Positions 1 to 64,000 of a stretch of 64,000 nt of DNA are shown piece after piece (within the stretch, counting starts at the first letter, position 1; each line of letters begins with the position of its first letter). The notes beneath the pieces were generated by a model. The model saw only the letters and a list, made by a program, of their open reading frames with translations. It was not told the DNA's origin and searched no databases. The stretch is from the NCBI RefSeq assembly GCF_030409835.1, contig NZ_JAUFQO010000016.1:718263-782262 (forward strand). The letters run 5' to 3'. The stretch is from Lutimonas halocynthiae (GTDB lineage: Bacteria; Bacteroidota; Bacteroidia; Flavobacteriales; Flavobacteriaceae). The translations under genes were made by a program, and so were the position numbers.

Positions 1-1010
1 GCTCCCCAAACAATAAATGTCCAGTTAGCTCCATGCCAAAAACCACTAACGATGAATATGATAAATGTATTTCGGATTTTCATCGACAATCCTCCTCTAC
101 TACCTCCTAATGGGATATACAAATAATCTCTGAACCAGGTGGATAATGAAATATGCCATCGGCGCCAGAATTCCGCAATGTCTCTTGAGAAATACGGAAA
201 AGCAAAGTTCTTCATTAAATTAAAACCGAAGAGTCTTGACGTTCCAATAGCAATATCAGAATATCCTGAAAAATCACCATAAATTTGAAATGCAAAAAAC
301 AAGGCTCCTAAGAACAAGGTACTTCCTGAATAATCACCTGAATTATTAAATATCTCATTGGCAAACTGTGCTGCATTATCAGCAATAACCACCTTTTTAA
401 ACAATCCCCATAAGATTTGTTTCAAACCATCGATGGCCTTATTAGAATCAAAGGTTCTCTTTTTATAAAACTGTGGTAAAAGATTCGTCGCTCTCTCGAT
501 GGGACCAGCAACTAATTGTGGGAAAAAGCTTACGAAAGCAGCAAAGGCAATAAAATCTTTGGTTGGCTCTAATTTCTTTTTATAGACATCTATGGTATAA
601 CTAAGTGTTTGGAAAGTATAAAAACTAATACCTACAGGTAAGATTATTTGAAGACTTCCTGCCTTGAAGACATATCCGAAGAAACTAAAAGCCTCAATAA
701 AATTATCTAGAAAGAAGTTATAGTACTTGAAAAATCCTAAAAATCCAAGGTTCACTATAATACTTGTCCATAGTAATAAAAGCCTTCTTGAACCATTATT
801 CTCATCTCTTAGCTTCCTACCTACCGTATAATCTACAAGTGTACTGAATAAGATCAAAGATAAAAAACGCCAATCCCACCATCCATAGAAAACATAACTT
901 GCCACAACAATCAACAAATTCTGAAGCTTCAGATTCTTGTTTGTCACAAACCAATACAGCACAAAGACTATAGGTAAAAAAATGGCAAAATCAAGTGAGT
1001 TGAATAGCAT
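1..1010 (-). CDS. MBOAT family O-acyltransferase (AlgI/DltB-like), 3' end cut by window edge
   Basis: Integral-membrane acyltransferase of the MBOAT family, which moves acyl groups onto cell-surface polysaccharides or related acceptors. The reading frame opens at the ATG at 1010 (MLFNSLDFAIFLPIVFVLYW) and stays open to the window edge, giving about 336 residues. Visible hallmarks are many hydrophobic helices, ILPVGISFYTFQTLSYTIDV, FVSFFPQLVAGPIERATNLL, the FSGYSDIAIG segment, EFWRRWHISLSTWFRDYLYI and, close to the edge, SGFWHGANWTFIVWG, which holds the conserved MBOAT histidine. The C-terminal quarter lies outside the window. It is the last visible gene of a same-strand run with the FemAB-like and ATP-grasp genes, which suggests envelope decoration. 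The acceptor cannot be told from sequence. Confidence 0.9.
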   Translation of the reverse strand, partial: MLFNSLDFAIFLPIVFVLYWFVTNKNLKLQNLLIVVASYVFYGWWDWRFLSLILFSTLVDYTVGRKLRDENNGSRRLLLLWTSIIVNLGFLGFFKYYNFFLDNFIEAFSFFGYVFKAGSLQIILPVGISFYTFQTLSYTIDVYKKKLEPTKDFIAFAAFVSFFPQLVAGPIERATNLLPQFYKKRTFDSNKAIDGLKQILWGLFKKVVIADNAAQFANEIFNNSGDYSGSTLFLGALFFAFQIYGDFSGYSDIAIGTSRLFGFNLMKNFAFPYFSRDIAEFWRRWHISLSTWFRDYLYIPLGGSRGGLSMKIRNTFIIFIVSGFWHGANWTFIVWG

Positions 1011-1059
1011 ATGACCTTTTTTAATCAATAATAACCAATGTTGCAATTACTTACAGCAT

Positions 1060-2067
1060 TTAAGCTATCATCCTTCTAAATTTATTTTGGATTCTAAAAA
1101 GTAATGGATTACTGGCTCTTGAATACATTCCATTTTCAACAAGTTCACCACCAAAGCGCGACTTGTATTTTCTAATGTTATTCTCCCATCCTTTTCTACC
1201 TGCTCCCATATAATCAAAAAACGATATACCCTTTTTTAAACCAAATTGCATGACTGACCAATCGAGTACACTGTCTGGATCCAGAAAACCAAAATCAGCA
1301 TTCAAACTGCCTCTAAACCAGCCATATAGATACGTTTCATCAAACAGAAAAAAACCGCCACCAATCACCTTTCCTTCAAAACTTACCATATTCAATCCGG
1401 TAAACTCCAATTTCATTAACTGAATAAAGAAATTTAAATCTGGTATGGGCAAGGTTAATTTTTTATCATTCCTAATATAGATTTTTTCCAGAATACTATA
1501 AATAACCTCAATATTTTCCTCAGTCTTATCATAAGAAATTTCAACACCTTTTTTTAATGAAGACCTGATTTCTCTTCTTTTGTTCCTGCTAAATCTCGAA
1601 AAAACAAGCTCCTCAGTATCTAATTGAATCAGATAGTTCACTTTAGGAATGTACTCCCATTTGTGCTTTGTGAAATTATCCTTTAAATATGGATCTCTTC
1701 CCAAATTTCTGAATTCAGTAAATCTGGAAATACGCTTTAAAAAAGCGCCTAGTTTTAGAATAAAGGCATCATAAAGGCCATTGTCATTATGCAAAAACAA
1801 CGGGCCTCCATATATAAGTGCAGTCTTATCGTGATATTTTGTTTTACTCTTGCCAACTGGAGCAACAACTCCTGTACAAAAAGCCAGACATTCTCCTTTT
1901 GAATTCTCAGCCATAAAAACAAAGGGTTTGTAATTAACTAAGCAATTCCAAAACCCATACATTTCAAAGGATTGAAATGCGTTATTTTTTGGATGATTTT
2001 TATAAAAATGCCTCCATTTATCCTGATTTATCAAGTCAATGGAATCATAATATATTAAGTCATTCAT
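1060..2067 (-). CDS. FemAB-like / GNAT-fold acyltransferase
   Basis: A 335-residue cytosolic protein of the FemAB-like branch of the GNAT fold (BioF2-type acetyltransferase domain). The core lies at about residues 145-300: a basic stretch SRNKRREIRSSLKKGVEISY, then GGGFFLFDETYLYGWFRGSL and the FDYMGAGRKGWENNIRKYKS block typical of FemAB-like proteins encoded in exopolysaccharide and lipid-modification clusters. There is no signal peptide. It lies between the ATP-grasp gene and the MBOAT gene on the same strand, with short gaps (71 and 49 nt). I infer that it transfers an aminoacyl or acyl group onto a surface-polymer precursor. The substrate is unknown. Confidence 0.75.
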   Translation of the reverse strand: MNDLIYYDSIDLINQDKWRHFYKNHPKNNAFQSFEMYGFWNCLVNYKPFVFMAENSKGECLAFCTGVVAPVGKSKTKYHDKTALIYGGPLFLHNDNGLYDAFILKLGAFLKRISRFTEFRNLGRDPYLKDNFTKHKWEYIPKVNYLIQLDTEELVFSRFSRNKRREIRSSLKKGVEISYDKTEENIEVIYSILEKIYIRNDKKLTLPIPDLNFFIQLMKLEFTGLNMVSFEGKVIGGGFFLFDETYLYGWFRGSLNADFGFLDPDSVLDWSVMQFGLKKGISFFDYMGAGRKGWENNIRKYKSRFGGELVENGMYSRASNPLLFRIQNKFRRMIA

Positions 2068-2138
2068 AAATAATGGTTTAATAATATTTAATAACGTGAA
2101 AATAACAATTTATTGCAGTAATCTATACTTGAAGTGGT

Positions 2139-3239
2139 TTAGCTCCTATTATTCTTAGAATTGAAATAGTCTTTTATCAATGGCAAAGGATCAGTAAAAT
2201 GTTTCAATTGATAGTTATGTTTCGCAATAGAAAAACTTTTTTTCTTATTAGATAATTTAGACTTCATAATCCTAATCAGCCCCTTATTACCTGAACAAGT
2301 ATCAAAACTATAGGCTGGCTGGTCATAGGCTATTCCCATAGATGTTAAAATATACAAGTATGGAAAATTTATACCGACACTTTTTGATGCTTCAATTGAA
2401 CCCCATGCCCGTGGATTGATTTCTAATATTTTAAATGTACCATCCATCTTGTCATATCTTAGGTCTACATGAGCGAATCCAGTCCAATTCAAGTTCTTCA
2501 TCATTTTTGAAACACTACTATAAATATCATCCTCATATAAAAATTCCACGCTAAGCGCAGCGCTATATTTGCAAGTACTAAAGACATAACCTTTTTGGAT
2601 CGTATAGGCTAAAATAGTGCCCTTTAAACAAAGAACACTCATATCAATGTCATAACCATCTATCATTTCCTGGGCCATATAATCCTTATTGGTATTAAAC
2701 CCTTCCTTCAACATATTCGCATCTAAAATCGTTTTTATTCCAAAACCTCCCATTCCAATTTTTGGTTTTAGCAGCAAAGGAAAATCTAAAGGAAATTGAT
2801 TTTGCTTCACAGGTTCTAAACAATCTAAGGAAATTGGAGAAGGAAGCTTGTTTGAGATTAGAAACTTGTAAAATTTCCATTTGTCTAATGTTGAATCAAA
2901 AGAATTAAGTGGTGGAACCAAAAGAGTAGCCAGCTCATTTATGTCATCGGAATGTGCTGATAGCAACCTGATATCTTCAATTTCTACAGGCATGATGACA
3001 TTAATCTTATTTAATGTTATTTGAGTCTTGATAAACTCAATCCAATTTTCATCGTAACCATACTGATTTTCAAAAGTATAAGAAGCGATAAATCTCGAAT
3101 ACTTAATAGATGCATTCTTATTCCTGGAAAGAACATGAACGTCTACATCCTTGCAATTCGATAAACAATTCACAACAAATTTGGCAAGAACTCTTTCTCC
3201 ATCAGGAATTAGAACATTTATGGGACTGTCAAAATTCAT
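2139..3239 (-). CDS. ATP-grasp family carboxylate-amine ligase
   Basis: A 366-residue ATP-grasp protein resembling the carbamoyl-phosphate-synthase-like ligases. The N-terminal third is a pre-ATP-grasp domain (INVLIPDGERVLAKFVVNCL). The ATP-binding glycine-rich loop is LLKPKIGMGGFGIK and the Mg-binding signature is ILEINPRAWGS near residue 275. Such enzymes form an amide or thioester from a carboxylate through an acyl-phosphate. It is the promoter-proximal gene of the leftward run ending in FemAB-like and MBOAT genes and is divergent from the QueC-like gene at 3364. The set suggests attachment of an amino acid or similar group to an envelope component; that function is inference. Confidence 0.8.
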   Translation of the reverse strand: MNFDSPINVLIPDGERVLAKFVVNCLSNCKDVDVHVLSRNKNASIKYSRFIASYTFENQYGYDENWIEFIKTQITLNKINVIMPVEIEDIRLLSAHSDDINELATLLVPPLNSFDSTLDKWKFYKFLISNKLPSPISLDCLEPVKQNQFPLDFPLLLKPKIGMGGFGIKTILDANMLKEGFNTNKDYMAQEMIDGYDIDMSVLCLKGTILAYTIQKGYVFSTCKYSAALSVEFLYEDDIYSSVSKMMKNLNWTGFAHVDLRYDKMDGTFKILEINPRAWGSIEASKSVGINFPYLYILTSMGIAYDQPAYSFDTCSGNKGLIRIMKSKLSNKKKSFSIAKHNYQLKHFTDPLPLIKDYFNSKNNRS

Positions 3240-3363
3240 TTTTCGTAATCGAATTAACCTTATTTTAAATTTCTAATAATTGTTTTTTTGAGTTTCATCA
3301 TAATATTTAAAGAATAAAACTGTTTAATTATAGGAATATTTTATTTGAATAAATAATTTAAAA

Positions 3364-4236
3364 ATGAATAAGTCAGATAAATGTATTAATCTTTTATGGA
3401 CAGGAGGCTGGGATTCGACCTTTCAACTACTGCAAGCTGCATTGAAGTACCATTCAAAGGTACAGCCATATTATATCATTGACCCAAATAGGAAATCAAT
3501 TGCTAACGAGTTAATGGCCATGAGAAAGATTAAATCTGCGCTATTCAATTCATTTCCTGAAGCTAAAGAATTGATCCTTCCAATTATTTTTTGCAAGGTA
3601 GACGATGTAGAAATAGATGAGGATATTGAAAAAGCATTCCTGAATTTTAAAAAAGAAAAGCATATTGGAATACAATACCTCTGGTTAGCCAGTTATTGTA
3701 AAAAGAATATGATTTCGGATATGCAACTCTCTATTGAAAAATCTCTTTTACCAGATCCTAACCTTTGGGATGCCAATCTGGAAGGGAAACTTGTAGAGAA
3801 GAAATTGAATAATCAAGTAGTTGAATATATGGACTCATCTTTCAAAGGTTCCAAGGAATATGAGATTTTTCAATATTTCGCCTTCCCTTTGATGCAAACA
3901 ACAAAACAAGAAATGCTGGAAATAGCAAGAGAAAAAGATTGGTTCCAAATAATAGAACAAAGCTGGTTTTGTCTTTTTCCTACTCACAAAAATGAACCAT
4001 GCGGTATATGCAAACCTTGTACACAAACAATATCTGATGGTTTTGCCTTTAGAATGCCAAAAAACAGGAGACTCTTTGCTGCCTATGTCAATAAATTTGA
4101 GATCCCTGTAAAAACAATGGCCAAAAAAATTCTTCAAGGCTTTGGTTTATTCAAAAAACAAGATGGTCACTTCATAGATTACCCAATCACGCCAGAACCC
4201 AACAATTCATCATCCAGATACCAGGCAACAAACTGA
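3364..4236 (+). CDS. QueC-like PP-loop ATPase with Cys4 zinc site
   Basis: A 290-residue adenine-nucleotide alpha-hydrolase protein. The PP-loop is [11 protein letters not shown] at residues 10-20, replacing the usual SGGxDS with TGGWDS. A zinc-type cluster follows the QueC pattern: C203, then C213, C216 and C219 (CGICKPC). QueC makes 7-cyano-7-deazaguanine, but this protein is longer, diverged, and sits beside ATP-grasp, FemAB and MBOAT genes with no other queuosine genes in view. A different adenylation or nitrile/amide-forming reaction in an envelope or natural-product pathway is possible. Its last 58 nt overlap the 3' end of mnmA tail-to-tail. The fold is well supported; the reaction is not known. 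Confidence 0.75.
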
Positions 4237-5366
4237 CCTTCTGTAATTGCAGATTGAGCATTTTTAAAAGACACATAAAGACCATTTTCGGCTCTGTATA
4301 TTGTCGCCTTTTCTAAGGGCTGTCTGTATCTAATTCTAGCCAAAACTTCCATTTCATCTCCTACCTCAAGTGCCAGATCTTCTCTGATCCAATGAATCTC
4401 AGATGCATCAACAAAAAGCACACTTCTATACAAACCTTTATGCTCTTTACCTTCACCAGTATAAATCACATTTTCTTCCACATCTGTATCAATAACAAAT
4501 AAAGGCTCAACAGTACCACCTACGGCCAGGCCTTTACGTTGTCCTTTGGTGAAATAATGAGCTCCCTGATGCTTGCCTACTGCTTTTCCATCCTCTACAG
4601 CATAGTGAAATTTTTGGCTATTAAACTTAAGGGCCTCTTCTCGATTAGAAAATTCAGGTATTTCTCTATTGTAAATTGTTGAATCGTTCGGAATTTGAAC
4701 GATAACACCTTCTTTTGGCTTTAATTGTTGTTGTAAAAATTCAGGTAATCTGACTTTACCGATAAAGCAAAGTCCTTGAGAATCCTTTTTTTCTGCTGTA
4801 ACAAGTTCAAGTTCAGCTGCGATCTCGCGCACCTCAGATTTGTTTAATTCACCAATAGGAAACATGGCTTTTGCTAATTGATCCTGAGATAACTGACAAA
4901 GAAAATAAGATTGATCTTTGTTGTTATCCTTCCCAGCTAAAAGACTGTAAACCATTTTGCCATCAATCTCTTGTTCAGATTTCCTGCAATAATGACCGGT
5001 AGCCACATAATCAGCATTAAGATCCATGGCAATGTCCATAAAAACATCAAACTTGATCTCTCGGTTACACAAGACGTCCGGATTTGGCGTCCTTCCTCTT
5101 TCATACTCTCTGAACATGTAATCGACTATGCGTTCTTTGTATTGTTCACTAAGATCAACTACCTGAAATGGAATACCCAGTTTTTCAGCCACAAGCATGG
5201 CATCATTACTATCTTCGAGCCACGGGCATTCATTGGATATGGTAACAGTATCATCATGCCAGTTTTTCATAAAAAGCCCAATAACCTCGTATCCCTGCTG
5301 CTTCAATAAATAAGCGGCAACACTAGAATCAACTCCTCCTGATAAACCAACAATAACTCTTTTCAT
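4179..5366 (-). CDS. mnmA: tRNA-specific 2-thiouridylase MnmA
   Basis: Cytosolic enzyme that thiolates U34 of Lys, Glu and Gln tRNAs, using ATP and a persulfide relay. At 395 residues it has normal family length. The PP-loop is [15 protein letters not shown] at residues 7-21. The two catalytic cysteines are present: C100 in [12 protein letters not shown] and C200 in SQGLCFIGK. The tRNA-recognition segment [15 protein letters not shown] and the C-terminal beta-barrel are also intact. A TAnnTTTG promoter element lies about 20 nt upstream. The 3' end runs 58 nt into the convergent QueC-like gene. Confidence 0.97.
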
Positions 5367-5386
5367 GATTAAAAAAATTGCGTCGG

Positions 5387-5394
5387 CAAAGATA
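5387..5394 (-). promoter_or_regulatory. mnmA -7 promoter element
   Basis: Read on the minus strand the bases are TATCTTTG, a perfect match to the Bacteroidota -7 consensus TAnnTTTG. The expected transcript start is about 14 nt ahead of the mnmA ATG. No clear -33 TTG is visible at 17-23 nt spacing. Confidence 0.6.
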
Positions 5395-5471
5395 CGAAAA
5401 ACTAAAAGTAATTTGATTATTTAGAGACTTCTTTAACTATAGTCTCTCAATCAAAGATTGCGTGCGGTTGA

Positions 5472-6161
5472 TTAATCACGCTCCGGCTTCAGTGCAGGCT
5501 GTTCGGTACTGACCAGCTCGCCATCAACGTAATTCTCCCAGGTACCAACTCTTAAATCATCCTTAAATGGTCCTTTTTTGATCAAATCGCCAGTCTTTCG
5601 GCTATAATAAGTTGCCATTCCATTTAGTTTCCCTTTGGAATAATTAAAGTCCTGGTACATAAATCCTTTAATAGCATACTTTTTATAATTTCCATGAAGT
5701 AAACCATTTTTATAAGTAGCCTCTTCAGTAAGTTCTCCTGATGGGTAATAAGTTTTATAAGCTCCGTCTAATTTACCATTAACATAATTTTCTTCACTCA
5801 TTATTGACTTACCATCGGCGTGATAGTAAAACCATTTCCCTTCTCTTTCTTTTCCTTTCATAAGGCCTTTACTTTCTAAGGCGCCTCCAGGTGTGAAAAA
5901 ACTGACATCAGCCAGCTCACTATTGCTTTTATATTCTTTTATGATAATAGGGTTATCAGAATTAGAAGCAGAAAAATATTTAAAAACCCCAACTTCTTTT
6001 CCATGCTCAAATGTTCCAGCATATCTGATTCTATCATTGTTATAATACTTTCTCCACACGCCATGTCGATTGCCATCAGCATCTGTTTGATTGATATCTG
6101 CTTGCGCATATACCATTCCAAGATTCATAAAACAAATCAAAAACAAAATATATCTATACAT
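5472..6161 (-). CDS. Exported MORN-repeat (YwqK-type) protein
   Basis: A 229-residue protein with an N-terminal signal peptide (MYRYILFLICFMNLGMVYAQ), followed by at least six copies of a degenerate MORN/YwqK motif of the form G-x(2)-Y-Y-x(n)-G-x-L-x-G-x(4)-Y. Examples are NGKLDGAYKTYYPSGELTEE and NGLLHGNYKKYAIKGF. Such repeats fold as open beta-meanders; in flavobacteria they are common exported proteins of unknown role, often labelled toxin-antitoxin YwqK-like by homology. There is no neighbouring partner to support a toxin-antitoxin role. Probably periplasmic; function unknown. Confidence 0.75.
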   Translation of the reverse strand: MYRYILFLICFMNLGMVYAQADINQTDADGNRHGVWRKYYNNDRIRYAGTFEHGKEVGVFKYFSASNSDNPIIIKEYKSNSELADVSFFTPGGALESKGLMKGKEREGKWFYYHADGKSIMSEENYVNGKLDGAYKTYYPSGELTEEATYKNGLLHGNYKKYAIKGFMYQDFNYSKGKLNGMATYYSRKTGDLIKKGPFKDDLRVGTWENYVDGELVSTEQPALKPERD

Positions 6162-6344
6162 CCGAATAAATTTTCTACTTAAATAACTCTTAAATCAACA
6201 AATTGTTGCCCAATTTAACTGACTAATTCATAGGGTAAAAATAGAAATATTTTTTAATTTTATACTTTCAGCCGGTATATATTAATATCTGAAAGAATAA
6301 GGCCTTTCTGACAGCCTGCTTTCGTGTATTAGAATAATAATATT

Positions 6345-6899
6345 ATGGACAAAATGGAGCTCGATCTCATATTGGCTATTGTAAAAAATGCCAAAAGAAG
6401 CTATAGGGATGCTGCCGCTAAAGCTGTATTAGACAGACCTGAAATTCTTCCGGAGCTCATCGATAAAACATTTGATATTGATGATCCTTTACACATTAAA
6501 GCAGCCTGGATACTTGAATTGGTATGCCTTGATGATTGCAGCCTCTTAAATGAATACATCGTTACTTTTATTCAGGGAATGTCAACATTAAAACACGAAA
6601 GCGCTCTAAGGCCTGTCTCCAAAATCTGTTCTATCTGGAGCCGTTATTACTTTTCTAATATCTCAGATCTTGAAGAACTCAAAAAGAAAGAAATAGATGA
6701 AATAATTTCATGTAATTTTGACTGGTTAATTGAAGAGCATAAGGTAGCAACTCAAGTATATGCTATGGACACTTTAAAACTTTGGGGAAATCACGAAAAA
6801 TGGATCAATGAAGAATTGAGATCAGTTTTACAAAAAAATGCGGATTCAGGAACAAGCGGATATAAGGTCCATGCTCGGAAATTGTTAAAAAATCTATAG
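6345..6899 (+). CDS. Conserved hypothetical, alpha-helical (HEAT-like) protein upstream of purB
   Basis: A 184-residue soluble protein with no signal peptide or membrane segment. The sequence reads as consecutive amphipathic helices (LILAIVKNAKRSYRDAAAKA, HIKAAWILELVCLDD, ALRPVSKICSIWSRYYF, ATQVYAMDTLKLWG), like HEAT/adenylosuccinate-lyase-associated helical repeats. It precedes purB on the same strand by 62 nt, but purB has its own -7 element, so they need not share a transcript. I do not recognise a biochemical function. Confidence 0.65.
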   Translation: MDKMELDLILAIVKNAKRSYRDAAAKAVLDRPEILPELIDKTFDIDDPLHIKAAWILELVCLDDCSLLNEYIVTFIQGMSTLKHESALRPVSKICSIWSRYYFSNISDLEELKKKEIDEIISCNFDWLIEEHKVATQVYAMDTLKLWGNHEKWINEELRSVLQKNADSGTSGYKVHARKLLKNL

Positions 6900-6929
6900 A
6901 TAAATGATGTGTAAAAAAGTCTAATAAGC

Positions 6930-6937
6930 TATTTTTG
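6930..6937 (+). promoter_or_regulatory. purB -7 promoter element
   Basis: TATTTTTG matches TAnnTTTG exactly and lies 24 nt before the purB ATG at 6962, predicting a leader of about 18 nt. It overlaps the in-frame TTG at 6935, which argues against that codon as the translation start. Confidence 0.6.
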
Positions 6938-6961
6938 CAGCTTACAAAAAAACGAACTATT

Positions 6962-8305
6962 ATGAATTTGACAGCATTGAATGCCATTTCTCCAATTGAC
7001 GGTAGATACCGAAATAAAATCGAAGGTCTTTCTGCCTTTTTTTCAGAAGAAGCACTCATTAAATACAGGGTCAGAATTGAAATTGAATATTTCATTGCCC
7101 TTTGTCAGATTCCTTTACCTCAATTAAAAGATTTTGATTCAAATCTTTTCCCAGTTCTCCGAAAAATCTATGATGATTTCACAAGCGAAGATGCCTTAAG
7201 AATAAAAGAAATTGAAAGTATTACCAATCATGATGTAAAGGCGGTAGAATATTTTATCAAGGAAAAATTTGATGATTTACAACTGCAACAATACAAAGAG
7301 TTTATCCATTTTGGTCTTACCTCTCAGGATATTAACAATACGGCAGTACCCTTATCACTTAAGGATGCTTATGAAAGTGTTTACTTGCCGGAAATAAACG
7401 CATTAATTGAAAAACTTGAATCCCTTGCCAACGAATGGAGCGGTATTTCAATGCTAGCTAAGACCCATGGTCAACCTGCTTCGCCAACAAGACTCGGTAA
7501 AGAAATATATGTCTTTATAGAAAGAATTAAACAACAACTGAAACTGGTAAATGGAGTCCCATTTGCTGCCAAATTTGGCGGGGCTACCGGAAATTTCAAT
7601 GCGCATAAGGTTGCCTATCCAAATCAAGACTGGAAAGCCTTTGGAAGTCATTTTGTTCAAGACATATTAGGCTTGAGCCACTCCTTCCCTACTACACAAA
7701 TTGAGCATTATGACCATCTTGCCGCATTTTTTGATGGTTTAAAAAGGATCAACACCATTTTAATCGATTTCAATAGAGATGTATGGCAATATGTTTCAAT
7801 GAATTATTTCAAACAGAAGATCAAAAAAGGTGAAGTAGGGTCTTCGGCCATGCCTCATAAAGTTAACCCTATTGATTTTGAAAACAGCGAAGGAAATTTA
7901 GGAATAGCCAATGCTATTTTTGAGCATTTATCCGCTAAATTACCTATTTCAAGATTGCAAAGAGATCTTACTGATTCAACTGTTCTGAGGAACATAGGGG
8001 TCCCTATAGGTCATACGATCATTTCTTTCAAATCAACATTGAAAGGCTTGAATAAATTACTTTTAAATAAAGAGGCCTTTGACAAGGATCTGGAAGATAA
8101 TTGGGCTGTTGCTGCCGAGGCAATTCAAACCATATTAAGGAGAGAAGCGTATCCTGACCCTTATGAAGCATTAAAGGGGCTTACCAGAACAAATGCCAAG
8201 ATTGACCGAAAATCAATTGCTGATTTTATAGACACCCTTGATGTCGATGAATCTATTAAAATGGAGCTCAAAGCTATAACTCCTCATAATTATACAGGAA
8301 TTTAA
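6962..8305 (+). CDS. purB: Adenylosuccinate lyase PurB
   Basis: Cytosolic fumarase-superfamily enzyme of purine synthesis. It splits SAICAR to AICAR and adenylosuccinate to AMP, releasing fumarate. I place the start at ATG 6962 (MNLTALNAISPIDGRYRNK, 447 residues); a longer frame opens only with a TTG inside the promoter. Motifs are HFGLTSQDINNTA, the histidine of KTHGQPASPT (about residue 168) and the flexible catalytic loop GSSAMPHKVNP with its serine near residue 294. PurL, another purine enzyme, lies far away at 52664. A small lipoprotein gene follows 5 nt downstream, probably co-transcribed. Confidence 0.96.
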   Translation: MNLTALNAISPIDGRYRNKIEGLSAFFSEEALIKYRVRIEIEYFIALCQIPLPQLKDFDSNLFPVLRKIYDDFTSEDALRIKEIESITNHDVKAVEYFIKEKFDDLQLQQYKEFIHFGLTSQDINNTAVPLSLKDAYESVYLPEINALIEKLESLANEWSGISMLAKTHGQPASPTRLGKEIYVFIERIKQQLKLVNGVPFAAKFGGATGNFNAHKVAYPNQDWKAFGSHFVQDILGLSHSFPTTQIEHYDHLAAFFDGLKRINTILIDFNRDVWQYVSMNYFKQKIKKGEVGSSAMPHKVNPIDFENSEGNLGIANAIFEHLSAKLPISRLQRDLTDSTVLRNIGVPIGHTIISFKSTLKGLNKLLLNKEAFDKDLEDNWAVAAEAIQTILRREAYPDPYEALKGLTRTNAKIDRKSIADFIDTLDVDESIKMELKAITPHNYTGI

Positions 8306-8310
8306 TTATT

Positions 8311-8679
8311 ATGCGATATTTTGCCATCATCATCTTATTCTTAGCAACAGCATCTTGTTTAACAAACAGTAATATTCATGTTGATGAGCTTAAATATGGT
8401 TCCTTCGAAACGACTTTAGAAGATAAGGAGACCATTTCATACGCAATTCGAAATGATTCCATTCAGATAGAAGATTTTAACGGAATAAAAGATACCTTTA
8501 ATATCAAATGGATTGATCAGTTTGAATATGTTTTGGTAAAGAAAAATCCGAAAACTATGCTTGACAGTACTCCTTTTCACGTGAAAATTACTGGTATCAA
8601 AAATAACACCTATACCTTTAATGCTTATTATAAAGGATCTAACTTTAAACAGAAAGGCACAGCAGTCAAATTAAATTGA
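8311..8679 (+). CDS. Small putative lipoprotein
   Basis: A 122-residue protein beginning MRYFAIIILFLATASCLTNS. The short hydrophobic helix ends in a lipobox-like ATASC, so it is probably lipid-anchored at the cysteine. The remainder is predicted beta-rich (FETTLEDKETISYAIRNDS, FHVKITGIKNNTYTFNAYYK). It sits 5 nt after purB and 18 nt before the TerC gene, in an apparent three-gene transcript. Family not recognised, function unknown. Confidence 0.65.
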   Translation: MRYFAIIILFLATASCLTNSNIHVDELKYGSFETTLEDKETISYAIRNDSIQIEDFNGIKDTFNIKWIDQFEYVLVKKNPKTMLDSTPFHVKITGIKNNTYTFNAYYKGSNFKQKGTAVKLN

Positions 8680-8697
8680 CATAATAATAAAATAACC

Positions 8698-9474
8698 ATG
8701 GAAATATTTTATCATATAGACACTTGGGTAGCATTCGTGACGCTTACGTTTCTTGAAATCGTCCTCGGAATTGATAATATCATATTCATCTCGATTACAG
8801 CGGGAAAACTCCCTGAAAATCAAATTAAAAAAGCAACCAATATCGGATTGCTGCTGGCCATGGTTTTTAGAATAATATTACTCATTGGCGTTTCCTTTAT
8901 TATTGCGATGAAGGATGCTCTTTTCACTATAGACCTTTCATGGTTTCAAGCAGCTGTTTCTGGCCAGAGCCTTATCCTACTTGGAGGTGGTATTTTTCTT
9001 TTGTACAAAAGCACCAGTGAAATTCATCACAAGGTAGAAGGTATAAGTGAAGAAGAAAAGGCGAAGACAGATGTTAAATCTTCTTTATCTAAAGTTATTA
9101 TTCAAATCGTGCTCATAGATATTATTTTTTCTTTCGACTCTGTATTAACAGCGGTTGGTATGACTAATGGTTTGGATGGCGCCTTAATCGTTATGATCGC
9201 AGCTGTTATTGTTTCAATTATAATTATGATGATTTTCGCATTACCAGTTGGTAAATTTGTCAACAAACATCCTACAATACAAATGCTCGCCCTTTCTTTC
9301 CTAATACTTATTGGATTTATGCTAGTGACTGAAAGTGCCCACTTATCGAATGCTGTAATTTTTGGACAACATGTTGGAGCCATTCCAAAAGGCTATCTCT
9401 ATTTTGCCATAGCATTTTCATTAGGTGTTGAGGCCTTAAATATGAAAATGCGCCGATTACGTATAAATCCATAA
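8698..9474 (+). CDS. TerC family integral membrane protein
   Basis: A 258-residue inner-membrane protein with about seven helices. The two TerC signature helices each carry conserved acidic residues: FLEIVLGIDNIIFISI near the N-terminus and IDIIFSFDSVLTAVGM in the middle. TerC/Alx/MeeF-type proteins are tied to manganese or calcium export, metal loading of exoenzymes and tellurite resistance. The usual yybP-ykoY riboswitch is absent: only 18 nt separate it from the lipoprotein gene. Likely expressed from the purB transcript. Substrate not determinable here. Confidence 0.88.
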   Translation: MEIFYHIDTWVAFVTLTFLEIVLGIDNIIFISITAGKLPENQIKKATNIGLLLAMVFRIILLIGVSFIIAMKDALFTIDLSWFQAAVSGQSLILLGGGIFLLYKSTSEIHHKVEGISEEEKAKTDVKSSLSKVIIQIVLIDIIFSFDSVLTAVGMTNGLDGALIVMIAAVIVSIIIMMIFALPVGKFVNKHPTIQMLALSFLILIGFMLVTESAHLSNAVIFGQHVGAIPKGYLYFAIAFSLGVEALNMKMRRLRINP

Positions 9475-9627
9475 AAGTTAAATCTTTCGTACTTACGCCA
9501 CAATTTTCAAAATGATTGAGCTAATCTGCTTTGTCAGTTGTGTTTAGCAGTATCAACAATTTTACACTACAACAAATTGACTCCCTCTTCTGTACCCTAA
9601 GTTACTTAGACAAGTTCTACTCCGCTC

Positions 9628-9635
9628 TAGTTTTG
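9628..9635 (+). promoter_or_regulatory. -7 promoter element of the RND efflux operon
   Basis: TAGTTTTG matches TAnnTTTG and precedes the TolC-family ATG by 23 nt. The 184-nt gap after the TerC gene otherwise shows no stem-loop with a T-run and no obvious operator. Confidence 0.55.
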
Positions 9636-9658
9636 CAAGGAATTAATTGATATAATCC

Positions 9659-10990
9659 ATGCATTCATTAAGAAAAATCCAATCGATACTCAAAGAGAAT
9701 TTTGTACTTGTGCTATTTTTGGCAGCCTTACAAATTCAGGCTCAAACGAGTTCAGTAATTAGTCTTGACGAAGTTAAGTCTAAAGCAAAAGAAAAGAATA
9801 CCAGTCTTAAAATTTCAGAACAGGAATATGCCTTCGCGAAAGCCCAATACGAAAGCTCCAGTGCTGTCCTGTTGCCACAGATAAGTTTAAGCAACACGAG
9901 TACTTTTACCAACAATCCATTATATGCTTTCGGTTTTAAATTACTCCAAAGAGATGTAACAACCAGTGATTTTGACCCGGAATTACTGAATGATCCGGGG
10001 AATGTGGAAAATTTCAATACGAGAATAGAACTGATTCAACCATTGATCAATCTAGATGGCTGGAAAGAAAGAAAAATGGCCAACATCAATGCTGAAGCAT
10101 CAAACCTGCAAATGCAAAGGACTGAAGAGTACATTGAGCTGGAAGCTACAAAAACGTATATGCAACTACAATTAGCCTACAAGTCTTTATCTGTTATGGA
10201 GATGGCTAAAGAAACGGCTGTTCAAAACCAAATATGGGCAAAGAATAATTTTGACCAAGGCCTAATGCAAAGTGCTGCCTACCTTAATATGGAAGTCAGG
10301 GTAGCCGAAATCGAGCATAAATTAAATCTGGCCAAATCTAACCTTCAAAATGTATCGGATTATTTAAAATTCCTTATTGGTGAAGAATCACAATCCTTAC
10401 TTAGCCCGAATGATGAACTCATACTCGACCCGATTACCACTGAAAACAATTCGATACTATCAATGAATAGAAAAGACATTCTTGCGATGCAATATTCTGT
10501 AGATGCCCAAGAAAAAATGCTCGAATCGTCAAAAATGAATTTTGTTCCAAGAGCAAATGCTGTAGCGAACTATGAATGGAATGACGCTACCTTTGGGGGC
10601 TTCGGTGCTAACAACTACATGATTGGCTTACAGCTATCATGGGATATATTTAGTGGCTATAAAAATATTGGGAAGATTCACCAAGACAAAGCACTGCTTG
10701 AAAAAGCCAGTCTTACGCAACAAAAATACATCCAGGAAAGTGAATTAGAACTCAACAAAGCAAAGCGAAAATTTGCGGATTCAAAAAATCAAGTTGAGCT
10801 AACAAGTCTTGCCCTTGAACAATCAAAAGAAGCCTTTAGAATTACTTCAAACAGGTTTAAACAAGGATTGGAAAAATCAACAGACTTACTTTATTCTGAA
10901 ACCAAGTATCATGAGAAAGAGCTCGAGCACGCTAAAGCCATTTTCAATTATAACTTTTCAAAAGCCTATTTAAAATTTTTAACCATATAA
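9659..10990 (+). CDS. TolC family outer-membrane efflux channel
   Basis: A 443-residue outer-membrane factor of a tripartite efflux pump. A signal peptide (FVLVLFLAALQIQAQ) is followed by two OEP repeats rich in long amphipathic helices (ISLDEVKSKAKEKNTSLKIS, then a second set from about residue 260 to 435). The N-terminus has an unusually long basic lead (MHSLRKIQSILKEN), so a later start is possible, although the promoter spacing suits this ATG. The stop is 2 nt before the adaptor gene. Order here is outer-membrane factor, adaptor, permease. Confidence 0.88.
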   Translation: MHSLRKIQSILKENFVLVLFLAALQIQAQTSSVISLDEVKSKAKEKNTSLKISEQEYAFAKAQYESSSAVLLPQISLSNTSTFTNNPLYAFGFKLLQRDVTTSDFDPELLNDPGNVENFNTRIELIQPLINLDGWKERKMANINAEASNLQMQRTEEYIELEATKTYMQLQLAYKSLSVMEMAKETAVQNQIWAKNNFDQGLMQSAAYLNMEVRVAEIEHKLNLAKSNLQNVSDYLKFLIGEESQSLLSPNDELILDPITTENNSILSMNRKDILAMQYSVDAQEKMLESSKMNFVPRANAVANYEWNDATFGGFGANNYMIGLQLSWDIFSGYKNIGKIHQDKALLEKASLTQQKYIQESELELNKAKRKFADSKNQVELTSLALEQSKEAFRITSNRFKQGLEKSTDLLYSETKYHEKELEHAKAIFNYNFSKAYLKFLTI

Positions 10991-10992
10991 CT

Positions 10993-12090
10993 ATGAAAAC
11001 CATGAAGTCTAATATAAAAACTACAAACATTCTGGGGCTGTTTATTGTTGCAGCGATGTTACTTTCATCATGTTCTGATTCTAAACCTGAGAATAAGACA
11101 ACAGTAACCGCAGTAAACGTTACAGTCGAAAAAGCCTCACAACCAGAGGGGAAAGGTTTTTTCAGTGCCAGTGGCCAAATAGAGGCTGAAAATTTTGCCA
11201 ATATCAGTACACGAATGATGGGTTATGTATCAAAAGTATATGTAAAAGTTGGTGATAAGGTACGTAAAGGACAAGCTTTGATCGATATAAACAATTCAGA
11301 TATGGAAGCACGTCGCGCACAAACTCAGGCAGGGATCAATCAGGCTAAAGCGAGTTACATAACAGCTGAGAAAAACTATCAGAGATTTCAAGTCTTATTA
11401 GAGCAAAAGAGTGCATCCCAAAAGGAATATGATGACGTGAAAACCCAATATGATATTGCAAAGGCGCAAGTTGAATCAGCTGAACAAATGCAGAAGGAAG
11501 TAGACGCCATGCTTTCGTATACCAACATAAAGGCCCCATTTAACGGAGTTATTACTTCTACTTCAGTGAAAATTGGAGATATGGCTAAACCCGGACAGTA
11601 CCTGCTAAGTCTTGAAGCTCCTGGCGATTTTGTGGCTATGGCTATGATAAGTGAAAATGATATTCCCTTTATAAATAAAAATGACAGCGTCAAAGTATTT
11701 GTGAAATCCAACGGTATCAATATCACTGGTACTGTAAGTGAAATAAGTACCTCCTCTCAAAACACCGGCGGGCAGTATTTGGTGAAAATTCACTTAGCTA
11801 TTCCAGAAGGGACCAGACTGTATTCAGGTATGTTTATCTCCGCAGCCTTCCCATCGAACAATCAATTAAGTTCCCAGGTCTTGATTCCAAGAGATGTCAT
11901 CATAACAAAAGGCGACTTGCAAGGTATTTATACCGTAAGTGCCTCAAATACTGCAATTCTCAGATGGTTAAAGTTAGGGAAATCTCTTGGAGACAAAGTT
12001 GAAGTATTATCAGGCCTCTCCTCAGGAGAGACATACATTCTAAGCGCTGAAAGTAAATTATATAACGGAGCCAAACTCAACATAAAATAA
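10993..12090 (+). CDS. RND efflux periplasmic adaptor (HlyD/MFP family), lipoprotein
   Basis: A 365-residue membrane fusion protein with a lipobox (AAMLLSSCSDS), so anchored to a membrane by lipid. Next come a lipoyl-like half (VSKVYVKVGDKVRKGQALID), a coiled-coil hairpin of about 70 residues rich in Ala/Gln/Lys, the second lipoyl half (YTNIKAPFNGVITSTSVKIG), a beta-barrel domain and a membrane-proximal domain. It bridges the inner-membrane permease encoded 6 nt downstream and the TolC channel encoded 2 nt upstream. Confidence 0.92.
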   Translation: MKTMKSNIKTTNILGLFIVAAMLLSSCSDSKPENKTTVTAVNVTVEKASQPEGKGFFSASGQIEAENFANISTRMMGYVSKVYVKVGDKVRKGQALIDINNSDMEARRAQTQAGINQAKASYITAEKNYQRFQVLLEQKSASQKEYDDVKTQYDIAKAQVESAEQMQKEVDAMLSYTNIKAPFNGVITSTSVKIGDMAKPGQYLLSLEAPGDFVAMAMISENDIPFINKNDSVKVFVKSNGINITGTVSEISTSSQNTGGQYLVKIHLAIPEGTRLYSGMFISAAFPSNNQLSSQVLIPRDVIITKGDLQGIYTVSASNTAILRWLKLGKSLGDKVEVLSGLSSGETYILSAESKLYNGAKLNIK

Positions 12091-12096
12091 ATAGAC

Positions 12097-15000
12097 ATGG
12101 ATAAAGGATTCGCAGGAAAAATAGCATCGGTCTTCTTACAATCGAAGCTGACCATTCTACTCATGATCATATTTTTGATCATTGGGGTATATAGCTCTTT
12201 TCTAATTCCAAGAGAAGAAGAACCTCAAATCGAAGTTCCAATTGCCGATATTTTTGTTGGATATCCCGGAGCAACCCCAGCAGAAATTGAATCTAAAGTG
12301 GCAAAGCCATTAGAAAAGATTGTCAGCAATTTACCTGGTGTTGAATATGTATACTCTACATCAATGCAAGGAAAAGCAATGCTTATCGTGCAGTTTTTTG
12401 TAGGTGAAGATTTAGAAAGGTCCTTCGTACAGCTTTATAATGAAATCATCAAGCATTTAGACGAAATACCTCAAGGTGTTACCATGCCACTGGTGAAAAC
12501 AAGAGCCATTGATGATGTACCGGTTTTGGGATTGACATTTTGGAGTGAGAATTATGATGACTTTCAACTGAAACAAATAGTTGAAGAAGTAAATTCAGAA
12601 ATTCAAAAAGTGAATGGTGTAGCCATAAGTAATATTATAGGTGGCAGAAGTCAGGAAGTGAGTGTTGTCTTAGATAAAGACAAACTTGCCGAAAACAAAC
12701 TCGATATACTTACTGTGGCCCAATTGATTCAGGCTAGTAACATACAATCTAATTCTGGAGTTATTACCAATAATGATTCAGAAATAAGTATTCATACAGG
12801 TGATTTCCTGAAATCAGCAGAGGATATTGAAAACCTTATTGTCGGCGTAAATGAAAACAGACCTATTTATCTTAATCAAGTTGCCCAGGTTACCTATGGC
12901 GCTGAAACAGCTAAAAATTATGTAAATTTTGGTTATGGTAGCGCCTCAAATGAAATTTCGGCACATCCTGAGTTATACAATGCAGTAACACTTTCAATTG
13001 GAAAACAAAAGGGTGGTGATGCTATGAAAGTCTCCGAAGTAATTCTTGATCGTATTGAAGCCTTGAAGAAGGATTTAATTCCAGATGACGTCCATGTAAC
13101 CGTTTCACGAAATTACGGCGCAACTGCTTCTCATAAAGTATCTGAATTGTTAAGCCATTTGTTTATCGCTATTCTTTCAGTTTCATTAGTGGTAATGCTT
13201 GCAATGGGTTGGCGGGGAGGTCTGGTAGTATTCTTATCAGTACCAGTAACATTTGCCTTGACTTTGTTCAGTTATTATTTTATGGATTATACCTTGAATC
13301 GTATCACACTTTTCGCCTTGGTATTTGTTACAGGAATTGTAGTTGATGATTCCATTATTATCGCCGAAAATATGCACAGGCACTTCAAAATGAAGCGATT
13401 ACCATTTAAGCAAGCTGCCATATACGCTATTAATGAGGTTGGGAATCCGACGATTCTCGCTACATTCACCGTTATCGCCGCAGTATTACCAATGGCATTT
13501 GTTTCTGGTTTAATGGGGCCATATATGAGCCCTATGCCGATTGGAGCTTCTATTGCCATGCTGATATCCCTATTTGTAGCATTGACGATTACACCTTATT
13601 TAGGCTATATTTTCCTTCGTGAAAAAGAAGACAAGAAGAAAGGCAATAGCAAACCTGCAAAAACTTTAGAAGAATCAAGTATTTTTAAATTCTACAAAAA
13701 AACAATTGACCCGCTACTAGATAAAAAATCGTATCGCTATGCATTTTTCGGAATCAACATCTTCTTATTAATAGGAACATCTGCCATGTTTTTAACCAAA
13801 CATGTGGCTGTTAAAATGCTTCCTTTTGATAATAAAAATGAGTTTCAAATCATTGTTGACATGCCTGAAGGCAGCACCCTTGAACGCACGGATATGGTGA
13901 TCAAGGAGATTGCCCAATATGTGAAGGAAAGTGAATACGTTCAGAATTTTCAAACTTATACCGGAACAGCCTCCCCTATCACATTTAACGGTCTTGTAAG
14001 ACATTATGACCTTAGGAGTGGTTCTAATATTGCTGATATTCAAGTAAATCTGACTGATAAAGGAGATAGAGAAGAACAAAGTCATTATATCTCAACAGTT
14101 TTCAGACCTGAAGTTCAAAAAATTGGTCAAAAGTTTGGTGCCAATATTAAGGTAGTTGAGGTACCACCGGGCCCACCAGTACTTTCTACTCTGGTTGCTG
14201 AAGTTTATGGCCCGGATCATGAAGAACAGATTAAAATTGCTGAGCAACTAAAAGGAAAGTTTACAGAAGTTGATGATGTAGTTGATGTAGACTGGATGGT
14301 TGAAAGCGATCAAACAGAATATAATTTTATTGTAGACAAGGAAAAAGCCATGTTAAATGGTGTTACGCCAATGCAGATTGTCAAAACAATGGAAATGTCA
14401 TTATCTGATAAACCTATAGGGAAAATGTACAGGGATGAGGCAAACAATGATATTGGTATTGTACTAAAATTTGAAGACAAAGAAAAAGTCTCTGCTACTG
14501 ACCTTATGCAGTTTAAAGTATTATCTAACAATGGAATAGCTATCCCAATAGGAGATTTAATTCAATTGAAAAAAGACACGATTCAAAAAAGTATCATGAG
14601 GAAGAATCAAAGAAGGGTGGTCTATGTAACTGCTGATATGGCTGGAGAACTGGAAAGCCCTGTTTATGCCTTGCTTTCTTTGTCGGATCTTCTGGATGAC
14701 ATCAACATGCCTGCGGGTTATACTTTGCAGGAAGAATGGAATCAACAGCCTCAGAACACAAATGAATACACTGTTAAATGGGACGGAGAATGGCAAATCA
14801 CCTTTGAAGTATTTAGAGATTTAGGTGCTGCCTTTGCAGTAGTTGTCATCATTATTTATGTTTTACTGGTAGGGTGGTTCCAAAGTTTTAGATCTCCGGT
14901 TGTTATGCTCATTGCTATTCCGCTATCACTTGTAGGAATCATACTTGGGCACTGGATATTTGATGCCTATTTTACAGCAACTTCTATGATAGGTCTTATT

Positions 15001-15297
15001 GCCCTCGCAGGAATAATGGTAAGAAATTCTGTGCTTCTTGTTGATTTTATCAACCTTAGAATACAGGAAGGTGTTGACCTAAGACAAGCTGTAATTGAAG
15101 CTGGAGCTGTTCGTACCACGCCTATTCTATTAACTGCAGGAACGGTTGTCATAGGAGCTGTGGTCATGCTCTTTGATCCTATCTTTCAAGGATTGGCTAT
15201 TTCTCTCTTGGGAGGAACTATATTTTCCACATTTTTAACACTACTTGCTGTTCCGCTGATTTACTATTATCTGGAAAAAAGCAAGCTAAAAAAATAA
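12097..15297 (+). CDS. RND efflux permease (AcrB/HAE-like)
   Basis: A 1066-residue proton-driven inner-membrane pump with the RND layout: TM1 at residues about 14-34, a large periplasmic loop, TM2-6 (about 345-510), TM7, a second large loop, and TM8-12. The TM4 proton-relay motif is GIVVDDSIIIAENMHRH with D417-D418, the double-Asp pattern of drug-type rather than classical metal-type (CzcA) pumps. Conserved FVGYPGATPAEIESKVAKPL is present near the start. Substrate unknown. The same transcript appears to carry two small genes at 15303 and 15628. Confidence 0.94.
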   Translation: MDKGFAGKIASVFLQSKLTILLMIIFLIIGVYSSFLIPREEEPQIEVPIADIFVGYPGATPAEIESKVAKPLEKIVSNLPGVEYVYSTSMQGKAMLIVQFFVGEDLERSFVQLYNEIIKHLDEIPQGVTMPLVKTRAIDDVPVLGLTFWSENYDDFQLKQIVEEVNSEIQKVNGVAISNIIGGRSQEVSVVLDKDKLAENKLDILTVAQLIQASNIQSNSGVITNNDSEISIHTGDFLKSAEDIENLIVGVNENRPIYLNQVAQVTYGAETAKNYVNFGYGSASNEISAHPELYNAVTLSIGKQKGGDAMKVSEVILDRIEALKKDLIPDDVHVTVSRNYGATASHKVSELLSHLFIAILSVSLVVMLAMGWRGGLVVFLSVPVTFALTLFSYYFMDYTLNRITLFALVFVTGIVVDDSIIIAENMHRHFKMKRLPFKQAAIYAINEVGNPTILATFTVIAAVLPMAFVSGLMGPYMSPMPIGASIAMLISLFVALTITPYLGYIFLREKEDKKKGNSKPAKTLEESSIFKFYKKTIDPLLDKKSYRYAFFGINIFLLIGTSAMFLTKHVAVKMLPFDNKNEFQIIVDMPEGSTLERTDMVIKEIAQYVKESEYVQNFQTYTGTASPITFNGLVRHYDLRSGSNIADIQVNLTDKGDREEQSHYISTVFRPEVQKIGQKFGANIKVVEVPPGPPVLSTLVAEVYGPDHEEQIKIAEQLKGKFTEVDDVVDVDWMVESDQTEYNFIVDKEKAMLNGVTPMQIVKTMEMSLSDKPIGKMYRDEANNDIGIVLKFEDKEKVSATDLMQFKVLSNNGIAIPIGDLIQLKKDTIQKSIMRKNQRRVVYVTADMAGELESPVYALLSLSDLLDDINMPAGYTLQEEWNQQPQNTNEYTVKWDGEWQITFEVFRDLGAAFAVVVIIIYVLLVGWFQSFRSPVVMLIAIPLSLVGIILGHWIFDAYFTATSMIGLIALAGIMVRNSVLLVDFINLRIQEGVDLRQAVIEAGAVRTTPILLTAGTVVIGAVVMLFDPIFQGLAISLLGGTIFSTFLTLLAVPLIYYYLEKSKLKK

Positions 15298-15302
15298 GCA
15301 AT

Positions 15303-15608
15303 ATGAAACTTTTAATACTTACTGCCGTAAAGTCTTACGAAAAACAAGCCGTACAATTGTTCAGAAAAGCAGAAATAATGGCTTTCAGTAATGCTGATAT
15401 CAATGGATTTAAAACCTTAGATAATGAAAACCTGATTGATAATTGGTTTTCAAACTCATCTGAAAATGTAAGGTCTATTTTATTCTTTAGCTTTTCTGAA
15501 GAAAGAAAAATTGATAAACTTCTGGAAGAACTGGCAGTATTAAATACTGAAATTAAAAGCGATAATCCCTTAAGGGCCATTGTACTTAATATAGAAAAAC
15601 ACCAATAA
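15303..15608 (+). CDS. Small P-II-like hypothetical protein attached to RND operon
   Basis: A 101-residue soluble protein starting 5 nt after the permease stop. The predicted order is beta-alpha-beta beta-alpha-beta (MKLLILTAVKSYEKQAVQLF, SILFFSFSEERKIDKLLEEL, LRAIVLNIEKH), a ferredoxin-like pattern reminiscent of P-II/CutA-type regulators and of DUF3240 proteins found beside metal-efflux RND pumps in other phyla. The fold assignment is my inference from the pattern, not from a signature motif. Tight coupling suggests a role tied to the pump. Confidence 0.6.
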   Translation: MKLLILTAVKSYEKQAVQLFRKAEIMAFSNADINGFKTLDNENLIDNWFSNSSENVRSILFFSFSEERKIDKLLEELAVLNTEIKSDNPLRAIVLNIEKHQ

Positions 15609-15627
15609 ATAAATAAATTATATAATT

Positions 15628-15810
15628 ATGATAAACAGATATATCAATGTCATTGCCGGCAGCTTTATTCTAATCAGTTTAGCACTTGCCCATTTCGTTA
15701 ACCCTAATTGGATCTGGTTTACAGCTTTCGTTGGCGCTAACTTATTACAATCAGGGTTTACCAACTGGTGCCTGATGTCAGTTATTTTGAAAAAATTGGG
15801 AGTGAAATAA
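15628..15810 (+). CDS. DUF2892 / YgaP-like two-helix membrane protein
   Basis: A 60-residue protein with two hydrophobic helices (VIAGSFILISLALAHFV and WFTAFVGANLLQSGFTNW) and the terminal NWCLMSVILKKLGVK. This matches the DUF2892 pattern seen in the membrane part of YgaP. In many bacteria DUF2892 genes sit near rhodanese, thioredoxin or RND efflux genes. It follows the P-II-like gene by 19 nt and probably belongs to the same transcript. Exact role unknown. Confidence 0.75.
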   Translation: MINRYINVIAGSFILISLALAHFVNPNWIWFTAFVGANLLQSGFTNWCLMSVILKKLGVK

Positions 15811-15892
15811 AAAAATTTAAATTTATTCTTCAATTTTTCTAGTATAGAATATCCTTTTACTAAAGTATCTTTATTCGTATCTTCGCAGCCGA

Positions 15893-16222
15893 ATGAAGGT
15901 TTTGAATAAAAAAGTAGCCATCTCACTGTTTTTAATACTGGCACTCATACTTCCTATGAGTATCAGTGTTGTGCATGCATTTCATCAACATGACAGTAAT
16001 ATATGTCTTGCGATAGATGAGAGTCATTTCCATGCTGAAAAGACAGATTGTGAACAACTTCATTATTTCAGTCAAACACTAAATGACGGCGGAATAGTTA
16101 TATTTGATATAGCTACTTCCAGACTATTTGTTCAGAATGAATATTACACGAATTTCACCTTAATTCAATCCTTTTCTAAAGCGGATCCTGATCGAGGGCC
16201 CCCTGCTATCAATGTATCTTAG
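15893..16222 (+). CDS. Small exported His/Cys-containing protein upstream of TonB receptor
   Basis: A 109-residue protein with a signal peptide or membrane anchor (VAISLFLILALILPMSISVVHA), then a short histidine/cysteine-bearing stretch: AFHQHDSNIC, ESHFHAEKTDCEQLHYF. Such spaced His and Cys residues could bind a transition metal. It precedes the TonB-dependent receptor by 40 nt on the same strand; small proteins of this type are often placed ahead of metal-related receptors in flavobacteria (recalled, not checked). A near-consensus TATCTTCG (one mismatch to TAnnTTTG) lies at 15879-15886. Family name not known to me. Confidence 0.6.
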   Translation: MKVLNKKVAISLFLILALILPMSISVVHAFHQHDSNICLAIDESHFHAEKTDCEQLHYFSQTLNDGGIVIFDIATSRLFVQNEYYTNFTLIQSFSKADPDRGPPAINVS

Positions 16223-16262
16223 GCTATAACAACTTATTATTTACATTGATAACACTATTTAA

Positions 16263-18575
16263 ATGAAAAGATATACTTTCTATTTATTATTGATCATGAC
16301 ACTTCTATTATCTAAAGAAGCATGGTCACAAAACAGCATTAAAGGAACTATTTTAGACGATATTGAAGCCCCTGTATTGGGTGCTGACATCTATATCGAA
16401 CAATTACATATAGGAACCACTTCTGACGAAAATGGCATGTTTCAACTGCAAAACATTCCCCAGGGATCACATAAATTAAGCATTAGTTTTATTGGGTTTA
16501 ATACAGAGAATGTTGAGGTTAATTTAGTTTCATCTGACATTGAACTTAATATTTCGTTAATTCCATCAGTATTTCACATGGATGAAGTTATTGTATCAGC
16601 TCCTTTCAACAAGTTACAAAGCGAAAATGTGATGAAAATCGAGTCGAAAAGTATAGAATCACTTCGAAAAACTGGTGCACCCACTTTAATGCAAAGCATC
16701 AGCAGTATTGCCGGGGTATCAGAAATCACAACAGGTACAGGTATAGGAAAACCAGTAATCAGGGGTTTAAGTGGAAACAGGGTTCTGGTCTATACCCAAG
16801 GAGTTCGGCTTGAAAATCAACAATTTGGAAATGAGCACGGTCTTGGCATGAATGATTCAGGCATTGAAAGTGTAGAAGTCATAAAAGGGCCAGCCTCACT
16901 ACTTTATGGTTCGGATGCCTTAGGAGGCGTACTGTATTTGAATCCAGAGAAGTTTGCTTATCAGAATGAAACGAAAATTGAAGTAAATCAAAACTTTTAT
17001 TCAAATACCTTAGGGAGCAACACGTCTGTTGGCTTAAAAACTTCAAAAGATAGGCTAAAACTGATTTTTCGTGGTGGTTATAACAGTCATGCTGATTATG
17101 AGGTGCCGGATGGAAATCGTGTAACAAATTCGCGCTTTAATGAAAAGGATTTTAAAGCAGGTATCGGACTGAATTTGGATCAATTTGTAACTGAATTCAG
17201 GTATAATTACAATCAATCTGAAATAGGAATTCCTGAAGAAATTGGAGAACAAACAGAATCCAGATCAGTAGAATTGCCTTATCAGGATCTGGAAACCCAT
17301 ATCCTCAGTTTACATAATCACTTCTATTTAAAAAATTCCAAAATAGATTTCAACCTGGGTTATATCGTCAATAATCGTAAGGAATTTGAAGATGAACACG
17401 GGCATAATGATGATGAGCATGAAGATGAAGATGAACATGAAGTAGAAAATCACGAGGGAGCAGCACTCGACATGAACCTTAAAACACTCTCCTATGATCT
17501 TAAGTACAACTTTGCAAAGAAGGGCAAATTTGAAACGATTGCCGGAGTACAAGGTATGTTTCAAAATAATAAAAATTTTGGTGAAGAAATTCTAATTCCT
17601 GATGCTCGCATCAATGATATAGGATTCTTGGCAACCAGCACTTTTGAGATCAACGAGAAAAATTCATTACAAGGAGGTATTCGTTTCGACTATAGATATC
17701 TTCAGTCGGACTCTTATGAAATTGAAGAAGATCACGATGAAATTGAAGAGGATCATGATGAAGAAATTACCATCGTTGAAGGTATTGAAAAAGACTATAA
17801 TAATTTTACTTTTTCTTTGGGATATAAATCATTACTATTTAATTCAATAACGACAAGAATCAATCTAGCCAGTGGATTTAGAGCTCCAAATCTTGCTGAA
17901 TTAACCTCATATGGGGTACATCACGGTACCAATAGATTTGAAATTGGAAACGCAGATTTAGAAAGTGAACAAAATTTTCAAACTGATATCTCATTAGAAT
18001 ATGGGAATCAACATTTTGAAATTTATGCCAATGGCTTCTATAATAAATTGAACAATTACATATTTGCCCAGCCAACCGGTGAAACTATTGATGAGCATGA
18101 CGTTTATGAGTATGTCCAAAACGATGCTAAATTATATGGTGGCGAATTTGGATTTCATTTACACCCCCACCCTTTTGACTGGCTGCATCTTGAAAGTAGC
18201 TTTGAAACTGTTATTGGAGAACAAGACAACGGTGATTACCTCCCATTGATTCCGGCCAACAAATGGGCAAATACCATAAGAACTGAAATCAAAGGCTTAA
18301 AAAAGTTTAATGAAATTTACACTGCTATAATTTTAGATTCTTACTTTGAACAAGATAAGGTCAGCGAATTTGAAACAACTACGCCATCTTATAATTTACT
18401 CCACTTAAGAATGGGAGGTAATTTAAGTTTTAACAAAATGGATCTGGGAATTAATCTAAGTTTTAACAATCTACTCGATGAAACTTACACCTCTCATTTA
18501 TCCATACTGAAGGCTGATATGATACCTAATCCAGGGCGCAATATTGTGTTGGGGCTTAACTTTAAATTTCTTTAG
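16263..18575 (+). CDS. TonB-dependent receptor with His/acid-rich loops (putative metal receptor, ZnuD-like)
   Basis: A 770-residue outer-membrane receptor. After a signal peptide come a carboxypeptidase-regulatory-like domain (about 25-100), a plug (VIRGLSGNRVLVYTQGVRLE, VIKGPASLLYGSDALGG) and a beta-barrel ending in phenylalanine-leucine. Two predicted extracellular stretches are rich in His, Asp and Glu: residues 374-398 and 486-501, the latter a near-exact 7-residue duplication EIEEDHD. His/acidic loops of this sort are known in the neisserial zinc receptor ZnuD, so zinc or another divalent metal is a reasonable guess. The upstream small His/Cys protein supports this. Substrate is inference. 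Confidence 0.87.
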   Translation: MKRYTFYLLLIMTLLLSKEAWSQNSIKGTILDDIEAPVLGADIYIEQLHIGTTSDENGMFQLQNIPQGSHKLSISFIGFNTENVEVNLVSSDIELNISLIPSVFHMDEVIVSAPFNKLQSENVMKIESKSIESLRKTGAPTLMQSISSIAGVSEITTGTGIGKPVIRGLSGNRVLVYTQGVRLENQQFGNEHGLGMNDSGIESVEVIKGPASLLYGSDALGGVLYLNPEKFAYQNETKIEVNQNFYSNTLGSNTSVGLKTSKDRLKLIFRGGYNSHADYEVPDGNRVTNSRFNEKDFKAGIGLNLDQFVTEFRYNYNQSEIGIPEEIGEQTESRSVELPYQDLETHILSLHNHFYLKNSKIDFNLGYIVNNRKEFEDEHGHNDDEHEDEDEHEVENHEGAALDMNLKTLSYDLKYNFAKKGKFETIAGVQGMFQNNKNFGEEILIPDARINDIGFLATSTFEINEKNSLQGGIRFDYRYLQSDSYEIEEDHDEIEEDHDEEITIVEGIEKDYNNFTFSLGYKSLLFNSITTRINLASGFRAPNLAELTSYGVHHGTNRFEIGNADLESEQNFQTDISLEYGNQHFEIYANGFYNKLNNYIFAQPTGETIDEHDVYEYVQNDAKLYGGEFGFHLHPHPFDWLHLESSFETVIGEQDNGDYLPLIPANKWANTIRTEIKGLKKFNEIYTAIILDSYFEQDKVSEFETTTPSYNLLHLRMGGNLSFNKMDLGINLSFNNLLDETYTSHLSILKADMIPNPGRNIVLGLNFKFL

Positions 18576-18658
18576 CACTTTAAAACAAGTATTGCTTAGA
18601 CTCGAAATGGTTGAAAACTTTTAATCCTAAAAAAAACAGCTATTCCTATTGCAATTCC

Positions 18659-18666
18659 TAAATTTG
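18659..18666 (+). promoter_or_regulatory. ftcD -7 promoter element
   Basis: TAAATTTG matches TAnnTTTG and lies 20 nt ahead of the ftcD ATG at 18686. No TTG at the right distance upstream. Confidence 0.55.
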
Positions 18667-18685
18667 GCGAATCAAACTCAATACC

Positions 18686-20380
18686 ATGGAAAAAAGATTA
18701 ATAGAATGCGTCCCTAATATTAGTGAGGGAAGAGATCACGATAAAATTCAAACCATAGCAAATGTGGTTGAAACTATTGAAGGTGTAAAATTACTCGATA
18801 TTGACCCAGGTAATGCCACAAACAGAACGGTTATTACTTTTGTAGGTAGTCCTGAAAAAGTTATTGAAGCAGCATTTCTATTGATCAAAAAGGCCGCTGA
18901 ACTCATTGACATGAGCAAACATTCAGGAGAGCATCCAAGGTTTGGGGCAACAGATGTTTGCCCATTAGTTCCCATTTCGGGAATCTCTTTGGAGGAAACA
19001 GCTGTTTATGCGCATCAATTAGGTGAAAGAGTGGGAAAAGAACTTGGCATACCAGGTTATTTCTATGAAAATGCAGCTAAAAAAGAAGAAAGAGTTAACC
19101 TGGCGCATTGCAGATCTGGCGAATATGAAGGTTTAAAAGAGAAGTTGAATAATCCTGAATGGGCTCCTGATTTTGGCCCGGCAGAATACAATACAAGTGT
19201 TGCGAAATCCGGAGCGATCGCAATTTCTGCAAGAGACTTTCTTATCGCTTATAACGTTAACTTAAATACTACTTCAACAAGAAGAGCCAATGCCATCGCT
19301 TTCGATATTCGAGAAGCAGGACGTGTTAAACGAGAAGGGAATCCTGCAACAGGAAAAAAAGTACTTGATTCAAAAGGAGAACCGGTCAGAATACCAGGCA
19401 AGTTAAAGGCCGTCAAAGGAATTGGTTGGTATATTGAAGAGTACGGAATTGCCCAAATTTCATATAACCTGACCAACATAAGTATCACATCAATGCATGA
19501 GGCATTTGACGCCACATGCACATCTGCTGATGAAAGGGGGCTGCGTGTGACTGGCTCTGAACTCATCGGTTTGATTCCTCTAAAAGCGATGCTTGATGCC
19601 GCTGATTATTATTTAATTAAGCAAGAAAGGTCTTTAGGCATATCAGAAAGTGAAAAGATAAAAATTGCCATAAAATCATTAGGGCTTGATGATTTAAAAC
19701 CATTTAATCCTCAGGAAAAAATCATTGAATACCAACTGGCAAGTGGGCAGGCGGCCAAACTGATCGATCTGACTGCAAAGGATCTCGCTGAAGAAACGGC
19801 AAGTGAATCAATGGCTCCTGGAGGTGGTTCCATTTCAGCCTATGTAGGTGCATTAGGAGTGTCTTTAGGAACAATGGTAGCTAATTTATCAGCGCATAAA
19901 CCGGGATGGGATGCGAAATGGGAAAACTTTTCTGATTGGGCTGTTAAAGGTCAGGCCTATAAAGACAAACTATTATATCTGGTAGATGAAGACACCAATT
20001 CATTTAACAAAATCATTGAGTCATTTAGATTAGCCAAGGGTACTGAAGAAGAAAAAATTATCCGAAAAGAAGCCATTCAGTCAGCTACGAAATACGCTAC
20101 TGAAATTCCTTTTCAGGTAATGGAGACTGCTTATGCATCTATGGAAGTAATGCAAGCCATGATCAAAGAAGGGTTAGCCAACTCATTATCGGATGCAGCT
20201 GTTGGAATCTTGTGCGCAAGAACCGCTGTTGTAGGTGCTTATTTTAATGTAAGAATTAATGCAAGAGACATTACAGATCAGGCTTATGTTGAAGCCATAC
20301 TTGACAAAGCTAAAAACATATTTGAGGCTAGCTTAAAAATTGAGGAAGAAATGATGCAAACCATCGATTCTAAAATGTAA
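18686..20380 (+). CDS. ftcD: Glutamate formimidoyltransferase / formimidoyl-THF cyclodeaminase, bifunctional
   Basis: A 564-residue cytosolic fusion enzyme of histidine degradation. It transfers the formimino group from N-formimino-glutamate to tetrahydrofolate and then releases ammonia to give 5,10-methenyl-THF. The N-terminal transferase (about 1-330) begins RLIECVPNISEGRDHDKIQT and holds HSGEHPRFGATDVCPLVP. The C-terminal cyclodeaminase (about 360-560) begins with TAKDLAEETASESMAPGGGS. Full length for the bifunctional form. No other hut gene is visible in the window. A GNAT gene follows 27 nt later. Confidence 0.95.
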   Translation: MEKRLIECVPNISEGRDHDKIQTIANVVETIEGVKLLDIDPGNATNRTVITFVGSPEKVIEAAFLLIKKAAELIDMSKHSGEHPRFGATDVCPLVPISGISLEETAVYAHQLGERVGKELGIPGYFYENAAKKEERVNLAHCRSGEYEGLKEKLNNPEWAPDFGPAEYNTSVAKSGAIAISARDFLIAYNVNLNTTSTRRANAIAFDIREAGRVKREGNPATGKKVLDSKGEPVRIPGKLKAVKGIGWYIEEYGIAQISYNLTNISITSMHEAFDATCTSADERGLRVTGSELIGLIPLKAMLDAADYYLIKQERSLGISESEKIKIAIKSLGLDDLKPFNPQEKIIEYQLASGQAAKLIDLTAKDLAEETASESMAPGGGSISAYVGALGVSLGTMVANLSAHKPGWDAKWENFSDWAVKGQAYKDKLLYLVDEDTNSFNKIIESFRLAKGTEEEKIIRKEAIQSATKYATEIPFQVMETAYASMEVMQAMIKEGLANSLSDAAVGILCARTAVVGAYFNVRINARDITDQAYVEAILDKAKNIFEASLKIEEEMMQTIDSKM

Positions 20381-20407
20381 TTGATGCTATTTTCAAAACA
20401 AAATTAA

Positions 20408-20866
20408 TTGGATCATATCATTCCATATCGAGCTGATTTGGCGGTTTTTTTCAGAGACCTGAATCTTGAATGGTTGGAGCATTACTTTTATGTTGAACCA
20501 CATGATCGTGACTTACTTGAATCGAGCCAGGAATTGATTATAGATAAAGGAGGGTTTATTTTCTTTTACGAGCATGACGGAAAAGTACTGGGAACGTTTG
20601 CCTTGATAAAACAGCATGCAGCAGTTTATGAATTAGGAAAGATGGCTGTAGCTTCTGATTCCAGAGGTATGGGTATTGGTCAAAAGATGATGGAATATTG
20701 TATCAGGTTCTCTAAAAGCAAAGGCTGGTCAAAACTGCTTCTTTATTCAAATACGAAACTTCAAAATTCAATTTATATTTATAAAAAATTTGGTTTTATA
20801 GAAGTACCAATTGAAAAGGATAACCCCTATAGCCGTGGAAACATTAAAATGGAATTAAAATTATAA
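20408..20866 (+). CDS. GNAT family N-acetyltransferase, TTG start
   Basis: A 152-residue acetyltransferase. Acetyl-CoA-binding motif A is LGKMAVASDSRGMGIGQKMM (the RGMGIG pyrophosphate loop), followed by LLLYSNTKLQNSIYIYKKFG. The start must be TTG at 20408 because a TAA lies in frame immediately upstream and the next in-frame methionine falls within the acetyl-CoA site; the conserved opening IIPYRADLAVFFRDLNLEWL supports this. Target unknown. Probably co-transcribed with ftcD. Confidence 0.83.
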   Translation: MDHIIPYRADLAVFFRDLNLEWLEHYFYVEPHDRDLLESSQELIIDKGGFIFFYEHDGKVLGTFALIKQHAAVYELGKMAVASDSRGMGIGQKMMEYCIRFSKSKGWSKLLLYSNTKLQNSIYIYKKFGFIEVPIEKDNPYSRGNIKMELKL

Positions 20867-20874
20867 GCCTTAGT

Positions 20875-21462
20875 TTATTCTCTTAATTTACCCATGAACA
20901 TACTTGCCTTTGAATTAAAAGGATTGCCTGAGGCCCTTCTAAAACTAACCAACTGACCACAATGCCAAATTGCGTCAGCGATAGGACCGTTGATCTGATT
21001 CCAAAAAGGATATTCACTATTTCCTTTTGAGCCTTTGAACACTACCGTAAATTGATTCAGGTCTTCGCTTTTTCGAAAAATGTCTGCTGCTGTTTTCAAA
21101 TTTACCAGTGTCAATTCTCTTTTTTCTATAAAACTTAACTCTGAAAAATCATTGCCTTCATTAACTTTATGAAGTGCAGAATTTAAAATCACCGTAGACA
21201 AACCCAAAATATGGTCAATTGTTTCGTCAGTTGTTCTTGCTTCGGCTGAAGGTTTAAAACTCAAATCCTCAGACCGCAGGCCTTCAGAAGCCCAAAAATA
21301 TCTAAAGCCTAAGCCATCAACCATTCTTGCTGCCACCGTTCCGGCTGTATAGTTAGATGAAGCTTCTGGGAGTTCAGCATATGGTAAGGAATCATTATTC
21401 TCTTGTGAATTCATATTGATATTAATTAAAATAAAAATTAGCAATAGGTATGTATACTTCAT
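20875..21462 (-). CDS. Exported DinB-family protein
   Basis: A 195-residue protein from ATG 21462 (MKYTYLLLIFILININMNSQ, signal peptide). A longer frame begins with a GTG two codons earlier. The body is a DinB-type four-helix bundle: TVAARMVDGLGFRYFWASEG, TIDHILGLSTVILNS, and the late DAIWHCGQLVSFRRASG motif with a metal-ligand histidine. DinB/YfiT proteins bind Zn or Ni and often act as thiol-dependent transferases; an exported form is less usual. It starts 7 nt after the stop of the M28 peptidase gene. Confidence 0.8.
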   Translation of the reverse strand: MKYTYLLLIFILININMNSQENNDSLPYAELPEASSNYTAGTVAARMVDGLGFRYFWASEGLRSEDLSFKPSAEARTTDETIDHILGLSTVILNSALHKVNEGNDFSELSFIEKRELTLVNLKTAADIFRKSEDLNQFTVVFKGSKGNSEYPFWNQINGPIADAIWHCGQLVSFRRASGNPFNSKASMFMGKLRE

Positions 21463-21469
21463 AAACACT

Positions 21470-22864
21470 TTAGTTTTTCACTGGTATCGTTATCTTTTTT
21501 GCTGTTCCGTATTTATCATATAAATATACTAATGAAGTCATAGTAGCTGCACCCAGTTCCAATTCTCGCTTATTCACAGCGTCAAAAGTATCAATAGCGG
21601 TGTGATGGTAATCAAAATATCTTTGAGAATCGGGTCTTAAGCCTGCCAGTACCATGCCTTCTGATTTCAAAGGTCCGATATCAGCTCCACTTCCACCTTT
21701 CTCAAAATAATGAATGAGATAAGGTTTAAAAAGAGGTTCCCAACTTTTTACCTGGGCAAATTCTTCATCACTGCAATCAAATGAAAATCCTCTTGGCGTA
21801 AAACCTCCTGAATCACTTTCTAAAGCCATTATATGCATTTCATTTTTCGACTTTGCTTCTTGGGCATATTTTTTACCGCCACGTAAACCATTCTCTTCGT
21901 TCATAAAAAGAACTACTCGCAAGCTTCTTTTAGGCCTGTTCTTATGCAAAGACATCAATCGAATCACTTCCATTGACTGCACCACGCCCGCTCCATCGTC
22001 ATGAGAACCATCGCCTAAATCCCAAGAATCAAGGTGTCCACCAACAACAATATATTCATTCGGAAATTCAGAACCGGTAATTTCGCCAATTACATTAAAT
22101 GATTCTACGTCATCTAACTGCTCACAACGCTGCTTAAATCCGAGTTTTAAATTTTTATCTTTTTCCAAAAGGCTACTCAGCATTTCTGCATCATTGGTAC
22201 TGATCGCAGCAGAAGGAATTCTTTGCTCAACAGGAAGGTCTCCATAAGTCATTGACCCTGTATGTGGAAAATCATCAAGTCTCAAATTCGGAGATCTTAC
22301 AATCACGCCCAAGGCTCCTAATTTACCCGCCTCCATGGCTCCTGCATACCTTTGATCAACACAACCACCATATGCCTGAAATGTTAGTATCAAGGTCTCG
22401 TCCATAGCCCTATTGAAAAAAACAATTTTCCCTTTGACCTCAGCTTCACCCATTTCCTTTAGATCAGCTATCCCCTGAACTTCAATTACTTCTCCTAAAA
22501 GTCCTTCTTCAGGTGTTGCAATAGAACCTCCCAAAGCGCAAATATTGAGTTCATAACGCTGCTTATTCGTTTTTACAAAACCTGTTTCCTTTTCTCCGCG
22601 AACCCACTTTGGAACCATCACAGGTTGTAACCAAACCTTATCGAGCCCTAGCTTAAGCAACTCCGCTTGGGTATATTCTACCGCTCTTTGGGCTCCTTCA
22701 GAACCAGAAAGTCGGCCTCCTATCTCATTCGATAAATGTTCCAGCCAGACATAGCTCATGCCATTACTTAATGAATTATCATAAATAGATTTAAGTGTTT
22801 TTTCATCATCTTGCCCATAAAGGCTCATACTCAATAAAAATAGGGTCAATGTTAAAAATCTCAT
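21470..22864 (-). CDS. Exported M28-family zinc aminopeptidase
   Basis: A 464-residue metallopeptidase with a signal peptide (MRFLTLTLFLLSMSLYGQ). I choose ATG 22864 rather than the upstream TTG 22888. A PA-type insert lies at about 110-230. The di-zinc ligands are visible: His and Asp in VGGHLDSWDLGDGSHDDGAG, the catalytic Glu pair in NEENGLRG, Asp in LESDSGG, and a final His in FDYHHTAIDTFD. It likely trims peptides in the periplasm or outside the cell. It lies between the Dabb lipoprotein gene (11 nt gap) and the DinB gene. Confidence 0.92.
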   Translation of the reverse strand: MRFLTLTLFLLSMSLYGQDDEKTLKSIYDNSLSNGMSYVWLEHLSNEIGGRLSGSEGAQRAVEYTQAELLKLGLDKVWLQPVMVPKWVRGEKETGFVKTNKQRYELNICALGGSIATPEEGLLGEVIEVQGIADLKEMGEAEVKGKIVFFNRAMDETLILTFQAYGGCVDQRYAGAMEAGKLGALGVIVRSPNLRLDDFPHTGSMTYGDLPVEQRIPSAAISTNDAEMLSSLLEKDKNLKLGFKQRCEQLDDVESFNVIGEITGSEFPNEYIVVGGHLDSWDLGDGSHDDGAGVVQSMEVIRLMSLHKNRPKRSLRVVLFMNEENGLRGGKKYAQEAKSKNEMHIMALESDSGGFTPRGFSFDCSDEEFAQVKSWEPLFKPYLIHYFEKGGSGADIGPLKSEGMVLAGLRPDSQRYFDYHHTAIDTFDAVNKRELELGAATMTSLVYLYDKYGTAKKITIPVKN

Positions 22865-22875
22865 TTGTTGTTTAA

Positions 22876-23295
22876 TTAATTTGTCCAATAATCTAATACA
22901 AAAACATCCTCTAAAATAGGGTCTACAATTTTTCCAAAAGCTTTATGATCAGGATGAGGTAAATAGATGTCTCTTCCCTCTTCGCTGTCAAAAGTGAGAA
23001 AAAATCCATGTGTAAAACCTTTGTTTAAATTTTCTGGAGAATTATTAAGCCCCCATTCAAAACCTTTAATTTCGTCAATTTTCTGCGGCAACTCAGCGAA
23101 AGCCTTTTCTACCCTTTCAATCTGAGCTTTAGTAACTTCGTTCTTAAATTTAAAAAGTACAATATGTCTCAATTGTTTGCCATCATTCATACCCACAGAC
23201 TTTTCCAATTCATTAGTAGTATTATTCTTTTCTATATCGCAAGAAAGCAAATTTATACAGCAAAAAATAGCAATACCAAAATAGATTAATTTCAT
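22876..23295 (-). CDS. Dabb-domain lipoprotein
   Basis: A 139-residue protein with a lipobox (IFCCINLLSCDIEKN), then a stress-responsive alpha/beta barrel (Dabb) domain: LRHIVLFKFKNEVTKAQIER, INEIKGFEWG-like core, FTHGFFLTFDSEEGRDIYLP and HPDHKAFGKIVDPIL. Dabb domains form small dimeric barrels of mostly unknown function. It is first in a leftward three-gene unit with the M28 peptidase and DinB genes; all three products are exported. Confidence 0.85.
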   Translation of the reverse strand: MKLIYFGIAIFCCINLLSCDIEKNNTTNELEKSVGMNDGKQLRHIVLFKFKNEVTKAQIERVEKAFAELPQKIDEIKGFEWGLNNSPENLNKGFTHGFFLTFDSEEGRDIYLPHPDHKAFGKIVDPILEDVFVLDYWTN

Positions 23296-23410
23296 AATTT
23301 ATTTTTGATAAAGATACATTTCTAAGTGACAAAATAAGTAAAATGAATATATTTATACCTCCCTATAAAGATCATATAAAACCAGTTTCTCTAATTAAAA
23401 AATAAAAAAA

Positions 23411-23842
23411 ATGAATGAAGTATCTCCTTTCCATTTAGCCATACCAGTCGACAACCTTGAATTATGTAGAAATTTTTATGGGAAAATTTTGGGGTGCAAA
23501 GAAGGACGAAGTTCAAACCATTGGGTAGATTTCAATTTTTTTGGACACCAACTTGTCATACATCAAAGACCTGAGAATGAAAAAGTTCCAGAAAAAGTTT
23601 ATAATCCTGTTGACGGGCAGCAAGTTCCGGTCCCTCACTTTGGAGTTGTCCTGAAATGGGAACAATGGGAGGCATTAAAAGAAAAATTAAACAATGAGGG
23701 AATTCATTTTATCATAGAACCATATATCCGTTTTAAGGGAGCTCCCGGAGAACAGGCAACCATGTTTTTTCTTGATCCTGAAGGAAATGCCTTAGAATTT
23801 AAATCGTTTAAACAAATTGAAAACTTATTTGCGACGTCCTAA
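23411..23842 (+). CDS. VOC (glyoxalase/dioxygenase-like) family protein
   Basis: A 143-residue cytosolic vicinal-oxygen-chelate protein with two beta-alpha-beta-beta-beta modules. Metal-ligand positions are plausible: His in FHLAIPVDNLELCRNFY, His in FFGHQLVIHQRP, His in VPHFGVVLKW and Glu in FLDPEGNALEFKSF. Such proteins include glyoxalases, ring-cleaving dioxygenases and thiol transferases. The substrate is not evident. It converges on the PHP-ACT gene with a 10-nt gap. Confidence 0.85.
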   Translation: MNEVSPFHLAIPVDNLELCRNFYGKILGCKEGRSSNHWVDFNFFGHQLVIHQRPENEKVPEKVYNPVDGQQVPVPHFGVVLKWEQWEALKEKLNNEGIHFIIEPYIRFKGAPGEQATMFFLDPEGNALEFKSFKQIENLFATS

Positions 23843-23852
23843 ATTAGGAGAA

Positions 23853-25541
23853 TTACATACTGTGAAATTCAACAAGGTTTGCCTCGTAATACTGCTCTCC
23901 AAGTTTATTTAACAAACTATTGATAACATTAGAATCACCATCTATCGCTAAGGCAGAATAACCTACTTTATTTCTTTTTCCCAAACGCATGTCTATGATG
24001 TTGATATTCTTTGAAGCCAGAGCTGAAAGCAAGATTAATAAAACCCCTGGAGAATTCTCATGCTTGGTCAGTATCATCTTCGAACTCAAGGCAATTTTCA
24101 AATCGACTCCATCCATTTCATACAAATAGACGCCTTTACCATAAAAATTCGGCAAGACAATATCTTCAGAATAGTTCAACTCTAAAAATGTCTGTTGATC
24201 AGTACCATGTACAAAATCTATGGCATTCTTGACATTGCCGTTTTCCTGTTCCAAAGTTAAAAAAGCAACAGCCGTCCCATCGTTATTAGAATGTAACCTT
24301 GCCGTTTCGACGTTTACGCCTTCAGACGCAAGAGAATTAAATAAAGAAGACAATACCCCAGCCTGATCAAGATGTTTTGAAAACAAGCCTTTCACCATTT
24401 CTTTACTGGTTACAGGTATTTCATCAGACACGGTTATTGATTTATTTGCCTTCCTGATCCTTACTGCATTGTATGCTCCCATTCCAGTGGCATTCTTATA
24501 GATATCTATAAACTCAGAAAATGTTCCTCCAAATGAGAAATCCGGTATGATTCTTCTACTCCCGTGGTGAAATCTTTGATTAAGCAGTTCTATTCCTTTA
24601 TTCAGGATGGTGTACTTTACTTTCAAATCATGGTTGTCAAAAATCGTTCTCTTTTCAGGAATCAACTTAGAAAAACTTACGTATTGTTCATATCCAGCTT
24701 TATAAATATATTCCAAACTCTCTTTAAAATTGACACCATAGTACCTCACATGATGCGTATCAGTTCCGAGAGAAACCGGGATCTGCAACTCAAAAGCTCT
24801 CTTTAAAATATTTTGGGAAGGATAAACTCCAACTCCCTTAAAATCACCAGCCATATTCACGTCTAATGCCAAATCTCTGTCTGCAATAATTTCAAGTAAA
24901 GTTCTAAACTTATTGGCCAAGGGATGAGAGCTTGTCTCAAAGTTCTTTAACACTTCAGGAACTTCGACATTTAGCTTAGGCAGATCAATATGCCCAACTA
25001 CCTGCATCATATCTCCGAAACTTTCAATCATTTGAATCATTTCATTGATATATCCATTCCAATATGCCTCTAAAGATCCACGCATTTTTAATAATTCAAG
25101 CGCTTCCTCCTTCGAGCCGTCATAAGGCAATCCTTCAGGTGCAAAATGCACAGAACCTATAACAAAATCAGCCTCTTCAGCCTGAAATATTTTAGATCGA
25201 GACCAAAGTAAACCGAGTTCTGGCCCCATCCATTCAAGTTCTACTCCGTACTTGATATTTATGCGACCCTCGTATTTCTTGCGAAGATTTGCTATTCTTT
25301 TAGGATAATTGAGATAAGACCTATCCCCTCTTATAAATTTTATATTTGTATCCTTTTCTGCTTCATACCTGAAATTGGTCAACCTCGGAGAATGAATAAT
25401 AAATGTAATGCTAGGGTGATTATGCTCTATAGCCTTATCAACTATATCTTCTAGCTTATCAATGCCATGCTTAACGTGGTCGTTTTCTGTTCCTGCATGA
25501 ATGCCATGTGTTTCCCAAATAAATTCATTCAATTTCTTCAT
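23853..25541 (-). CDS. PHP-domain phosphoesterase (HisJ-like) fused to two C-terminal ACT domains
   Basis: A 562-residue cytosolic protein. Residues 1 to about 320 form a PHP domain close to HisJ histidinol phosphatases. Likely metal ligands are H12 and H15 (ETHGIHAG, so H-x2-H rather than the usual H-x-H), H50, E101, H132 (GSVHFAP), H184/D186 (VVGHIDLPK) and D261/H263 (LGTDTHHVRY). After an unassigned segment (about 330-380) come two ACT repeats at about 384-465 (SKHLDQAGVLSSLFNSLASE) and 480-560 (TKHENSPGVLLILLSALASK). ACT domains usually bind amino acids, so an amino-acid-controlled phosphatase is likely. A TAnnTTTG element precedes it. Confidence 0.85.
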   Translation of the reverse strand: MKKLNEFIWETHGIHAGTENDHVKHGIDKLEDIVDKAIEHNHPSITFIIHSPRLTNFRYEAEKDTNIKFIRGDRSYLNYPKRIANLRKKYEGRINIKYGVELEWMGPELGLLWSRSKIFQAEEADFVIGSVHFAPEGLPYDGSKEEALELLKMRGSLEAYWNGYINEMIQMIESFGDMMQVVGHIDLPKLNVEVPEVLKNFETSSHPLANKFRTLLEIIADRDLALDVNMAGDFKGVGVYPSQNILKRAFELQIPVSLGTDTHHVRYYGVNFKESLEYIYKAGYEQYVSFSKLIPEKRTIFDNHDLKVKYTILNKGIELLNQRFHHGSRRIIPDFSFGGTFSEFIDIYKNATGMGAYNAVRIRKANKSITVSDEIPVTSKEMVKGLFSKHLDQAGVLSSLFNSLASEGVNVETARLHSNNDGTAVAFLTLEQENGNVKNAIDFVHGTDQQTFLELNYSEDIVLPNFYGKGVYLYEMDGVDLKIALSSKMILTKHENSPGVLLILLSALASKNINIIDMRLGKRNKVGYSALAIDGDSNVINSLLNKLGEQYYEANLVEFHSM

Positions 25542-25576
25542 CAGTAAGGGTCAATAAATGCTTATAAATTTTGCTG

Positions 25577-25584
25577 CAAACATA
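25577..25584 (-). promoter_or_regulatory. -7 promoter element of the PHP-ACT gene
   Basis: On the minus strand TATGTTTG matches TAnnTTTG, 35 nt ahead of the ATG, predicting a leader of about 30 nt. No -33 TTG at standard spacing. Confidence 0.55.
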
Positions 25585-25686
25585 AGAATTGCAGTGCAGA
25601 ATTTGTATAGAAAACGCTATAAATTTACAATATATTGAATCCTTTTACACGAGGCTTAAGAATCCTTTATTGATCAATCGCATTGC

Positions 25687-26409
25687 TTAAAATACCATGG
25701 GTACTTCTATTAAGATAATTTCCGCATTGTCGCTGGCCTCAATTTTAAAAAAATCGGTACGCCAAATCCCCAAAGCATCTCGTGTTTTTAATATTGAATC
25801 TTCAATCTTAATACCACCAGATATCAACATCACATATACCCCGTGATTTGAGGATCTAAGCGAATAGTCAAATGACTTCCCTTTGCTTAAATCAATTCTT
25901 GATATCTGGGCATCCTGATGAATTCTCAATTCATCATTGAGATCATCCTTATATGAATGCACCAACACTTGTAACGCATCCTTTCGGTCTTTTGGATCAA
26001 ATGTCTTTTGCCCGTAATTAGGCGCTATATTCATTGTGTCAGGAATGACCCATATCTGAAACAAATTCAATTGCTCCTTCAAAGATTCATTGCGCTCTGA
26101 ATGCTGAATTCCACTGCCTGCACTCATCACCTGTACTTCACCTGCATGCAATGGAATCCAGGTATTGCTCATTGAATCTTTATGCTTAAGGCCTCCTTCT
26201 AATGGAATACTGATGATTTCCATATTCTTATGAGGGTGTTCTCCGAAACCGGTTCCTCCTTTAATAAAATCATCATTAAGCACTCTTAAGGCACCAAAAT
26301 GCTCTCTTTCATGATTGTGATAGTTTGCAAAACTAAATGAATAATTGGCTTTCAACCAATCGTAATCAGCATGTCCTCTTTCTTCGGCTTTAAATAATTT
26401 TGTTTTCAT
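25687..26409 (-). CDS. Pirin family protein
   Basis: A 240-residue cupin-fold pirin. The N-terminal metal-binding cupin carries the expected ligands in GEHPHKNMEI and SGIQHSERN, and the family opening FSFANYHNHEREHFGALRVL is present. Bacterial pirins such as YhaK and YhhW react to oxidative or electrophile stress and some have quercetinase activity. It is the last gene of a leftward operon (DoxX, FMN reductase, MarR, pirin), 11 nt after the MarR stop, fitting quinone or electrophile defence. Confidence 0.92.
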   Translation of the reverse strand: MKTKLFKAEERGHADYDWLKANYSFSFANYHNHEREHFGALRVLNDDFIKGGTGFGEHPHKNMEIISIPLEGGLKHKDSMSNTWIPLHAGEVQVMSAGSGIQHSERNESLKEQLNLFQIWVIPDTMNIAPNYGQKTFDPKDRKDALQVLVHSYKDDLNDELRIHQDAQISRIDLSKGKSFDYSLRSSNHGVYVMLISGGIKIEDSILKTRDALGIWRTDFFKIEASDNAEIILIEVPMVF

Positions 26410-26420
26410 TTTTATAGTTA

Positions 26421-26858
26421 TTATCTGATCTTATCCAACAGATCATTCAATATTTTTGCTTCAGACTCGGTCAACCTATTCAAATACATGTCAAAATCTG
26501 ACATATTTATTTTTTTGATAAGTTCAAGTCCTTTCTTCGATATTTTCACGTAGACAACCCTTCGATCGTTCTCACATCTTATTCTTTCAATAAGTTTTTT
26601 GTCACAAAGTTTATCCATAAGCCTCGTGGCATTTGGAGACTTTTGAATCATACGCTCCCTGACTTCTGTAACAGAAATCTCTTTACCCGCGCCTCGTAAG
26701 ATCCTGAGGATATTATATTGTTGCTCAGAAATATTATAAGGCTTTAACAATTCATTTCCAATTTGATCAAGCCAACCCGCTGTATACTTAATGTTTAGCA
26801 TGGCTTTGACTTTTTCATTAGGAAATTTTGAATTGATCTCTTTTCCTAAATCACCCAT
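26421..26858 (-). CDS. MarR family transcriptional regulator
   Basis: A 145-residue winged-helix repressor. The DNA-binding core is ISEQQYNILRILRGAGKEIS then TEVRERMIQKSPNATRLMDK (recognition helix), with the wing CENDRRVVYVKISKKG. It lies third in the DoxX / FMN reductase / MarR / pirin operon, 2 nt after the reductase stop. A perfect 18-bp palindrome at 27804-27821 over the operon promoter is its likely operator, giving autoregulation. The inducer is probably an electrophile or quinone, by analogy with MhqR- and QsrR-type operons. Confidence 0.92.
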   Translation of the reverse strand: MGDLGKEINSKFPNEKVKAMLNIKYTAGWLDQIGNELLKPYNISEQQYNILRILRGAGKEISVTEVRERMIQKSPNATRLMDKLCDKKLIERIRCENDRRVVYVKISKKGLELIKKINMSDFDMYLNRLTESEAKILNDLLDKIR

Positions 26859-26860
26859 TT

Positions 26861-27391
26861 TTAAATTGTTTTAGAAAATTGTTCAACTAGGCCACTTAGT
26901 TTCTGATTCAAATCTTCATCGCTTACTGAACCATTTTTAAAGTTTTGTCCAAAAGATGGAAATGTCATCGACCCGGTTATATTTCCTCCATTAAAAGGAA
27001 ATCTACTCAGCGCCAATTCCATCACAGATTGTCCGCCTCTAGGTCCAGGTGAAGTGCTCAATAACAACATAGGCTTATTTCTCCAAACTTTTCCTTCAAT
27101 CCTTGACAACCAATCAAAAGCATTCTTGAACGCAGCGCTATAAGCTCCATTATGCTCTGCAAGAGACAAAACAATTCCATCAGTTTCTTCAACTAAGGCA
27201 TTCAACTTTTTTAAGTCTTTTGGAAAACCAGTCTCATTTTCAATGTCTATAGAATAAAGTGGCAAGTCATAATCATTTAAGTCAAGATTGACTACCTCTA
27301 CTCCTTCCACCAAGCTTCCTGCATACTCAGCTAATTGTTTGTTGATCGATAATTTACTAGTGCTTCCACCAATTGTGATAATGTTTTTCAT
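26861..27391 (-). CDS. NADPH-dependent FMN reductase family protein
   Basis: A 176-residue flavodoxin-fold oxidoreductase. The phosphate-binding loop is IITIGGSTSKLSINKQLAEY near the N-terminus, and the flavin-contacting segment is SLAEHNGAYSAAFKNAFDWL followed by KPMLLLSTSPGPRGGQSV. Likely an NAD(P)H:quinone or azo/chromate-type reductase. Its ATG overlaps the DoxX stop as TAATG, so translation is probably coupled. Confidence 0.9.
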   Translation of the reverse strand: MKNIITIGGSTSKLSINKQLAEYAGSLVEGVEVVNLDLNDYDLPLYSIDIENETGFPKDLKKLNALVEETDGIVLSLAEHNGAYSAAFKNAFDWLSRIEGKVWRNKPMLLLSTSPGPRGGQSVMELALSRFPFNGGNITGSMTFPSFGQNFKNGSVSDEDLNQKLSGLVEQFSKTI

Positions 27392-27759
27392 TATGATTTT
27401 TTTAAATTAAATAATTTTTTACCGCTCAAGTATGACGCGATTAATAATACCATCGCGATCACAACTCCTATTTGTTCTCCATCCCCTATCATAAAATGAG
27501 CAAAGAATGCTAGAATGAATTCAAAGAAAAGTGCAGCATAAGCCCATTCTTTAATAGTAGATTGTTTTTGACTTAGCAGCACTGCTACCGCACTAAACTT
27601 AGCAAACGCCAATGGATAGATGATATAAACCGGATAGCCAAAAGCTGCAAACATTGTAACTATTTCAGCATGATTAAATACATACATTCCTGCCGACATC
27701 AAGAGTAAGGCGCTTAATAAACCGGTACTTACCCAGTATAAAATTTTAGTTGTTTTCAT
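27391..27759 (-). CDS. DoxX-like membrane protein
   Basis: A 122-residue protein with four hydrophobic helices: LYWVSTGLLSALLLMSAGMY, YPLAFAKFSAVAVLL, WAYAALFFEFILAFFAHFMI and GVVIAMVLLIASYL. This matches the DoxX-like family. I set the start at ATG 27759; a longer frame to 27813 would begin inside the operator and upstream of the predicted transcript start. First gene of the MarR-controlled operon. Confidence 0.85.
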   Translation of the reverse strand: MKTTKILYWVSTGLLSALLLMSAGMYVFNHAEIVTMFAAFGYPVYIIYPLAFAKFSAVAVLLSQKQSTIKEWAYAALFFEFILAFFAHFMIGDGEQIGVVIAMVLLIASYLSGKKLFNLKKS

Positions 27760-27781
27760 TTTATTATGTTTAATTTCTATG

Positions 27782-27789
27782 CAAATATA
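27782..27789 (-). promoter_or_regulatory. -7 promoter element of the DoxX-FMN reductase-MarR-pirin operon
   Basis: TATATTTG on the minus strand matches TAnnTTTG. The predicted transcript start is about 16 nt before the DoxX ATG. The -33 region falls inside the palindrome at 27804-27821. Confidence 0.65.
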
Positions 27790-27803
27790 CACATTTTTTT
27801 TAA

Positions 27804-27821
27804 TATTTACCATGGTAAATA
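27804..27821. promoter_or_regulatory. Candidate MarR operator (18-bp perfect palindrome)
   Basis: TATTTACCATGGTAAATA is a perfect inverted repeat with 9-bp arms. It covers the expected -33 region of the leftward operon that encodes a MarR regulator, 14 nt upstream of a perfect -7 box, so binding would block RNA polymerase. The size and symmetry suit a MarR dimer. It also lies 73 nt ahead of the divergent carboxylase gene and might affect that promoter. Confidence 0.65.
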
Positions 27822-27894
27822 ATTACAGGGTAGATATGTATTCATAATTAACCTGCATTTTGTACTTTAGCCCTTTATAACCTATCACAAAAGA

Positions 27895-29523
27895 ATGGAT
27901 ATCAACTTCAATAGTAACGAAGATCACAATAAGCTGCTTACGTCTGAACTTAATAAAAAACTAAAAAAAGTTTATAAAGGAGGTGGCGAAGTCCGAATTG
28001 CAAAACTGCATGCCGCCGGAAAAATGACCGCCAGAGAGCGCGTAGATTTCTTATTTGACAAACCTGCAGAAGCGCTAGAAATCGGAGCTTTTGTTGGTGA
28101 CGACATGTATGAAGAGCAAGGTGGATGCCCTTCGGGAGGAGTTGTAGTCAAAATTGGATTTATCAAAGGAAAACAGTGCATTGTTGTTGCAAATGATGCC
28201 ACCGTTAAAGCTGGAGCCTGGTTTCCGATCACAGCAAAGAAAAACCTTAGAGCCCAAGAAATTGCTATGGAGAATAAACTACCCATTATTTACTTGGTAG
28301 ATAGTGCGGGTGTTTTCTTACCCATGCAGGATGAGATTTTTCCAGATAAAGAACATTTTGGTAGAATTTTTAGAAATAACGCCATCATGAGCAGTATGGG
28401 AATCACCCAAATTGCAGCCGTTATGGGAAGTTGTGTGGCAGGTGGTGCCTACCTCCCTATTATGAGCGATGAATCTATCATAGTTGATAAAACAGGTAGT
28501 ATTTTTCTTGCAGGAAGTTATTTAGTAAAAGCTGCCATTGGTGAAATGATTGATAATGAAACACTCGGAGGTGCTACAACTCATACAGAAATATCAGGTG
28601 TTTGTGATTATAAAGCAAAAGATGACAAGGATGCGCTTGAAACGATCATCAATATCGTTGATAAGATTGGAGCAGCTAAATCTGCTGGTTTTGACAGAAT
28701 TGATAGTATAAAGCCAAAGGAAAATGAATCAGATATTTTTGGCATTCTACCAAAAGTTAGGTCTGGACAATATGATATGAAAAAGATTATTCGCCGTATG
28801 GTAGATAATTCAGAGATGCAGGAATACAAAGCCAATTATGGTAAAACTATCATCTGCGCCTATGCCAGAATTGATGGCTGGGCAGTGGGTATCGTAGCCA
28901 ATCAAAGGAAGGTCGTCAAAAATGGAAAGGGCGAGATGCAATTTGGTGGCGTAATTTACTCTGACAGTGCAGATAAGGCGACAAGATTTATCGCCAATTG
29001 TAATCAAAAGAAAATACCGCTCGTATTTTTACAGGATGTCACCGGTTTTATGGTGGGTAGCAAATCAGAACATGCCGGTATTATTAAAGATGGTGCGAAA
29101 ATGGTAAATGCCGTTAGTAATTCTGTTGTTCCAAAGTTTACTGTTGTTATAGGAAATAGTTACGGCGCAGGCAATTATGCCATGTGCGGCAAAGCCTATG
29201 ACCCCAGACTTATCGTAGCCTGGCCAAGTGCAGAACTCGCTGTAATGGGCGGAGCACAGGCGGCCAAAGTACTTTTACAGATTGAAACAGCAACCTTAAA
29301 AAAGAAAGGTCAAAAAATAAGTGCTGAAAAAGAAAAAGAAATCCTTCAAACCATTACAGATCGATATAAGAAACAAATTTCGCCTTATTATGCCGCTGCG
29401 AGGTTATGGACAGATGCGATCATCGATCCTTTGGAAACCAGACACTGGATCAGCTCCGGGATTCATGCAGCAAATCAATCACCAATAGAAAAACCTTTTA
29501 ATTTAGGTGTGATACAAGTTTAA
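27895..29523 (+). CDS. Acyl-CoA carboxylase beta subunit (carboxyltransferase), methylcrotonyl-CoA type
   Basis: A 542-residue carboxyltransferase subunit of a biotin-dependent acyl-CoA carboxylase. The two crotonase-like halves are clear: ARERVDFLFD, then GGVVVKIGFIKGKQCIVVAN and YLVDSAGVFLPMQDEIFPD in the first, and VFLQDVTGFMVGSKSEHAGI and GNSYGAGNYAMCGKAYDPRL in the second. The SAGVFLPMQ loop and the end DPLETRHWISSGIHAA resemble methylcrotonyl-CoA carboxylase beta, which acts in leucine breakdown. No biotin carboxylase partner is nearby, so the exact acyl-CoA remains unsure. Confidence 0.9.
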   Translation: MDINFNSNEDHNKLLTSELNKKLKKVYKGGGEVRIAKLHAAGKMTARERVDFLFDKPAEALEIGAFVGDDMYEEQGGCPSGGVVVKIGFIKGKQCIVVANDATVKAGAWFPITAKKNLRAQEIAMENKLPIIYLVDSAGVFLPMQDEIFPDKEHFGRIFRNNAIMSSMGITQIAAVMGSCVAGGAYLPIMSDESIIVDKTGSIFLAGSYLVKAAIGEMIDNETLGGATTHTEISGVCDYKAKDDKDALETIINIVDKIGAAKSAGFDRIDSIKPKENESDIFGILPKVRSGQYDMKKIIRRMVDNSEMQEYKANYGKTIICAYARIDGWAVGIVANQRKVVKNGKGEMQFGGVIYSDSADKATRFIANCNQKKIPLVFLQDVTGFMVGSKSEHAGIIKDGAKMVNAVSNSVVPKFTVVIGNSYGAGNYAMCGKAYDPRLIVAWPSAELAVMGGAQAAKVLLQIETATLKKKGQKISAEKEKEILQTITDRYKKQISPYYAAARLWTDAIIDPLETRHWISSGIHAANQSPIEKPFNLGVIQV

Positions 29524-29552
29524 TGAATATGAAAATTTACAAATAAGAGAAC

Positions 29553-30275
29553 ATGGGAAGAGCATTTGAGTTTAGAAAAGCCAGAAAAATGAAACGTTGG
29601 TCAGCTATGGCCAAGACATTTACCAGAATTGGTAAAGACATCGTTATGGCTGTGAAAGAAGGCGGACCTAACCCTGAAACCAATGCAAGATTAAGAGCTG
29701 TCATGCAGAATGCCAAGGCCGCTAATATGCCTAAAGACAATGTAGAAAGGGCCATTAAAAAAGCATCAGATAAAGACACTGCAAATTATAAGGAAATTCT
29801 TTTTGAAGGATACGCTCCGCATGGTGTTGCAGTTTTAGTTGAAACCGCAACAGATAACAATAACAGAACCGTTGCCAATGTCAGAGCTGCTTTTAACAAA
29901 TGTGATGGTACTTTCGGAACTTCCGGATCGGTTGTCTTTATGTTTGATCATACCTGTAACTTCAGAGTAGATGCGGCTGGCCTTAAAATGGAATTGGAAG
30001 AATTTGAACTTGAATTGATTGATTTTGACGTTGAAGAAGTATTTGAAGATGAAGATGGGATTTTAATTTATGCGCCATTTGAACAATTTGGAGCGATACA
30101 AAAATATCTTGAAGAAAACGAGTTAGAAATTCTATCCTCTGGATTTGAGAGAATACCCACTACGACAAAAAAATTAAGTGAGGACGAACAAAATGATGTT
30201 GAAAAACTATTAGAAAGACTGGAAGAAGAAGATGATGTTCAAAATGTTTATCACTCGATAGACCTAAGTGAGTAG
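29553..30275 (+). CDS. YebC/PmpR family translational/transcriptional regulator
   Basis: A 240-residue cytosolic protein of the TACO1/YebC family. Hallmarks are MGRAFEFRKARKMKRWSAMA, GPNPETNARLRAVMQNAKAA, NMPKDNVERAIKKA and YEGYAPHGVAV-like FEGYAPHGVAVLVETATDNN. YebC proteins help ribosomes pass proline stretches, and some act as DNA-binding regulators. The C-terminal third is very acidic (EEFELELIDFDVEEVFEDED). It follows the carboxylase gene by 29 nt and precedes tsaE. Confidence 0.93.
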   Translation: MGRAFEFRKARKMKRWSAMAKTFTRIGKDIVMAVKEGGPNPETNARLRAVMQNAKAANMPKDNVERAIKKASDKDTANYKEILFEGYAPHGVAVLVETATDNNNRTVANVRAAFNKCDGTFGTSGSVVFMFDHTCNFRVDAAGLKMELEEFELELIDFDVEEVFEDEDGILIYAPFEQFGAIQKYLEENELEILSSGFERIPTTTKKLSEDEQNDVEKLLERLEEEDDVQNVYHSIDLSE

Positions 30276-30293
30276 TTGCTTTTTTAAGTATCC

Positions 30294-30719
30294 ATGAATA
30301 CCTTTTCATATATGAAAAAAAATTACGAGCTAACTGATCTAAGTCAAATAGCAAATTGGGTTATTGAAAACGCTACCTCACATATCATTTTATTTTATGG
30401 TGCTATGGGTAGTGGCAAAACAACTTTGATCAAAGAAATTTCAAAACAGCTAGGCGTACAAGATGTTACCAGCTCCCCTACCTTCTCTTTAGTCAACGAA
30501 TACCAATCTGAAAATAGTGATTTGCTTTATCATTTTGATTTTTACAGAATCAATGATGAAGAAGAAGCATATGACATGGGGATAGAAGAATATTTTGACA
30601 ATGATGCCTGGTGTTTTGTTGAATGGCCTGAAAAAGTTCAAAATTTACTACCTTTAGAGTCATCTGTTATTAAACTGACCATTAATCCGGATAACACCCG
30701 AACCATAGAATTAAACTAA
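30294..30719 (+). CDS. tsaE: tRNA t6A biosynthesis ATPase TsaE
   Basis: A P-loop ATPase that works with TsaB and TsaD to make the universal t6A37 modification. The Walker A is GAMGSGKTT at residues 36-44 and the family motifs TSSPTFSLVNEYQ and LLYHFDFYRIND follow, with WCFVEWPEKV later. It reads as 141 residues from ATG 30294; an internal ATG at 30312 (MKKNYELTDLSQIANWVI) would better match usual N-terminal length. The stop is 1 nt before the alanine dehydrogenase ATG, implying coupling. Confidence 0.93.
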   Translation: MNTFSYMKKNYELTDLSQIANWVIENATSHIILFYGAMGSGKTTLIKEISKQLGVQDVTSSPTFSLVNEYQSENSDLLYHFDFYRINDEEEAYDMGIEEYFDNDAWCFVEWPEKVQNLLPLESSVIKLTINPDNTRTIELN

Positions 30720-30720
30720 A

Positions 30721-31920
30721 ATGTCACAACAATTGTCACCATTCAGCCGTGAAGAGCTGATGCCCAAACCTGAAATGCTTGAAATCAAAAAGCATAAGGA
30801 CGATCTGTATATTGGCATACCCAAGGAAACACATTTCGATGAAAAACGAATTTGTTTGACTCCTAATGCTGTTGCTGCCTTAACCTCTAACGGACATAGA
30901 ATTGTTGTCGAATCTGGTGCTGGTGACGGAACAAATTATACTGACAAGCAATATTCCGAGGCCGGTGCGAAAATATCCTATAATGCAAATGACGTTTTCG
31001 CCTGTAGTATCATTCTCAAAATTGAACCTCCTTCTTTGGATGAGATCAAAATGATCAATCCTCAAAGTGTCTTGATTTCGGCGATGCAAATCAAAACACA
31101 AACAAAAGAATATTTCAAGGCTTTGGCGGAAAAAAGAATTACTGCAATTGCATTTGACTATATTCAGGATACACATGGTATCTACCCTTTGGTAAAATCA
31201 TTGAGTGAAATTGCCGGAACTGCCTCAGTGCTTATTGCTGCTGAGATTATGAATAATAACAATATTGGTAATGGATTATTATTGGGCAATATAGGAGGTG
31301 TACCACCGAGTAAGGTAGTGATCATCGGCGCAGGAACAGTTGCTGAATTTGCGGCACGATCGGCTCAAGGTCTGGGTGCTACGGTTGAGGTCTTTGATAA
31401 TTCACTGACAAAATTGAGAAGTATTCAACATAAATTAGCCCACCCAATAGCCACCTCGACTATTCAACCAAAGAACCTTTTAAGATCATTGGCAGATTGC
31501 GATGTTGCAATAGGTGCCTTAAGAGGTAAAACCAGAACACCAGTAGTTGTGGATGAAAGTATGGTTGAGCAGATGAAAGACGGCGCGGTTATTATTGATG
31601 TAAGTATTGACAACGGAGGTTGTTTTGAAACTTCGGAAATAACCACACATGGCAAACCAACGATTGTAAAACACGGGGTAATTCATTATTGCGTGCCAAA
31701 TATTCCTTCAAGATATTCGAGAACTGCTTCGGTATCAATTAGTAATATTTTTACGCCTTACTTATTAGATGTAGGTGAAATGGGAGGTATTGAAAATGCT
31801 GCCAGATTTGATAAAAGTCTACAAAAAGGTATGTATTTTTACCATGGAATTCTTACCAACAAACGCATTGCAGAATGGTTTAACCTACCTTTTACAGACA
31901 TTAATTTACTTATTTTCTAG
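30721..31920 (+). CDS. ald: Alanine dehydrogenase
   Basis: A 399-residue cytosolic enzyme that interconverts L-alanine and pyruvate with NAD. The N-terminal domain holds IGIPKETHFDEKRICLTPNA and the NAD-binding Rossmann loop is VVIIGAGTVAEFAARSAQGL. The late IDVSIDNGGCFETSE and HYCVPNIPSRYSRTASVSIS blocks match alanine dehydrogenase / transhydrogenase alpha. The first 25 or so residues are an extension seen in Bacteroidota homologues. One nucleotide separates it from tsaE, and the DUF4258 gene follows without a gap. Confidence 0.93.
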   Translation: MSQQLSPFSREELMPKPEMLEIKKHKDDLYIGIPKETHFDEKRICLTPNAVAALTSNGHRIVVESGAGDGTNYTDKQYSEAGAKISYNANDVFACSIILKIEPPSLDEIKMINPQSVLISAMQIKTQTKEYFKALAEKRITAIAFDYIQDTHGIYPLVKSLSEIAGTASVLIAAEIMNNNNIGNGLLLGNIGGVPPSKVVIIGAGTVAEFAARSAQGLGATVEVFDNSLTKLRSIQHKLAHPIATSTIQPKNLLRSLADCDVAIGALRGKTRTPVVVDESMVEQMKDGAVIIDVSIDNGGCFETSEITTHGKPTIVKHGVIHYCVPNIPSRYSRTASVSISNIFTPYLLDVGEMGGIENAARFDKSLQKGMYFYHGILTNKRIAEWFNLPFTDINLLIF

Positions 31921-31923
31921 TTG

Positions 31924-32310
31924 ATGGAAGACATGAAAACGCGTTTTACGCTCTATGGAATTGGTTTCGCAATTGGAATCGCCCTTGTATTTTTCTTCCT
32001 GGGAGGAAAAAAAGCTTCTTGTAACTGGCTCCCAAATGACAGGATATTAAATATTATTCAACAAAAACAGATCAGTTATAGTCAAACGGTAAATGATGCA
32101 TTAGTGACTTCTGAAACTGATAGTCTTGACATCATGTTAATATTGACAAGAGGTGATATTGATTTTTCAAAAAGTCAGGTGAAAAACGATCCTTGCCGAA
32201 ATTATTGGATTGAAGGCATCAACGATCAAAAGGACTTATTCATTACAGTAGAAGTTTGTGATTCTACCGCAGTGGTAAAGACACTTGAAAAAAAGATGCC
32301 AAAAAAATAA
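31924..32310 (+). CDS. DUF4258 domain protein, membrane-anchored
   Basis: A 128-residue protein with one N-terminal membrane helix (LYGIGFAIGIALVFFFLGG), then a small domain with conserved-looking ILNIIQQKQISYSQ, LTRGDIDFSKSQVKNDPCRN and DLFITVEVCDSTAVVKTLEK. This matches the DUF4258 family commonly found after alanine dehydrogenase in flavobacteria (recalled). Start set at ATG 31924, directly behind the ald stop, rather than the adjoining TTG. Function unknown. Confidence 0.75.
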   Translation: MEDMKTRFTLYGIGFAIGIALVFFFLGGKKASCNWLPNDRILNIIQQKQISYSQTVNDALVTSETDSLDIMLILTRGDIDFSKSQVKNDPCRNYWIEGINDQKDLFITVEVCDSTAVVKTLEKKMPKK

Positions 32311-32337
32311 ATGCCGATACCATGAGGCATCGACATT
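32310..32337. terminator. Imperfect stem-loop between convergent genes
   Basis: A 12-bp stem with two mismatches (arms 32310-32321 and 32326-32337, ATGA loop) lies between the DUF4258 gene and the convergent GIN-domain gene. It could end transcription from both sides. The T-run after it on the plus strand is poor, so this is a weak call. Confidence 0.4.
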
Positions 32338-32362
32338 TATTCATAAACTAACCACTTTATTT

Positions 32363-33085
32363 TTAGTAATTACTGATCTTACCAGATCCGCTTACTTTGA
32401 TGTCTTCAATTCTTGGATTTCCCTTGTATTTTATATTTCCTGAACCTGAAACTCTAGCTACAAGTTCACTTTCAACATTAGCTCCGATAGAACCTGATCC
32501 TGAAATCTTTAATTCAGCCTTTTCTACTTTTAAATCAGAAGCATCAACATCACCTGACCCAGAAACTGCGGCTTCAAATTCTTTTGCGCTTCCGGAAAGT
32601 TCAACATCACCAGATCCGGATACAGCTGTTTCTAATTCTTGCACATCTATTTCTACCTTAATATCTCCCGATCCGGCAACTGCTACTTCAAGCGAATTAC
32701 CTTTGATTTTATCCTTGCCAACTATATCTCCTGACCCGGCCATGGCCAAAGAATTTATATTCTTAAAATGAACCGTTATTTCAGTCTTTGAACTTGTTCT
32801 GATATTCACCCCATTTTTCCATTTGATTTTCAACGTACCGTTATTGACTTCAGTAATTAAATAAGATGCCAGGTTTTCTTCTACCGTAATATCTAATTTT
32901 CCTTCATCACCTTCCACTAAATAGACGTCAAATGAACCTGCAACAGCAACTGCGTCAAAGCTACCTACGTTTCTTGTCTTATTGACACTATTGCCATTAC
33001 CTTTTACTTTCTGGGCATATGTGCAACCAAATGATAAGGTTAGGATAAAAAGTAAGGCTGTTGATTTTAAAATTAAGTTTTTCAT
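32363..33085 (-). CDS. GIN-domain (DUF2807) exported putative adhesin-like protein
   Basis: A 240-residue exported protein. ATG 33085 gives MKNLILKSTALLFILTLSFG with a lipobox-like FGCTYA, so it may be a lipoprotein; an upstream frame start overlaps the previous gene. The mature part is a head-GIN domain with a beta-solenoid built on SGSGD/AGSGD turns (AMAGSGDIVG, AVAGSGDIKV, AVSGSGDVEL, AVSGSGDVDA, KISGSGSIGA, RVSGSGNIKY), each about 20 residues apart. Last gene of the ECF-sigma operon. Confidence 0.9.
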   Translation of the reverse strand: MKNLILKSTALLFILTLSFGCTYAQKVKGNGNSVNKTRNVGSFDAVAVAGSFDVYLVEGDEGKLDITVEENLASYLITEVNNGTLKIKWKNGVNIRTSSKTEITVHFKNINSLAMAGSGDIVGKDKIKGNSLEVAVAGSGDIKVEIDVQELETAVSGSGDVELSGSAKEFEAAVSGSGDVDASDLKVEKAELKISGSGSIGANVESELVARVSGSGNIKYKGNPRIEDIKVSGSGKISNY

Positions 33086-33098
33086 TATTGAGTTTTTA

Positions 33099-34181
33099 TT
33101 AGTTTTTATATAATTTGACACTTCCGTATTCAGAGCTGATTTCAATCACAGAACCTGAATTTTCTTTATTTACAAAACCTTCATAATACTTAGAAGATGA
33201 TTTAACTACTTTTTTAAGATATGTAATGTTTTCTCCATCATAATCGAATCCTGCATAGCTCAAATTCGCCTTAAAGTCAAAAGCAATATCATTCTCTAGG
33301 CCTATCTTAATTCCAGCATAATCTGTATGAATATCAACACTTTGAAACCCTTTCATCAACTTATCTACTTTGATTCCGCCATAATCTGCCTGAATGTTTA
33401 GTCGTTTATAAATGGTTCCGAATCGCATGGTTAAATAGTCGCCATGACCATCTACAATATTTACACTACCCACTTCAATTTTACCATAATCACACACAAA
33501 ATTCAATTCTTCAATATTCTCAAAAACTGAATCAGTATAGTCAGCATTTAACTCTATTTTCTTAGCTTTTACAATCGTGAATTTTGAATAATCTGCATTA
33601 ATGCTTCCGCCATTCATCAATTCAATTTCAGAATCAGAAGTATAGTCAATGTTAATACTGTTATCCTCATGGTAAAGGTTTCCTATTAATACTTTACCAT
33701 AGTCGCAATTGATTTCGGCCTTACCTTTGATTTCGTTCAAAGAAATAGTTCCATAATCGTTATTCAAATCAACGCTGTTGGTAACAGGTACTTTTACCTT
33801 ATAATTGATTTCATAATTCATTTTATTATTTGAACTATACCAGCTTTTTGAATTGTTCTCTATACTTGTCCTAGCCGAAACAGCCGATCTGCTATTTTCA
33901 AATTTAACATCGATCTTAGACAATCTTTCTATTACTTTAGATTCGCTATTTCCACTTACAGTGATCGTAACTTCTATTTCAATACGATTTTGATCCCAGG
34001 AAATGACATCAACATTTCCATATTTATTTTTAATAGTAAGTAAGGCATCGGCATTGACGTCAAACTCTTTTTTAATGGTCTTGGTCTTCTCATAATCCCA
34101 TTTTTTCTTTATCGGGTTGGCCATACTTAACATGGGCAACACCATAAAAATTGCTATTATAAATTGTATCTTTCTGTTCAT
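33099..34181 (-). CDS. Exported DUF4097-like beta-helical protein
   Basis: A 360-residue protein with a signal peptide (FIIAIFMVLPMLSMAN). The rest is a right-handed beta-solenoid-like series with recurring DYG/DYA/DYT turns: LNNDYGTISLNEI, INCDYGKVLIGNL, INADYSKFTIVKA, FVCDYGKIEVGSV, IQADYGGIKVDKL, IHTDYAGIKIGLE. This fits DUF4097-type putative adhesins, also seen in envelope-stress (LiaG-like) proteins. It sits between the putative anti-sigma factor gene and the GIN gene (gaps 25 and 13 nt) and is probably controlled by the ECF sigma factor. Confidence 0.8.
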   Translation of the reverse strand: MNRKIQFIIAIFMVLPMLSMANPIKKKWDYEKTKTIKKEFDVNADALLTIKNKYGNVDVISWDQNRIEIEVTITVSGNSESKVIERLSKIDVKFENSRSAVSARTSIENNSKSWYSSNNKMNYEINYKVKVPVTNSVDLNNDYGTISLNEIKGKAEINCDYGKVLIGNLYHEDNSINIDYTSDSEIELMNGGSINADYSKFTIVKAKKIELNADYTDSVFENIEELNFVCDYGKIEVGSVNIVDGHGDYLTMRFGTIYKRLNIQADYGGIKVDKLMKGFQSVDIHTDYAGIKIGLENDIAFDFKANLSYAGFDYDGENITYLKKVVKSSSKYYEGFVNKENSGSVIEISSEYGSVKLYKN

Positions 34182-34206
34182 GACTTTGTTTTTTTAATGT
34201 TTACGA

Positions 34207-34752
34207 TTAGACTCTGTTTTCCTGAGGTACCAATTCTTCAAACTCCTCAAGTTGATCCATCAAATTCTGCAAGACTTGTAACCTGCTTTGAAAATTAGTG
34301 ATCATGGCATATATAACACGTTTATCGGCATTGCTTTCTTTGAGCTCTAAAGTAAGCTTGCGATAATTTGTTTCAAGTAATTCTAGTTGTATAAAAGCAT
34401 CATCAATTATCTTTTGATTTGCAGTTGTTCTCTTTGACTTAATTTCATTTACCTCTTTTTGAATAGTCGCTAAATAAAAGTTTTCAGTTTCCTCCATCTT
34501 CGGAGATACATCAGCCAATTCAATCCCTTGACTAGCGCTATTCTGATTATAATTACCCATCCAGTAACCAAAAATCAAAAGCACTGAGGCAGCAACTGCC
34601 AAAATATACCAAGGTGTTCCAGCTTTTTTCTTAGGTGCATCATCAACCTTGTTAAGTCTGGCTTGAAATCTTTCGAAATGCCCTACATCAGGCTCCGCAG
34701 CATCAAATTGCTGTCTTTTATTTTTAAAAAAATCTTCCATGTTATTTTTCAT
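34207..34752 (-). CDS. Putative anti-sigma factor, single membrane helix
   Basis: A 181-residue protein with a cytosolic N-terminus (DFFKNKRQQFDAAEPDVGHF), one membrane helix (PWYILAVAASVLLIFGYWMG, about residues 45-64) and a periplasmic coiled-coil-rich C-terminus (IQLELLETNYRKLTLELKES). The topology and place, 6 nt behind an ECF sigma gene, fit an anti-sigma factor, although there is no recognisable zinc-finger (HxxxCxxC) ASD motif. Translation could start at the second Met (34740). Confidence 0.7.
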   Translation of the reverse strand: MKNNMEDFFKNKRQQFDAAEPDVGHFERFQARLNKVDDAPKKKAGTPWYILAVAASVLLIFGYWMGNYNQNSASQGIELADVSPKMEETENFYLATIQKEVNEIKSKRTTANQKIIDDAFIQLELLETNYRKLTLELKESNADKRVIYAMITNFQSRLQVLQNLMDQLEEFEELVPQENRV

Positions 34753-34758
34753 GATCTT

Positions 34759-35331
34759 TTAATTTAATACGGATGACTCCATTAATAATTTTCTTAACCT
34801 ACTCTTAGCCCTCGAGATTGTAGTTCTGCAATTCTCATTGCTTATATCCATTATCAAGGCAATTTCTTCATTATCATAGCCCTCTACCAAACTCAAATTC
34901 AAGATTCTTCTGTAACTCTCCTTCAACTGCCCCATTGCCTTAGAAACTTCCTTTACTTTTAAATTGACATAATCAATTTTTGATTCATTTAGCTCCTGGT
35001 CATCTTCATTTTCAAGCTTATGATCTACAATTTCAAGGTTTACTTCCTGTAATTTGTTCTTCTTTTTAATCTGTGTCAAACTTCTGTTGATCACGATTCT
35101 CTTTAACCAAGCGCCAAACGGCACTTCTCCTTTGAAACTATCCAGCTTCGTAAAAGCATTTAAAAAAGCCTCCTGCATTACATCTTCTGCATCAAAACTA
35201 TTCTGCAGAATTCTCATGGCCGTATTAAACATCGCTTTATAATATAACTTGTATATCTCAAATTGCGCGGTTTTACTCCCTTGTTTACACTCCTGTAAGA
35301 GCTCAGTTATATGTTTTTGTTCTGTTTGCAA
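34759..35331 (-). CDS. ECF-type RNA polymerase sigma factor, TTG start
   Basis: A 190-residue extracytoplasmic-function sigma factor. Region 2 is YKLYYKAMFNTAMRILQNSF then DAEDVMQEAFLNAFTKLDSF and GAWLKRIVINRSL. Region 4 is YRRILNLSLVEGYDNEEIAL then ENCRTTISRAKSRLRKLL. The frame has an in-frame TAA 12 nt upstream of the TTG at 35331 and no ATG before region 2, so TTG is the start. It leads an operon with a putative anti-sigma factor and two beta-helical exported proteins, suggesting envelope-stress control. Confidence 0.93.
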   Translation of the reverse strand: MQTEQKHITELLQECKQGSKTAQFEIYKLYYKAMFNTAMRILQNSFDAEDVMQEAFLNAFTKLDSFKGEVPFGAWLKRIVINRSLTQIKKKNKLQEVNLEIVDHKLENEDDQELNESKIDYVNLKVKEVSKAMGQLKESYRRILNLSLVEGYDNEEIALIMDISNENCRTTISRAKSRLRKLLMESSVLN

Positions 35332-35506
35332 CGTTTGGCTTCTATATTAATGACAAATGATTTATCTCAGTGTTACACTTTGACGAAATTAAAATAACAA
35401 TTAATTATAAGATATTTAAAATCAGGCGAATAATTTATCCTTTTTAACTAAATAAAATTTATTTCTAGATCATGCTGCTTGGCACAAGAATTGACTAATA
35501 CATTAT

Positions 35507-35536
35507 GCGAGATATCTATAGCTATAGTTAACTCGC
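35507..35536. repeat. 30-bp near-perfect palindrome upstream of lon
   Basis: Two abutting 15-bp arms match at 13 of 15 positions, with centre CTATAGCTATAG at 35516-35527 and G/C-rich ends GCGAG and CTCGC. It lies 85 nt before the lon ATG in the 290-nt gap between the divergent sigma-factor operon and lon. It may be an operator or a leader hairpin. No exact TAnnTTTG box is seen in this gap. Confidence 0.5.
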
Positions 35537-35621
35537 TTTGAATAAGATGATTAAAAAACAAACATATATGCATTCTTGAATTATAGATGTGTTTATAATG
35601 TCAAAATGACTTAAATAAGGT

Positions 35622-38078
35622 ATGAGTAAATCAAAAATTATAAATATTGACAATTTGTCACTTCAAAATATTTTGGATGAGGAAGCCGAATTGATTCCGT
35701 TGATGACCCCAGAAGATGAAGAGGAAATAAGAAAAGAAGATGTTCCTGAAGTATTGCCGATTCTTCCTTTGAGAAATACGGTATTATTTCCTGGTGTTGT
35801 AATTCCTATTACAGCCGGTCGCGACCAGTCTATCAAATTGATCAAGGAAGCAAATAAAGGAGATAAAACAATTGGTGTCGTTGCTCAAAAGAATGAAGCA
35901 ACAGAGAATCCGGGAATTGATGACATCTATAAAATCGGTACAGTAGCCAGGATTTTAAAGATTCTTAAAATGCCTGATGGAAATACCATGGTTGTTTTAC
36001 AAGGAAAAAAGCGATTCGAAATAGAAAATCTAGTTGAAGAAGAGCCTTATTTAAAAGCTAAGGTTAAAGAAATTGTTGAGATTATTCCTAAAAAAATCGA
36101 TACTGAATTCAATGCTATCATTGATTCTATAAAGGATATCTCTTTGAGAATAATCAAGGAAAACCCTAATTTACCTACTGAGGCTTCTTTTGCTATTAAG
36201 AACATTCAGAGCAATTCATTTCTTGTCAATTTTGTTTCTTCTAATCTAAACCTCACTACTGAGGAAAAGCAGGAACTGCTCAATATCAGTGGTCTTAAAG
36301 ACAGGGCTTTTGCAACCTTAAAAAAAATGAATAAGGAGCTGCAAAGACTGGAACTCAATAATGATATTCAGTCGAAGGTAAGAGAAGATATGGATCAGCA
36401 ACAGCGCGAGTATTACCTTCATCAGCAAATGAAAACCATTCAGGAAGAATTAGGTGGTGCTTCTCACGATGAAGAAATTGAAGAAATGCGTGAGCTGGCA
36501 AAAAAGAAAAAATGGAGTAAAGAGATTTCTGAAACTTTTGACAAAGAAATTGGAAGGCTTCAAAGAATGAATCCTCAGGTTGCTGAATATTCAGTACAAA
36601 GAAATTACCTTGATTTGCTTCTTGAATTACCATGGCAAGAGTATTCAACTGACCTATTTGATTTAAAAAGGGCTGAGAAAATTCTTGACCGTGATCATTA
36701 TGGTTTAGAAAAAGTAAAGAAACGTATCATTGAACACTTAGCGGTGCTCAAATTAAAAGGAGACATGAAGTCACCTATTATTTGCTTGTATGGACCTCCT
36801 GGAGTAGGTAAAACATCTCTAGGTAAATCGGTAGCAGAATCATTAGGGAGAAAGTATGTCCGCATGTCTCTTGGTGGTATGAGAGATGAGGCTGAGATTC
36901 GAGGGCATAGAAAAACTTATATAGGTGCCTTGCCTGGAAGAATCATTCAAAGTATTAAGAAGGCCGAGACTTCTAACCCGGTTTTCGTACTTGATGAAAT
37001 TGATAAATTGAGTTCAAGTCATAGTGGTGATCCGTCTTCTGCAATGCTGGAAGTTTTGGATCCGGAGCAGAATACAGATTTTTACGATAACTACCTGGAA
37101 GTAGGATATGACTTATCAAAAGTTATGTTTATTGCTACAGCCAATAGTTTATCAACTATTCCATGGGCTTTGAGAGACAGAATGGAAATTATCAATGTAA
37201 GTGGCTATACTGTTGAGGAAAAAGTTGAAATTGGAAAACGCCATTTGTTGCCAAAATTATTAAAAGAACATGGACTAAACAGTTCACATCTTAAAATCGC
37301 AAAAAAGCAACTGGAAAAGATTGCTACGGGTTACACGCGTGAATCAGGTGTAAGAGGACTAGAAAAGAAATTAGCACAAGTGGTCAGGTATGCGGCAAAA
37401 TCAATTGCCATGGAGGAAGAATATAATATCAAAATATCTAATCAGGATATAGAATCAATCCTTGGGGCCTCTCATTTAGAAAGAGATAAGTATGAAAATA
37501 ATGAAATCCCGGGAGTTGTAACAGGTTTAGCCTGGACAAGTGTTGGGGGAGACATATTATTCATTGAATCAATCTTATCTAAAGGGAAAGGTACCTTAAC
37601 CATTACTGGAAATCTTGGAAAAGTAATGAAAGAATCGTCAACGATTGCCCTTGAATATATAAAGGCAAACCTTGAAGAGTTTGGTATTGATTACAAGACG
37701 ATAGTCAATAATAATATTCATATTCACGTTCCTGAAGGAGCTACGCCAAAAGATGGCCCAAGTGCAGGTATAACGATGCTTACCTCTCTTGTTTCTACGT
37801 TAACACAGAGAAAAGTGAAAGCAAGGTTAGCGATGACTGGTGAGATTACTTTAAGAGGTAAGGTGCTTCCTGTTGGGGGAATTAAAGAGAAAATTCTTGC
37901 TGCAAAAAGAGCGAATATTAAGGAAATAATTCTTTGTGCAGAGAATAAAAAAGATGTCGAGGAAATCAATCAAAAATACCTTAAAGGTTTGACATTTCAT
38001 TATATAGATGAAATGAAAGAAGTGATCGAGATCGCATTACTTAAGCAAAAGGTTAAGAATCCGAAAAAATTAGATTAG
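35622..38078 (+). CDS. lon: ATP-dependent protease Lon
   Basis: An 818-residue cytosolic AAA+ serine protease that degrades misfolded and regulatory proteins. The N-terminal substrate domain begins near [20 protein letters not shown], after a 45-residue acidic lead typical of Bacteroidota. The AAA+ module has Walker [12 protein letters not shown] near residue 390 and Walker [10 protein letters not shown]. The protease domain carries the Ser of [11 protein letters not shown] (about residue 714) and the catalytic Lys of [14 protein letters not shown] strong terminator follows directly. Confidence 0.97.
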
Positions 38079-38096
38079 GAGATAGATTAATATATT

Positions 38097-38132
38097 AAAA
38101 ATGCCGTTTTACTTAAAACGGCATTTTTTTTT
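38097..38132 (+). terminator. Rho-independent terminator after lon
   Basis: A perfect hairpin with arms AAATGCCGTTTT and AAAACGGCATTT around an ACTT loop, running straight into a long T-run. It starts about 20 nt after the lon stop. Confidence 0.9.
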
Positions 38133-38161
38133 ATATTTACCTAATCAATTAATGTATTATT

Positions 38162-38941
38162 TTGGAAATCCTTCTTGAATTACCCTTATTACTAGGGCTA
38201 TTTATAACTGTTTTATCCATATCATTGGCCGGTATTCTTGTAGCTGTCATTTCAAAGAATTTGATAGCTAACAGATTCAGCAAACAACATGAACGCATAG
38301 GTCGTCTTCTCTTCAGAGTAGTTGCTGGATTGATTGCACTGCTTGTTTCATTGAGTTATGCCAATGAAAGAGTTCGTCAAAGTAAAATTATTAATTCAAT
38401 GGAAGAAGAGGCTTCTATCATTGTGAATTTAAGCATGAGGTTGCATCATTTTGAGTCTGTCGAAGCGAAAAATGCCCTTGAAGAAATAGTTGAATATGTA
38501 GATTTAACTATTAATGATGATTGGAAAAATGTAAGTGAAAATCCTTATTTTTCCAAAGCTACACAATCATTGGTCAAAGCAAATTCTTTTGTTTTAAATA
38601 TGCCGGTTTCCAATGAAACGGAGAGATTTGAAAAACAAATGATAATAAGCCTGCTCAATGACATCATTAAATTGACTCAGATCAGGGTTTATTCTCAACA
38701 TGTCACAACTCCACATTTAATTTACATTCTCTTATGCGGATTGACCATCATGTGGATCTTTTTTAGTGTTTACAAGTTAGATTCTATATCGCTTTCCTTC
38801 CTGTCATTATATAATATACTAATTGCCATTCTAATCTTTTTTATTTTCTCACTTCGCAATCCATTCATGGGCCCCTTAAAAATCAAACCACATTCTTTAA
38901 TCATCGTTAAAACAAAAGGATTTGACCAATACTTTAAGTAA
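38162..38941 (+). CDS. DUF4239 (bestrophin-like) membrane protein, TTG start
   Basis: A 259-residue protein with four hydrophobic helices: two near the N-terminus (LLLGLFITVLSISLAGILVA, LLFRVVAGLIALLVSLSYAN) and two near the C-terminus (LIYILLCGLTIMWIFFSVYK, LYNILIAILIFFIFSL), around a helical soluble middle with DWKNVSENPYF. This fits the DUF4239 pattern. The start is TTG 38162: the frame has a stop at 38150 and no ATG before the first helix. Function unknown; distantly like bestrophin channels. Confidence 0.7.
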   Translation: MEILLELPLLLGLFITVLSISLAGILVAVISKNLIANRFSKQHERIGRLLFRVVAGLIALLVSLSYANERVRQSKIINSMEEEASIIVNLSMRLHHFESVEAKNALEEIVEYVDLTINDDWKNVSENPYFSKATQSLVKANSFVLNMPVSNETERFEKQMIISLLNDIIKLTQIRVYSQHVTTPHLIYILLCGLTIMWIFFSVYKLDSISLSFLSLYNILIAILIFFIFSLRNPFMGPLKIKPHSLIIVKTKGFDQYFK

Positions 38942-39149
38942 GTTTTCTCATTTTTATTATTTTTTGATTTTTGGATATAAGAAAGGAAACAGGCTGAAAA
39001 CCTTCTGAACTAGATTCTTAATTCATCAAACAGCGTCTTTTTGATAAAATAATCTTCATTTTTTTTGACTATATTTACGAGAAGGAGCCGTTTTAATGGT
39101 TGATTTTTAATGAAATCCAACATTATCTAAAGTTCAAAAAAACATGTAA

Positions 39150-40190
39150 ATGAAACATTTATATATCCTCATACTATTATTTCTATCAACCTGCTCGATA
39201 TACGGTCAGAAACCGAAAAAATTATTTCGATCAGATTCTGTACTTGAATTAACGATTACAATGCCTTTAAAAGATGTGATTCTTAAAAGCCAGGAACCAA
39301 CTGAACATAATGCAAGGCTAAGTTATACGGCTGATGATGGAACAGCTTTTAACCATATGATAAAGGTTAAAATGAGAGGTAAAACCCGCGCCAACAAACA
39401 AATTTGCACTTTTCCTCCCCTACAACTTCGGTTTACAAAAAACGATGTTGAAAATTCAGTTTTTAAAGGTCAAAAAAAAATAAAATTGGTAGCGCATTGT
39501 CAAAATGATAAGGATTTTGAAAATTATGTTCAAATTGAATATTTAGTATATAAACTATATCAGCATATAAGCCCTTATAGCTTCAATGTCAGACTATGCA
39601 AAATCACCTATATTGATGAAAAAAAACCCAATCAGAAAAACATGCATTATGGATTTTTAATTGAATCAGTTAGTGATCTAGCCAAAAGAAATGACATGAC
39701 CGTTTTTAAGGGGAAGATCAGAAATCAAGAAGCCATTGACAAAGATAATCTTGACAAACTTGTGTTTTTCCAATTTATGATCGGCAATCTGGATTGGTCT
39801 ATTACAGAAAGACATAATATGAAACTCATTAAGGATGATAAAGGCGCCTTACCCATAGCCGTTCCTTACGATTTTGATTATTCAGGAATTGTAAACACAC
39901 CCTATGCAGTTCCTCCTGAACAACTTTACTTAACGGATGTAAAAACACGGCTATTTAGAGGGTTTTGCAGAAGGGATAAATATCAGAAAACAATTGATTT
40001 TTACAAAAATATTGAGGATGACTTGCGCAATGAAGTCAACAAATTGAGCTCATTAAACGATAAAAGTGTCAATAGTGTAAACAAATATTTAAATAGTTTT
40101 TTTGAGATTATAGAATCAGAAAAATATGTTGACAAGAAAATAGTCAGGGCTTGTAAAGTAAATCATCAACACGCATTTGAACATGACTAA
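39150..40190 (+). CDS. Exported CotH-like putative atypical kinase
   Basis: A 346-residue protein with a signal peptide (YILILLFLSTCSIYGQ). The body follows the CotH order: MRGKTRANKQ at 75-84, a phenylalanine-rich strand then KKIKLVAHCQND at 109-120, ENYVQIEYLVYKLYQ, a strand pair with YGFLIESV (E172), then MIGNLDWSITERHNMKLI (D215, N223) and AVPYDFDYSG (D241, D243). In CotH the GNxDW...N and DFD-type segments bind metal and ATP. The match is remote and my own reading. Its last 8 nt overlap a PPP-type phosphatase gene, so a kinase/phosphatase pair outside the cytoplasm is plausible. Confidence 0.6.
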   Translation: MKHLYILILLFLSTCSIYGQKPKKLFRSDSVLELTITMPLKDVILKSQEPTEHNARLSYTADDGTAFNHMIKVKMRGKTRANKQICTFPPLQLRFTKNDVENSVFKGQKKIKLVAHCQNDKDFENYVQIEYLVYKLYQHISPYSFNVRLCKITYIDEKKPNQKNMHYGFLIESVSDLAKRNDMTVFKGKIRNQEAIDKDNLDKLVFFQFMIGNLDWSITERHNMKLIKDDKGALPIAVPYDFDYSGIVNTPYAVPPEQLYLTDVKTRLFRGFCRRDKYQKTIDFYKNIEDDLRNEVNKLSSLNDKSVNSVNKYLNSFFEIIESEKYVDKKIVRACKVNHQHAFEHD

Positions 40191-41418
40191 AAAAAGAATT
40201 AAACAAGGAATTTATATCGTGACCTCTTCAGTCTTGGTCGTTATGATCATGGGCTTTTTGGGTAAGTCAGATAAGCTTGCTATAGATCAGCAAAATGGAT
40301 TGAAATATGAGGGAACTTATGGTTTATATGTTGAAAAGACAGATCTTTATAGCTTTCACTGGATTACCGAAATAGAAGATATTGGTGAATATCAGGTGCT
40401 CGATCAATCTAATAAAATTATTGTCAGCGGAGAAACTAATTCATCAAGAACACATGTTGTAAAGCTAAAAGACGACATAACTGAGCCATTTACGCTTAAG
40501 TTTGGTGGTCAAAAAACAAGCATGAATAAGGTGAGTATTAGAAAAATCTCTGAACAAGAGAAAACATCTATTAAAAGAGTTGACTCACTGTATGTTGTTG
40601 GAGATGTGCACGGAAGGTATGACCAGATGACCAATCTACTTTTGAAAGCAAATATTATAGATGCAGATTTAAACTGGACTGCCGGAAAATCACATATTGT
40701 TTTTTTGGGAGATGTTTTTGACAGAGGAGATGATGTAACAAAAGTTCTTTGGTTCATTTATGAATTAGAAGCAAAAGCTGCCTTAGTCGGTGGCAAAGTT
40801 CATTTGGTTTTAGGCAACCACGAAATCATGACCATGACCAAAGACCTAAGGTATGTTAGCAGAAAAGAGCGCAACATTGCTGTGGCACATGGCCTGACTT
40901 ACGATGCCTTGTTCCACCCTACCAACTCTTATCTGGGCACTTGGCTCAGAAGTAAAGTCTCATTATTAAAAATTGGTAAAATCGTTTTTGCCCATGGTGG
41001 CATACTTGACCTAGGTCCTATTTCTTTGGAGGAATTCAATAATAAGGCCTATTACTATATGAAAGACCCTATGTATCTTGACGTGATGAAACAATCTCCA
41101 GACAGCACAAAATACGATGTAAATAGTTGGTCTGAGATGAGGTTCTTTTTCTATAATAGTGAAGGCCCATATTGGTATAGAGGCTATGTTAATTCAGATA
41201 CCCTTGCTCCTCAATTAAATGCAATGCTAAGTAAACACGAATCAAAAATTCATGTCGTTGCACACACAACTTTAGAAACAATTACTGAAAAATATGATGG
41301 TAAATTACTCACTACAGATCTAAATGACGCCGCAACAGAGCTATTGTTTTTAATTAGACGCAAGAATAAATATAAAAGGTATAAAATTGACAGTGAAGGT
41401 ATTAAAACTGAATTATAG
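40183..41418 (+). CDS. Membrane-anchored PPP-family metallophosphatase
   Basis: A 411-residue protein from ATG 40183. One N-terminal helix (GIYIVTSSVLVVMIMGFLG) anchors or exports it, a small beta domain follows (about 40-125), then a PPP-type calcineurin-like phosphatase with GDVHG (140-144), GDVFDRG (176-182), GNHE (211-214), the His of VFAHGGI (H271) and a late VVAHTTLE. These are the standard di-metal and phosphate-binding motifs of Ser/Thr protein phosphatases and of related bacterial (Shewanella-like) enzymes. It overlaps the CotH-like gene by 8 nt, so the two are likely translated together. Confidence 0.88.
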   Translation: MTKKRIKQGIYIVTSSVLVVMIMGFLGKSDKLAIDQQNGLKYEGTYGLYVEKTDLYSFHWITEIEDIGEYQVLDQSNKIIVSGETNSSRTHVVKLKDDITEPFTLKFGGQKTSMNKVSIRKISEQEKTSIKRVDSLYVVGDVHGRYDQMTNLLLKANIIDADLNWTAGKSHIVFLGDVFDRGDDVTKVLWFIYELEAKAALVGGKVHLVLGNHEIMTMTKDLRYVSRKERNIAVAHGLTYDALFHPTNSYLGTWLRSKVSLLKIGKIVFAHGGILDLGPISLEEFNNKAYYYMKDPMYLDVMKQSPDSTKYDVNSWSEMRFFFYNSEGPYWYRGYVNSDTLAPQLNAMLSKHESKIHVVAHTTLETITEKYDGKLLTTDLNDAATELLFLIRRKNKYKRYKIDSEGIKTEL

Positions 41419-41501
41419 GAGCTCGCAATTCAAAACAGTATCAGAATTATTGGAAGGATATCATTTAAGAATTTAACTTTCAAAGTTGAAAAATAAATTC
41501 C

Positions 41502-41509
41502 TACTTTTG
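41502..41509 (+). promoter_or_regulatory. -7 promoter element of the BatA-domain gene
   Basis: TACTTTTG matches TAnnTTTG, 19 nt before the ATG at 41529. A TTG at 41486 is only 13 nt upstream, shorter than the usual spacing. Confidence 0.5.
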
Positions 41510-41528
41510 AATAAAGTTATTCGGAATA

Positions 41529-43490
41529 ATGCAATTCAAATATCCAGAGGTTTTATTTTTTCTGTTCCTTCTTCTTATTCCACTTCTTATTCATTTATTT
41601 CAACTGCAAAAATTCAAAAAAGAGGCATTCACCAATGTTCGATTTTTAAAAGAAATAGAGCTTGAGACCAGGAAAAGTTCCAAGCTTAAAAAATTACTCA
41701 TTCTTTTATCAAGACTCTTGGCTTTTACCGCCTTAATAATGGCGTTTGCACAACCTTTTATCAATAAAAATGAAAACCTCGATAAAAGGGAGAGTATTTA
41801 TTATTTGGATAATTCTTTAAGCATGCAAATCAAAGCTGCAACAGGCATTGATCAATTGCAGTTTAATAAAAACCATTTATTGGATAAAGCAGCCAGTATT
41901 GAAGGCATACAAACTCTTTTGTCAAACCAAAATCTTCATGGTGAACTTGATTCAAAAACTTTTAAAAACAGACTTGTAAACCTCGATTATTATCCAATTC
42001 ACAAAAATATAAATCAAATCTTATTAGAGATAAACAGCAATCATAAGGGGAAAAGAAATACTTTATTTGACATATTTTTATTGTCTGATTTTCAAAATAT
42101 TAATGGCTTAATTGACACCAATTTAATAGATGAAAAACAACAATACAACTTTGTAGTTCCTGCTAATATCGAACATAAAAACATATCGATTGACAGTATC
42201 TGGATAGCTGAAAGAAACGCTAAAGACATCACTTTAATATCACGATTAACAAGTCATGGATTAAACATTGATGATTTAAGCGTCTCTCTCAATTTAAATG
42301 AAGTATTATACGGAAAAAGCACTGTAAATCTCCTTGCAGGAACAAGCAAAGAAATTGTCTTCAAGATTCCGGCTACCGGCGCAACTTCAGGGAAAATTGC
42401 AATTTCAGATCATTCACTAAATTTTGACAATGAGCTCTTCTTCAGCATTCCGAAAAGTTACAGAACAAAAGTCCTGGTTATTGGTCGTAAAAGTGATTTT
42501 CTAAATCGAATATACCAAAAGGATGCTTTTGAATTAACTAAAGTATCTTATAAAGACTTAGATCAAAGTCAAATCACCAAACAAGATTTGATCATTTTGG
42601 ATGAGCTTGAAACGCTATCAAACCCTTTGATTCAGACTTTGAATTCGTTTGTTCAAAACAAAGGTAAGCTTGTGATCATTCCGGCAACAACTAGCGAGAT
42701 TGGTAGTTATAATAAACTGTTACAGTCGTTTGATGCAGGTAGCATATTGGAAAAATTCAATGCTGATAAAAAGATTAGCCGGATCAACTATGAACATCCG
42801 TTTTTTAATAATGTATTTGAAAAAGAAATATACAATTTTCAGTACCCTATACTTACTGAAGGTTTTACGATGCTATTAAAAAATGCAAGTCCCTTGCTCC
42901 AATTTGATGATCTAACAGATTTTGCTTCAGAGATTAAATATAAGGATGGCAAAGTCTATGTTATCGCATCCCCCCTATCGGGCCCTGGAAACAAGTTTTC
43001 TAATTCGCCCCTTGTAGTCCCTTTATTTTATAATTTCTCTTTAGAGGGCCAGAATAATGAGGCCATCTATAAGACTATCGGTCAAACTAATCATATGATG
43101 GTCCAATCAGCTAATACTGGAGACCAGCCCTTAAAAATTGTTAGAAATGAGCTGGAATTCATACCATTACAAAGCAAGAATAACGATAAAATAAGGGTTA
43201 CAACTAATGACTACCCGCTTACAGCCGGAATCTATGAGTTCAAGTCCAATGAGCAAATAATTGAAAAAGTAGCTTATAATTATAATCGCAAAGAAAGTGA
43301 TCTAACGTATCAGTCACTTCAACCTTTGGTTGATCAATATAGCAACATTTATCTTTACGAATCTATAGGCAAAGCGATTAAAGACGGAAATCAAAGGAAC
43401 AATAATAAAAATTTGTGGCAATTATTTATTATTTTTGCTCTGGTTTTTTTAGTCTTGGAAATTCTACTTCAGAAATTTTTGAAGAATTAA
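41529..43490 (+). CDS. BatA-domain (aerotolerance-type) membrane protein
   Basis: A 653-residue inner-membrane protein. The N-terminal BatA region is FKYPEVLFFLFLLLIPLLIH, with RFLKEIELETRKSSKLKKLL and a second helix LLILLSRLLAFTALIMAFAQ. A long periplasmic part follows, beginning with a vWA-like strand ESIYYLDNSLSMQIKAATG that keeps a D-N-S-x-S MIDAS-like motif. A C-terminal helix (LWQLFIIFALVFLVLEILLQ) ends in basic residues. Role unknown; in flavobacteria it commonly precedes a dihydroorotase-like gene, as here (36 nt gap). Confidence 0.82.
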   Translation: MQFKYPEVLFFLFLLLIPLLIHLFQLQKFKKEAFTNVRFLKEIELETRKSSKLKKLLILLSRLLAFTALIMAFAQPFINKNENLDKRESIYYLDNSLSMQIKAATGIDQLQFNKNHLLDKAASIEGIQTLLSNQNLHGELDSKTFKNRLVNLDYYPIHKNINQILLEINSNHKGKRNTLFDIFLLSDFQNINGLIDTNLIDEKQQYNFVVPANIEHKNISIDSIWIAERNAKDITLISRLTSHGLNIDDLSVSLNLNEVLYGKSTVNLLAGTSKEIVFKIPATGATSGKIAISDHSLNFDNELFFSIPKSYRTKVLVIGRKSDFLNRIYQKDAFELTKVSYKDLDQSQITKQDLIILDELETLSNPLIQTLNSFVQNKGKLVIIPATTSEIGSYNKLLQSFDAGSILEKFNADKKISRINYEHPFFNNVFEKEIYNFQYPILTEGFTMLLKNASPLLQFDDLTDFASEIKYKDGKVYVIASPLSGPGNKFSNSPLVVPLFYNFSLEGQNNEAIYKTIGQTNHMMVQSANTGDQPLKIVRNELEFIPLQSKNNDKIRVTTNDYPLTAGIYEFKSNEQIIEKVAYNYNRKESDLTYQSLQPLVDQYSNIYLYESIGKAIKDGNQRNNNKNLWQLFIIFALVFLVLEILLQKFLKN

Positions 43491-43526
43491 ATATTTTAGA
43501 TGATTAGCATCAAAAACAAGGAATAA

Positions 43527-44783
43527 ATGAACATACTTCTTAGATCTGCCAAGATCATCGATAGCAATTCAAAATACCATAATAAAAAAATGGATATTTT
43601 GGTCAAAAATGGCATCATTGCTGACATTGCAAAAAACATTGATTTACCAAACAATTGTAAAGAGATTCGCTTAAAAAACCTCCATGTTTCTAATGGCTGG
43701 TTTGATACAAGCGTATCATTGGGCGAACCAGGGTATGAAGAGCGTGAAAATATCATTCATGGACTTGAAGTAGCTGGCTGTTCTGGTTTTACGAAAGTTG
43801 CCTTGAATCCGAATACTTTTCCATTGATTGATAATAAATCAGCAGTTGAGTTTTTAATTCAAAAAAGCGCCTCAGCTCCTGTCGATCTTTATCCAATTGC
43901 CAATCTGACTCAAGGAGCGGCAGGTAAAGAAATGGCAGAATTATATGACATGAAAAACTCAGGAGCTATTGCCTTTGGGGATTACAATAAGTCCTTAGAA
44001 AACGCAAATTTATTAAAAATAGCCCTTTTGTACGCCCAGAATTTTGACGGGATTGTTTTGAGTTTTCCTCAGGACGCCGGGATAGGAAATCATGGGTTCG
44101 TAAATGAAAGTGAAAACACGACGCGCCTGGGCTTGAATTCGATTCCTAATTTATCTGAAGAACTACAAATATCCAGAGACCTCGCACTTTTAGATTATAC
44201 CGGAGGTAAACTACACATTCCTACAATTAGTACCGCAAAGGCAGTTCAATTGATTAAGGATGCTAAGAAAAAAGGGCTTGACGTATCTTGCAGTGTGGCT
44301 GCCCATCATATTTTCTTAACGGATGACGAAATAAAGTCATTTGACACCAATTTTAAAGTTAGGCCTCCGCTAAGATCGCTTAAAGACACTAAAGCTTTGC
44401 TCAAAGGAATAAAGGAGGGTACAATTGATATGATCGTTAGTGATCACAACCCAATTGATATCGAAAATAAAAATGTAGAATTTGAAAATGGGGTTTATGG
44501 AACCATCGGTATGGAATCCCTTTTTGGAAGTGCAAGGATTAATCTAGGGCTCGACGAAACGATTGCCTGCCTTACGGAAAAACCTTGCAAACGTTTTGAC
44601 TTACCTGTTTCGATTATAGAAAAGGAAGCCAAAGCAGAACTGACTCTTTTCGATCCGGATTTGGTCTATACTTTTGAAAAGAATGATATTTTGTCTAAAT
44701 CTAAGAATTCAGCATTTTTAGGAAAAGAGCTCAAGGGAAAAGCTTATGGCATTTATGCTAACAAAAAACTATTAATGAACTAA
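43527..44783 (+). CDS. Dihydroorotase homologue lacking metal-binding histidines (likely non-catalytic)
   Basis: A 418-residue protein of the PyrC/amidohydrolase family, with the usual layout (VKNGIIADIAKNI, VSNGWFDTSVSLGEPGYEER, HHIFLTDDEI, FKVRPPLRS, DMIVSDHNPID). The metal centre is damaged: the canonical D-x-H-x-H-x-R-E-P-G reads D60-T-S62-V-S64-L-G66-E-P-G; the His before the E-D pair is replaced in LSFPQDAG (about 179); and the second His of H-x2-H-x-S-T is T233. H230, H260, H261 and D306 remain. It is probably a PyrC'-like structural or regulatory subunit rather than an active enzyme. Usually annotated simply as dihydroorotase. Confidence 0.85.
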   Translation: MNILLRSAKIIDSNSKYHNKKMDILVKNGIIADIAKNIDLPNNCKEIRLKNLHVSNGWFDTSVSLGEPGYEERENIIHGLEVAGCSGFTKVALNPNTFPLIDNKSAVEFLIQKSASAPVDLYPIANLTQGAAGKEMAELYDMKNSGAIAFGDYNKSLENANLLKIALLYAQNFDGIVLSFPQDAGIGNHGFVNESENTTRLGLNSIPNLSEELQISRDLALLDYTGGKLHIPTISTAKAVQLIKDAKKKGLDVSCSVAAHHIFLTDDEIKSFDTNFKVRPPLRSLKDTKALLKGIKEGTIDMIVSDHNPIDIENKNVEFENGVYGTIGMESLFGSARINLGLDETIACLTEKPCKRFDLPVSIIEKEAKAELTLFDPDLVYTFEKNDILSKSKNSAFLGKELKGKAYGIYANKKLLMN

Positions 44784-44822
44784 TTAGCTTTTGAAAAGCT
44801 TGAAAACAATACCAATTTAAAT

Positions 44823-45143
44823 ATGAATAACCTATCAGTCCAAGACGGAAAAACGATTGCAATTATTAGTTATATTACTATAATTGGTACGCTTGTCGCA
44901 TTTATTATGAATCAGAATAAGCGTAATAGTTTTGCTTCATTTCATATTCGTCAGGCTTTAGGAATATTTTTAACAGGCGTCCTGGTTAATTTTATCCAAC
45001 GGTATACTGATTTTGGATGGATTTTAGGAATTGGTGTTTTGGTACTGTGGGTTATGGGCTTAATAGGAGCTATTCAAGGTGAAGAGAAAAGAGTCCCTTT
45101 GCTTGGAGACCAATTCCAGGAATGGTTTAGAAACATTGCCTAA
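44823..45143 (+). CDS. DUF4870/Tic20-like small membrane protein
   Basis: A 106-residue protein with three hydrophobic segments (TIAIISYITIIGTLVAFIMN, IRQALGIFLTGVLVNFIQRY, WILGIGVLVLWVMGLIGAIQ) separated by NKRNSFASFHIRQ. The F-x-S-F-H-x-R-Q motif is typical of DUF4870/Tic20-like proteins. It ends GDQFQEWFRNIA. Between the dihydroorotase-like and esterase genes, same strand. Function unknown. Confidence 0.8.
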   Translation: MNNLSVQDGKTIAIISYITIIGTLVAFIMNQNKRNSFASFHIRQALGIFLTGVLVNFIQRYTDFGWILGIGVLVLWVMGLIGAIQGEEKRVPLLGDQFQEWFRNIA

Positions 45144-45195
45144 TCAAGCTTCTCCTAATAAAAAGGGATCAAATTTTAATACTACAATCCATTTA

Positions 45196-45858
45196 ATGAG
45201 TACATTTTCTTTAGAACATTTAGTCAGATCACCTAAAACAACTCAATCAAAACCACCATTACTTATCATGCTCCATGGCTATGGAAGCAATGAAGAGGAT
45301 TTATTTTCTTTTGCTGAAGAACTCCCTGACGAATTACTGATTGTCAGTGCCAGAGCTCCATTATCTTTAGGCTTTGGAAGTCATGCTTGGTATACGATAC
45401 ATTTTGATGCCGCAACAAGTGATAAATTTTCTGATATTCCGGAAGCTAAAGAAGCATTAAAAAAAATAGACATCTTTATTGATGAGCTTATTGCAGCTTA
45501 TGAAGTAGATCAAGATAATATTTTTATACTCGGCTTTAGTCAAGGCACTATTTTAGGAACAGCCTATGCACTAAACCATCCTAATAAGATTCAGCATGTT
45601 GTTGCATTAAGTGGTTATGTAAATCAAGAACTATTACAAAAGCCTTTAGAAAAGGATCGTTTTAAAAATCTTGATTTTTTTGTCTCTCATGGTTCTGTAG
45701 ATCAGGTGATACCTGTGGAATGGGCAAGAAATACAGCTCCATTTCTCAAGAAATTAAATATAGATCATGAATATCATGAGTACCCTGTTGGTCATGGTGT
45801 AGCGCCACAAAACTTTCATGACCTTCATACCTGGGTTAAAAAACGCTGCGTCAAATAG
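45196..45858 (+). CDS. Phospholipase/carboxylesterase family alpha/beta hydrolase
   Basis: A 220-residue cytosolic hydrolase from ATG 45196; a longer frame reaches back into the DUF4870 gene and is unlikely. Motifs are LIMLHGYGSNEEDLFSFAEE (oxyanion region), the nucleophile elbow GFSQG with S115, Asp in SHGSVDQVIPV and His in YPVGHGVAPQ. It resembles bacterial carboxylesterases of the phospholipase/acyl-protein-thioesterase family. A clear terminator follows. Confidence 0.9.
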   Translation: MSTFSLEHLVRSPKTTQSKPPLLIMLHGYGSNEEDLFSFAEELPDELLIVSARAPLSLGFGSHAWYTIHFDAATSDKFSDIPEAKEALKKIDIFIDELIAAYEVDQDNIFILGFSQGTILGTAYALNHPNKIQHVVALSGYVNQELLQKPLEKDRFKNLDFFVSHGSVDQVIPVEWARNTAPFLKKLNIDHEYHEYPVGHGVAPQNFHDLHTWVKKRCVK

Positions 45859-45860
45859 AG

Positions 45861-45884
45861 TTCTGATTTTAATCAGAATGTTTT
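45861..45884 (+). terminator. Rho-independent terminator after esterase gene
   Basis: A perfect 8-bp stem TTCTGATT / AATCAGAA with a TT loop, followed by TG then a TTTT run, 2 nt after the esterase stop. Confidence 0.65.
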
Positions 45885-45927
45885 CTTGACCTTATTTTGT
45901 AGTTTAGCCTTGATTTAAATAATTCAT

Positions 45928-47142
45928 ATGCGATCTTTTTATTACACAAGTCTTACCGCTGTACTCATCGGTATTATGCTAACATCTTGCCAAAAACCAA
46001 CGCAGAACGTATCAGACATAGTCTACACTATTAGTGATAGCATCAAAAAAGTATATGCTCCTGACAAGCGCGTTGCAATCTATGATCTTCAATTTGAATT
46101 GGAAAATGACAAGTTAATCGTGTCAGGAGAAACCGATCAGGAAAAAGCGCTAACCGATTTAGTTGAAAGTCTTTCCAGAAAAGGAATAAAAATTGAAAAC
46201 CAAACGACAATATTACCGGATGCCAGTGTAGGTTCATTCTATTATGCTGTTGTCAATAATTCAGTGGCTAATATCAGGTCAAATCCAAAGCACTCAGGCG
46301 AACTCGCTACCCAGGCAATCCTTGGCATGCCTCTTAAAGTTCTTAAAATAGATGGTGATTTTTATCTTGTACAAACTCCGGATGCCTATATTTCATGGGT
46401 TGATCACGGAGGAGTAACCTTGCTTACAAGAGCACAATTTGAATCTTGGAATAAGTCTCCAAAAATAATTTTCACCAATACATTTGGTTTTGTTTATAAA
46501 GAACCACATGATGAACTTCATAAAATTAGTGACATTGTTATGGGAGCTCAACTCTCTTTGCTTGAAGAAACAAAAGATTATTATAAAGTTGGATATCCAG
46601 ATAAGAGACAAGGATATCTTAAGAAAAGTGAAAGCCAGGTATATGAAAACTGGATAGCCAATACACAGGCTTCTGGCTCCCTCATTGAATTATATGCCAA
46701 AGAGCTTCTGGGCGTACCGTATTTATGGGGGGGAACTTCAACTAAAGGAATGGATTGCAGCGGTTTTACAAAAACCGTTTATCTAATGAATGGCTATGTT
46801 ATTCCACGAGACGCTTCTCAGCAGATCATGGCAGGCGAAAATGTTGACCCTGAATTAGCATTCAATAATTTACAAAAAGGTGATTTAATGTTCTTTGGAA
46901 AAAAAGCAACAGACAGCACAAGGCAAAGAGTGACTCATGTGGGTATTTGGTTAGACAATGGTCAAGGAGAATTCATCCATGCCTCCGGGAGGGTTAAGAT
47001 GGGCTCAATAAATTCTGAATCAAGCCTTTATGATGAGCACAACACCAATCGGTACTTAGGAAGTAGACGCTACCTAAACATTACAGACAAACTTATTTCT
47101 GATCTTAAAACCACAACAATAAGGTCTGTGATTAAATCTTAA
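45928..47142 (+). CDS. NlpC/P60 peptidoglycan endopeptidase lipoprotein with SH3 domains
   Basis: A 404-residue lipoprotein (lipobox IGIMLTSCQK). A small domain comes first (about 30-95, BON-like LIVSGETDQEKALTDLVESL), then two bacterial SH3 domains (about 105-165 and 180-235), then an NlpC/P60 domain with the catalytic C277 (GMDCSGFT), H337 (VTHVGIW) and H351 (EFIHASGR). It probably cuts peptide stems of peptidoglycan, like gamma-D-glutamyl-L-diamino-acid peptidases. It stands between a terminator and a convergent gene. Confidence 0.92.
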   Translation: MRSFYYTSLTAVLIGIMLTSCQKPTQNVSDIVYTISDSIKKVYAPDKRVAIYDLQFELENDKLIVSGETDQEKALTDLVESLSRKGIKIENQTTILPDASVGSFYYAVVNNSVANIRSNPKHSGELATQAILGMPLKVLKIDGDFYLVQTPDAYISWVDHGGVTLLTRAQFESWNKSPKIIFTNTFGFVYKEPHDELHKISDIVMGAQLSLLEETKDYYKVGYPDKRQGYLKKSESQVYENWIANTQASGSLIELYAKELLGVPYLWGGTSTKGMDCSGFTKTVYLMNGYVIPRDASQQIMAGENVDPELAFNNLQKGDLMFFGKKATDSTRQRVTHVGIWLDNGQGEFIHASGRVKMGSINSESSLYDEHNTNRYLGSRRYLNITDKLISDLKTTTIRSVIKS

Positions 47143-47158
47143 TAAATAGGTTCGAATT

Positions 47159-48178
47159 TTAATTCCATTCCCAACCAAAGGAAGTTGTAAAGACATAATC
47201 ACTGTCTGCAGCTCCTTCAATTGGCATACTGTCATAATTATATGAAAGACCTAATCGAATGTAAAAATCGAGGGGTAAATCATATTTCATATCAAAATTG
47301 AAATCAACTCTGTACCTGCCACTCTGTGAAAAGCTAGGATATAATGCTGCTGCCGTTTGAACACTTAAATCTCCAATGGCATATTTGTTAAATCCAATAC
47401 CCACAAATCCCTCTGTAGTATTTCTATCAGGTTCATCACTGGTGAAGTTTTCTGTTGTATAAGCCAAACCGGCGTTAGCTGAAAAGAACATACTGTTGTT
47501 TCTAATAAAATAATAACCGACACCAGCCTGATAAGTTGATCTTAAATCAAGTAATTGTTCATCATTAGACAGGTAGATTGCCTTTGCATTGACAAACCAA
47601 TCATTTGGAAGATAATAATCTCCACCCAGCTCAGCATCCATTCTATTGATATCAGCACTCCCTTCCTGTCTTGTCAAAACTGTTTTATATAATGCCCGCG
47701 CCTTCCAGTCATAGGCGAGATAAGTGGCACTCAAATTCGTTGTTAACTGCTTGTAATCATTGGCTTTCGTTATGGTTATTCCTACATCCATATCTACCGT
47801 TAATCGCGCCAGAAAAGATCCTCCAATAGGTTCTATAAAAACAATATCATCAAGCGCAAATTCTAATCTAGTGCCTTCATCATCAATTTCAACAATTTTA
47901 TCTTTTGCTTTTATACTTCTAATAGTGCTCGTATAACGCTCTCCGTCAGTAACCGAAATTATAAACCGCTGATAACTCCTGATTTCAGCAACTTCACCCC
48001 ATTTTATTTTAAAATCTGAATCGTCATAAGAAGTGCTAAAAGTCAAAATGCTGCGGTCCATTTTTTCAATCGAACCGACAAGAACATCATTATTCGCAAG
48101 TTTTATGGTGTCTTTTTGTGCGAAAAGGACCGTGCTAGCAAACGTAAAAACAAAAATGAAGGGTAATAATTTTTTCAT
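47159..48178 (-). CDS. DUF481 outer-membrane-type protein
   Basis: A 339-residue exported protein with a signal peptide (LLPFIFVFTFASTVLFAQ). The N-terminal part (about 25-110) is a small beta domain on the theme VLVGSIEKMDRSILTFSTSY. The C-terminal part has alternating strands ending in an aromatic-rich YVFTTSFGWEWN, typical of DUF481 beta-barrel proteins (salt-induced YdiY-like). A TAnnTTTG box lies ahead. Function unknown; likely in the outer membrane. Confidence 0.82.
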   Translation of the reverse strand: MKKLLPFIFVFTFASTVLFAQKDTIKLANNDVLVGSIEKMDRSILTFSTSYDDSDFKIKWGEVAEIRSYQRFIISVTDGERYTSTIRSIKAKDKIVEIDDEGTRLEFALDDIVFIEPIGGSFLARLTVDMDVGITITKANDYKQLTTNLSATYLAYDWKARALYKTVLTRQEGSADINRMDAELGGDYYLPNDWFVNAKAIYLSNDEQLLDLRSTYQAGVGYYFIRNNSMFFSANAGLAYTTENFTSDEPDRNTTEGFVGIGFNKYAIGDLSVQTAAALYPSFSQSGRYRVDFNFDMKYDLPLDFYIRLGLSYNYDSMPIEGAADSDYVFTTSFGWEWN

Positions 48179-48195
48179 GTTGCGGGGTTTTGGGA

Positions 48196-48203
48196 CAAAT
48201 ATA
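48196..48203 (-). promoter_or_regulatory. -7 promoter element of the DUF481 gene
   Basis: TATATTTG on the minus strand matches TAnnTTTG, 17 nt ahead of the ATG at 48178. Confidence 0.55.
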
Positions 48204-48245
48204 AAAAAAAGAGAATCCTTATGAAAAATATCTGAACCAAATTAA

Positions 48246-50342
48246 CTAGCTAATATTGGCCCAAAGGGATTTGTTCTTTAAGATACTTTCAAAAGTTTTC
48301 CAAACATGAGCATATTCGGGATCAGTGTGTCCTTGAGTTGAATAGGCCACTTTTCGTGCTGCTTTTCGCGCTGTATAAAGTACTTCTGAATCATTGACAA
48401 TGTCGGCAATCTTCAAATTTAACACCCCACTTTGCTGGGTTCCCATGAGATCGCCCGGGCCGCGTAATTTCAGGTCGACCTCAGCTATTTTAAAACCATC
48501 ATTGGTCTGAACCATCGTTTTTAAACGTGTTTTAGCTTCCTTACTCAGCTTGTGTCCTGACATCAAAACGCAGTAGCTCTGATCTGCCCCCCTGCCCACT
48601 CTGCCGCGTAATTGATGTAATTGTGACAAACCAAAACGTTCTGCACTCTCAATGATCATCACACTTGCATTCGGAACATTTACGCCAACTTCAATCACGG
48701 TAGTGGCCACCATGATCTGGGTTTCTCCTTTGACAAAACGCTGCATCTCGTATTCCTTATCGGCCGATTTCATTTTTCCATGAACAATACTGATTCTAAA
48801 ATCAGGTAAGGGAAATTCTCTTGAAATACTTTCATAGCCATCCATCAAATCTTTATAGTCCAATTGTTCAGATTCCTGAATTAATGGATACACAATATAG
48901 ACCTGTCTGCCTTTGACAATTTCATCCTTTAAGAATTTAAATACAGCCAGGCGATTGTTGTCAAAACGATGTATAGTCTTGATCATTTTTCTTCCAGGTG
49001 GCAGTTCGTCAATAACTGAGATATCTAAATCACCATAAACACTCATTGCCAATGTTCTTGGTATAGGTGTTGCAGTCATTACCAGTATATGGGGAGGCAA
49101 AGTGTTTTTCATCCACATTTTCGCCCTCTGAGCAACGCCAAAACGATGTTGTTCATCTATGATGGCTAATCCCAGATTCTTGAAAACTACTTTATCTTCA
49201 AATAGCGCATGTGTTCCTATAATTATATGCAGACTACCATTTTCGAGCTCTTCATGAATAACGCGTCGTTGTGCAGTGGTAGAGGAGCCCGTAAGCAACC
49301 TTACCTTTATTCCTAAAGGTAAAAGTAATTCTTCAACAGCCTTAAAGTGCTGAGAAGCCAATATTTCAGTTGGTGCAATCAAGGCTGATTGGAATCCATT
49401 GTCAATAGCAATAAGCATGGTCAAAACCGCTACTATAGTTTTACCTGAACCTACATCGCCTTGAAGCAAACGGTTCATCTGAGCCCCTGTATTGAGATCT
49501 TTCCGAATCTCTTTTAACACCATTTTTTGGGCATTTGTCAAGTCAAAAGGCAAATGATCCTTGTAGAAAGTATGAAAATGATCTCCTACACGATCAAAAA
49601 CAAAACCTTTATTCTTGGTTTTATTTGTAAGATTCTTAACGATTAACTGGAGTTGAATAAAAAATAATTCCTCAAACTTTAAGCGATGCCTTGCTCTGGT
49701 TAACTGCTCCTGACTCTGAGGAAAATGTATATTGAACATGGCCTCATTTTTCGAGATCAATTGTTGCTCTTCCAATATTTTTTTTGACAAGGTCTCTCCA
49801 AATTTATCTTTGGCCTCATAAAACAACTGTTGTACCATCTTTTGCATCACTCGGTTGCTCACCCCTTTATTACCGAGCAACTCGGTAGATCTGTAAACGG
49901 GCTGCATGGCAGTCTTAAATCCTTTTTTATAATCTGTGAGTAATTCCATTTCTGGATGAGGCATATTGAACAAACCATTAAACTGGGTCACTTTACCAAA
50001 AATAACATAGGGGACATTCACTTTTATGGCATCTGTAATCCATTTTGCGCCTCGAAACCACACCAACTCCATCTGACCCGATTCATCAACGAATTGGGCT
50101 ACAATTCTGGTCCCCCTTTTTTGCTTTACCGATTTGACTCCGGTTATCTTACCAATGAGTTGTACTTCTGAACTATTTGCCTGTAACTCTTTAACCTTAT
50201 AAAATCTTGTTCTATCGATATACCGATTAGGAAAAAAATTTGCAAGATCCCCATAAGTGAAGATCCCCAACTCTTTTCCGAGTAATTGACCTCTTGCAGG
50301 GCCTACTCCTTTTAAATACGATATGGCAGTTTGAAAACTAAT
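48246..50342 (-). CDS. recG: ATP-dependent DNA helicase RecG, probable ATT start
   Basis: Cytosolic helicase that remodels stalled forks and Holliday junctions. Motifs are Walker A in LLQGDVGSGKTIVA, the DEQH-type box AIIDEQHRFGVAQRAKM, ATPIPRTLA, VIEVGVNVPNASVMI and LRGRVGRG. The first ATG/GTG/TTG in frame is TTG 50270, which would remove the conserved opening. The frame upstream encodes SFQTAISYLKGVGPARGQLL, matching the usual RecG N-terminus. The best start is ATT at 50342 behind AAAGG, giving 698 residues, about the family length; no other standard start exists before the upstream stop. Confidence 0.9.
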   Translation of the reverse strand: MSFQTAISYLKGVGPARGQLLGKELGIFTYGDLANFFPNRYIDRTRFYKVKELQANSSEVQLIGKITGVKSVKQKRGTRIVAQFVDESGQMELVWFRGAKWITDAIKVNVPYVIFGKVTQFNGLFNMPHPEMELLTDYKKGFKTAMQPVYRSTELLGNKGVSNRVMQKMVQQLFYEAKDKFGETLSKKILEEQQLISKNEAMFNIHFPQSQEQLTRARHRLKFEELFFIQLQLIVKNLTNKTKNKGFVFDRVGDHFHTFYKDHLPFDLTNAQKMVLKEIRKDLNTGAQMNRLLQGDVGSGKTIVAVLTMLIAIDNGFQSALIAPTEILASQHFKAVEELLLPLGIKVRLLTGSSTTAQRRVIHEELENGSLHIIIGTHALFEDKVVFKNLGLAIIDEQHRFGVAQRAKMWMKNTLPPHILVMTATPIPRTLAMSVYGDLDISVIDELPPGRKMIKTIHRFDNNRLAVFKFLKDEIVKGRQVYIVYPLIQESEQLDYKDLMDGYESISREFPLPDFRISIVHGKMKSADKEYEMQRFVKGETQIMVATTVIEVGVNVPNASVMIIESAERFGLSQLHQLRGRVGRGADQSYCVLMSGHKLSKEAKTRLKTMVQTNDGFKIAEVDLKLRGPGDLMGTQQSGVLNLKIADIVNDSEVLYTARKAARKVAYSTQGHTDPEYAHVWKTFESILKNKSLWANIS

Positions 50343-50398
50343 ACCTTTGATTTTATTTGAATACGAAAATATAAAACTTAATTCTTTTCTGTATTTTT

Positions 50399-50406
50399 TA
50401 CATTTG
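50399..50406 (+). promoter_or_regulatory. -7 promoter element of the TIGR02757 gene
   Basis: TACATTTG matches TAnnTTTG, 17 nt before the ATG at 50424, in the 81-nt gap divergent from recG. Confidence 0.5.
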
Positions 50407-50423
50407 ATTTTTATTCAACATTT

Positions 50424-51182
50424 ATGACCAATGCTACTTTAAAGGAACTTTTAGACGAAAAAGTCTTTCAATACAACAATCCTAGATTCATAGAAAGTGA
50501 TCCAATTCAGATTCCACATCAATTTCAATTAAAACAGGATATTGAAATAGCCGCCTTTTTAACTGCAACCATCTCATGGGGTAATAGAAAAATGATCATT
50601 AAAAATGCGCAGAGGCTTATGGATATCATGGGGAATTCTCCTTATGACTACATCATGGAATCAAAAACAGATGTCGATGAAAATTTTGTTCACAGAACCT
50701 TTAATGCCATAGATCTAAATTATTTTGTCAAAGCCCTCCGTTCTATCTATATGAATCACGGAGGGCTTGAAAACGTTTTTAGCCAACACGCTGCACCCGG
50801 AGATTTACAAAACAGCATTCACCATTTTAAAAAGGTGTTTTTTGCAATTGAACACCCTTTGAGAACTATGAAACATGTATCAGATCCGAATAAGGGTTCA
50901 GCAGCCAAAAGGATCAACATGTTTTTAAGATGGATGGTTCGTTCAGATGGTGCAGGTGTGGATTTTGGGATTTGGAAAGACATTTCTCCTTCAATGTTAT
51001 CTTGCCCCCTCGATGTTCATTCAGGAAATGTAGCGCGTAAACTCGGTCTACTTCAAAGAAAACAAAACGATGCCAAAGCACTCAAGGAATTAGACCTTAG
51101 CCTTCGGAAAATGGACCCAATTGACCCCGTTAAATATGATTTTGCATTATTTGGGATGGGTGTTTTTGAGAAGTTTTCCTGA
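50424..51182 (+). CDS. TIGR02757 family (DUF2400) protein
   Basis: A 252-residue cytosolic protein. Family blocks visible are DPIQIPHQFQLKQDIEIAAF, LTATISWGNRKMIIKNAQRL, RINMFLRWMVRSDGAGVDFG and the end DPIDPVKYDFALFGMGVFEK. The latter resembles the end of a helix-hairpin-helix glycosylase-like domain, so a nucleic-acid role is often suspected, though the function is not established. Divergent from recG, so a link to DNA repair is possible. Confidence 0.88.
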   Translation: MTNATLKELLDEKVFQYNNPRFIESDPIQIPHQFQLKQDIEIAAFLTATISWGNRKMIIKNAQRLMDIMGNSPYDYIMESKTDVDENFVHRTFNAIDLNYFVKALRSIYMNHGGLENVFSQHAAPGDLQNSIHHFKKVFFAIEHPLRTMKHVSDPNKGSAAKRINMFLRWMVRSDGAGVDFGIWKDISPSMLSCPLDVHSGNVARKLGLLQRKQNDAKALKELDLSLRKMDPIDPVKYDFALFGMGVFEKFS

Positions 51183-51232
51183 ACCTTTAAAAATCAGTAC
51201 TGTTTTTTCACTTTATTCGAGAACAGCCTATA

Positions 51233-51261
51233 TTGACCTGTTCATTATTTAACTACCTTTG
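51233..51261 (+). promoter_or_regulatory. Complete flavobacterial promoter of rsmB
   Basis: TTG at 51233-51235 and TACCTTTG at 51254-51261 are separated by 18 nt, matching TTG-N17-23-TAnnTTTG. The predicted transcript start is about 15 nt before the ATG at 51283 and rules out the longer frame from TTG 51259. Confidence 0.75.
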
Positions 51262-51282
51262 CGGCCTAAAAATCATTTACTA

Positions 51283-52488
51283 ATGCGTTTACATAGAAAT
51301 TTAGTATTTGCCGTCATTCAGGCACTTGACCTTATATATAACGAAAAAGAATACGCCGATAAAGTGGTGCAAAAAACCCTGAAGCTTGATAAAAGATGGG
51401 GAGCCAGAGATAGAAAATTTATAGCCGAGACCACCTATGATATGGTAAGATGGAAACGTCTGTATAATGAGATTGCTGGATCTAAAGGGCATTATACACG
51501 AGATAATTTATTCAAAAACTTCGCTGTTTGGGCAACATTAAAAGGTATTACACTGCCTGATTGGAAATATTTTGAAGGGACGCCTACCAGAAGGATAAAA
51601 GGTAAATTTGACGAATTGCAGAGTGACCGGAAATTTAGAGAATCAATTCCAGATTGGATGGATGAAGTAGGCTACGCCGAACTTGGCAAAAAATGGGATG
51701 AAGAACTAGTTGAATTGAATAAACAGGCAAGAGTAATTCTCCGTGTCAATAGCTTAAAAACAACTAGAAAAGAACTTCAAAATTTATTGCGAGCGGAAGA
51801 AATCGAAACTGAAGAAGTAGCGAATATTCCTCATGCTTTAATGCTCGTTGAGCGAAAAAATGTATTTCTGACTGATGCTTTTAAAAAGGGGTTATTTGAA
51901 GTACAAGATGCTTCCTCTCAACTTGTCGCACCATTTTTAGATGTAAAACCAGGGCAAAAAGTGATTGACACATGTGCCGGAGCAGGCGGTAAAACATTGC
52001 ATTTGGCATCTTTGATGGAAAACAAAGGTCAAATCATTGCCATGGACATTTATGCTCACAAGCTTGCTGAACTAAAGAAAAGAGCAAAAAGAGACGGCGC
52101 ACATAATATTGAGACAAGGCCAATTGAAGGGACTAAGTCAATTAAGAAATTTAAAGGAAAAGCCGATCGTGTACTGATCGATGCACCCTGCAGCGGTATT
52201 GGTGTTTTAAAAAGAAACCCCGACTCCAAATGGAAACTCAATGCAGATTTTCTAGACCGTATCAGAAAAACACAGGCTGAAATTCTTGATCAATACGCTT
52301 CTATGGTGAAACCTGGAGGAAAAATGGTCTATGCAACCTGTTCGATTCTTCCATCTGAAAACGAAAATCAAGTGAAAGCATTTTTAAAAAATCATACAGA
52401 TTTCAGGCTGGCGAAAGATAAAAAAGTATCTCCTGCCGCATCAGGTTTTGATGGTTTTTACATGGCCTTACTAGAAAAGAACGCTTAA
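51283..52488 (+). CDS. rsmB: RsmB/NOP2-family rRNA (cytosine-5) methyltransferase
   Basis: A 401-residue cytosolic SAM-dependent methyltransferase of the NOL1/NOP2/Sun family. The N-terminal NusB-like region has WGARDRKFIAETTYDMVRWK. The SAM site is IDTCAGAGGKTLHLASLMEN, and the two conserved cysteines are C303 in DAPCSGIG and C353 in YATCSILPSENE (nucleophile). Probably makes m5C in 16S rRNA. Start set at ATG 51283 from the promoter position. The exact cytosine cannot be read from sequence; a related RsmF-type role is possible. Confidence 0.88.
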   Translation: MRLHRNLVFAVIQALDLIYNEKEYADKVVQKTLKLDKRWGARDRKFIAETTYDMVRWKRLYNEIAGSKGHYTRDNLFKNFAVWATLKGITLPDWKYFEGTPTRRIKGKFDELQSDRKFRESIPDWMDEVGYAELGKKWDEELVELNKQARVILRVNSLKTTRKELQNLLRAEEIETEEVANIPHALMLVERKNVFLTDAFKKGLFEVQDASSQLVAPFLDVKPGQKVIDTCAGAGGKTLHLASLMENKGQIIAMDIYAHKLAELKKRAKRDGAHNIETRPIEGTKSIKKFKGKADRVLIDAPCSGIGVLKRNPDSKWKLNADFLDRIRKTQAEILDQYASMVKPGGKMVYATCSILPSENENQVKAFLKNHTDFRLAKDKKVSPAASGFDGFYMALLEKNA

Positions 52489-52622
52489 GAGTACATTAGA
52501 TTTTAATACGCCAATTTGGAATAAATCACATTCTGTTCAATTTAGAGCGGATAGTGCGCTAATTCCTTCAACATTTTATTGATATTATTAACATTGACTG
52601 TTATTTTACAAGGGCAATTGAT

Positions 52623-52630
52623 TAAATTTG
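52623..52630 (+). promoter_or_regulatory. purL -7 promoter element
   Basis: TAAATTTG matches TAnnTTTG, 33 nt before the purL ATG. TTGAC at 52594 lies 26 nt upstream, slightly beyond the usual spacing. No PurR-like palindrome was seen. Confidence 0.55.
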
Positions 52631-52663
52631 CACTTTTCAAAATCTTAAGATAAAACCAGTCAA

Positions 52664-55600
52664 ATGATCTACTTTTTTACCCAGAATCAAACAGTATTTG
52701 CAGTCTCATCACCTTCAAAAATTGATGAGAAGGACATTGGGAAATTAACCTGGCTTTTTGGTAATGCAGAAAAACTAAATGAAATTTCTATCGAGGGTAG
52801 TTTTATCGGACCTAGAAAAGAAATGATTAGCCCTTGGAGTACCAATGCTGTTGAGATAACTCAAAATATGGGTATTTCAGGTATATTGAGAATTGAAGAA
52901 TTCTTTAAGACTTCAGAAGAAGCGCCTGTTTTTGACCCAATGATACAGCATCACTACAAACAACTCGATCAAGAATTGTTTACAGTTGACTTGAGCCCGG
53001 AAGAGATTAAAGAAATAAATGACATTGCAGCGTATAACAAGGCTGAAGGTTTGGCATTGAATAAAGAGGAAATAACTTATTTAGACGACCTTGCGCTCAA
53101 GCTGGGAAGGAAATTAACCGATTCAGAAATCTTTGGATTTTCACAAGTAAACTCAGAACATTGTCGACATAAAATTTTCAATGGAACTTTTGTTATTGAT
53201 GGAAAAGAGCAAGCTGATTCTCTTTTTAAAATGATTAAAAAGACTTCAATTGAAAATCCCAACACGATTGTTTCTGCCTACAAAGACAATGTGGCTTTTA
53301 TAGAAGGACCGGTAATCGAACAATTTGCTCCTAAAACATCTGACAAACCTGATTATTACCAGAATAAAAAAATTAAATCCGTCATTTCATTAAAAGCGGA
53401 GACACATAATTTTCCAACCACAGTTGAGCCTTTTAATGGGGCTGCAACAGGATCTGGTGGTGAAATACGTGACAGACTTGCTGGAGGAAAAGGTTCTTTA
53501 CCCCTGGCTGGAACAGCGGTTTACATGACTCCTTATTCAAGACTTTCAAAAAACAGGTCTTGGGAGAATATGACAGAAAGAAAATGGCTATATCAAACTC
53601 CAATTGAATTATTGATAAAGGCTTCTAATGGTGCATCCGATTTTGGAAATAAATTTGGACAACCTTTGATCTCAGGTTCCTTATATACATTTGAACACGA
53701 AGAGCATGAGAGAAAACTCGGTTTTGATAAAGTGATCATGCTGGCCGGAGGAATAGGCTATGGAAAGGAAGACGATAGTTTAAAAGACAAACCTAAAAAG
53801 GGAGACAATATCATTCTATTGGGTGGAGATAACTACCGAATCGGTATGGGTGGCGCAGCTGTTTCATCCGCAGATACCGGAGAATTTAACACAGCCATTA
53901 CGCTTAATGCGGTTCAGAGATCAAATCCTGAAATGCAAAAAAGAGTAGCGAATACCATTCGAGGCATGGTTGAAGGAGAAGTAAACAAGATCGTATCGAT
54001 TCACGATCATGGTGCCGGGGGGCATCTTAATTGCTTATCAGAACTTGTTGAAGATACAGGAGGTTTAATTGACCTTGATGCCTTACCTGTGGGTGACAAA
54101 ACTTTGTCATCCAAAGAAATCATAGGAAACGAGTCTCAAGAAAGAATGGGCTTGGTAATCAATGGAAGAGATTTAGACTATTTACACAGGATTGCTGACA
54201 GAGAAAGATCACCAATTTATGATGTAGGGAAAGTTACTGATAATTTCAGATTTACTTTTAAATCTGAAAAAAATGGCAGTAAACCCATGGACTTTGACTT
54301 AGCTGATATGTTCGGGAGTTCACCCCAAACGATTATGACAGATCGTAGCCTTAATCGTAAATATGCTGCTTTGGAGTACAACGTGGCGCAGGTATACGAA
54401 GACGCAAAAAATGTACTACAATTAGAAGCCGTAGCATGTAAAGACTGGCTAACCAATAAGGTTGACCGCTGTGTAGGTGGTAAAGTTGCCAAACAGCAAT
54501 GTGCCGGATCGCTGCAATTACCGCTTAATGATGTTGGGGTTATGGCACTTGACTTTCAAGGCCAGAGCGGGATTGCCACTTCAATAGGACATGCTGTAGC
54601 AAGTTCTTTAATTGATGAAAGAGCCGGTTCAAAAAACGCTATAGCAGAGTCATTAACTAATATCGTATGGGCTCCTTTGAAGGAAGGGCTAAAGTCGGTT
54701 TCTCTATCTGCCAACTGGATGTGGCCTTGCCGAAATGAAGGTGAAGATGCCAGGCTATACAATGCAGTGGAAGCCGTATCAGACTTTTCTATCGCCCTTG
54801 GAATAAATGTTCCTACAGGAAAAGATTCGCTTTCAATGAAACAAAAATACCAGGATGAAGAAGTTATTGCTCCTGGAACCGTTATCATTTCGGCAGCTGG
54901 TGAATGTTCGGATATCCAAAACGTGATTGAACCTGTGTTCAGTTCAGCTCAAAATAACAAAATTTACTATTTAGATTTTTCTCAAGATGAATTTCATTTA
55001 GGTGGATCAAGTTTTGCACAGATTAGAAATGCCGTTGGATCTGAGACCCCAGATATTAAAGATCCTGCCTACTTCAAGGCTTGCTTTAATGCGGTTCAAG
55101 AACTAATTAATAAGAATTTGTTGTTAGCCGGGCACGATATCTCTGCGGGTGGCATGCTTACTACCTTGCTTGAAATGTGCTTCGCAGAAAACAACCTTGG
55201 GGCCAAAATTGACCTCAGCAAGCTGAATGAAACTGACATGGCTAAGGTGCTCTTTTCAGAAAAGAGTGGTGTCATTATCCAATCTAATGGTTCATCTGCT
55301 GTTGAAGAAATTTTGAATCGCGAAGCTGTTTCGTATATTGAAATAGGAACTGCTTTAGCAAGCGATACGCTTGAGATTACTAATTTTGATCTCAGCTTTG
55401 ATATTGCCACTTATAGAGATTATTGGTATACAACTTCATACCTGTTAGATAAAGAGCAAACTGCTAATAATTTGGCAGAAGACCGATTTAATAATTATAA
55501 GTATCAGCCTTTAAACTATATCTTCCCTGAAAATTATTCCGGGAAACTACCAGTCATTGATACCGAAAAAGCAAGACCTAAGGCTGCTGTGATCAGAGAG

Positions 55601-56320
55601 AAAGGCTCAAATAGTGAAAGAGAAATGGCCAACGCCATGTATTTGGCTGGATTTGACGTCAAGGATGTTCACATGACTGATCTTATTAGTGGAAGAGAAA
55701 CGCTGGAAGACATTCAGTTTATTGGCGCTGTGGGTGGCTTTTCTAATTCTGATGTTTTAGGTTCCGCTAAAGGCTGGGCAGGCGCTTTCTTATATAACGA
55801 AACCGCTAATAAAACATTGAAAAAATTCTTTGATAGAGAAGATACTTTATCTGTTGGTATCTGTAATGGGTGTCAATTGTTTATTGAATTAGAAATGATC
55901 AATCCTGATCATATGGCTAAGCCTAAAATGCTGCATAATGATTCGTACAAACATGAAAGTGGTTTTACTTCGGTAAAGATTCAGGAAAACAATTCTGTGA
56001 TGCTATCAAGTTTAGAAGGACTTACATTAGGTGTTTGGATGTCGCATGGAGAGGGTAAATTCAGCTTTCCTTATGAAGAGTCTAAATATAATATTATAGC
56101 AAAATATGGCTATGAAGGCTATCCTGCAAATCCAAATGGCTCTGACTTTAACACAGCTATGATGGCAAGTGATGACGGACGTCATCTTGTAATGATGCCA
56201 CATATTGAGCGCTCTATTTTCCAATGGAACTGGGCCAATTATCCTGAAAACAGAAATGATGAAGTAAGCCCTTGGATAGAGGCTTTTGTCAATGCTCGTA
56301 AATGGATCGAGACCAAATAA
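52664..56320 (+). CDS. purL: Phosphoribosylformylglycinamidine synthase, single-chain PurL
   Basis: A 1218-residue cytosolic enzyme of purine synthesis. It converts FGAR to FGAM using ATP and glutamine. Layout: N-terminal PurS-like domain (about 1-140), linker, two AIRS-like ATP domains (SEHCRHKIFNGTFVIDG; ETHNFPTTVEPFNGAATGSG; GVMALDFQGQSG; GKDSLSMKQKY; AGHDISAGGMLTTLLEMCF) and a glutaminase domain with nucleophile C1067 in GICNGCQ and His/Glu near the end (MPHIERSIFQW). This is the large fused form, not the PurS/L/Q set. A terminator follows. Confidence 0.97.
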   Translation: MIYFFTQNQTVFAVSSPSKIDEKDIGKLTWLFGNAEKLNEISIEGSFIGPRKEMISPWSTNAVEITQNMGISGILRIEEFFKTSEEAPVFDPMIQHHYKQLDQELFTVDLSPEEIKEINDIAAYNKAEGLALNKEEITYLDDLALKLGRKLTDSEIFGFSQVNSEHCRHKIFNGTFVIDGKEQADSLFKMIKKTSIENPNTIVSAYKDNVAFIEGPVIEQFAPKTSDKPDYYQNKKIKSVISLKAETHNFPTTVEPFNGAATGSGGEIRDRLAGGKGSLPLAGTAVYMTPYSRLSKNRSWENMTERKWLYQTPIELLIKASNGASDFGNKFGQPLISGSLYTFEHEEHERKLGFDKVIMLAGGIGYGKEDDSLKDKPKKGDNIILLGGDNYRIGMGGAAVSSADTGEFNTAITLNAVQRSNPEMQKRVANTIRGMVEGEVNKIVSIHDHGAGGHLNCLSELVEDTGGLIDLDALPVGDKTLSSKEIIGNESQERMGLVINGRDLDYLHRIADRERSPIYDVGKVTDNFRFTFKSEKNGSKPMDFDLADMFGSSPQTIMTDRSLNRKYAALEYNVAQVYEDAKNVLQLEAVACKDWLTNKVDRCVGGKVAKQQCAGSLQLPLNDVGVMALDFQGQSGIATSIGHAVASSLIDERAGSKNAIAESLTNIVWAPLKEGLKSVSLSANWMWPCRNEGEDARLYNAVEAVSDFSIALGINVPTGKDSLSMKQKYQDEEVIAPGTVIISAAGECSDIQNVIEPVFSSAQNNKIYYLDFSQDEFHLGGSSFAQIRNAVGSETPDIKDPAYFKACFNAVQELINKNLLLAGHDISAGGMLTTLLEMCFAENNLGAKIDLSKLNETDMAKVLFSEKSGVIIQSNGSSAVEEILNREAVSYIEIGTALASDTLEITNFDLSFDIATYRDYWYTTSYLLDKEQTANNLAEDRFNNYKYQPLNYIFPENYSGKLPVIDTEKARPKAAVIREKGSNSEREMANAMYLAGFDVKDVHMTDLISGRETLEDIQFIGAVGGFSNSDVLGSAKGWAGAFLYNETANKTLKKFFDREDTLSVGICNGCQLFIELEMINPDHMAKPKMLHNDSYKHESGFTSVKIQENNSVMLSSLEGLTLGVWMSHGEGKFSFPYEESKYNIIAKYGYEGYPANPNGSDFNTAMMASDDGRHLVMMPHIERSIFQWNWANYPENRNDEVSPWIEAFVNARKWIETK

Positions 56321-56344
56321 GCTTATTTTTTAAAACAAACAGAC

Positions 56345-56378
56345 ACCGGTTTCTTTCAATAGGAACCGGTTTTTTTTT
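56345..56378 (+). terminator. Rho-independent terminator after purL
   Basis: A 9-bp stem (ACCGGTTTC with GGAACCGGT, one G-U pair) and 8-nt loop, followed by an eight-T run, 24 nt after the purL stop. Confidence 0.9.
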
Positions 56379-56452
56379 GTACTTGAATCTAAGGTTAAGT
56401 CATTAACATCAATTAAAAATATTTGAACAGGACTTTCGATCGATACCTGATA

Positions 56453-56479
56453 AATAAAAAACCTTATTTGGAATAAGGT
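56453..56479 (-). terminator. Rho-independent terminator after GT39 gene
   Basis: On the minus strand ACCTTATT-CCA-AATAAGGT forms a perfect 8-bp stem that runs into TTTTTTATTT. It lies 40 nt after the GT39 stop. A second 8-bp inverted repeat (AAAGAACA / TGTTCTTT, 56490-56516) sits directly after the stop. Confidence 0.8.
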
Positions 56480-56518
56480 CAAAGCCTCAAAAGAACAATG
56501 AACTAAAATGTTCTTTCT

Positions 56519-58000
56519 TTACTTGTATTTTACACATTGATAAACCAAATATTTCCTCAAAGTCTTTCCCTTTTTATTTGTAATTAGAATTGGTTCTAAT
56601 TGATGGATTTCTTCGAAATAATTCTCGAGTTGATCAGGTGCCTTGGTTGATTTATCCAGGTTCTTAAAGCGTCGATCGGAATCGATGAAAATGGCATTCT
56701 TACCTTTTAACATAGTCAAATCATCATGAACAACTGAAAACTGTAAGCCATGTGCGCCAATCACATTACCTGAATAGACTTCTTGATCTAAATAAAAATT
56801 AAGCACGGCTGAAGTCTTATAACCATCATTGGAAAAAATAAAACTATCGGGATATTGCTGACTGATTTTTTCAACTTCAACCGACAATTCTTCCCAGCCA
56901 AACCAAGTATCATCAGACTTAACATTAACAGGATAAAAAACAATTTGAACAAAAAGAAGCGTGTGAAAAATCAAGGACAAAACAACCTGATACCTCAGCA
57001 TTTTATAACTTATATACCTAGCGACTAATACAATAGCAGTGATGTAAGCGGGCATTATCCAATTAAGCTTTACCCAATAAAAAGTAGAAATAGCAAAAAA
57101 GAACAAAATAATGGGTAGCGAGAATGATAGTAGAAACAGCGTTTTGTCATCAGGTATTTTGTAAGTCTTTTTTATTCTTTTCCCAAGCTTAAAAAACACA
57201 AATAACATTGCAGTAAATAATACTGGTAATAAAAGCATTAATTGAGTCGCTAAATTTCCAAAGAAGAACTTCGGTACAATTTGGAACTTGGAAATTGAAG
57301 AGGCCCTTTCAGAGCCTTGAAATTTAAATGACATCCAGTCATTTTCAATATTCCAGATGAAAATGGGTGCAATGGTAATTGCAAAAAAGACTAAGGTTAA
57401 GAACAACTCCTTTGAAAATAAAAAATGTCGATGATTTTTAGAAAAAACAAGAAACGTGATCAAGCCAAACAGAAGAAAAACGGCGGTGTATTTGCTATTA
57501 AAGGACAGGCCTATTAATATTCCGGCTAGAATCCAGTACCTTATCTTGTTTTCAAATAGCGCCTTATACATGACGATCAATGACATGGTCCAAAAAAACA
57601 GTAACGGAACATCAGGGGTTGTATTAATTGATATGACCGTGACCAACAAAGTAGATCCATATAATACTAAAGACCGAATGGTTCTGTTTTTAGATAAGAA
57701 AAAGCTGCTTAAATAATAAAAACCTATAAATGAAAATAAGGTGACAATAAAATCAGTCAGTTTTACTGCAGCAACACTTTTGCCAAAAATAAAACTAAAA
57801 GCTTTGAGCATATAAGCCACCATTGGCGGATGATCAAAATAAGATAATGCCAGGTGCTCGCTATAAAAATAATAATAGGCGTCTTGCGGCATCAAACCCA
57901 TCATTTGATTCACTATAAGCCTAATAACATAGATTGCAATCAAACCCAATAATAAAAACTTACCACCAGATGCATTTACAAACTTATTTATAGAGGTCAT
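56519..58000 (-). CDS. Glycosyltransferase family 39 (ArnT/PMT-like) membrane protein
   Basis: A 493-residue inner-membrane protein with about eleven helices. The first periplasmic loop carries the GT-C acidic motif in MPQDAYYYFYSEHLALSYFD, followed by HPPMVAYMLKAFSFIFGKS. These match the PMT_2/GT39 family that transfers sugars from polyprenyl-phosphate carriers to lipid or protein. The C-terminal 130 residues are soluble. Acceptor unknown. It has its own terminator and no same-strand partner nearby upstream. Confidence 0.87.
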   Translation of the reverse strand: MTSINKFVNASGGKFLLLGLIAIYVIRLIVNQMMGLMPQDAYYYFYSEHLALSYFDHPPMVAYMLKAFSFIFGKSVAAVKLTDFIVTLFSFIGFYYLSSFFLSKNRTIRSLVLYGSTLLVTVISINTTPDVPLLFFWTMSLIVMYKALFENKIRYWILAGILIGLSFNSKYTAVFLLFGLITFLVFSKNHRHFLFSKELFLTLVFFAITIAPIFIWNIENDWMSFKFQGSERASSISKFQIVPKFFFGNLATQLMLLLPVLFTAMLFVFFKLGKRIKKTYKIPDDKTLFLLSFSLPIILFFFAISTFYWVKLNWIMPAYITAIVLVARYISYKMLRYQVVLSLIFHTLLFVQIVFYPVNVKSDDTWFGWEELSVEVEKISQQYPDSFIFSNDGYKTSAVLNFYLDQEVYSGNVIGAHGLQFSVVHDDLTMLKGKNAIFIDSDRRFKNLDKSTKAPDQLENYFEEIHQLEPILITNKKGKTLRKYLVYQCVKYK

Positions 58001-58060
58001 ATATTCGGAATTTTAGCTTAAAATAAATTTAAAAAAAGATATTTATTAATCAGGACTATT

Positions 58061-59344
58061 TTATGTTTTTTGCTTTTTCTTTCGTGCTGCCGGAAAAAGA
58101 ACATTATTTAAAATCAGTCTGTAACCAGGTGAGTTGGGATGCAAATCCAATTCTGTTTTTGGGTCCCCTACTCTGTGTTGGTAATCTTCAGGATCATGTC
58201 CTCCAAAAAAAGTAAACATACCCTTTCCTTTCACACCATGGATATATCTTGCTTCCCCATTGGCATTATTCTGACCCAACACCATCACTGTTGGTTTTAC
58301 CAAAGCTGATTCAAAAGCAGTGGTTTGCCCCATAAAGCCTTTGACTAGTAAAGTGTGATTCTGGCAGAGCATACTCGGAACCATATCCCATTTTGCAGAA
58401 TACTCCTTCAATTCAAAATAATCTTCTGATTTAAGCACTTTTCTTTTCCTTGTTGTATCAATATTAGAAAACTCATACACAACAGGGTTCCTTTCAAGAA
58501 TAAAATCTTTAAAAGCAAAAGTTGGTTCATAAACTATCTTATCCTGATAGGCTCTTTCAGACGGATCTCCATCAAACATCACTTCGCAAATATCCACACC
58601 TTCTGCCGCCAAAGCGATATCAAAACTATCGGTAGCCGAGCACATGGCAAACATAAAACCTCCCCCAAAAACATAATCTCTGATTTTTAGCGCCACATTT
58701 AATTTTTGTTGGGAAACTTTTGCATAACCCATATCAACGGCTCGCTTTTCTGCATTCACCTTTGATTCAATATACCAGGGAGCTGTTCTAAACGCTCCAT
58801 AAAACTTTCCGTATTGACCTGTAAAATCTTCATGATGTAAATGCAACCATTCATATAATAATAACTTATCAGATAGTACCTCCTCATCGTATACTACTTC
58901 ATAAGGAATCTCTGCATATTGTAACACCATTGTTACGGCATCATCCCAGGGTTGCTTATCTTTTGGAGAATAAACCGCAATTTTTGGCGCTTTTTCCAAA
59001 ACAACAGCCTCCATGTTTTGAGATGGGCTGGCGATAAATTCCAATATTTTAACCGCCTCAGTCTCTGAAACTATTTCAAATGAAACACCTCTTATCGTGC
59101 ATTCTCGCCTAAAATCTTCTTGATTCTCTAATAGAAAAGATCCGCCTCTATAATTTAGAAGCCATTGTACCTTTTTCCCTTGAAGTAATGATTGATACGT
59201 AATTCCATAAGCCTTTAAATGATTCTTTTGTGAGGAATCATCCATTGGAATTAACAAATAAGATGCAAAGGAAGGCGTAACAAACAGGAAAAGCAATAAA
59301 CAGTAAAAAAATTGACGCATTTGAAGTCTATTCCTACTAAACAT
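58061..59344 (-). CDS. Exported GATase-like protein (often annotated asparagine synthetase B)
   Basis: A 427-residue exported protein; its signal peptide is MRQFFYCLLLFLFVTPSFA, so initiation may be at ATG 59320 rather than 59344. Flavobacterial relatives are labelled asparagine synthetase B, but I see neither an N-terminal nucleophile Cys2 nor a PP-loop. The segment GGGFMFAMCSATDSFDIALA resembles a class-I glutamine-amidotransferase-like elbow with a cysteine, and FTFFGGHDPEDYQHRVG gives a conserved-looking His. An exported hydrolase or amidase of GATase-like fold is more likely. It follows dnaB by 20 nt. Confidence 0.72.
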   Translation of the reverse strand: MFSRNRLQMRQFFYCLLLFLFVTPSFASYLLIPMDDSSQKNHLKAYGITYQSLLQGKKVQWLLNYRGGSFLLENQEDFRRECTIRGVSFEIVSETEAVKILEFIASPSQNMEAVVLEKAPKIAVYSPKDKQPWDDAVTMVLQYAEIPYEVVYDEEVLSDKLLLYEWLHLHHEDFTGQYGKFYGAFRTAPWYIESKVNAEKRAVDMGYAKVSQQKLNVALKIRDYVFGGGFMFAMCSATDSFDIALAAEGVDICEVMFDGDPSERAYQDKIVYEPTFAFKDFILERNPVVYEFSNIDTTRKRKVLKSEDYFELKEYSAKWDMVPSMLCQNHTLLVKGFMGQTTAFESALVKPTVMVLGQNNANGEARYIHGVKGKGMFTFFGGHDPEDYQHRVGDPKTELDLHPNSPGYRLILNNVLFPAARKKKQKT

Positions 59345-59364
59345 GGAGATTTTAATTTCTATTA

Positions 59365-60885
59365 TTAAAATGGAACGTCATCATCCTTGTCCATATTACC
59401 AAATGCATCATTGGCGCTTGTAAAATTACTTGGTGAAACCTGCCCGGCATTCATTGAAGATTGGAACTCTGTCTCAAAACCTTCATCAAGATTTGCAAAC
59501 TTGGCAAGTCTGCCAATAAATTTCATCCTGATATTTTCTAAACCACCATTACGGTGTTTTGCAACAATAAATTCTGCCTGGCCGTCGCATGGGGTTCTCT
59601 CATCATCATCCCACTCAGTGAGGCCATAATATTCAGGTCTATAAATGAATGATACAATATCAGCATCCTGTTCGATCGCTCCAGATTCCCTAAGGTCAGA
59701 AAGCAAAGGTCGTTTACTACCTCCCCTTGTTTCCACAGCCCTCGAAAGTTGAGATAGTGCAATTACAGGAACACTTAATTCCTTTGCTAAAGCTTTTAAA
59801 TTCCTGGAAATTGTAGAAATCTCTTGTTCACGATTTCCTGAACTCTTTGTTGATGAACCTGCTGTCATGAGCTGAAGGTAGTCAATAATAACACACCTAA
59901 CGTTGTGTTGAGAAACCAATCTTCTGGCTTTAGCTCTAAGGTCAAATACAGAAAGAGACGGTGTATCATCAATAAAAATTGGAGCGTCAGATAATTTTTT
60001 AACCTTCACATTTAATGCCTCCCATTCATAGGTTTCAAGATTTCCTTTTCTTAGCTTTTCAGAAGAAATTCCTGTTTCACTTGAAATCATTCTTGTTATA
60101 AGCTGCACCGACGACATCTCCAACGAAAATATGGCAACAGGAATATCAAAATCTATAGCCATATTTTTAGCCATTGACATCACAAAAGCAGTTTTACCCA
60201 TACCAGGTCTTGCAGCTAAAATCACAAGATCTGAAGGCTGCCAACCTGAAGTGAGCTGATCAAGCTTGCTGAAACCTGTTGCGACGCCACTCATTCCTTC
60301 CTGATTAGAAATTTCTTCTATCTTCTTCAATGCCTGCGTTACAAGATTGTGGGCTGCTTCAGAACTTTTTTTCAAATTACCTTGAGTAATATCAAAAAGT
60401 TTAGTTTCAGCTTCATCTAATAAATCAAAGACATCAACTGTCTCATCATATGAATTGGTAATGATTTCACTTGAAATCGTTATCAGCCTGCGCTGTATAT
60501 ATTTTTGAAGGATAATTCTTGCATGGAATTCTATATGGGCTGCTGAAGAAACTTTCTGACTTAGGTTAATCAAATAAAAGTCACCACCAACAGCTTCTAG
60601 TTTTTCATCTTTTTTTAATTGATTCGAAACTGTGAGTAAATCAATTGGTTCAGAATTTTCAAAAAGACTAAAAATAGCATTATAAATAAACTGGTGTGCA
60701 GGTTTATAAAATGCATCTGCGTGTATAATATCAATAACATCATCAACACCTTTCTTATCGATCATCATAGCACCAAGAACAGCCTCTTCAAGATCTAACG
60801 CCTGTGGCGGGATCTTGCCTTGTTCAAGGTTTATTATGGTCCCTTTTCCTTTGTTATTATATGATACTGACTTTGCTGATTCCAT
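59365..60885 (-). CDS. dnaB: Replicative DNA helicase DnaB
   Basis: A 506-residue hexameric helicase that opens the replication fork. The N-terminal domain starts IPPQALDLEEAVLGAMMIDK. The RecA-like motor has Walker A ARPGMGKTAFVMS (from about residue 225), the segment PVAIFSLEMSSVQLITRMIS and Walker B CVIIDYLQLM, then LSQLSRAVETRGGSKRPLLS and SGAIEQDADIVSFIYRPEYY. No intein is present. A TAnnTTTG element ends only 5 nt ahead of the ATG, so the message may be leaderless. Confidence 0.97.
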   Translation of the reverse strand: MESAKSVSYNNKGKGTIINLEQGKIPPQALDLEEAVLGAMMIDKKGVDDVIDIIHADAFYKPAHQFIYNAIFSLFENSEPIDLLTVSNQLKKDEKLEAVGGDFYLINLSQKVSSAAHIEFHARIILQKYIQRRLITISSEIITNSYDETVDVFDLLDEAETKLFDITQGNLKKSSEAAHNLVTQALKKIEEISNQEGMSGVATGFSKLDQLTSGWQPSDLVILAARPGMGKTAFVMSMAKNMAIDFDIPVAIFSLEMSSVQLITRMISSETGISSEKLRKGNLETYEWEALNVKVKKLSDAPIFIDDTPSLSVFDLRAKARRLVSQHNVRCVIIDYLQLMTAGSSTKSSGNREQEISTISRNLKALAKELSVPVIALSQLSRAVETRGGSKRPLLSDLRESGAIEQDADIVSFIYRPEYYGLTEWDDDERTPCDGQAEFIVAKHRNGGLENIRMKFIGRLAKFANLDEGFETEFQSSMNAGQVSPSNFTSANDAFGNMDKDDDVPF

Positions 60886-60889
60886 GTGG

Positions 60890-60897
60890 CAAATGTA
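60890..60897 (-). promoter_or_regulatory. Candidate -7 element abutting dnaB start
   Basis: TACATTTG on the minus strand matches TAnnTTTG but lies 5-12 nt ahead of the dnaB ATG, so a transcript would begin at or beside the start codon. A TTG is 14 nt further upstream (60912-60914). Either dnaB mRNA is leaderless or the match is chance. Confidence 0.4.
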
Positions 60898-60938
60898 AAT
60901 GTTTAGCAGTGCAAACCGCTTCTTAAAGCCTATTTAAA

Positions 60939-60957
60939 GTTAACAATTATTGTTAAC
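60939..60957. repeat. 19-bp palindrome in the dnaB / DUF3810 intergenic region
   Basis: GTTAACAATTATTGTTAAC has perfect 9-bp arms around a single T. A 10-mer TTGTTAATAA related to its right arm occurs at 60968-60977 and again at 61132-61141, same direction. The 287-nt gap between the divergent genes otherwise holds only AT-rich sequence. It may be an operator or a replication-related site. Confidence 0.5.
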
Positions 60958-61172
60958 AGTAGAATCCTTGTTAATAAAGTCTGTGCAATAACGCGATTCT
61001 AAAAATTGGGCGATGAGCTGTTTACTGAACTCCTTGTATTCTCAAAAACTTAATAAATTAGTTTGCAATTCTTTAGCAATTTCTGAATTCAAATTATATT
61101 CTCAAACTATACAAAAAGTAAATTGTAATTGTTGTTAATAATTTGTTCTTTTGTTCAGAATAATTGCCTGCA

Positions 61173-62255
61173 ATGTATAAAGAAAAAAGAAATATTCTAT
61201 TATCCGTTTTCCTTTTTTTCCAGATTGGAATAGTGGCTTTGCTTTCTAATTATCCTGAGTTCATTGACAGGTTCTATGTGAATGGATTATACCCTGTGAT
61301 TGCAAGTATCTTGAGATTTATTACGGGCTGGGTTCCGTTTTCAATTGGCGATATAATTTATGGAGTTCTGATATTTCTAATATTGCGCTTCCTTTATAAA
61401 TTGATCATGCCAAAAGGCCAGAAACGAAAAAATCTGTTACTACAGTTTCTTGCGGGCGCCTCTGTTTTTTATTTTTGCTTCTATTTATTTTGGGGCTTAA
61501 ACTATTCCAGGAGCCCGATATCAAAAAGTTTTTCTCTTGAAGAAGAGTCTTTCGATATTGAACAGCTTGAATTGATTACAGAAAAAATACTCTTTAAAAC
61601 GAGTAGCTTACAAAAAAGCTTGTCGGGTCATGACACCTTACAAGTAGAAATAAACTATTCTAAGCACAAAATTCTTGAACTTACAAAAATTGGTTATGAT
61701 GAGCTAAGTCAAGATTTTCCTCAATTAGCTTATAACAGGCCATCTATTAAAAAATCGCTATTTAGTCTTCCGCTTACCTATATGGGTTTTTCCGGATATT
61801 TTAATCCCTTATCAGGAGAGGCTCAGGTAGATCATTTAATTCCAAAAATTAATTTACCCTTTACCTGCTCACATGAAGTGGCGCATCAGCTTGGAATTGC
61901 ATCTGAAAGTGAAGCCAATTTTCTTGGATTCTTAGCAGGCACCTACCATAAAGATCCTTATTTTCAATATGCTGCTTATCTTCTGGTCTTGCGATATGCC
62001 TTACTGGATATCCGAAGATATAATAAAGAATTGTTTGATACTTATCTGAAAAGAATACCTAAAGGTGTTTTGAAAAATATGCGTGAGTCAGACATATTCT
62101 GGAAGCAATATGAAAATCCGTTTGAACCGCTTTTCAAAATTTTTTATGACAACTACCTTAAATATAACCAACATAAAGATGGATTAGAAAGCTATAATCA
62201 AATTATGGGCCTGGTCATTTCTTTTGACAAATCTTATCCATTAAATTTTAATTGA
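61173..62255 (+). CDS. DUF3810 membrane zinc-metallopeptidase-like protein
   Basis: A 360-residue protein from ATG 61173; a TTG three codons earlier is less likely. There are three N-terminal membrane helices (ILLSVFLFFQIGIVALLSNY, the WVPFSIGDIIYGVLIFLILR region, LAGASVFYFCFYLFWGLNYS), then a soluble domain with PLTYMGFSGYFNPLSGEAQV and the zinc-protease motif CSHEVAHQLGIASESEANFL (HExxH with a downstream Glu). Predicted integral-membrane metalloprotease; substrate unknown. Divergent from dnaB, and followed 35 nt later by an amidohydrolase gene. Confidence 0.85.
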   Translation: MYKEKRNILLSVFLFFQIGIVALLSNYPEFIDRFYVNGLYPVIASILRFITGWVPFSIGDIIYGVLIFLILRFLYKLIMPKGQKRKNLLLQFLAGASVFYFCFYLFWGLNYSRSPISKSFSLEEESFDIEQLELITEKILFKTSSLQKSLSGHDTLQVEINYSKHKILELTKIGYDELSQDFPQLAYNRPSIKKSLFSLPLTYMGFSGYFNPLSGEAQVDHLIPKINLPFTCSHEVAHQLGIASESEANFLGFLAGTYHKDPYFQYAAYLLVLRYALLDIRRYNKELFDTYLKRIPKGVLKNMRESDIFWKQYENPFEPLFKIFYDNYLKYNQHKDGLESYNQIMGLVISFDKSYPLNFN

Positions 62256-62290
62256 TACATTTGGTTGTACAATTCCATATTCTATTTATA

Positions 62291-64000
62291 TGAAAAACCT
62301 TTACATGCTTATCTTTTTGATGTGCACCATGGGGCTCACGGCCCAAGAATATTTTCCAAAAAACGATGGTGTTAAAACAGATAATCAAAACCATATCGTT
62401 TTTACAAATGCCACAATTTATTTAGACCCTGATAATATTATTGAAAAGGGGAGTCTGTTAATCCAAAAAGGTAAAGTAGTTAACTCAGGTCAAAATATTA
62501 GTATTCCTAAGAATGCCGTAATTATTGACCTAAAAGGTAAAAGTATATACCCTTCTTTTATTGATGTATACACAGACTTCGGTATAACATCACCAAAAGC
62601 GGATTCAAATAAATCAAGCGCTGTTCAATATGACAGCAAGCGACAAGGGTATTATTGGAACGAACACATAATGCCTGAAAAAGCAGCTATCAACGCATTT
62701 GAATTTGATGATAAAAAAGCAGCTGAATTATTAAAGGAAGGATTTGGTGTGGTGAACACGCATGACCTACAGGGAATTATTAGAGGAACTGGCGTTCTGG
62801 TAGCTTTGAACACGAAGAGAACCAATAATGAACGAATTCTATCTTCGAAATCTGTGCAATACCTTTCTTTTGATAAAAGTAAGTTTTCAAAACAGTCTTA
62901 CCCGAATTCATTAATGGGCAGTATGGCACTGCTAAGACAGACTTATCTCGATGCGTCCTGGTATGCGCAAGGATCTGTAAGCACAACAGATTTGTCTTTA
63001 GAAGCGCTTAATAATAACAAATCACAAAGGCAAATATTCTATGCCGGTAAAAAAAGAAATGCTCTTAGAGCACATCAAATAGCGCAGGAATTCGGATTAG
63101 AATATGTACTATTTGGCGGTGGTAATGAATATGAATTAATCGACAATATTAAAGCCACAAATGCGACCTATATTCTTCCGCTAAATTTCCCTAAACCATT
63201 CGATGTTGAAAATCCGTTTGAGACCGAATACATAAATCTTAGTGATATGCGAGATTGGAACCAGGCACCTGCCAACCCCGGCGTTATGGCCAGCAATGGT
63301 GTTTCTTTTGCCTTCTCATCTTATGGTTTAAAATCAGTGTCAGATTTCAAAAAACATATTTTAAAGAGTATTAAATATGGCTTGGATAAAAAAACCGCTC
63401 TAGCTGCATTAACAACTGTACCCGCAAAGATTCTGAATAAGACTGATAAATTGGGGCATTTGAACAAAGGCGCTTATGCTAATTTTATCATTACTTCGGG
63501 TGATCTCTTTAATGAAAAAACCATTATTTATGAAAATTGGGTGCAAGGAGAACCCTTTGTAATCAACTCATTGGATCAACTCAATATTGATGGTAAGTAC
63601 ACTTTTAAATTAGATCAAAAGGAATATGAATTGAGCATTGAAAACTCAGTTTCAAAACCTAAGATTACCATAAAATCAGATGACAAAGCTATCAGCAATA
63701 AATCAAGTTTCAAAAATAACTGGTTAAGTATCCATCTTGAAACAAATAAGGATCCAAAAGAATTCAACAGACTCCTGGCTTTAATTGAAGCCCCTGAAAC
63801 CATTCAAGGAACAGCTGTGAATAGTAATGGAATTAAAAATGTCTGGACAGTCTCTGAGAAAAAAGCGGATACGCTAAAAAAGAAAACTGAAGAACCTAAA
63901 GCTCCTTATTTGTCTCCTGTTACCTTTCCGAATAATGCTTATGGATTTGACACGCCTCCGGAACAGCAATCAATTTTATTTAAAAACGTAACTGTTTGGA
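62291..64000 (+). CDS. Exported amidohydrolase-family protein, 3' end cut by window edge
   Basis: An open frame of 570 residues without a stop, beginning MKNLYMLIFLMCTMGLTAQE (signal peptide). The front shows the amidohydrolase composite start (HIVFTNATIYLDPDNIIEKG, LLIQKGKVVNSGQNISIPKN), but the metal motif D-x-H-x-H is replaced: YPSFIDVYTDFGI has Tyr and Asp in place of the two His. Later segments LTTVPAKILNKTDKLGHLNK and GAYANFIITSGDLFNEKTII match the family C-terminal part. Flavobacterial homologues (recalled) are about 1000 residues with a second, intact amidohydrolase domain, which would lie outside this window. Confidence 0.82.

Follow-up and report, generated by a model that had tools for sequence, protein, structure and literature searches.

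Layout of the locus

In the window, by which we mean the whole 64,000-nucleotide stretch of Lutimonas halocynthiae DNA analyzed here, three forward-strand genes occupy positions 38162 to 41418. The first (38162 to 38941) encodes a bestrophin-like membrane protein of 259 residues, with a TTG start in the ORF list and a match to Pfam PF14023 at E 1.2e-25. The second (39150 to 40190) encodes a CotH-type kinase-like protein of 346 residues, P0001, so assigned from its predicted fold, profile comparison and invariant residues, and the third (40183 to 41418) a predicted Shewanella-like PPP phosphatase (SLP) of 411 residues, P0002, assigned from its PPP motifs and nearest solved relatives. By the ORF coordinates, the second and third genes overlap by 8 nt (40183 to 40190) with ATG 40183 as the phosphatase start codon and by 14 nt with TTG 40177; the strands, lengths and 8-nt overlap given in an earlier, sequence-only reading of this DNA agree with the ORF calls. 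That reading was silent on the bestrophin-like gene directly upstream of the kinase-like gene.

A terminator-like hairpin of 14 pairs followed by a T run (38097 to 38128, forward strand) lies between the bestrophin-like gene and a gene ending at 38078, which by eye we take to be Lon. The hairpin suggests that a new transcription unit begins at the bestrophin-like gene; a count of one such hairpin in the region is not significant in itself, because shuffled sequences average 1.7. A Bacteroidetes-type promoter pattern has no forward-strand match near the unit at 38162 to 41418, and its 8 matches in the window against 4.9 expected are not above chance.

The kinase-like protein and the phosphatase

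The AlphaFold model of P0001 (pLDDT 90.6, pTM 0.90) has a CotH-type kinase fold, in keeping with the assignment proposed in the sequence-only reading: the sole Foldseek matches with E ≤0.001 are the CotH kinase entries 5jd9 (E 1.4e-9) and 5jda (E 3.0e-9), with a probability of 1.00 and TM ≈0.5. The Pfam CotH model (PF08757) gives no match to P0001 at E up to 1 and finds none of the three kinase-like copies in the genome; the same model does recover a genuine CotH at another locus of this genome (L092, E 3.5e-42). In a scan of P0001, the family went unrecognized by Pfam and NCBIfam models alike; we set aside as chance its weak, sub-cut-off Pfam matches to RGS and SAICAR synthetase and its phmmer matches in the PDB (E 0.8 or worse). 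An hmmsearch with the kinase-like A1 profile returned no match among PDB sequences, those of CotH among them. Profile–profile comparison (hhalign) with canonical CotH yields E 1.6e-4 in local mode (probability 50) and E 5e-8 in global mode (probability 92.9), with all decoys (one reversed, 8 column-shuffled and 10 neighbor-family) at E 0.014 or worse, so that P0001 is, as judged by profile, a remote homolog of CotH. Because the CotH-kinase fold and an invariant catalytic set are found together with no Pfam CotH match, we place the family as a sister subfamily of CotH.

The motif order follows that of Bacillus cereus CotH, with N213-L-D215…H222-N223…P-Y-D241-F-D243 of P0001 corresponding to N222-F-D224…H228-N229…P-W-D247-Y-D249 (numbering read off the printed chain of the solved structure). 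Twelve residues (R76, G77, R80, C86, K112, C117, E130, N213, D215, N223, D241 and D243) are invariant in 114 aligned rows, which count the window gene and the two own-genome copies twice, and the CotH-like landmarks noted from sequence are thus real. From the alignment, K112 (39483 to 39485) is a candidate ATP-binding lysine, and E130 (39537 to 39539), which lines up with a Glu conserved in canonical CotH, a candidate helix-C glutamate. D215 (39792 to 39794) is taken as the equivalent of the CotH catalytic Asp from the alignment, profile comparison and CotH chain; N223 (39816 to 39818) and D241 (39870 to 39872) are taken as the metal-binding Asn and Asp from the alignment and the CotH chain. 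CotH is described as keeping residues equivalent to D166, N171 and D184 of PKA (PMC12189002), of which D215, N223 and D241 are the predicted counterparts in P0001. The D228Q variant of Bacillus subtilis CotH is described as an inactive form (PMC7821199), and D228 probably occupies the position of D215.

An N-terminal hydrophobic stretch (residues 1–20 by eye; 39150 to 39209) is a probable signal peptide, and a stretch of this kind is present in 105 of 112 full-length subfamily rows versus 57% of 446 other ORFs of >300 aa. Judged by eye and by hydropathy, the kinase-like protein is probably exported, as the earlier reading had it, and P0002 probably is too.

P0002 comprises an N-terminal hydrophobic segment, an uncharacterized region and a catalytic domain that begins near residue 121. 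The three PPP motifs reported from sequence (GDVHG, GDVFDRG and GNHE) are all present, and the best solved relatives are Shewanella phosphatase entries (E 3e-44 to 7e-44), which together identify P0002 as a putative SLP. P0002 is a putative membrane-anchored protein, its N-terminal segment being either a membrane anchor or a signal that is cleaved off. Ser/Thr specificity cannot be taken for granted, because the Shewanella enzyme is reported to be strictly specific for tyrosine (PMC5658161). A D-x-H sequence at the first metal motif occurs in 13 of 14 SLPs paired with a kinase-like gene (the exception is L086; L212 was left out), and an unpaired SLP of the same genome has SDIES in its place. 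We rejected D-x-H as a mark of pairing, since several unpaired SLPs (L098 and L101–L103) keep the His.

Gene neighborhoods across genomes

Neighborhoods were compared at 66 collected loci, in a family sample of 239 genomes, in a class sample of 395 genomes and in a set of the 60 nearest relatives, where 21 genomes other than the window genome share its genus. The 66-locus count ignores ORFs under 100 aa and kinase-like matches of 150 bits or less and leaves out duplicate loci (L004, L094–L097, L099 and L100). The class-sample search gave 30 loci from 48 matches in 20 genomes, with L172 added from a further search, and 28 new loci came from the family sample, among whose 32 positive genomes G000 and G413 had loci already and G471 and G580 gave none. 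Loci from these genome-sample searches carry ≈1.5 kb of flank on each side, and L202, L217, L218 and L226 correspond to G029, G026, G011 and G025 of the relatives set.

The searched phosphatase families were SLP, PafA, PhoA, other AP-type and purple-acid-like. One of these lies within two genes of the kinase-like gene at 37 of the 66 collected loci and 17 of the 28 family-sample loci, and likewise within two genes in 9 of the 19 positive class-sample genomes other than the window's own. The class-sample neighbor tally includes one Metallophos neighbor without an assigned locus. The remaining 29 and 11 loci have no searched-family phosphatase within two genes, with flanks that are short or cut in many cases; the other two kinase-like copies of this genome (L141 and L160) have none beside them within ≈1.5 kb. 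Phosphatases make up 33 of 129 directly adjacent genes versus 0 of 129 genes three to four places away (Fisher 2e-11, with the same profiles applied to both sets and kinship among loci ignored), a contrast tilted toward the near set because near neighbors were the source of the partner profiles. The far control was drawn at random from 216 proteins, those over 900 aa being left out, and contains two sulfatase-family proteins by Pfam. Canonical CotH genes yielded 52 neighbors at 30 of 31 loci (L114 gave none), and the families listed for these neighbors, 25 of 74, contain no phosphatase.

On a 113-row tree, the phosphatase label requires at least 20 changes and SLP alone at least 8. The tree also leaves out truncated loci (L020, L024, L091, L147 and L163), duplicates with the same genes as L141 and L160 (L002 and L003) and two partial rows (from L144 and L165); L025 was named for exclusion and was absent from the rows anyway. 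Two pairs of proteins on the tree are identical (L016/L079 and L012/L062).

A bestrophin-like gene neighbors the kinase-like gene at 42 of the 66 collected loci and 25 of the 28 family-sample loci. In L007, L008 and L026, too, a member of the window gene's cluster precedes the kinase-like gene, and a second, divergent type has a predicted KpBest fold (TM 0.74 to the top match) and weak PF25539 matches below cut-off. The two clusters do not match each other in profile comparison; each belongs to the bestrophin family or fold, the window gene by PF14023 and the divergent cluster by its fold. The arrangement that recurs more widely is a kinase-like gene with a bestrophin-like gene as its neighbor and a phosphatase, drawn from any of several families, close by.

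The exact kinase-like/SLP pair is less general, and we dropped its general conservation as a claim after the class- and family-sample counts. With a strong SLP defined by a score over 200 bits, the family sample has the kinase-like gene in 32 genomes, a strong SLP in 35 and both in 7, compared with 4.7 expected (Fisher p 0.28, chance level), and both genes occur in 2 genomes of the class sample (p 0.057, marginal). Among the 60 nearest relatives, the figures are 14, 14 and 11 (Fisher p 3e-7). The pair is adjacent or one gene apart in 7 of these 11 genomes and in 3 of the 7 family-sample genomes, counts that speak in part against this exact pair by the standard of the sequence-only reading, for which rare adjacency would be a refutation. 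The linkage itself takes several forms: overlapping same-strand pairs (L001, L006, L007, L008, L026, L086 and L172), convergent pairs (L042, L068, L070 and L212), bestrophin-like and SLP genes divergent from the kinase-like gene (L009, L010 and L017) and one kinase-like/SLP fusion of 682 aa (L072).

A possible extracytoplasmic module and its known relatives

We favor reading the unit at 38162 to 41418, at about even odds, as an extracytoplasmic kinase/phosphatase module with exchangeable phosphatases. In such a module, the bestrophin-like protein would sit in the inner membrane, the exported CotH-type kinase would phosphorylate an extracytoplasmic substrate, either a protein or something else on the surface, and the exported, probably membrane-held SLP would strip the phosphate from that substrate; the bestrophin-like protein would contribute to this process, perhaps as a passage for an anion or phosphate donor. 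The three gene families, kinase fold, invariant catalytic residues, phosphatase metal-site motifs, recurrent neighbors and single fusion are computed; from them we infer that both enzymes may be active and exported and oppose each other on a common substrate. Several points count against the module. SLP is the partner at just 6 of the 66 collected loci, the fusion included, and at 2 of the 28 family loci; many SLPs stand alone; convergent pairs cannot share a transcript; and the bacterial periplasm is not generally known to contain ATP.

The same neighborhoods could instead reflect phosphorus economy, with the kinase-like protein and the phosphatases taking part in phosphate acquisition or a polyphosphate process on different substrates, an explanation we consider unlikely. 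Nearness may reflect phosphorus metabolism because PafA and PhoA are known phosphate-scavenging enzymes, described as releasing phosphate in Flavobacterium (PMC8812569, PMC8115612). DUF4956 adjoins the kinase-like gene in L143 (where the gene before DUF4956 is part of a transketolase) and L144, polyphosphate polymerase and DUF4956 are reported as neighbors of canonical CotH (PMC7112168), and two histidine-kinase-type and two sigma-factor neighbors occur in the class sample. PafA, however, is described as constitutive and phosphate-insensitive, no Pst or PhoU appears among the neighbor families listed (25 of 72 near, 25 of 136 far), and the 15 window genes scanned contain neither these nor DUF4956 or polyphosphate polymerase. 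The fusion and overlapping genes also argue for a tighter link, and SLPs are not known to scavenge phosphate. Some proteins with kinase-like folds are kinases of small molecules or lipids, and the kinase-like protein might phosphorylate cell-surface LPS, exopolysaccharide or lipid that the phosphatase then trims. Exopolysaccharide operons are reported to carry canonical CotH genes (PMC7112168), the own-genome copy L141 neighbors a gene for a PagL-type lipid A deacylase, and single glycosyltransferase neighbors (L034, and two of heptosyltransferase type) occur; we nevertheless think this reading rather improbable, as no glycan family recurs among the 25 adjacent-gene families listed and CotH, a protein kinase, is the best fold match.

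It is very improbable, in our view, that the kinase fold serves another nucleotide-dependent transfer (e.g., of AMP) or is inactive, with the phosphatases independent of it. We know of no activity for the subfamily, and Pfam CotH does not recognize it, but a catalytic set invariant in 114 rows is unlike a pseudoenzyme. Hardly credible, and already disfavored, is a pairing by chance or inherited gene order without function. Many loci do come from related Flavobacteriaceae with common gene order, and the exact pair is uncommon; the variety of partner families and arrangements, the near/far contrast, the fusion and the phosphatase-free families listed for canonical CotH neighbors all argue against it.

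Beyond the extracytoplasmic module at this locus, we tentatively entertain, with rather more doubt than belief, an undescribed Bacteroidota system of reversible phosphorylation, in which a subfamily of exported CotH-type kinases would act with a bestrophin-like channel supplying donor or anion and with swapped exported phosphatases. Its phosphatase slot would have been refilled repeatedly from two superfamilies, the metallophosphatases (SLP, purple-acid-like) and the alkaline phosphatase superfamily (PafA, PhoA). To our knowledge, reversible phosphorylation outside the Gram-negative cytoplasm has received little study, one reason being the lack of a known phosphate donor in that compartment. 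With its intact active site, recurrent phosphatase slot and recurrent channel-like neighbor, the kinase-like family offers a testable system, a lead on the donor problem and a hint at the function of proteins that Pfam and NCBIfam models failed to recognize. Among the matches listed in the open-licence literature (titles and beginnings of abstracts), we found no description of a CotH-type kinase/phosphatase pairing.

The closest known system is CotH itself (PF08757), described as a kinase of surface proteins of the Bacillus spore coat (PMC7821199), which P0001 resembles in predicted fold, motif order and D/N/D active-site residues. The subfamily differs in lacking a Pfam match, in its low identity (11% in the profile alignment, 13–14% in Foldseek), in its probable export in a Gram-negative organism, in the invariant Cys pair C86/C117 and in recurrent phosphatase and bestrophin-like neighbors that are absent among the families listed for canonical CotH. 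Clusters of CotH, polyphosphate polymerase and DUF4956 (PMC7112168) share a CotH-type gene and, in two genomes (L143 and L144), DUF4956, whereas the loci described here harbor phosphatase and bestrophin-like genes and no polyphosphate polymerase in the stretches scanned. P0002 shares its PPP motifs and catalytic domain with Shelph/SLP (PDB 1v73, 2z72 and 2zbm; E 3e-44) and departs from it in an extra N-terminal region with a hydrophobic segment and in the pairing of its gene with a CotH-type kinase. The divergent neighbor, a putative channel, has the predicted fold of bacterial bestrophins (KpBest, 4wd7), at 14–16% identity, and the window gene matches PF14023. Finally, the KKP kinase-kinase-phosphatase module of the Pf prophage (PMC11341870) likewise joins kinase genes with a phosphatase gene; KKP is described there as prophage Ser/Thr kinases, whereas the proteins considered here are probably exported.

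Gene layout and the CotH-type kinase-like protein

The sequence-only reading described two overlapping genes, and re-reading of the open reading frames bears this out. The gene for the 346-residue kinase-like protein (39150–40190, + strand) stops inside the gene for the 411-residue phosphatase, which starts at ATG 40183, giving an 8-nt overlap, or at TTG 40177, and extends to 41418 on the same strand. Directly upstream, also on the + strand, lies a gene for a 259-residue bestrophin-like protein (PF14023, E 1.2e-25); a gap of 208 nt separates it from the kinase-like gene, and a terminator-like hairpin at 38097–38128 precedes it. The next gene after the phosphatase gene, at 41529, encodes a BatA-type protein.

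The kinase-like protein has no credible match in Pfam or NCBIfam, nor among PDB sequences in searches with the single sequence or with the profile of its relatives (A1). An AlphaFold model built from alignment A1, with 67 relatives, has a pLDDT of 90.6 and a pTM of 0.90; its best Foldseek matches, and the only ones at or below 0.001, are the two entries for the CotH kinase of Bacillus cereus (E 1.4e-9 and 3.0e-9, TM ≈0.5), followed by PI3K and CtkA kinases. Comparison with a profile of 31 canonical CotH proteins (PF08757) from the same genome class, comprising 34 aligned stretches before gap filtering, gave an E value of 1.6e-4 (probability 50) in local mode and 5e-8 (probability 92.9) in global mode; all decoys for the local value were weaker (reversed profile, 0.04; eight column shuffles, at least 0.059; ten neighbour families, at least 0.014). 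N213-x-D215, N223, D241, and D243 correspond to the same motifs in the solved CotH chain, and K112 and E130 are candidates for the ATP-binding Lys and the helix-C Glu, respectively. All seven residues are unchanged across 114 aligned rows, a set that counts the window gene and two further copies from its own genome twice each. CotH is said to retain equivalents of PKA D166, N171, and D184 (PMC12189002), and its D228Q variant is cited as an inactive form (PMC7821199). C86 and C117 are invariant to the same degree as the catalytic positions, which would fit a disulfide bond in a protein that leaves the cytoplasm. The CotH likeness seen by the sequence-only reading is retained in predicted fold, remote profile homology, and catalytic positions but not in a Pfam CotH match, and because Pfam returns no such match, we call the protein a member of a CotH-type kinase-like subfamily outside PF08757.

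The Shewanella-like phosphatase and the exact pair

In its catalytic domain, the window phosphatase has the Shewanella phosphatase as its nearest solved relative (2z72, 1v73, and 2zbm; E 3.1e-44 to 7.4e-44), with BSU1 (3e-7), ApaH, and PP5 far behind. For the Shelph group, the bacterial relative has been described as acting strictly on phosphotyrosine (PMC5658161). Of 33 rows of Shewanella-like PPP phosphatases (SLPs), some genes being entered twice, 32 carry an N-terminal hydrophobic stretch. A 914-residue protein containing an SLP domain (L176:1117–3861, − strand) seems, by eye, to end in a type IX sorting tail, so secretion to the cell surface is possible for some SLPs. In a 661-residue protein (L106:331–2316), the SLP domain follows ankyrin-like repeats recognized by eye, and long SLP frames also occur in genomes G516 and G452. 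Stand-alone SLPs at L005, L104, L107, L108, L170, and L171 (L170 and L005 being the same gene) carry SDIES in place of D-x-H in the first metal motif; by eye, a LytS-like sensor gene adjoins those at L005 and L107.

Co-occurrence and adjacency counts in three genome samples indicate that the exact kinase-like/SLP pair is uncommon, yet real. Among the 60 nearest relatives, 14 harbor a kinase-like gene, 14 an SLP match, and 11 both (p 3e-7, in a sample full of the window's own genus), with the pair adjacent or one gene apart in seven of these 11. Across 395 genomes of the class, the corresponding numbers are 20 with a kinase-like gene, 59 with any A2 match, eight with a strong SLP (>200 bits), and two with both genes (p 0.057), adjacent in each, one being the window's own genome. 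The family sample of 239 genomes contains 32 with a kinase-like gene (one as fragments), 55 with any A2 match, and 35 with a strong SLP; seven have both, against 4.7 expected (p 0.28), and the pair is adjacent or one gene apart in three of the seven, the majority of strong SLPs being sited away from the kinase-like gene. General conservation of the exact pair is not supported: adjacency recurs among relatives and in the family, but co-occurrence in the family sample is at chance level. A single 682-residue open frame (L072:4258–6306) fuses an SLP-type PPP domain to a CotH-type kinase-like domain; it derives from a Saprospiraceae MAG and has a PycTM-type membrane protein gene upstream.

Neighbours of the kinase-like gene

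We collected 66 loci by sequence from genome contigs and scored the searched phosphatase families. The kinase-like gene has a phosphatase no more than one gene away in 34 loci (fusion L072 counted), and in 37 when a distance of two genes is allowed: PafA in 11, PhoA-type in 11, SLP in six, a phosphodiesterase/sulfatase-type AP-superfamily protein in four (Pontibacter), another AP-type protein, two genes away, in three, and a TPM-domain protein in two, the last a weak case because a TPM domain is no proof of a phosphatase. One PafA neighbour passes the NCBIfam equivalog (657 bits versus a cut-off of 650), and one PhoA-type neighbour matches PF00245 (E 1.9e-68). In the class and family samples, a phosphatase neighbour is found within two genes in nine of 19 positive genomes other than the window's own and in 17 of 28 loci (PhoA-type 11, PafA 4, and SLP 2), respectively; there is some overlap between samples. 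In G073 and G273, which are among the nine class genomes, a purple-acid-like metallophosphatase gene overlaps the kinase-like gene. The window's own genome encodes two more kinase-like copies (L141 and L160) and a canonical CotH (L092); none of the searched phosphatases lies alongside L141 or L160 within the 1.5 kb seen, and one of these copies adjoins a PagL-type gene. TANGO2-type genes adjoin the kinase-like gene in L148, L152, and L153.

As a control, Pfam (E 1e-5) assigns Sulfatase to 23, Phosphodiest to 16, Alk_phosphatase to 11, and Metallophos to five of 129 adjacent genes, in overlapping sets, versus Sulfatase to two of 129 genes three or four places off, for which the list of 25 out of 136 families contains none of the other three. 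Our own phosphatase profiles, built from near neighbours of the kinase-like gene, match 33 of 129 adjacent and none of 129 distant genes, counted without correction for relatedness among the loci. The 52 neighbours of canonical CotH genes include no phosphatase among the 25 of 74 families listed, and our profiles have no match in the 31 canonical CotH loci. Among 53 genes next to kinase-like genes in the class sample, Metallophos is assigned to four, Phosphodiest to two, Sulfatase to two, and Alk_phosphatase to one. On a quick tree of 113 kinase-like rows, with 40 of 108 inner branches open and long branches meeting (L086 with L158 and L072 with L172), the phosphatase label changes at least 20 times and the SLP label at least eight; these changes include losses and rows with flanks too short for a partner and are therefore not gain counts.

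Upstream of the kinase-like gene, 41 of the 66 contig loci carry a divergent membrane protein gene and L026 a same-strand one; 25 of 28 family loci have a bestrophin-like neighbour. Over 48 rows, the median length of the divergent gap is 56 nt. The model of the divergent protein (pLDDT 86.0, pTM 0.72) resembles KpBest-type structures; its best match, 6ivn (E 2.8e-6, TM 0.74), bears a title that says no more than membrane protein mutant, whereas the two hits after it are named as Klebsiella bestrophin. Profile comparison gave no match between the window-type cluster and the divergent-type one. In L035, L043, L059, L060, L072, L077, L155, and L156, a PycTM-type membrane protein gene lies no more than two genes from the kinase-like gene; in some lineages it perhaps stands in for the bestrophin-like one, although L059 and L077 carry both.

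Proposed function and relation to known systems

The likeliest reading of these loci is a kinase acting outside the cytoplasm together with a phosphatase that opposes it, with the phosphatase slot taken by differing families. An exported CotH-type kinase would phosphorylate its substrate there, and the partner, whatever its family, would oppose it; the fold, residues, and neighbourhoods come from computation, and we infer catalysis, export, a shared substrate, opposition, the donor, and the channel's part. The main rival is that the kinase-like protein and the phosphatases serve phosphorus economy together, since PafA and PhoA both release phosphate (PMC8812569 and PMC8115612) and DUF4956 is present at two kinase-like loci, although no Pst or PhoU family appears among the 25 families listed per neighbour set. 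Among the papers listed from the open-licence literature searched, we found no description of the kinase-like/phosphatase pairing. In L143 and L144, a DUF4956 gene, the kinase-like gene, and a purple-acid-like metallophosphatase gene stand side by side; DUF4956 is reported next to CotH and polyphosphate polymerase (PMC7112168), and a link of these two loci to such CotH/polyphosphate polymerase/DUF4956 clusters is possible.
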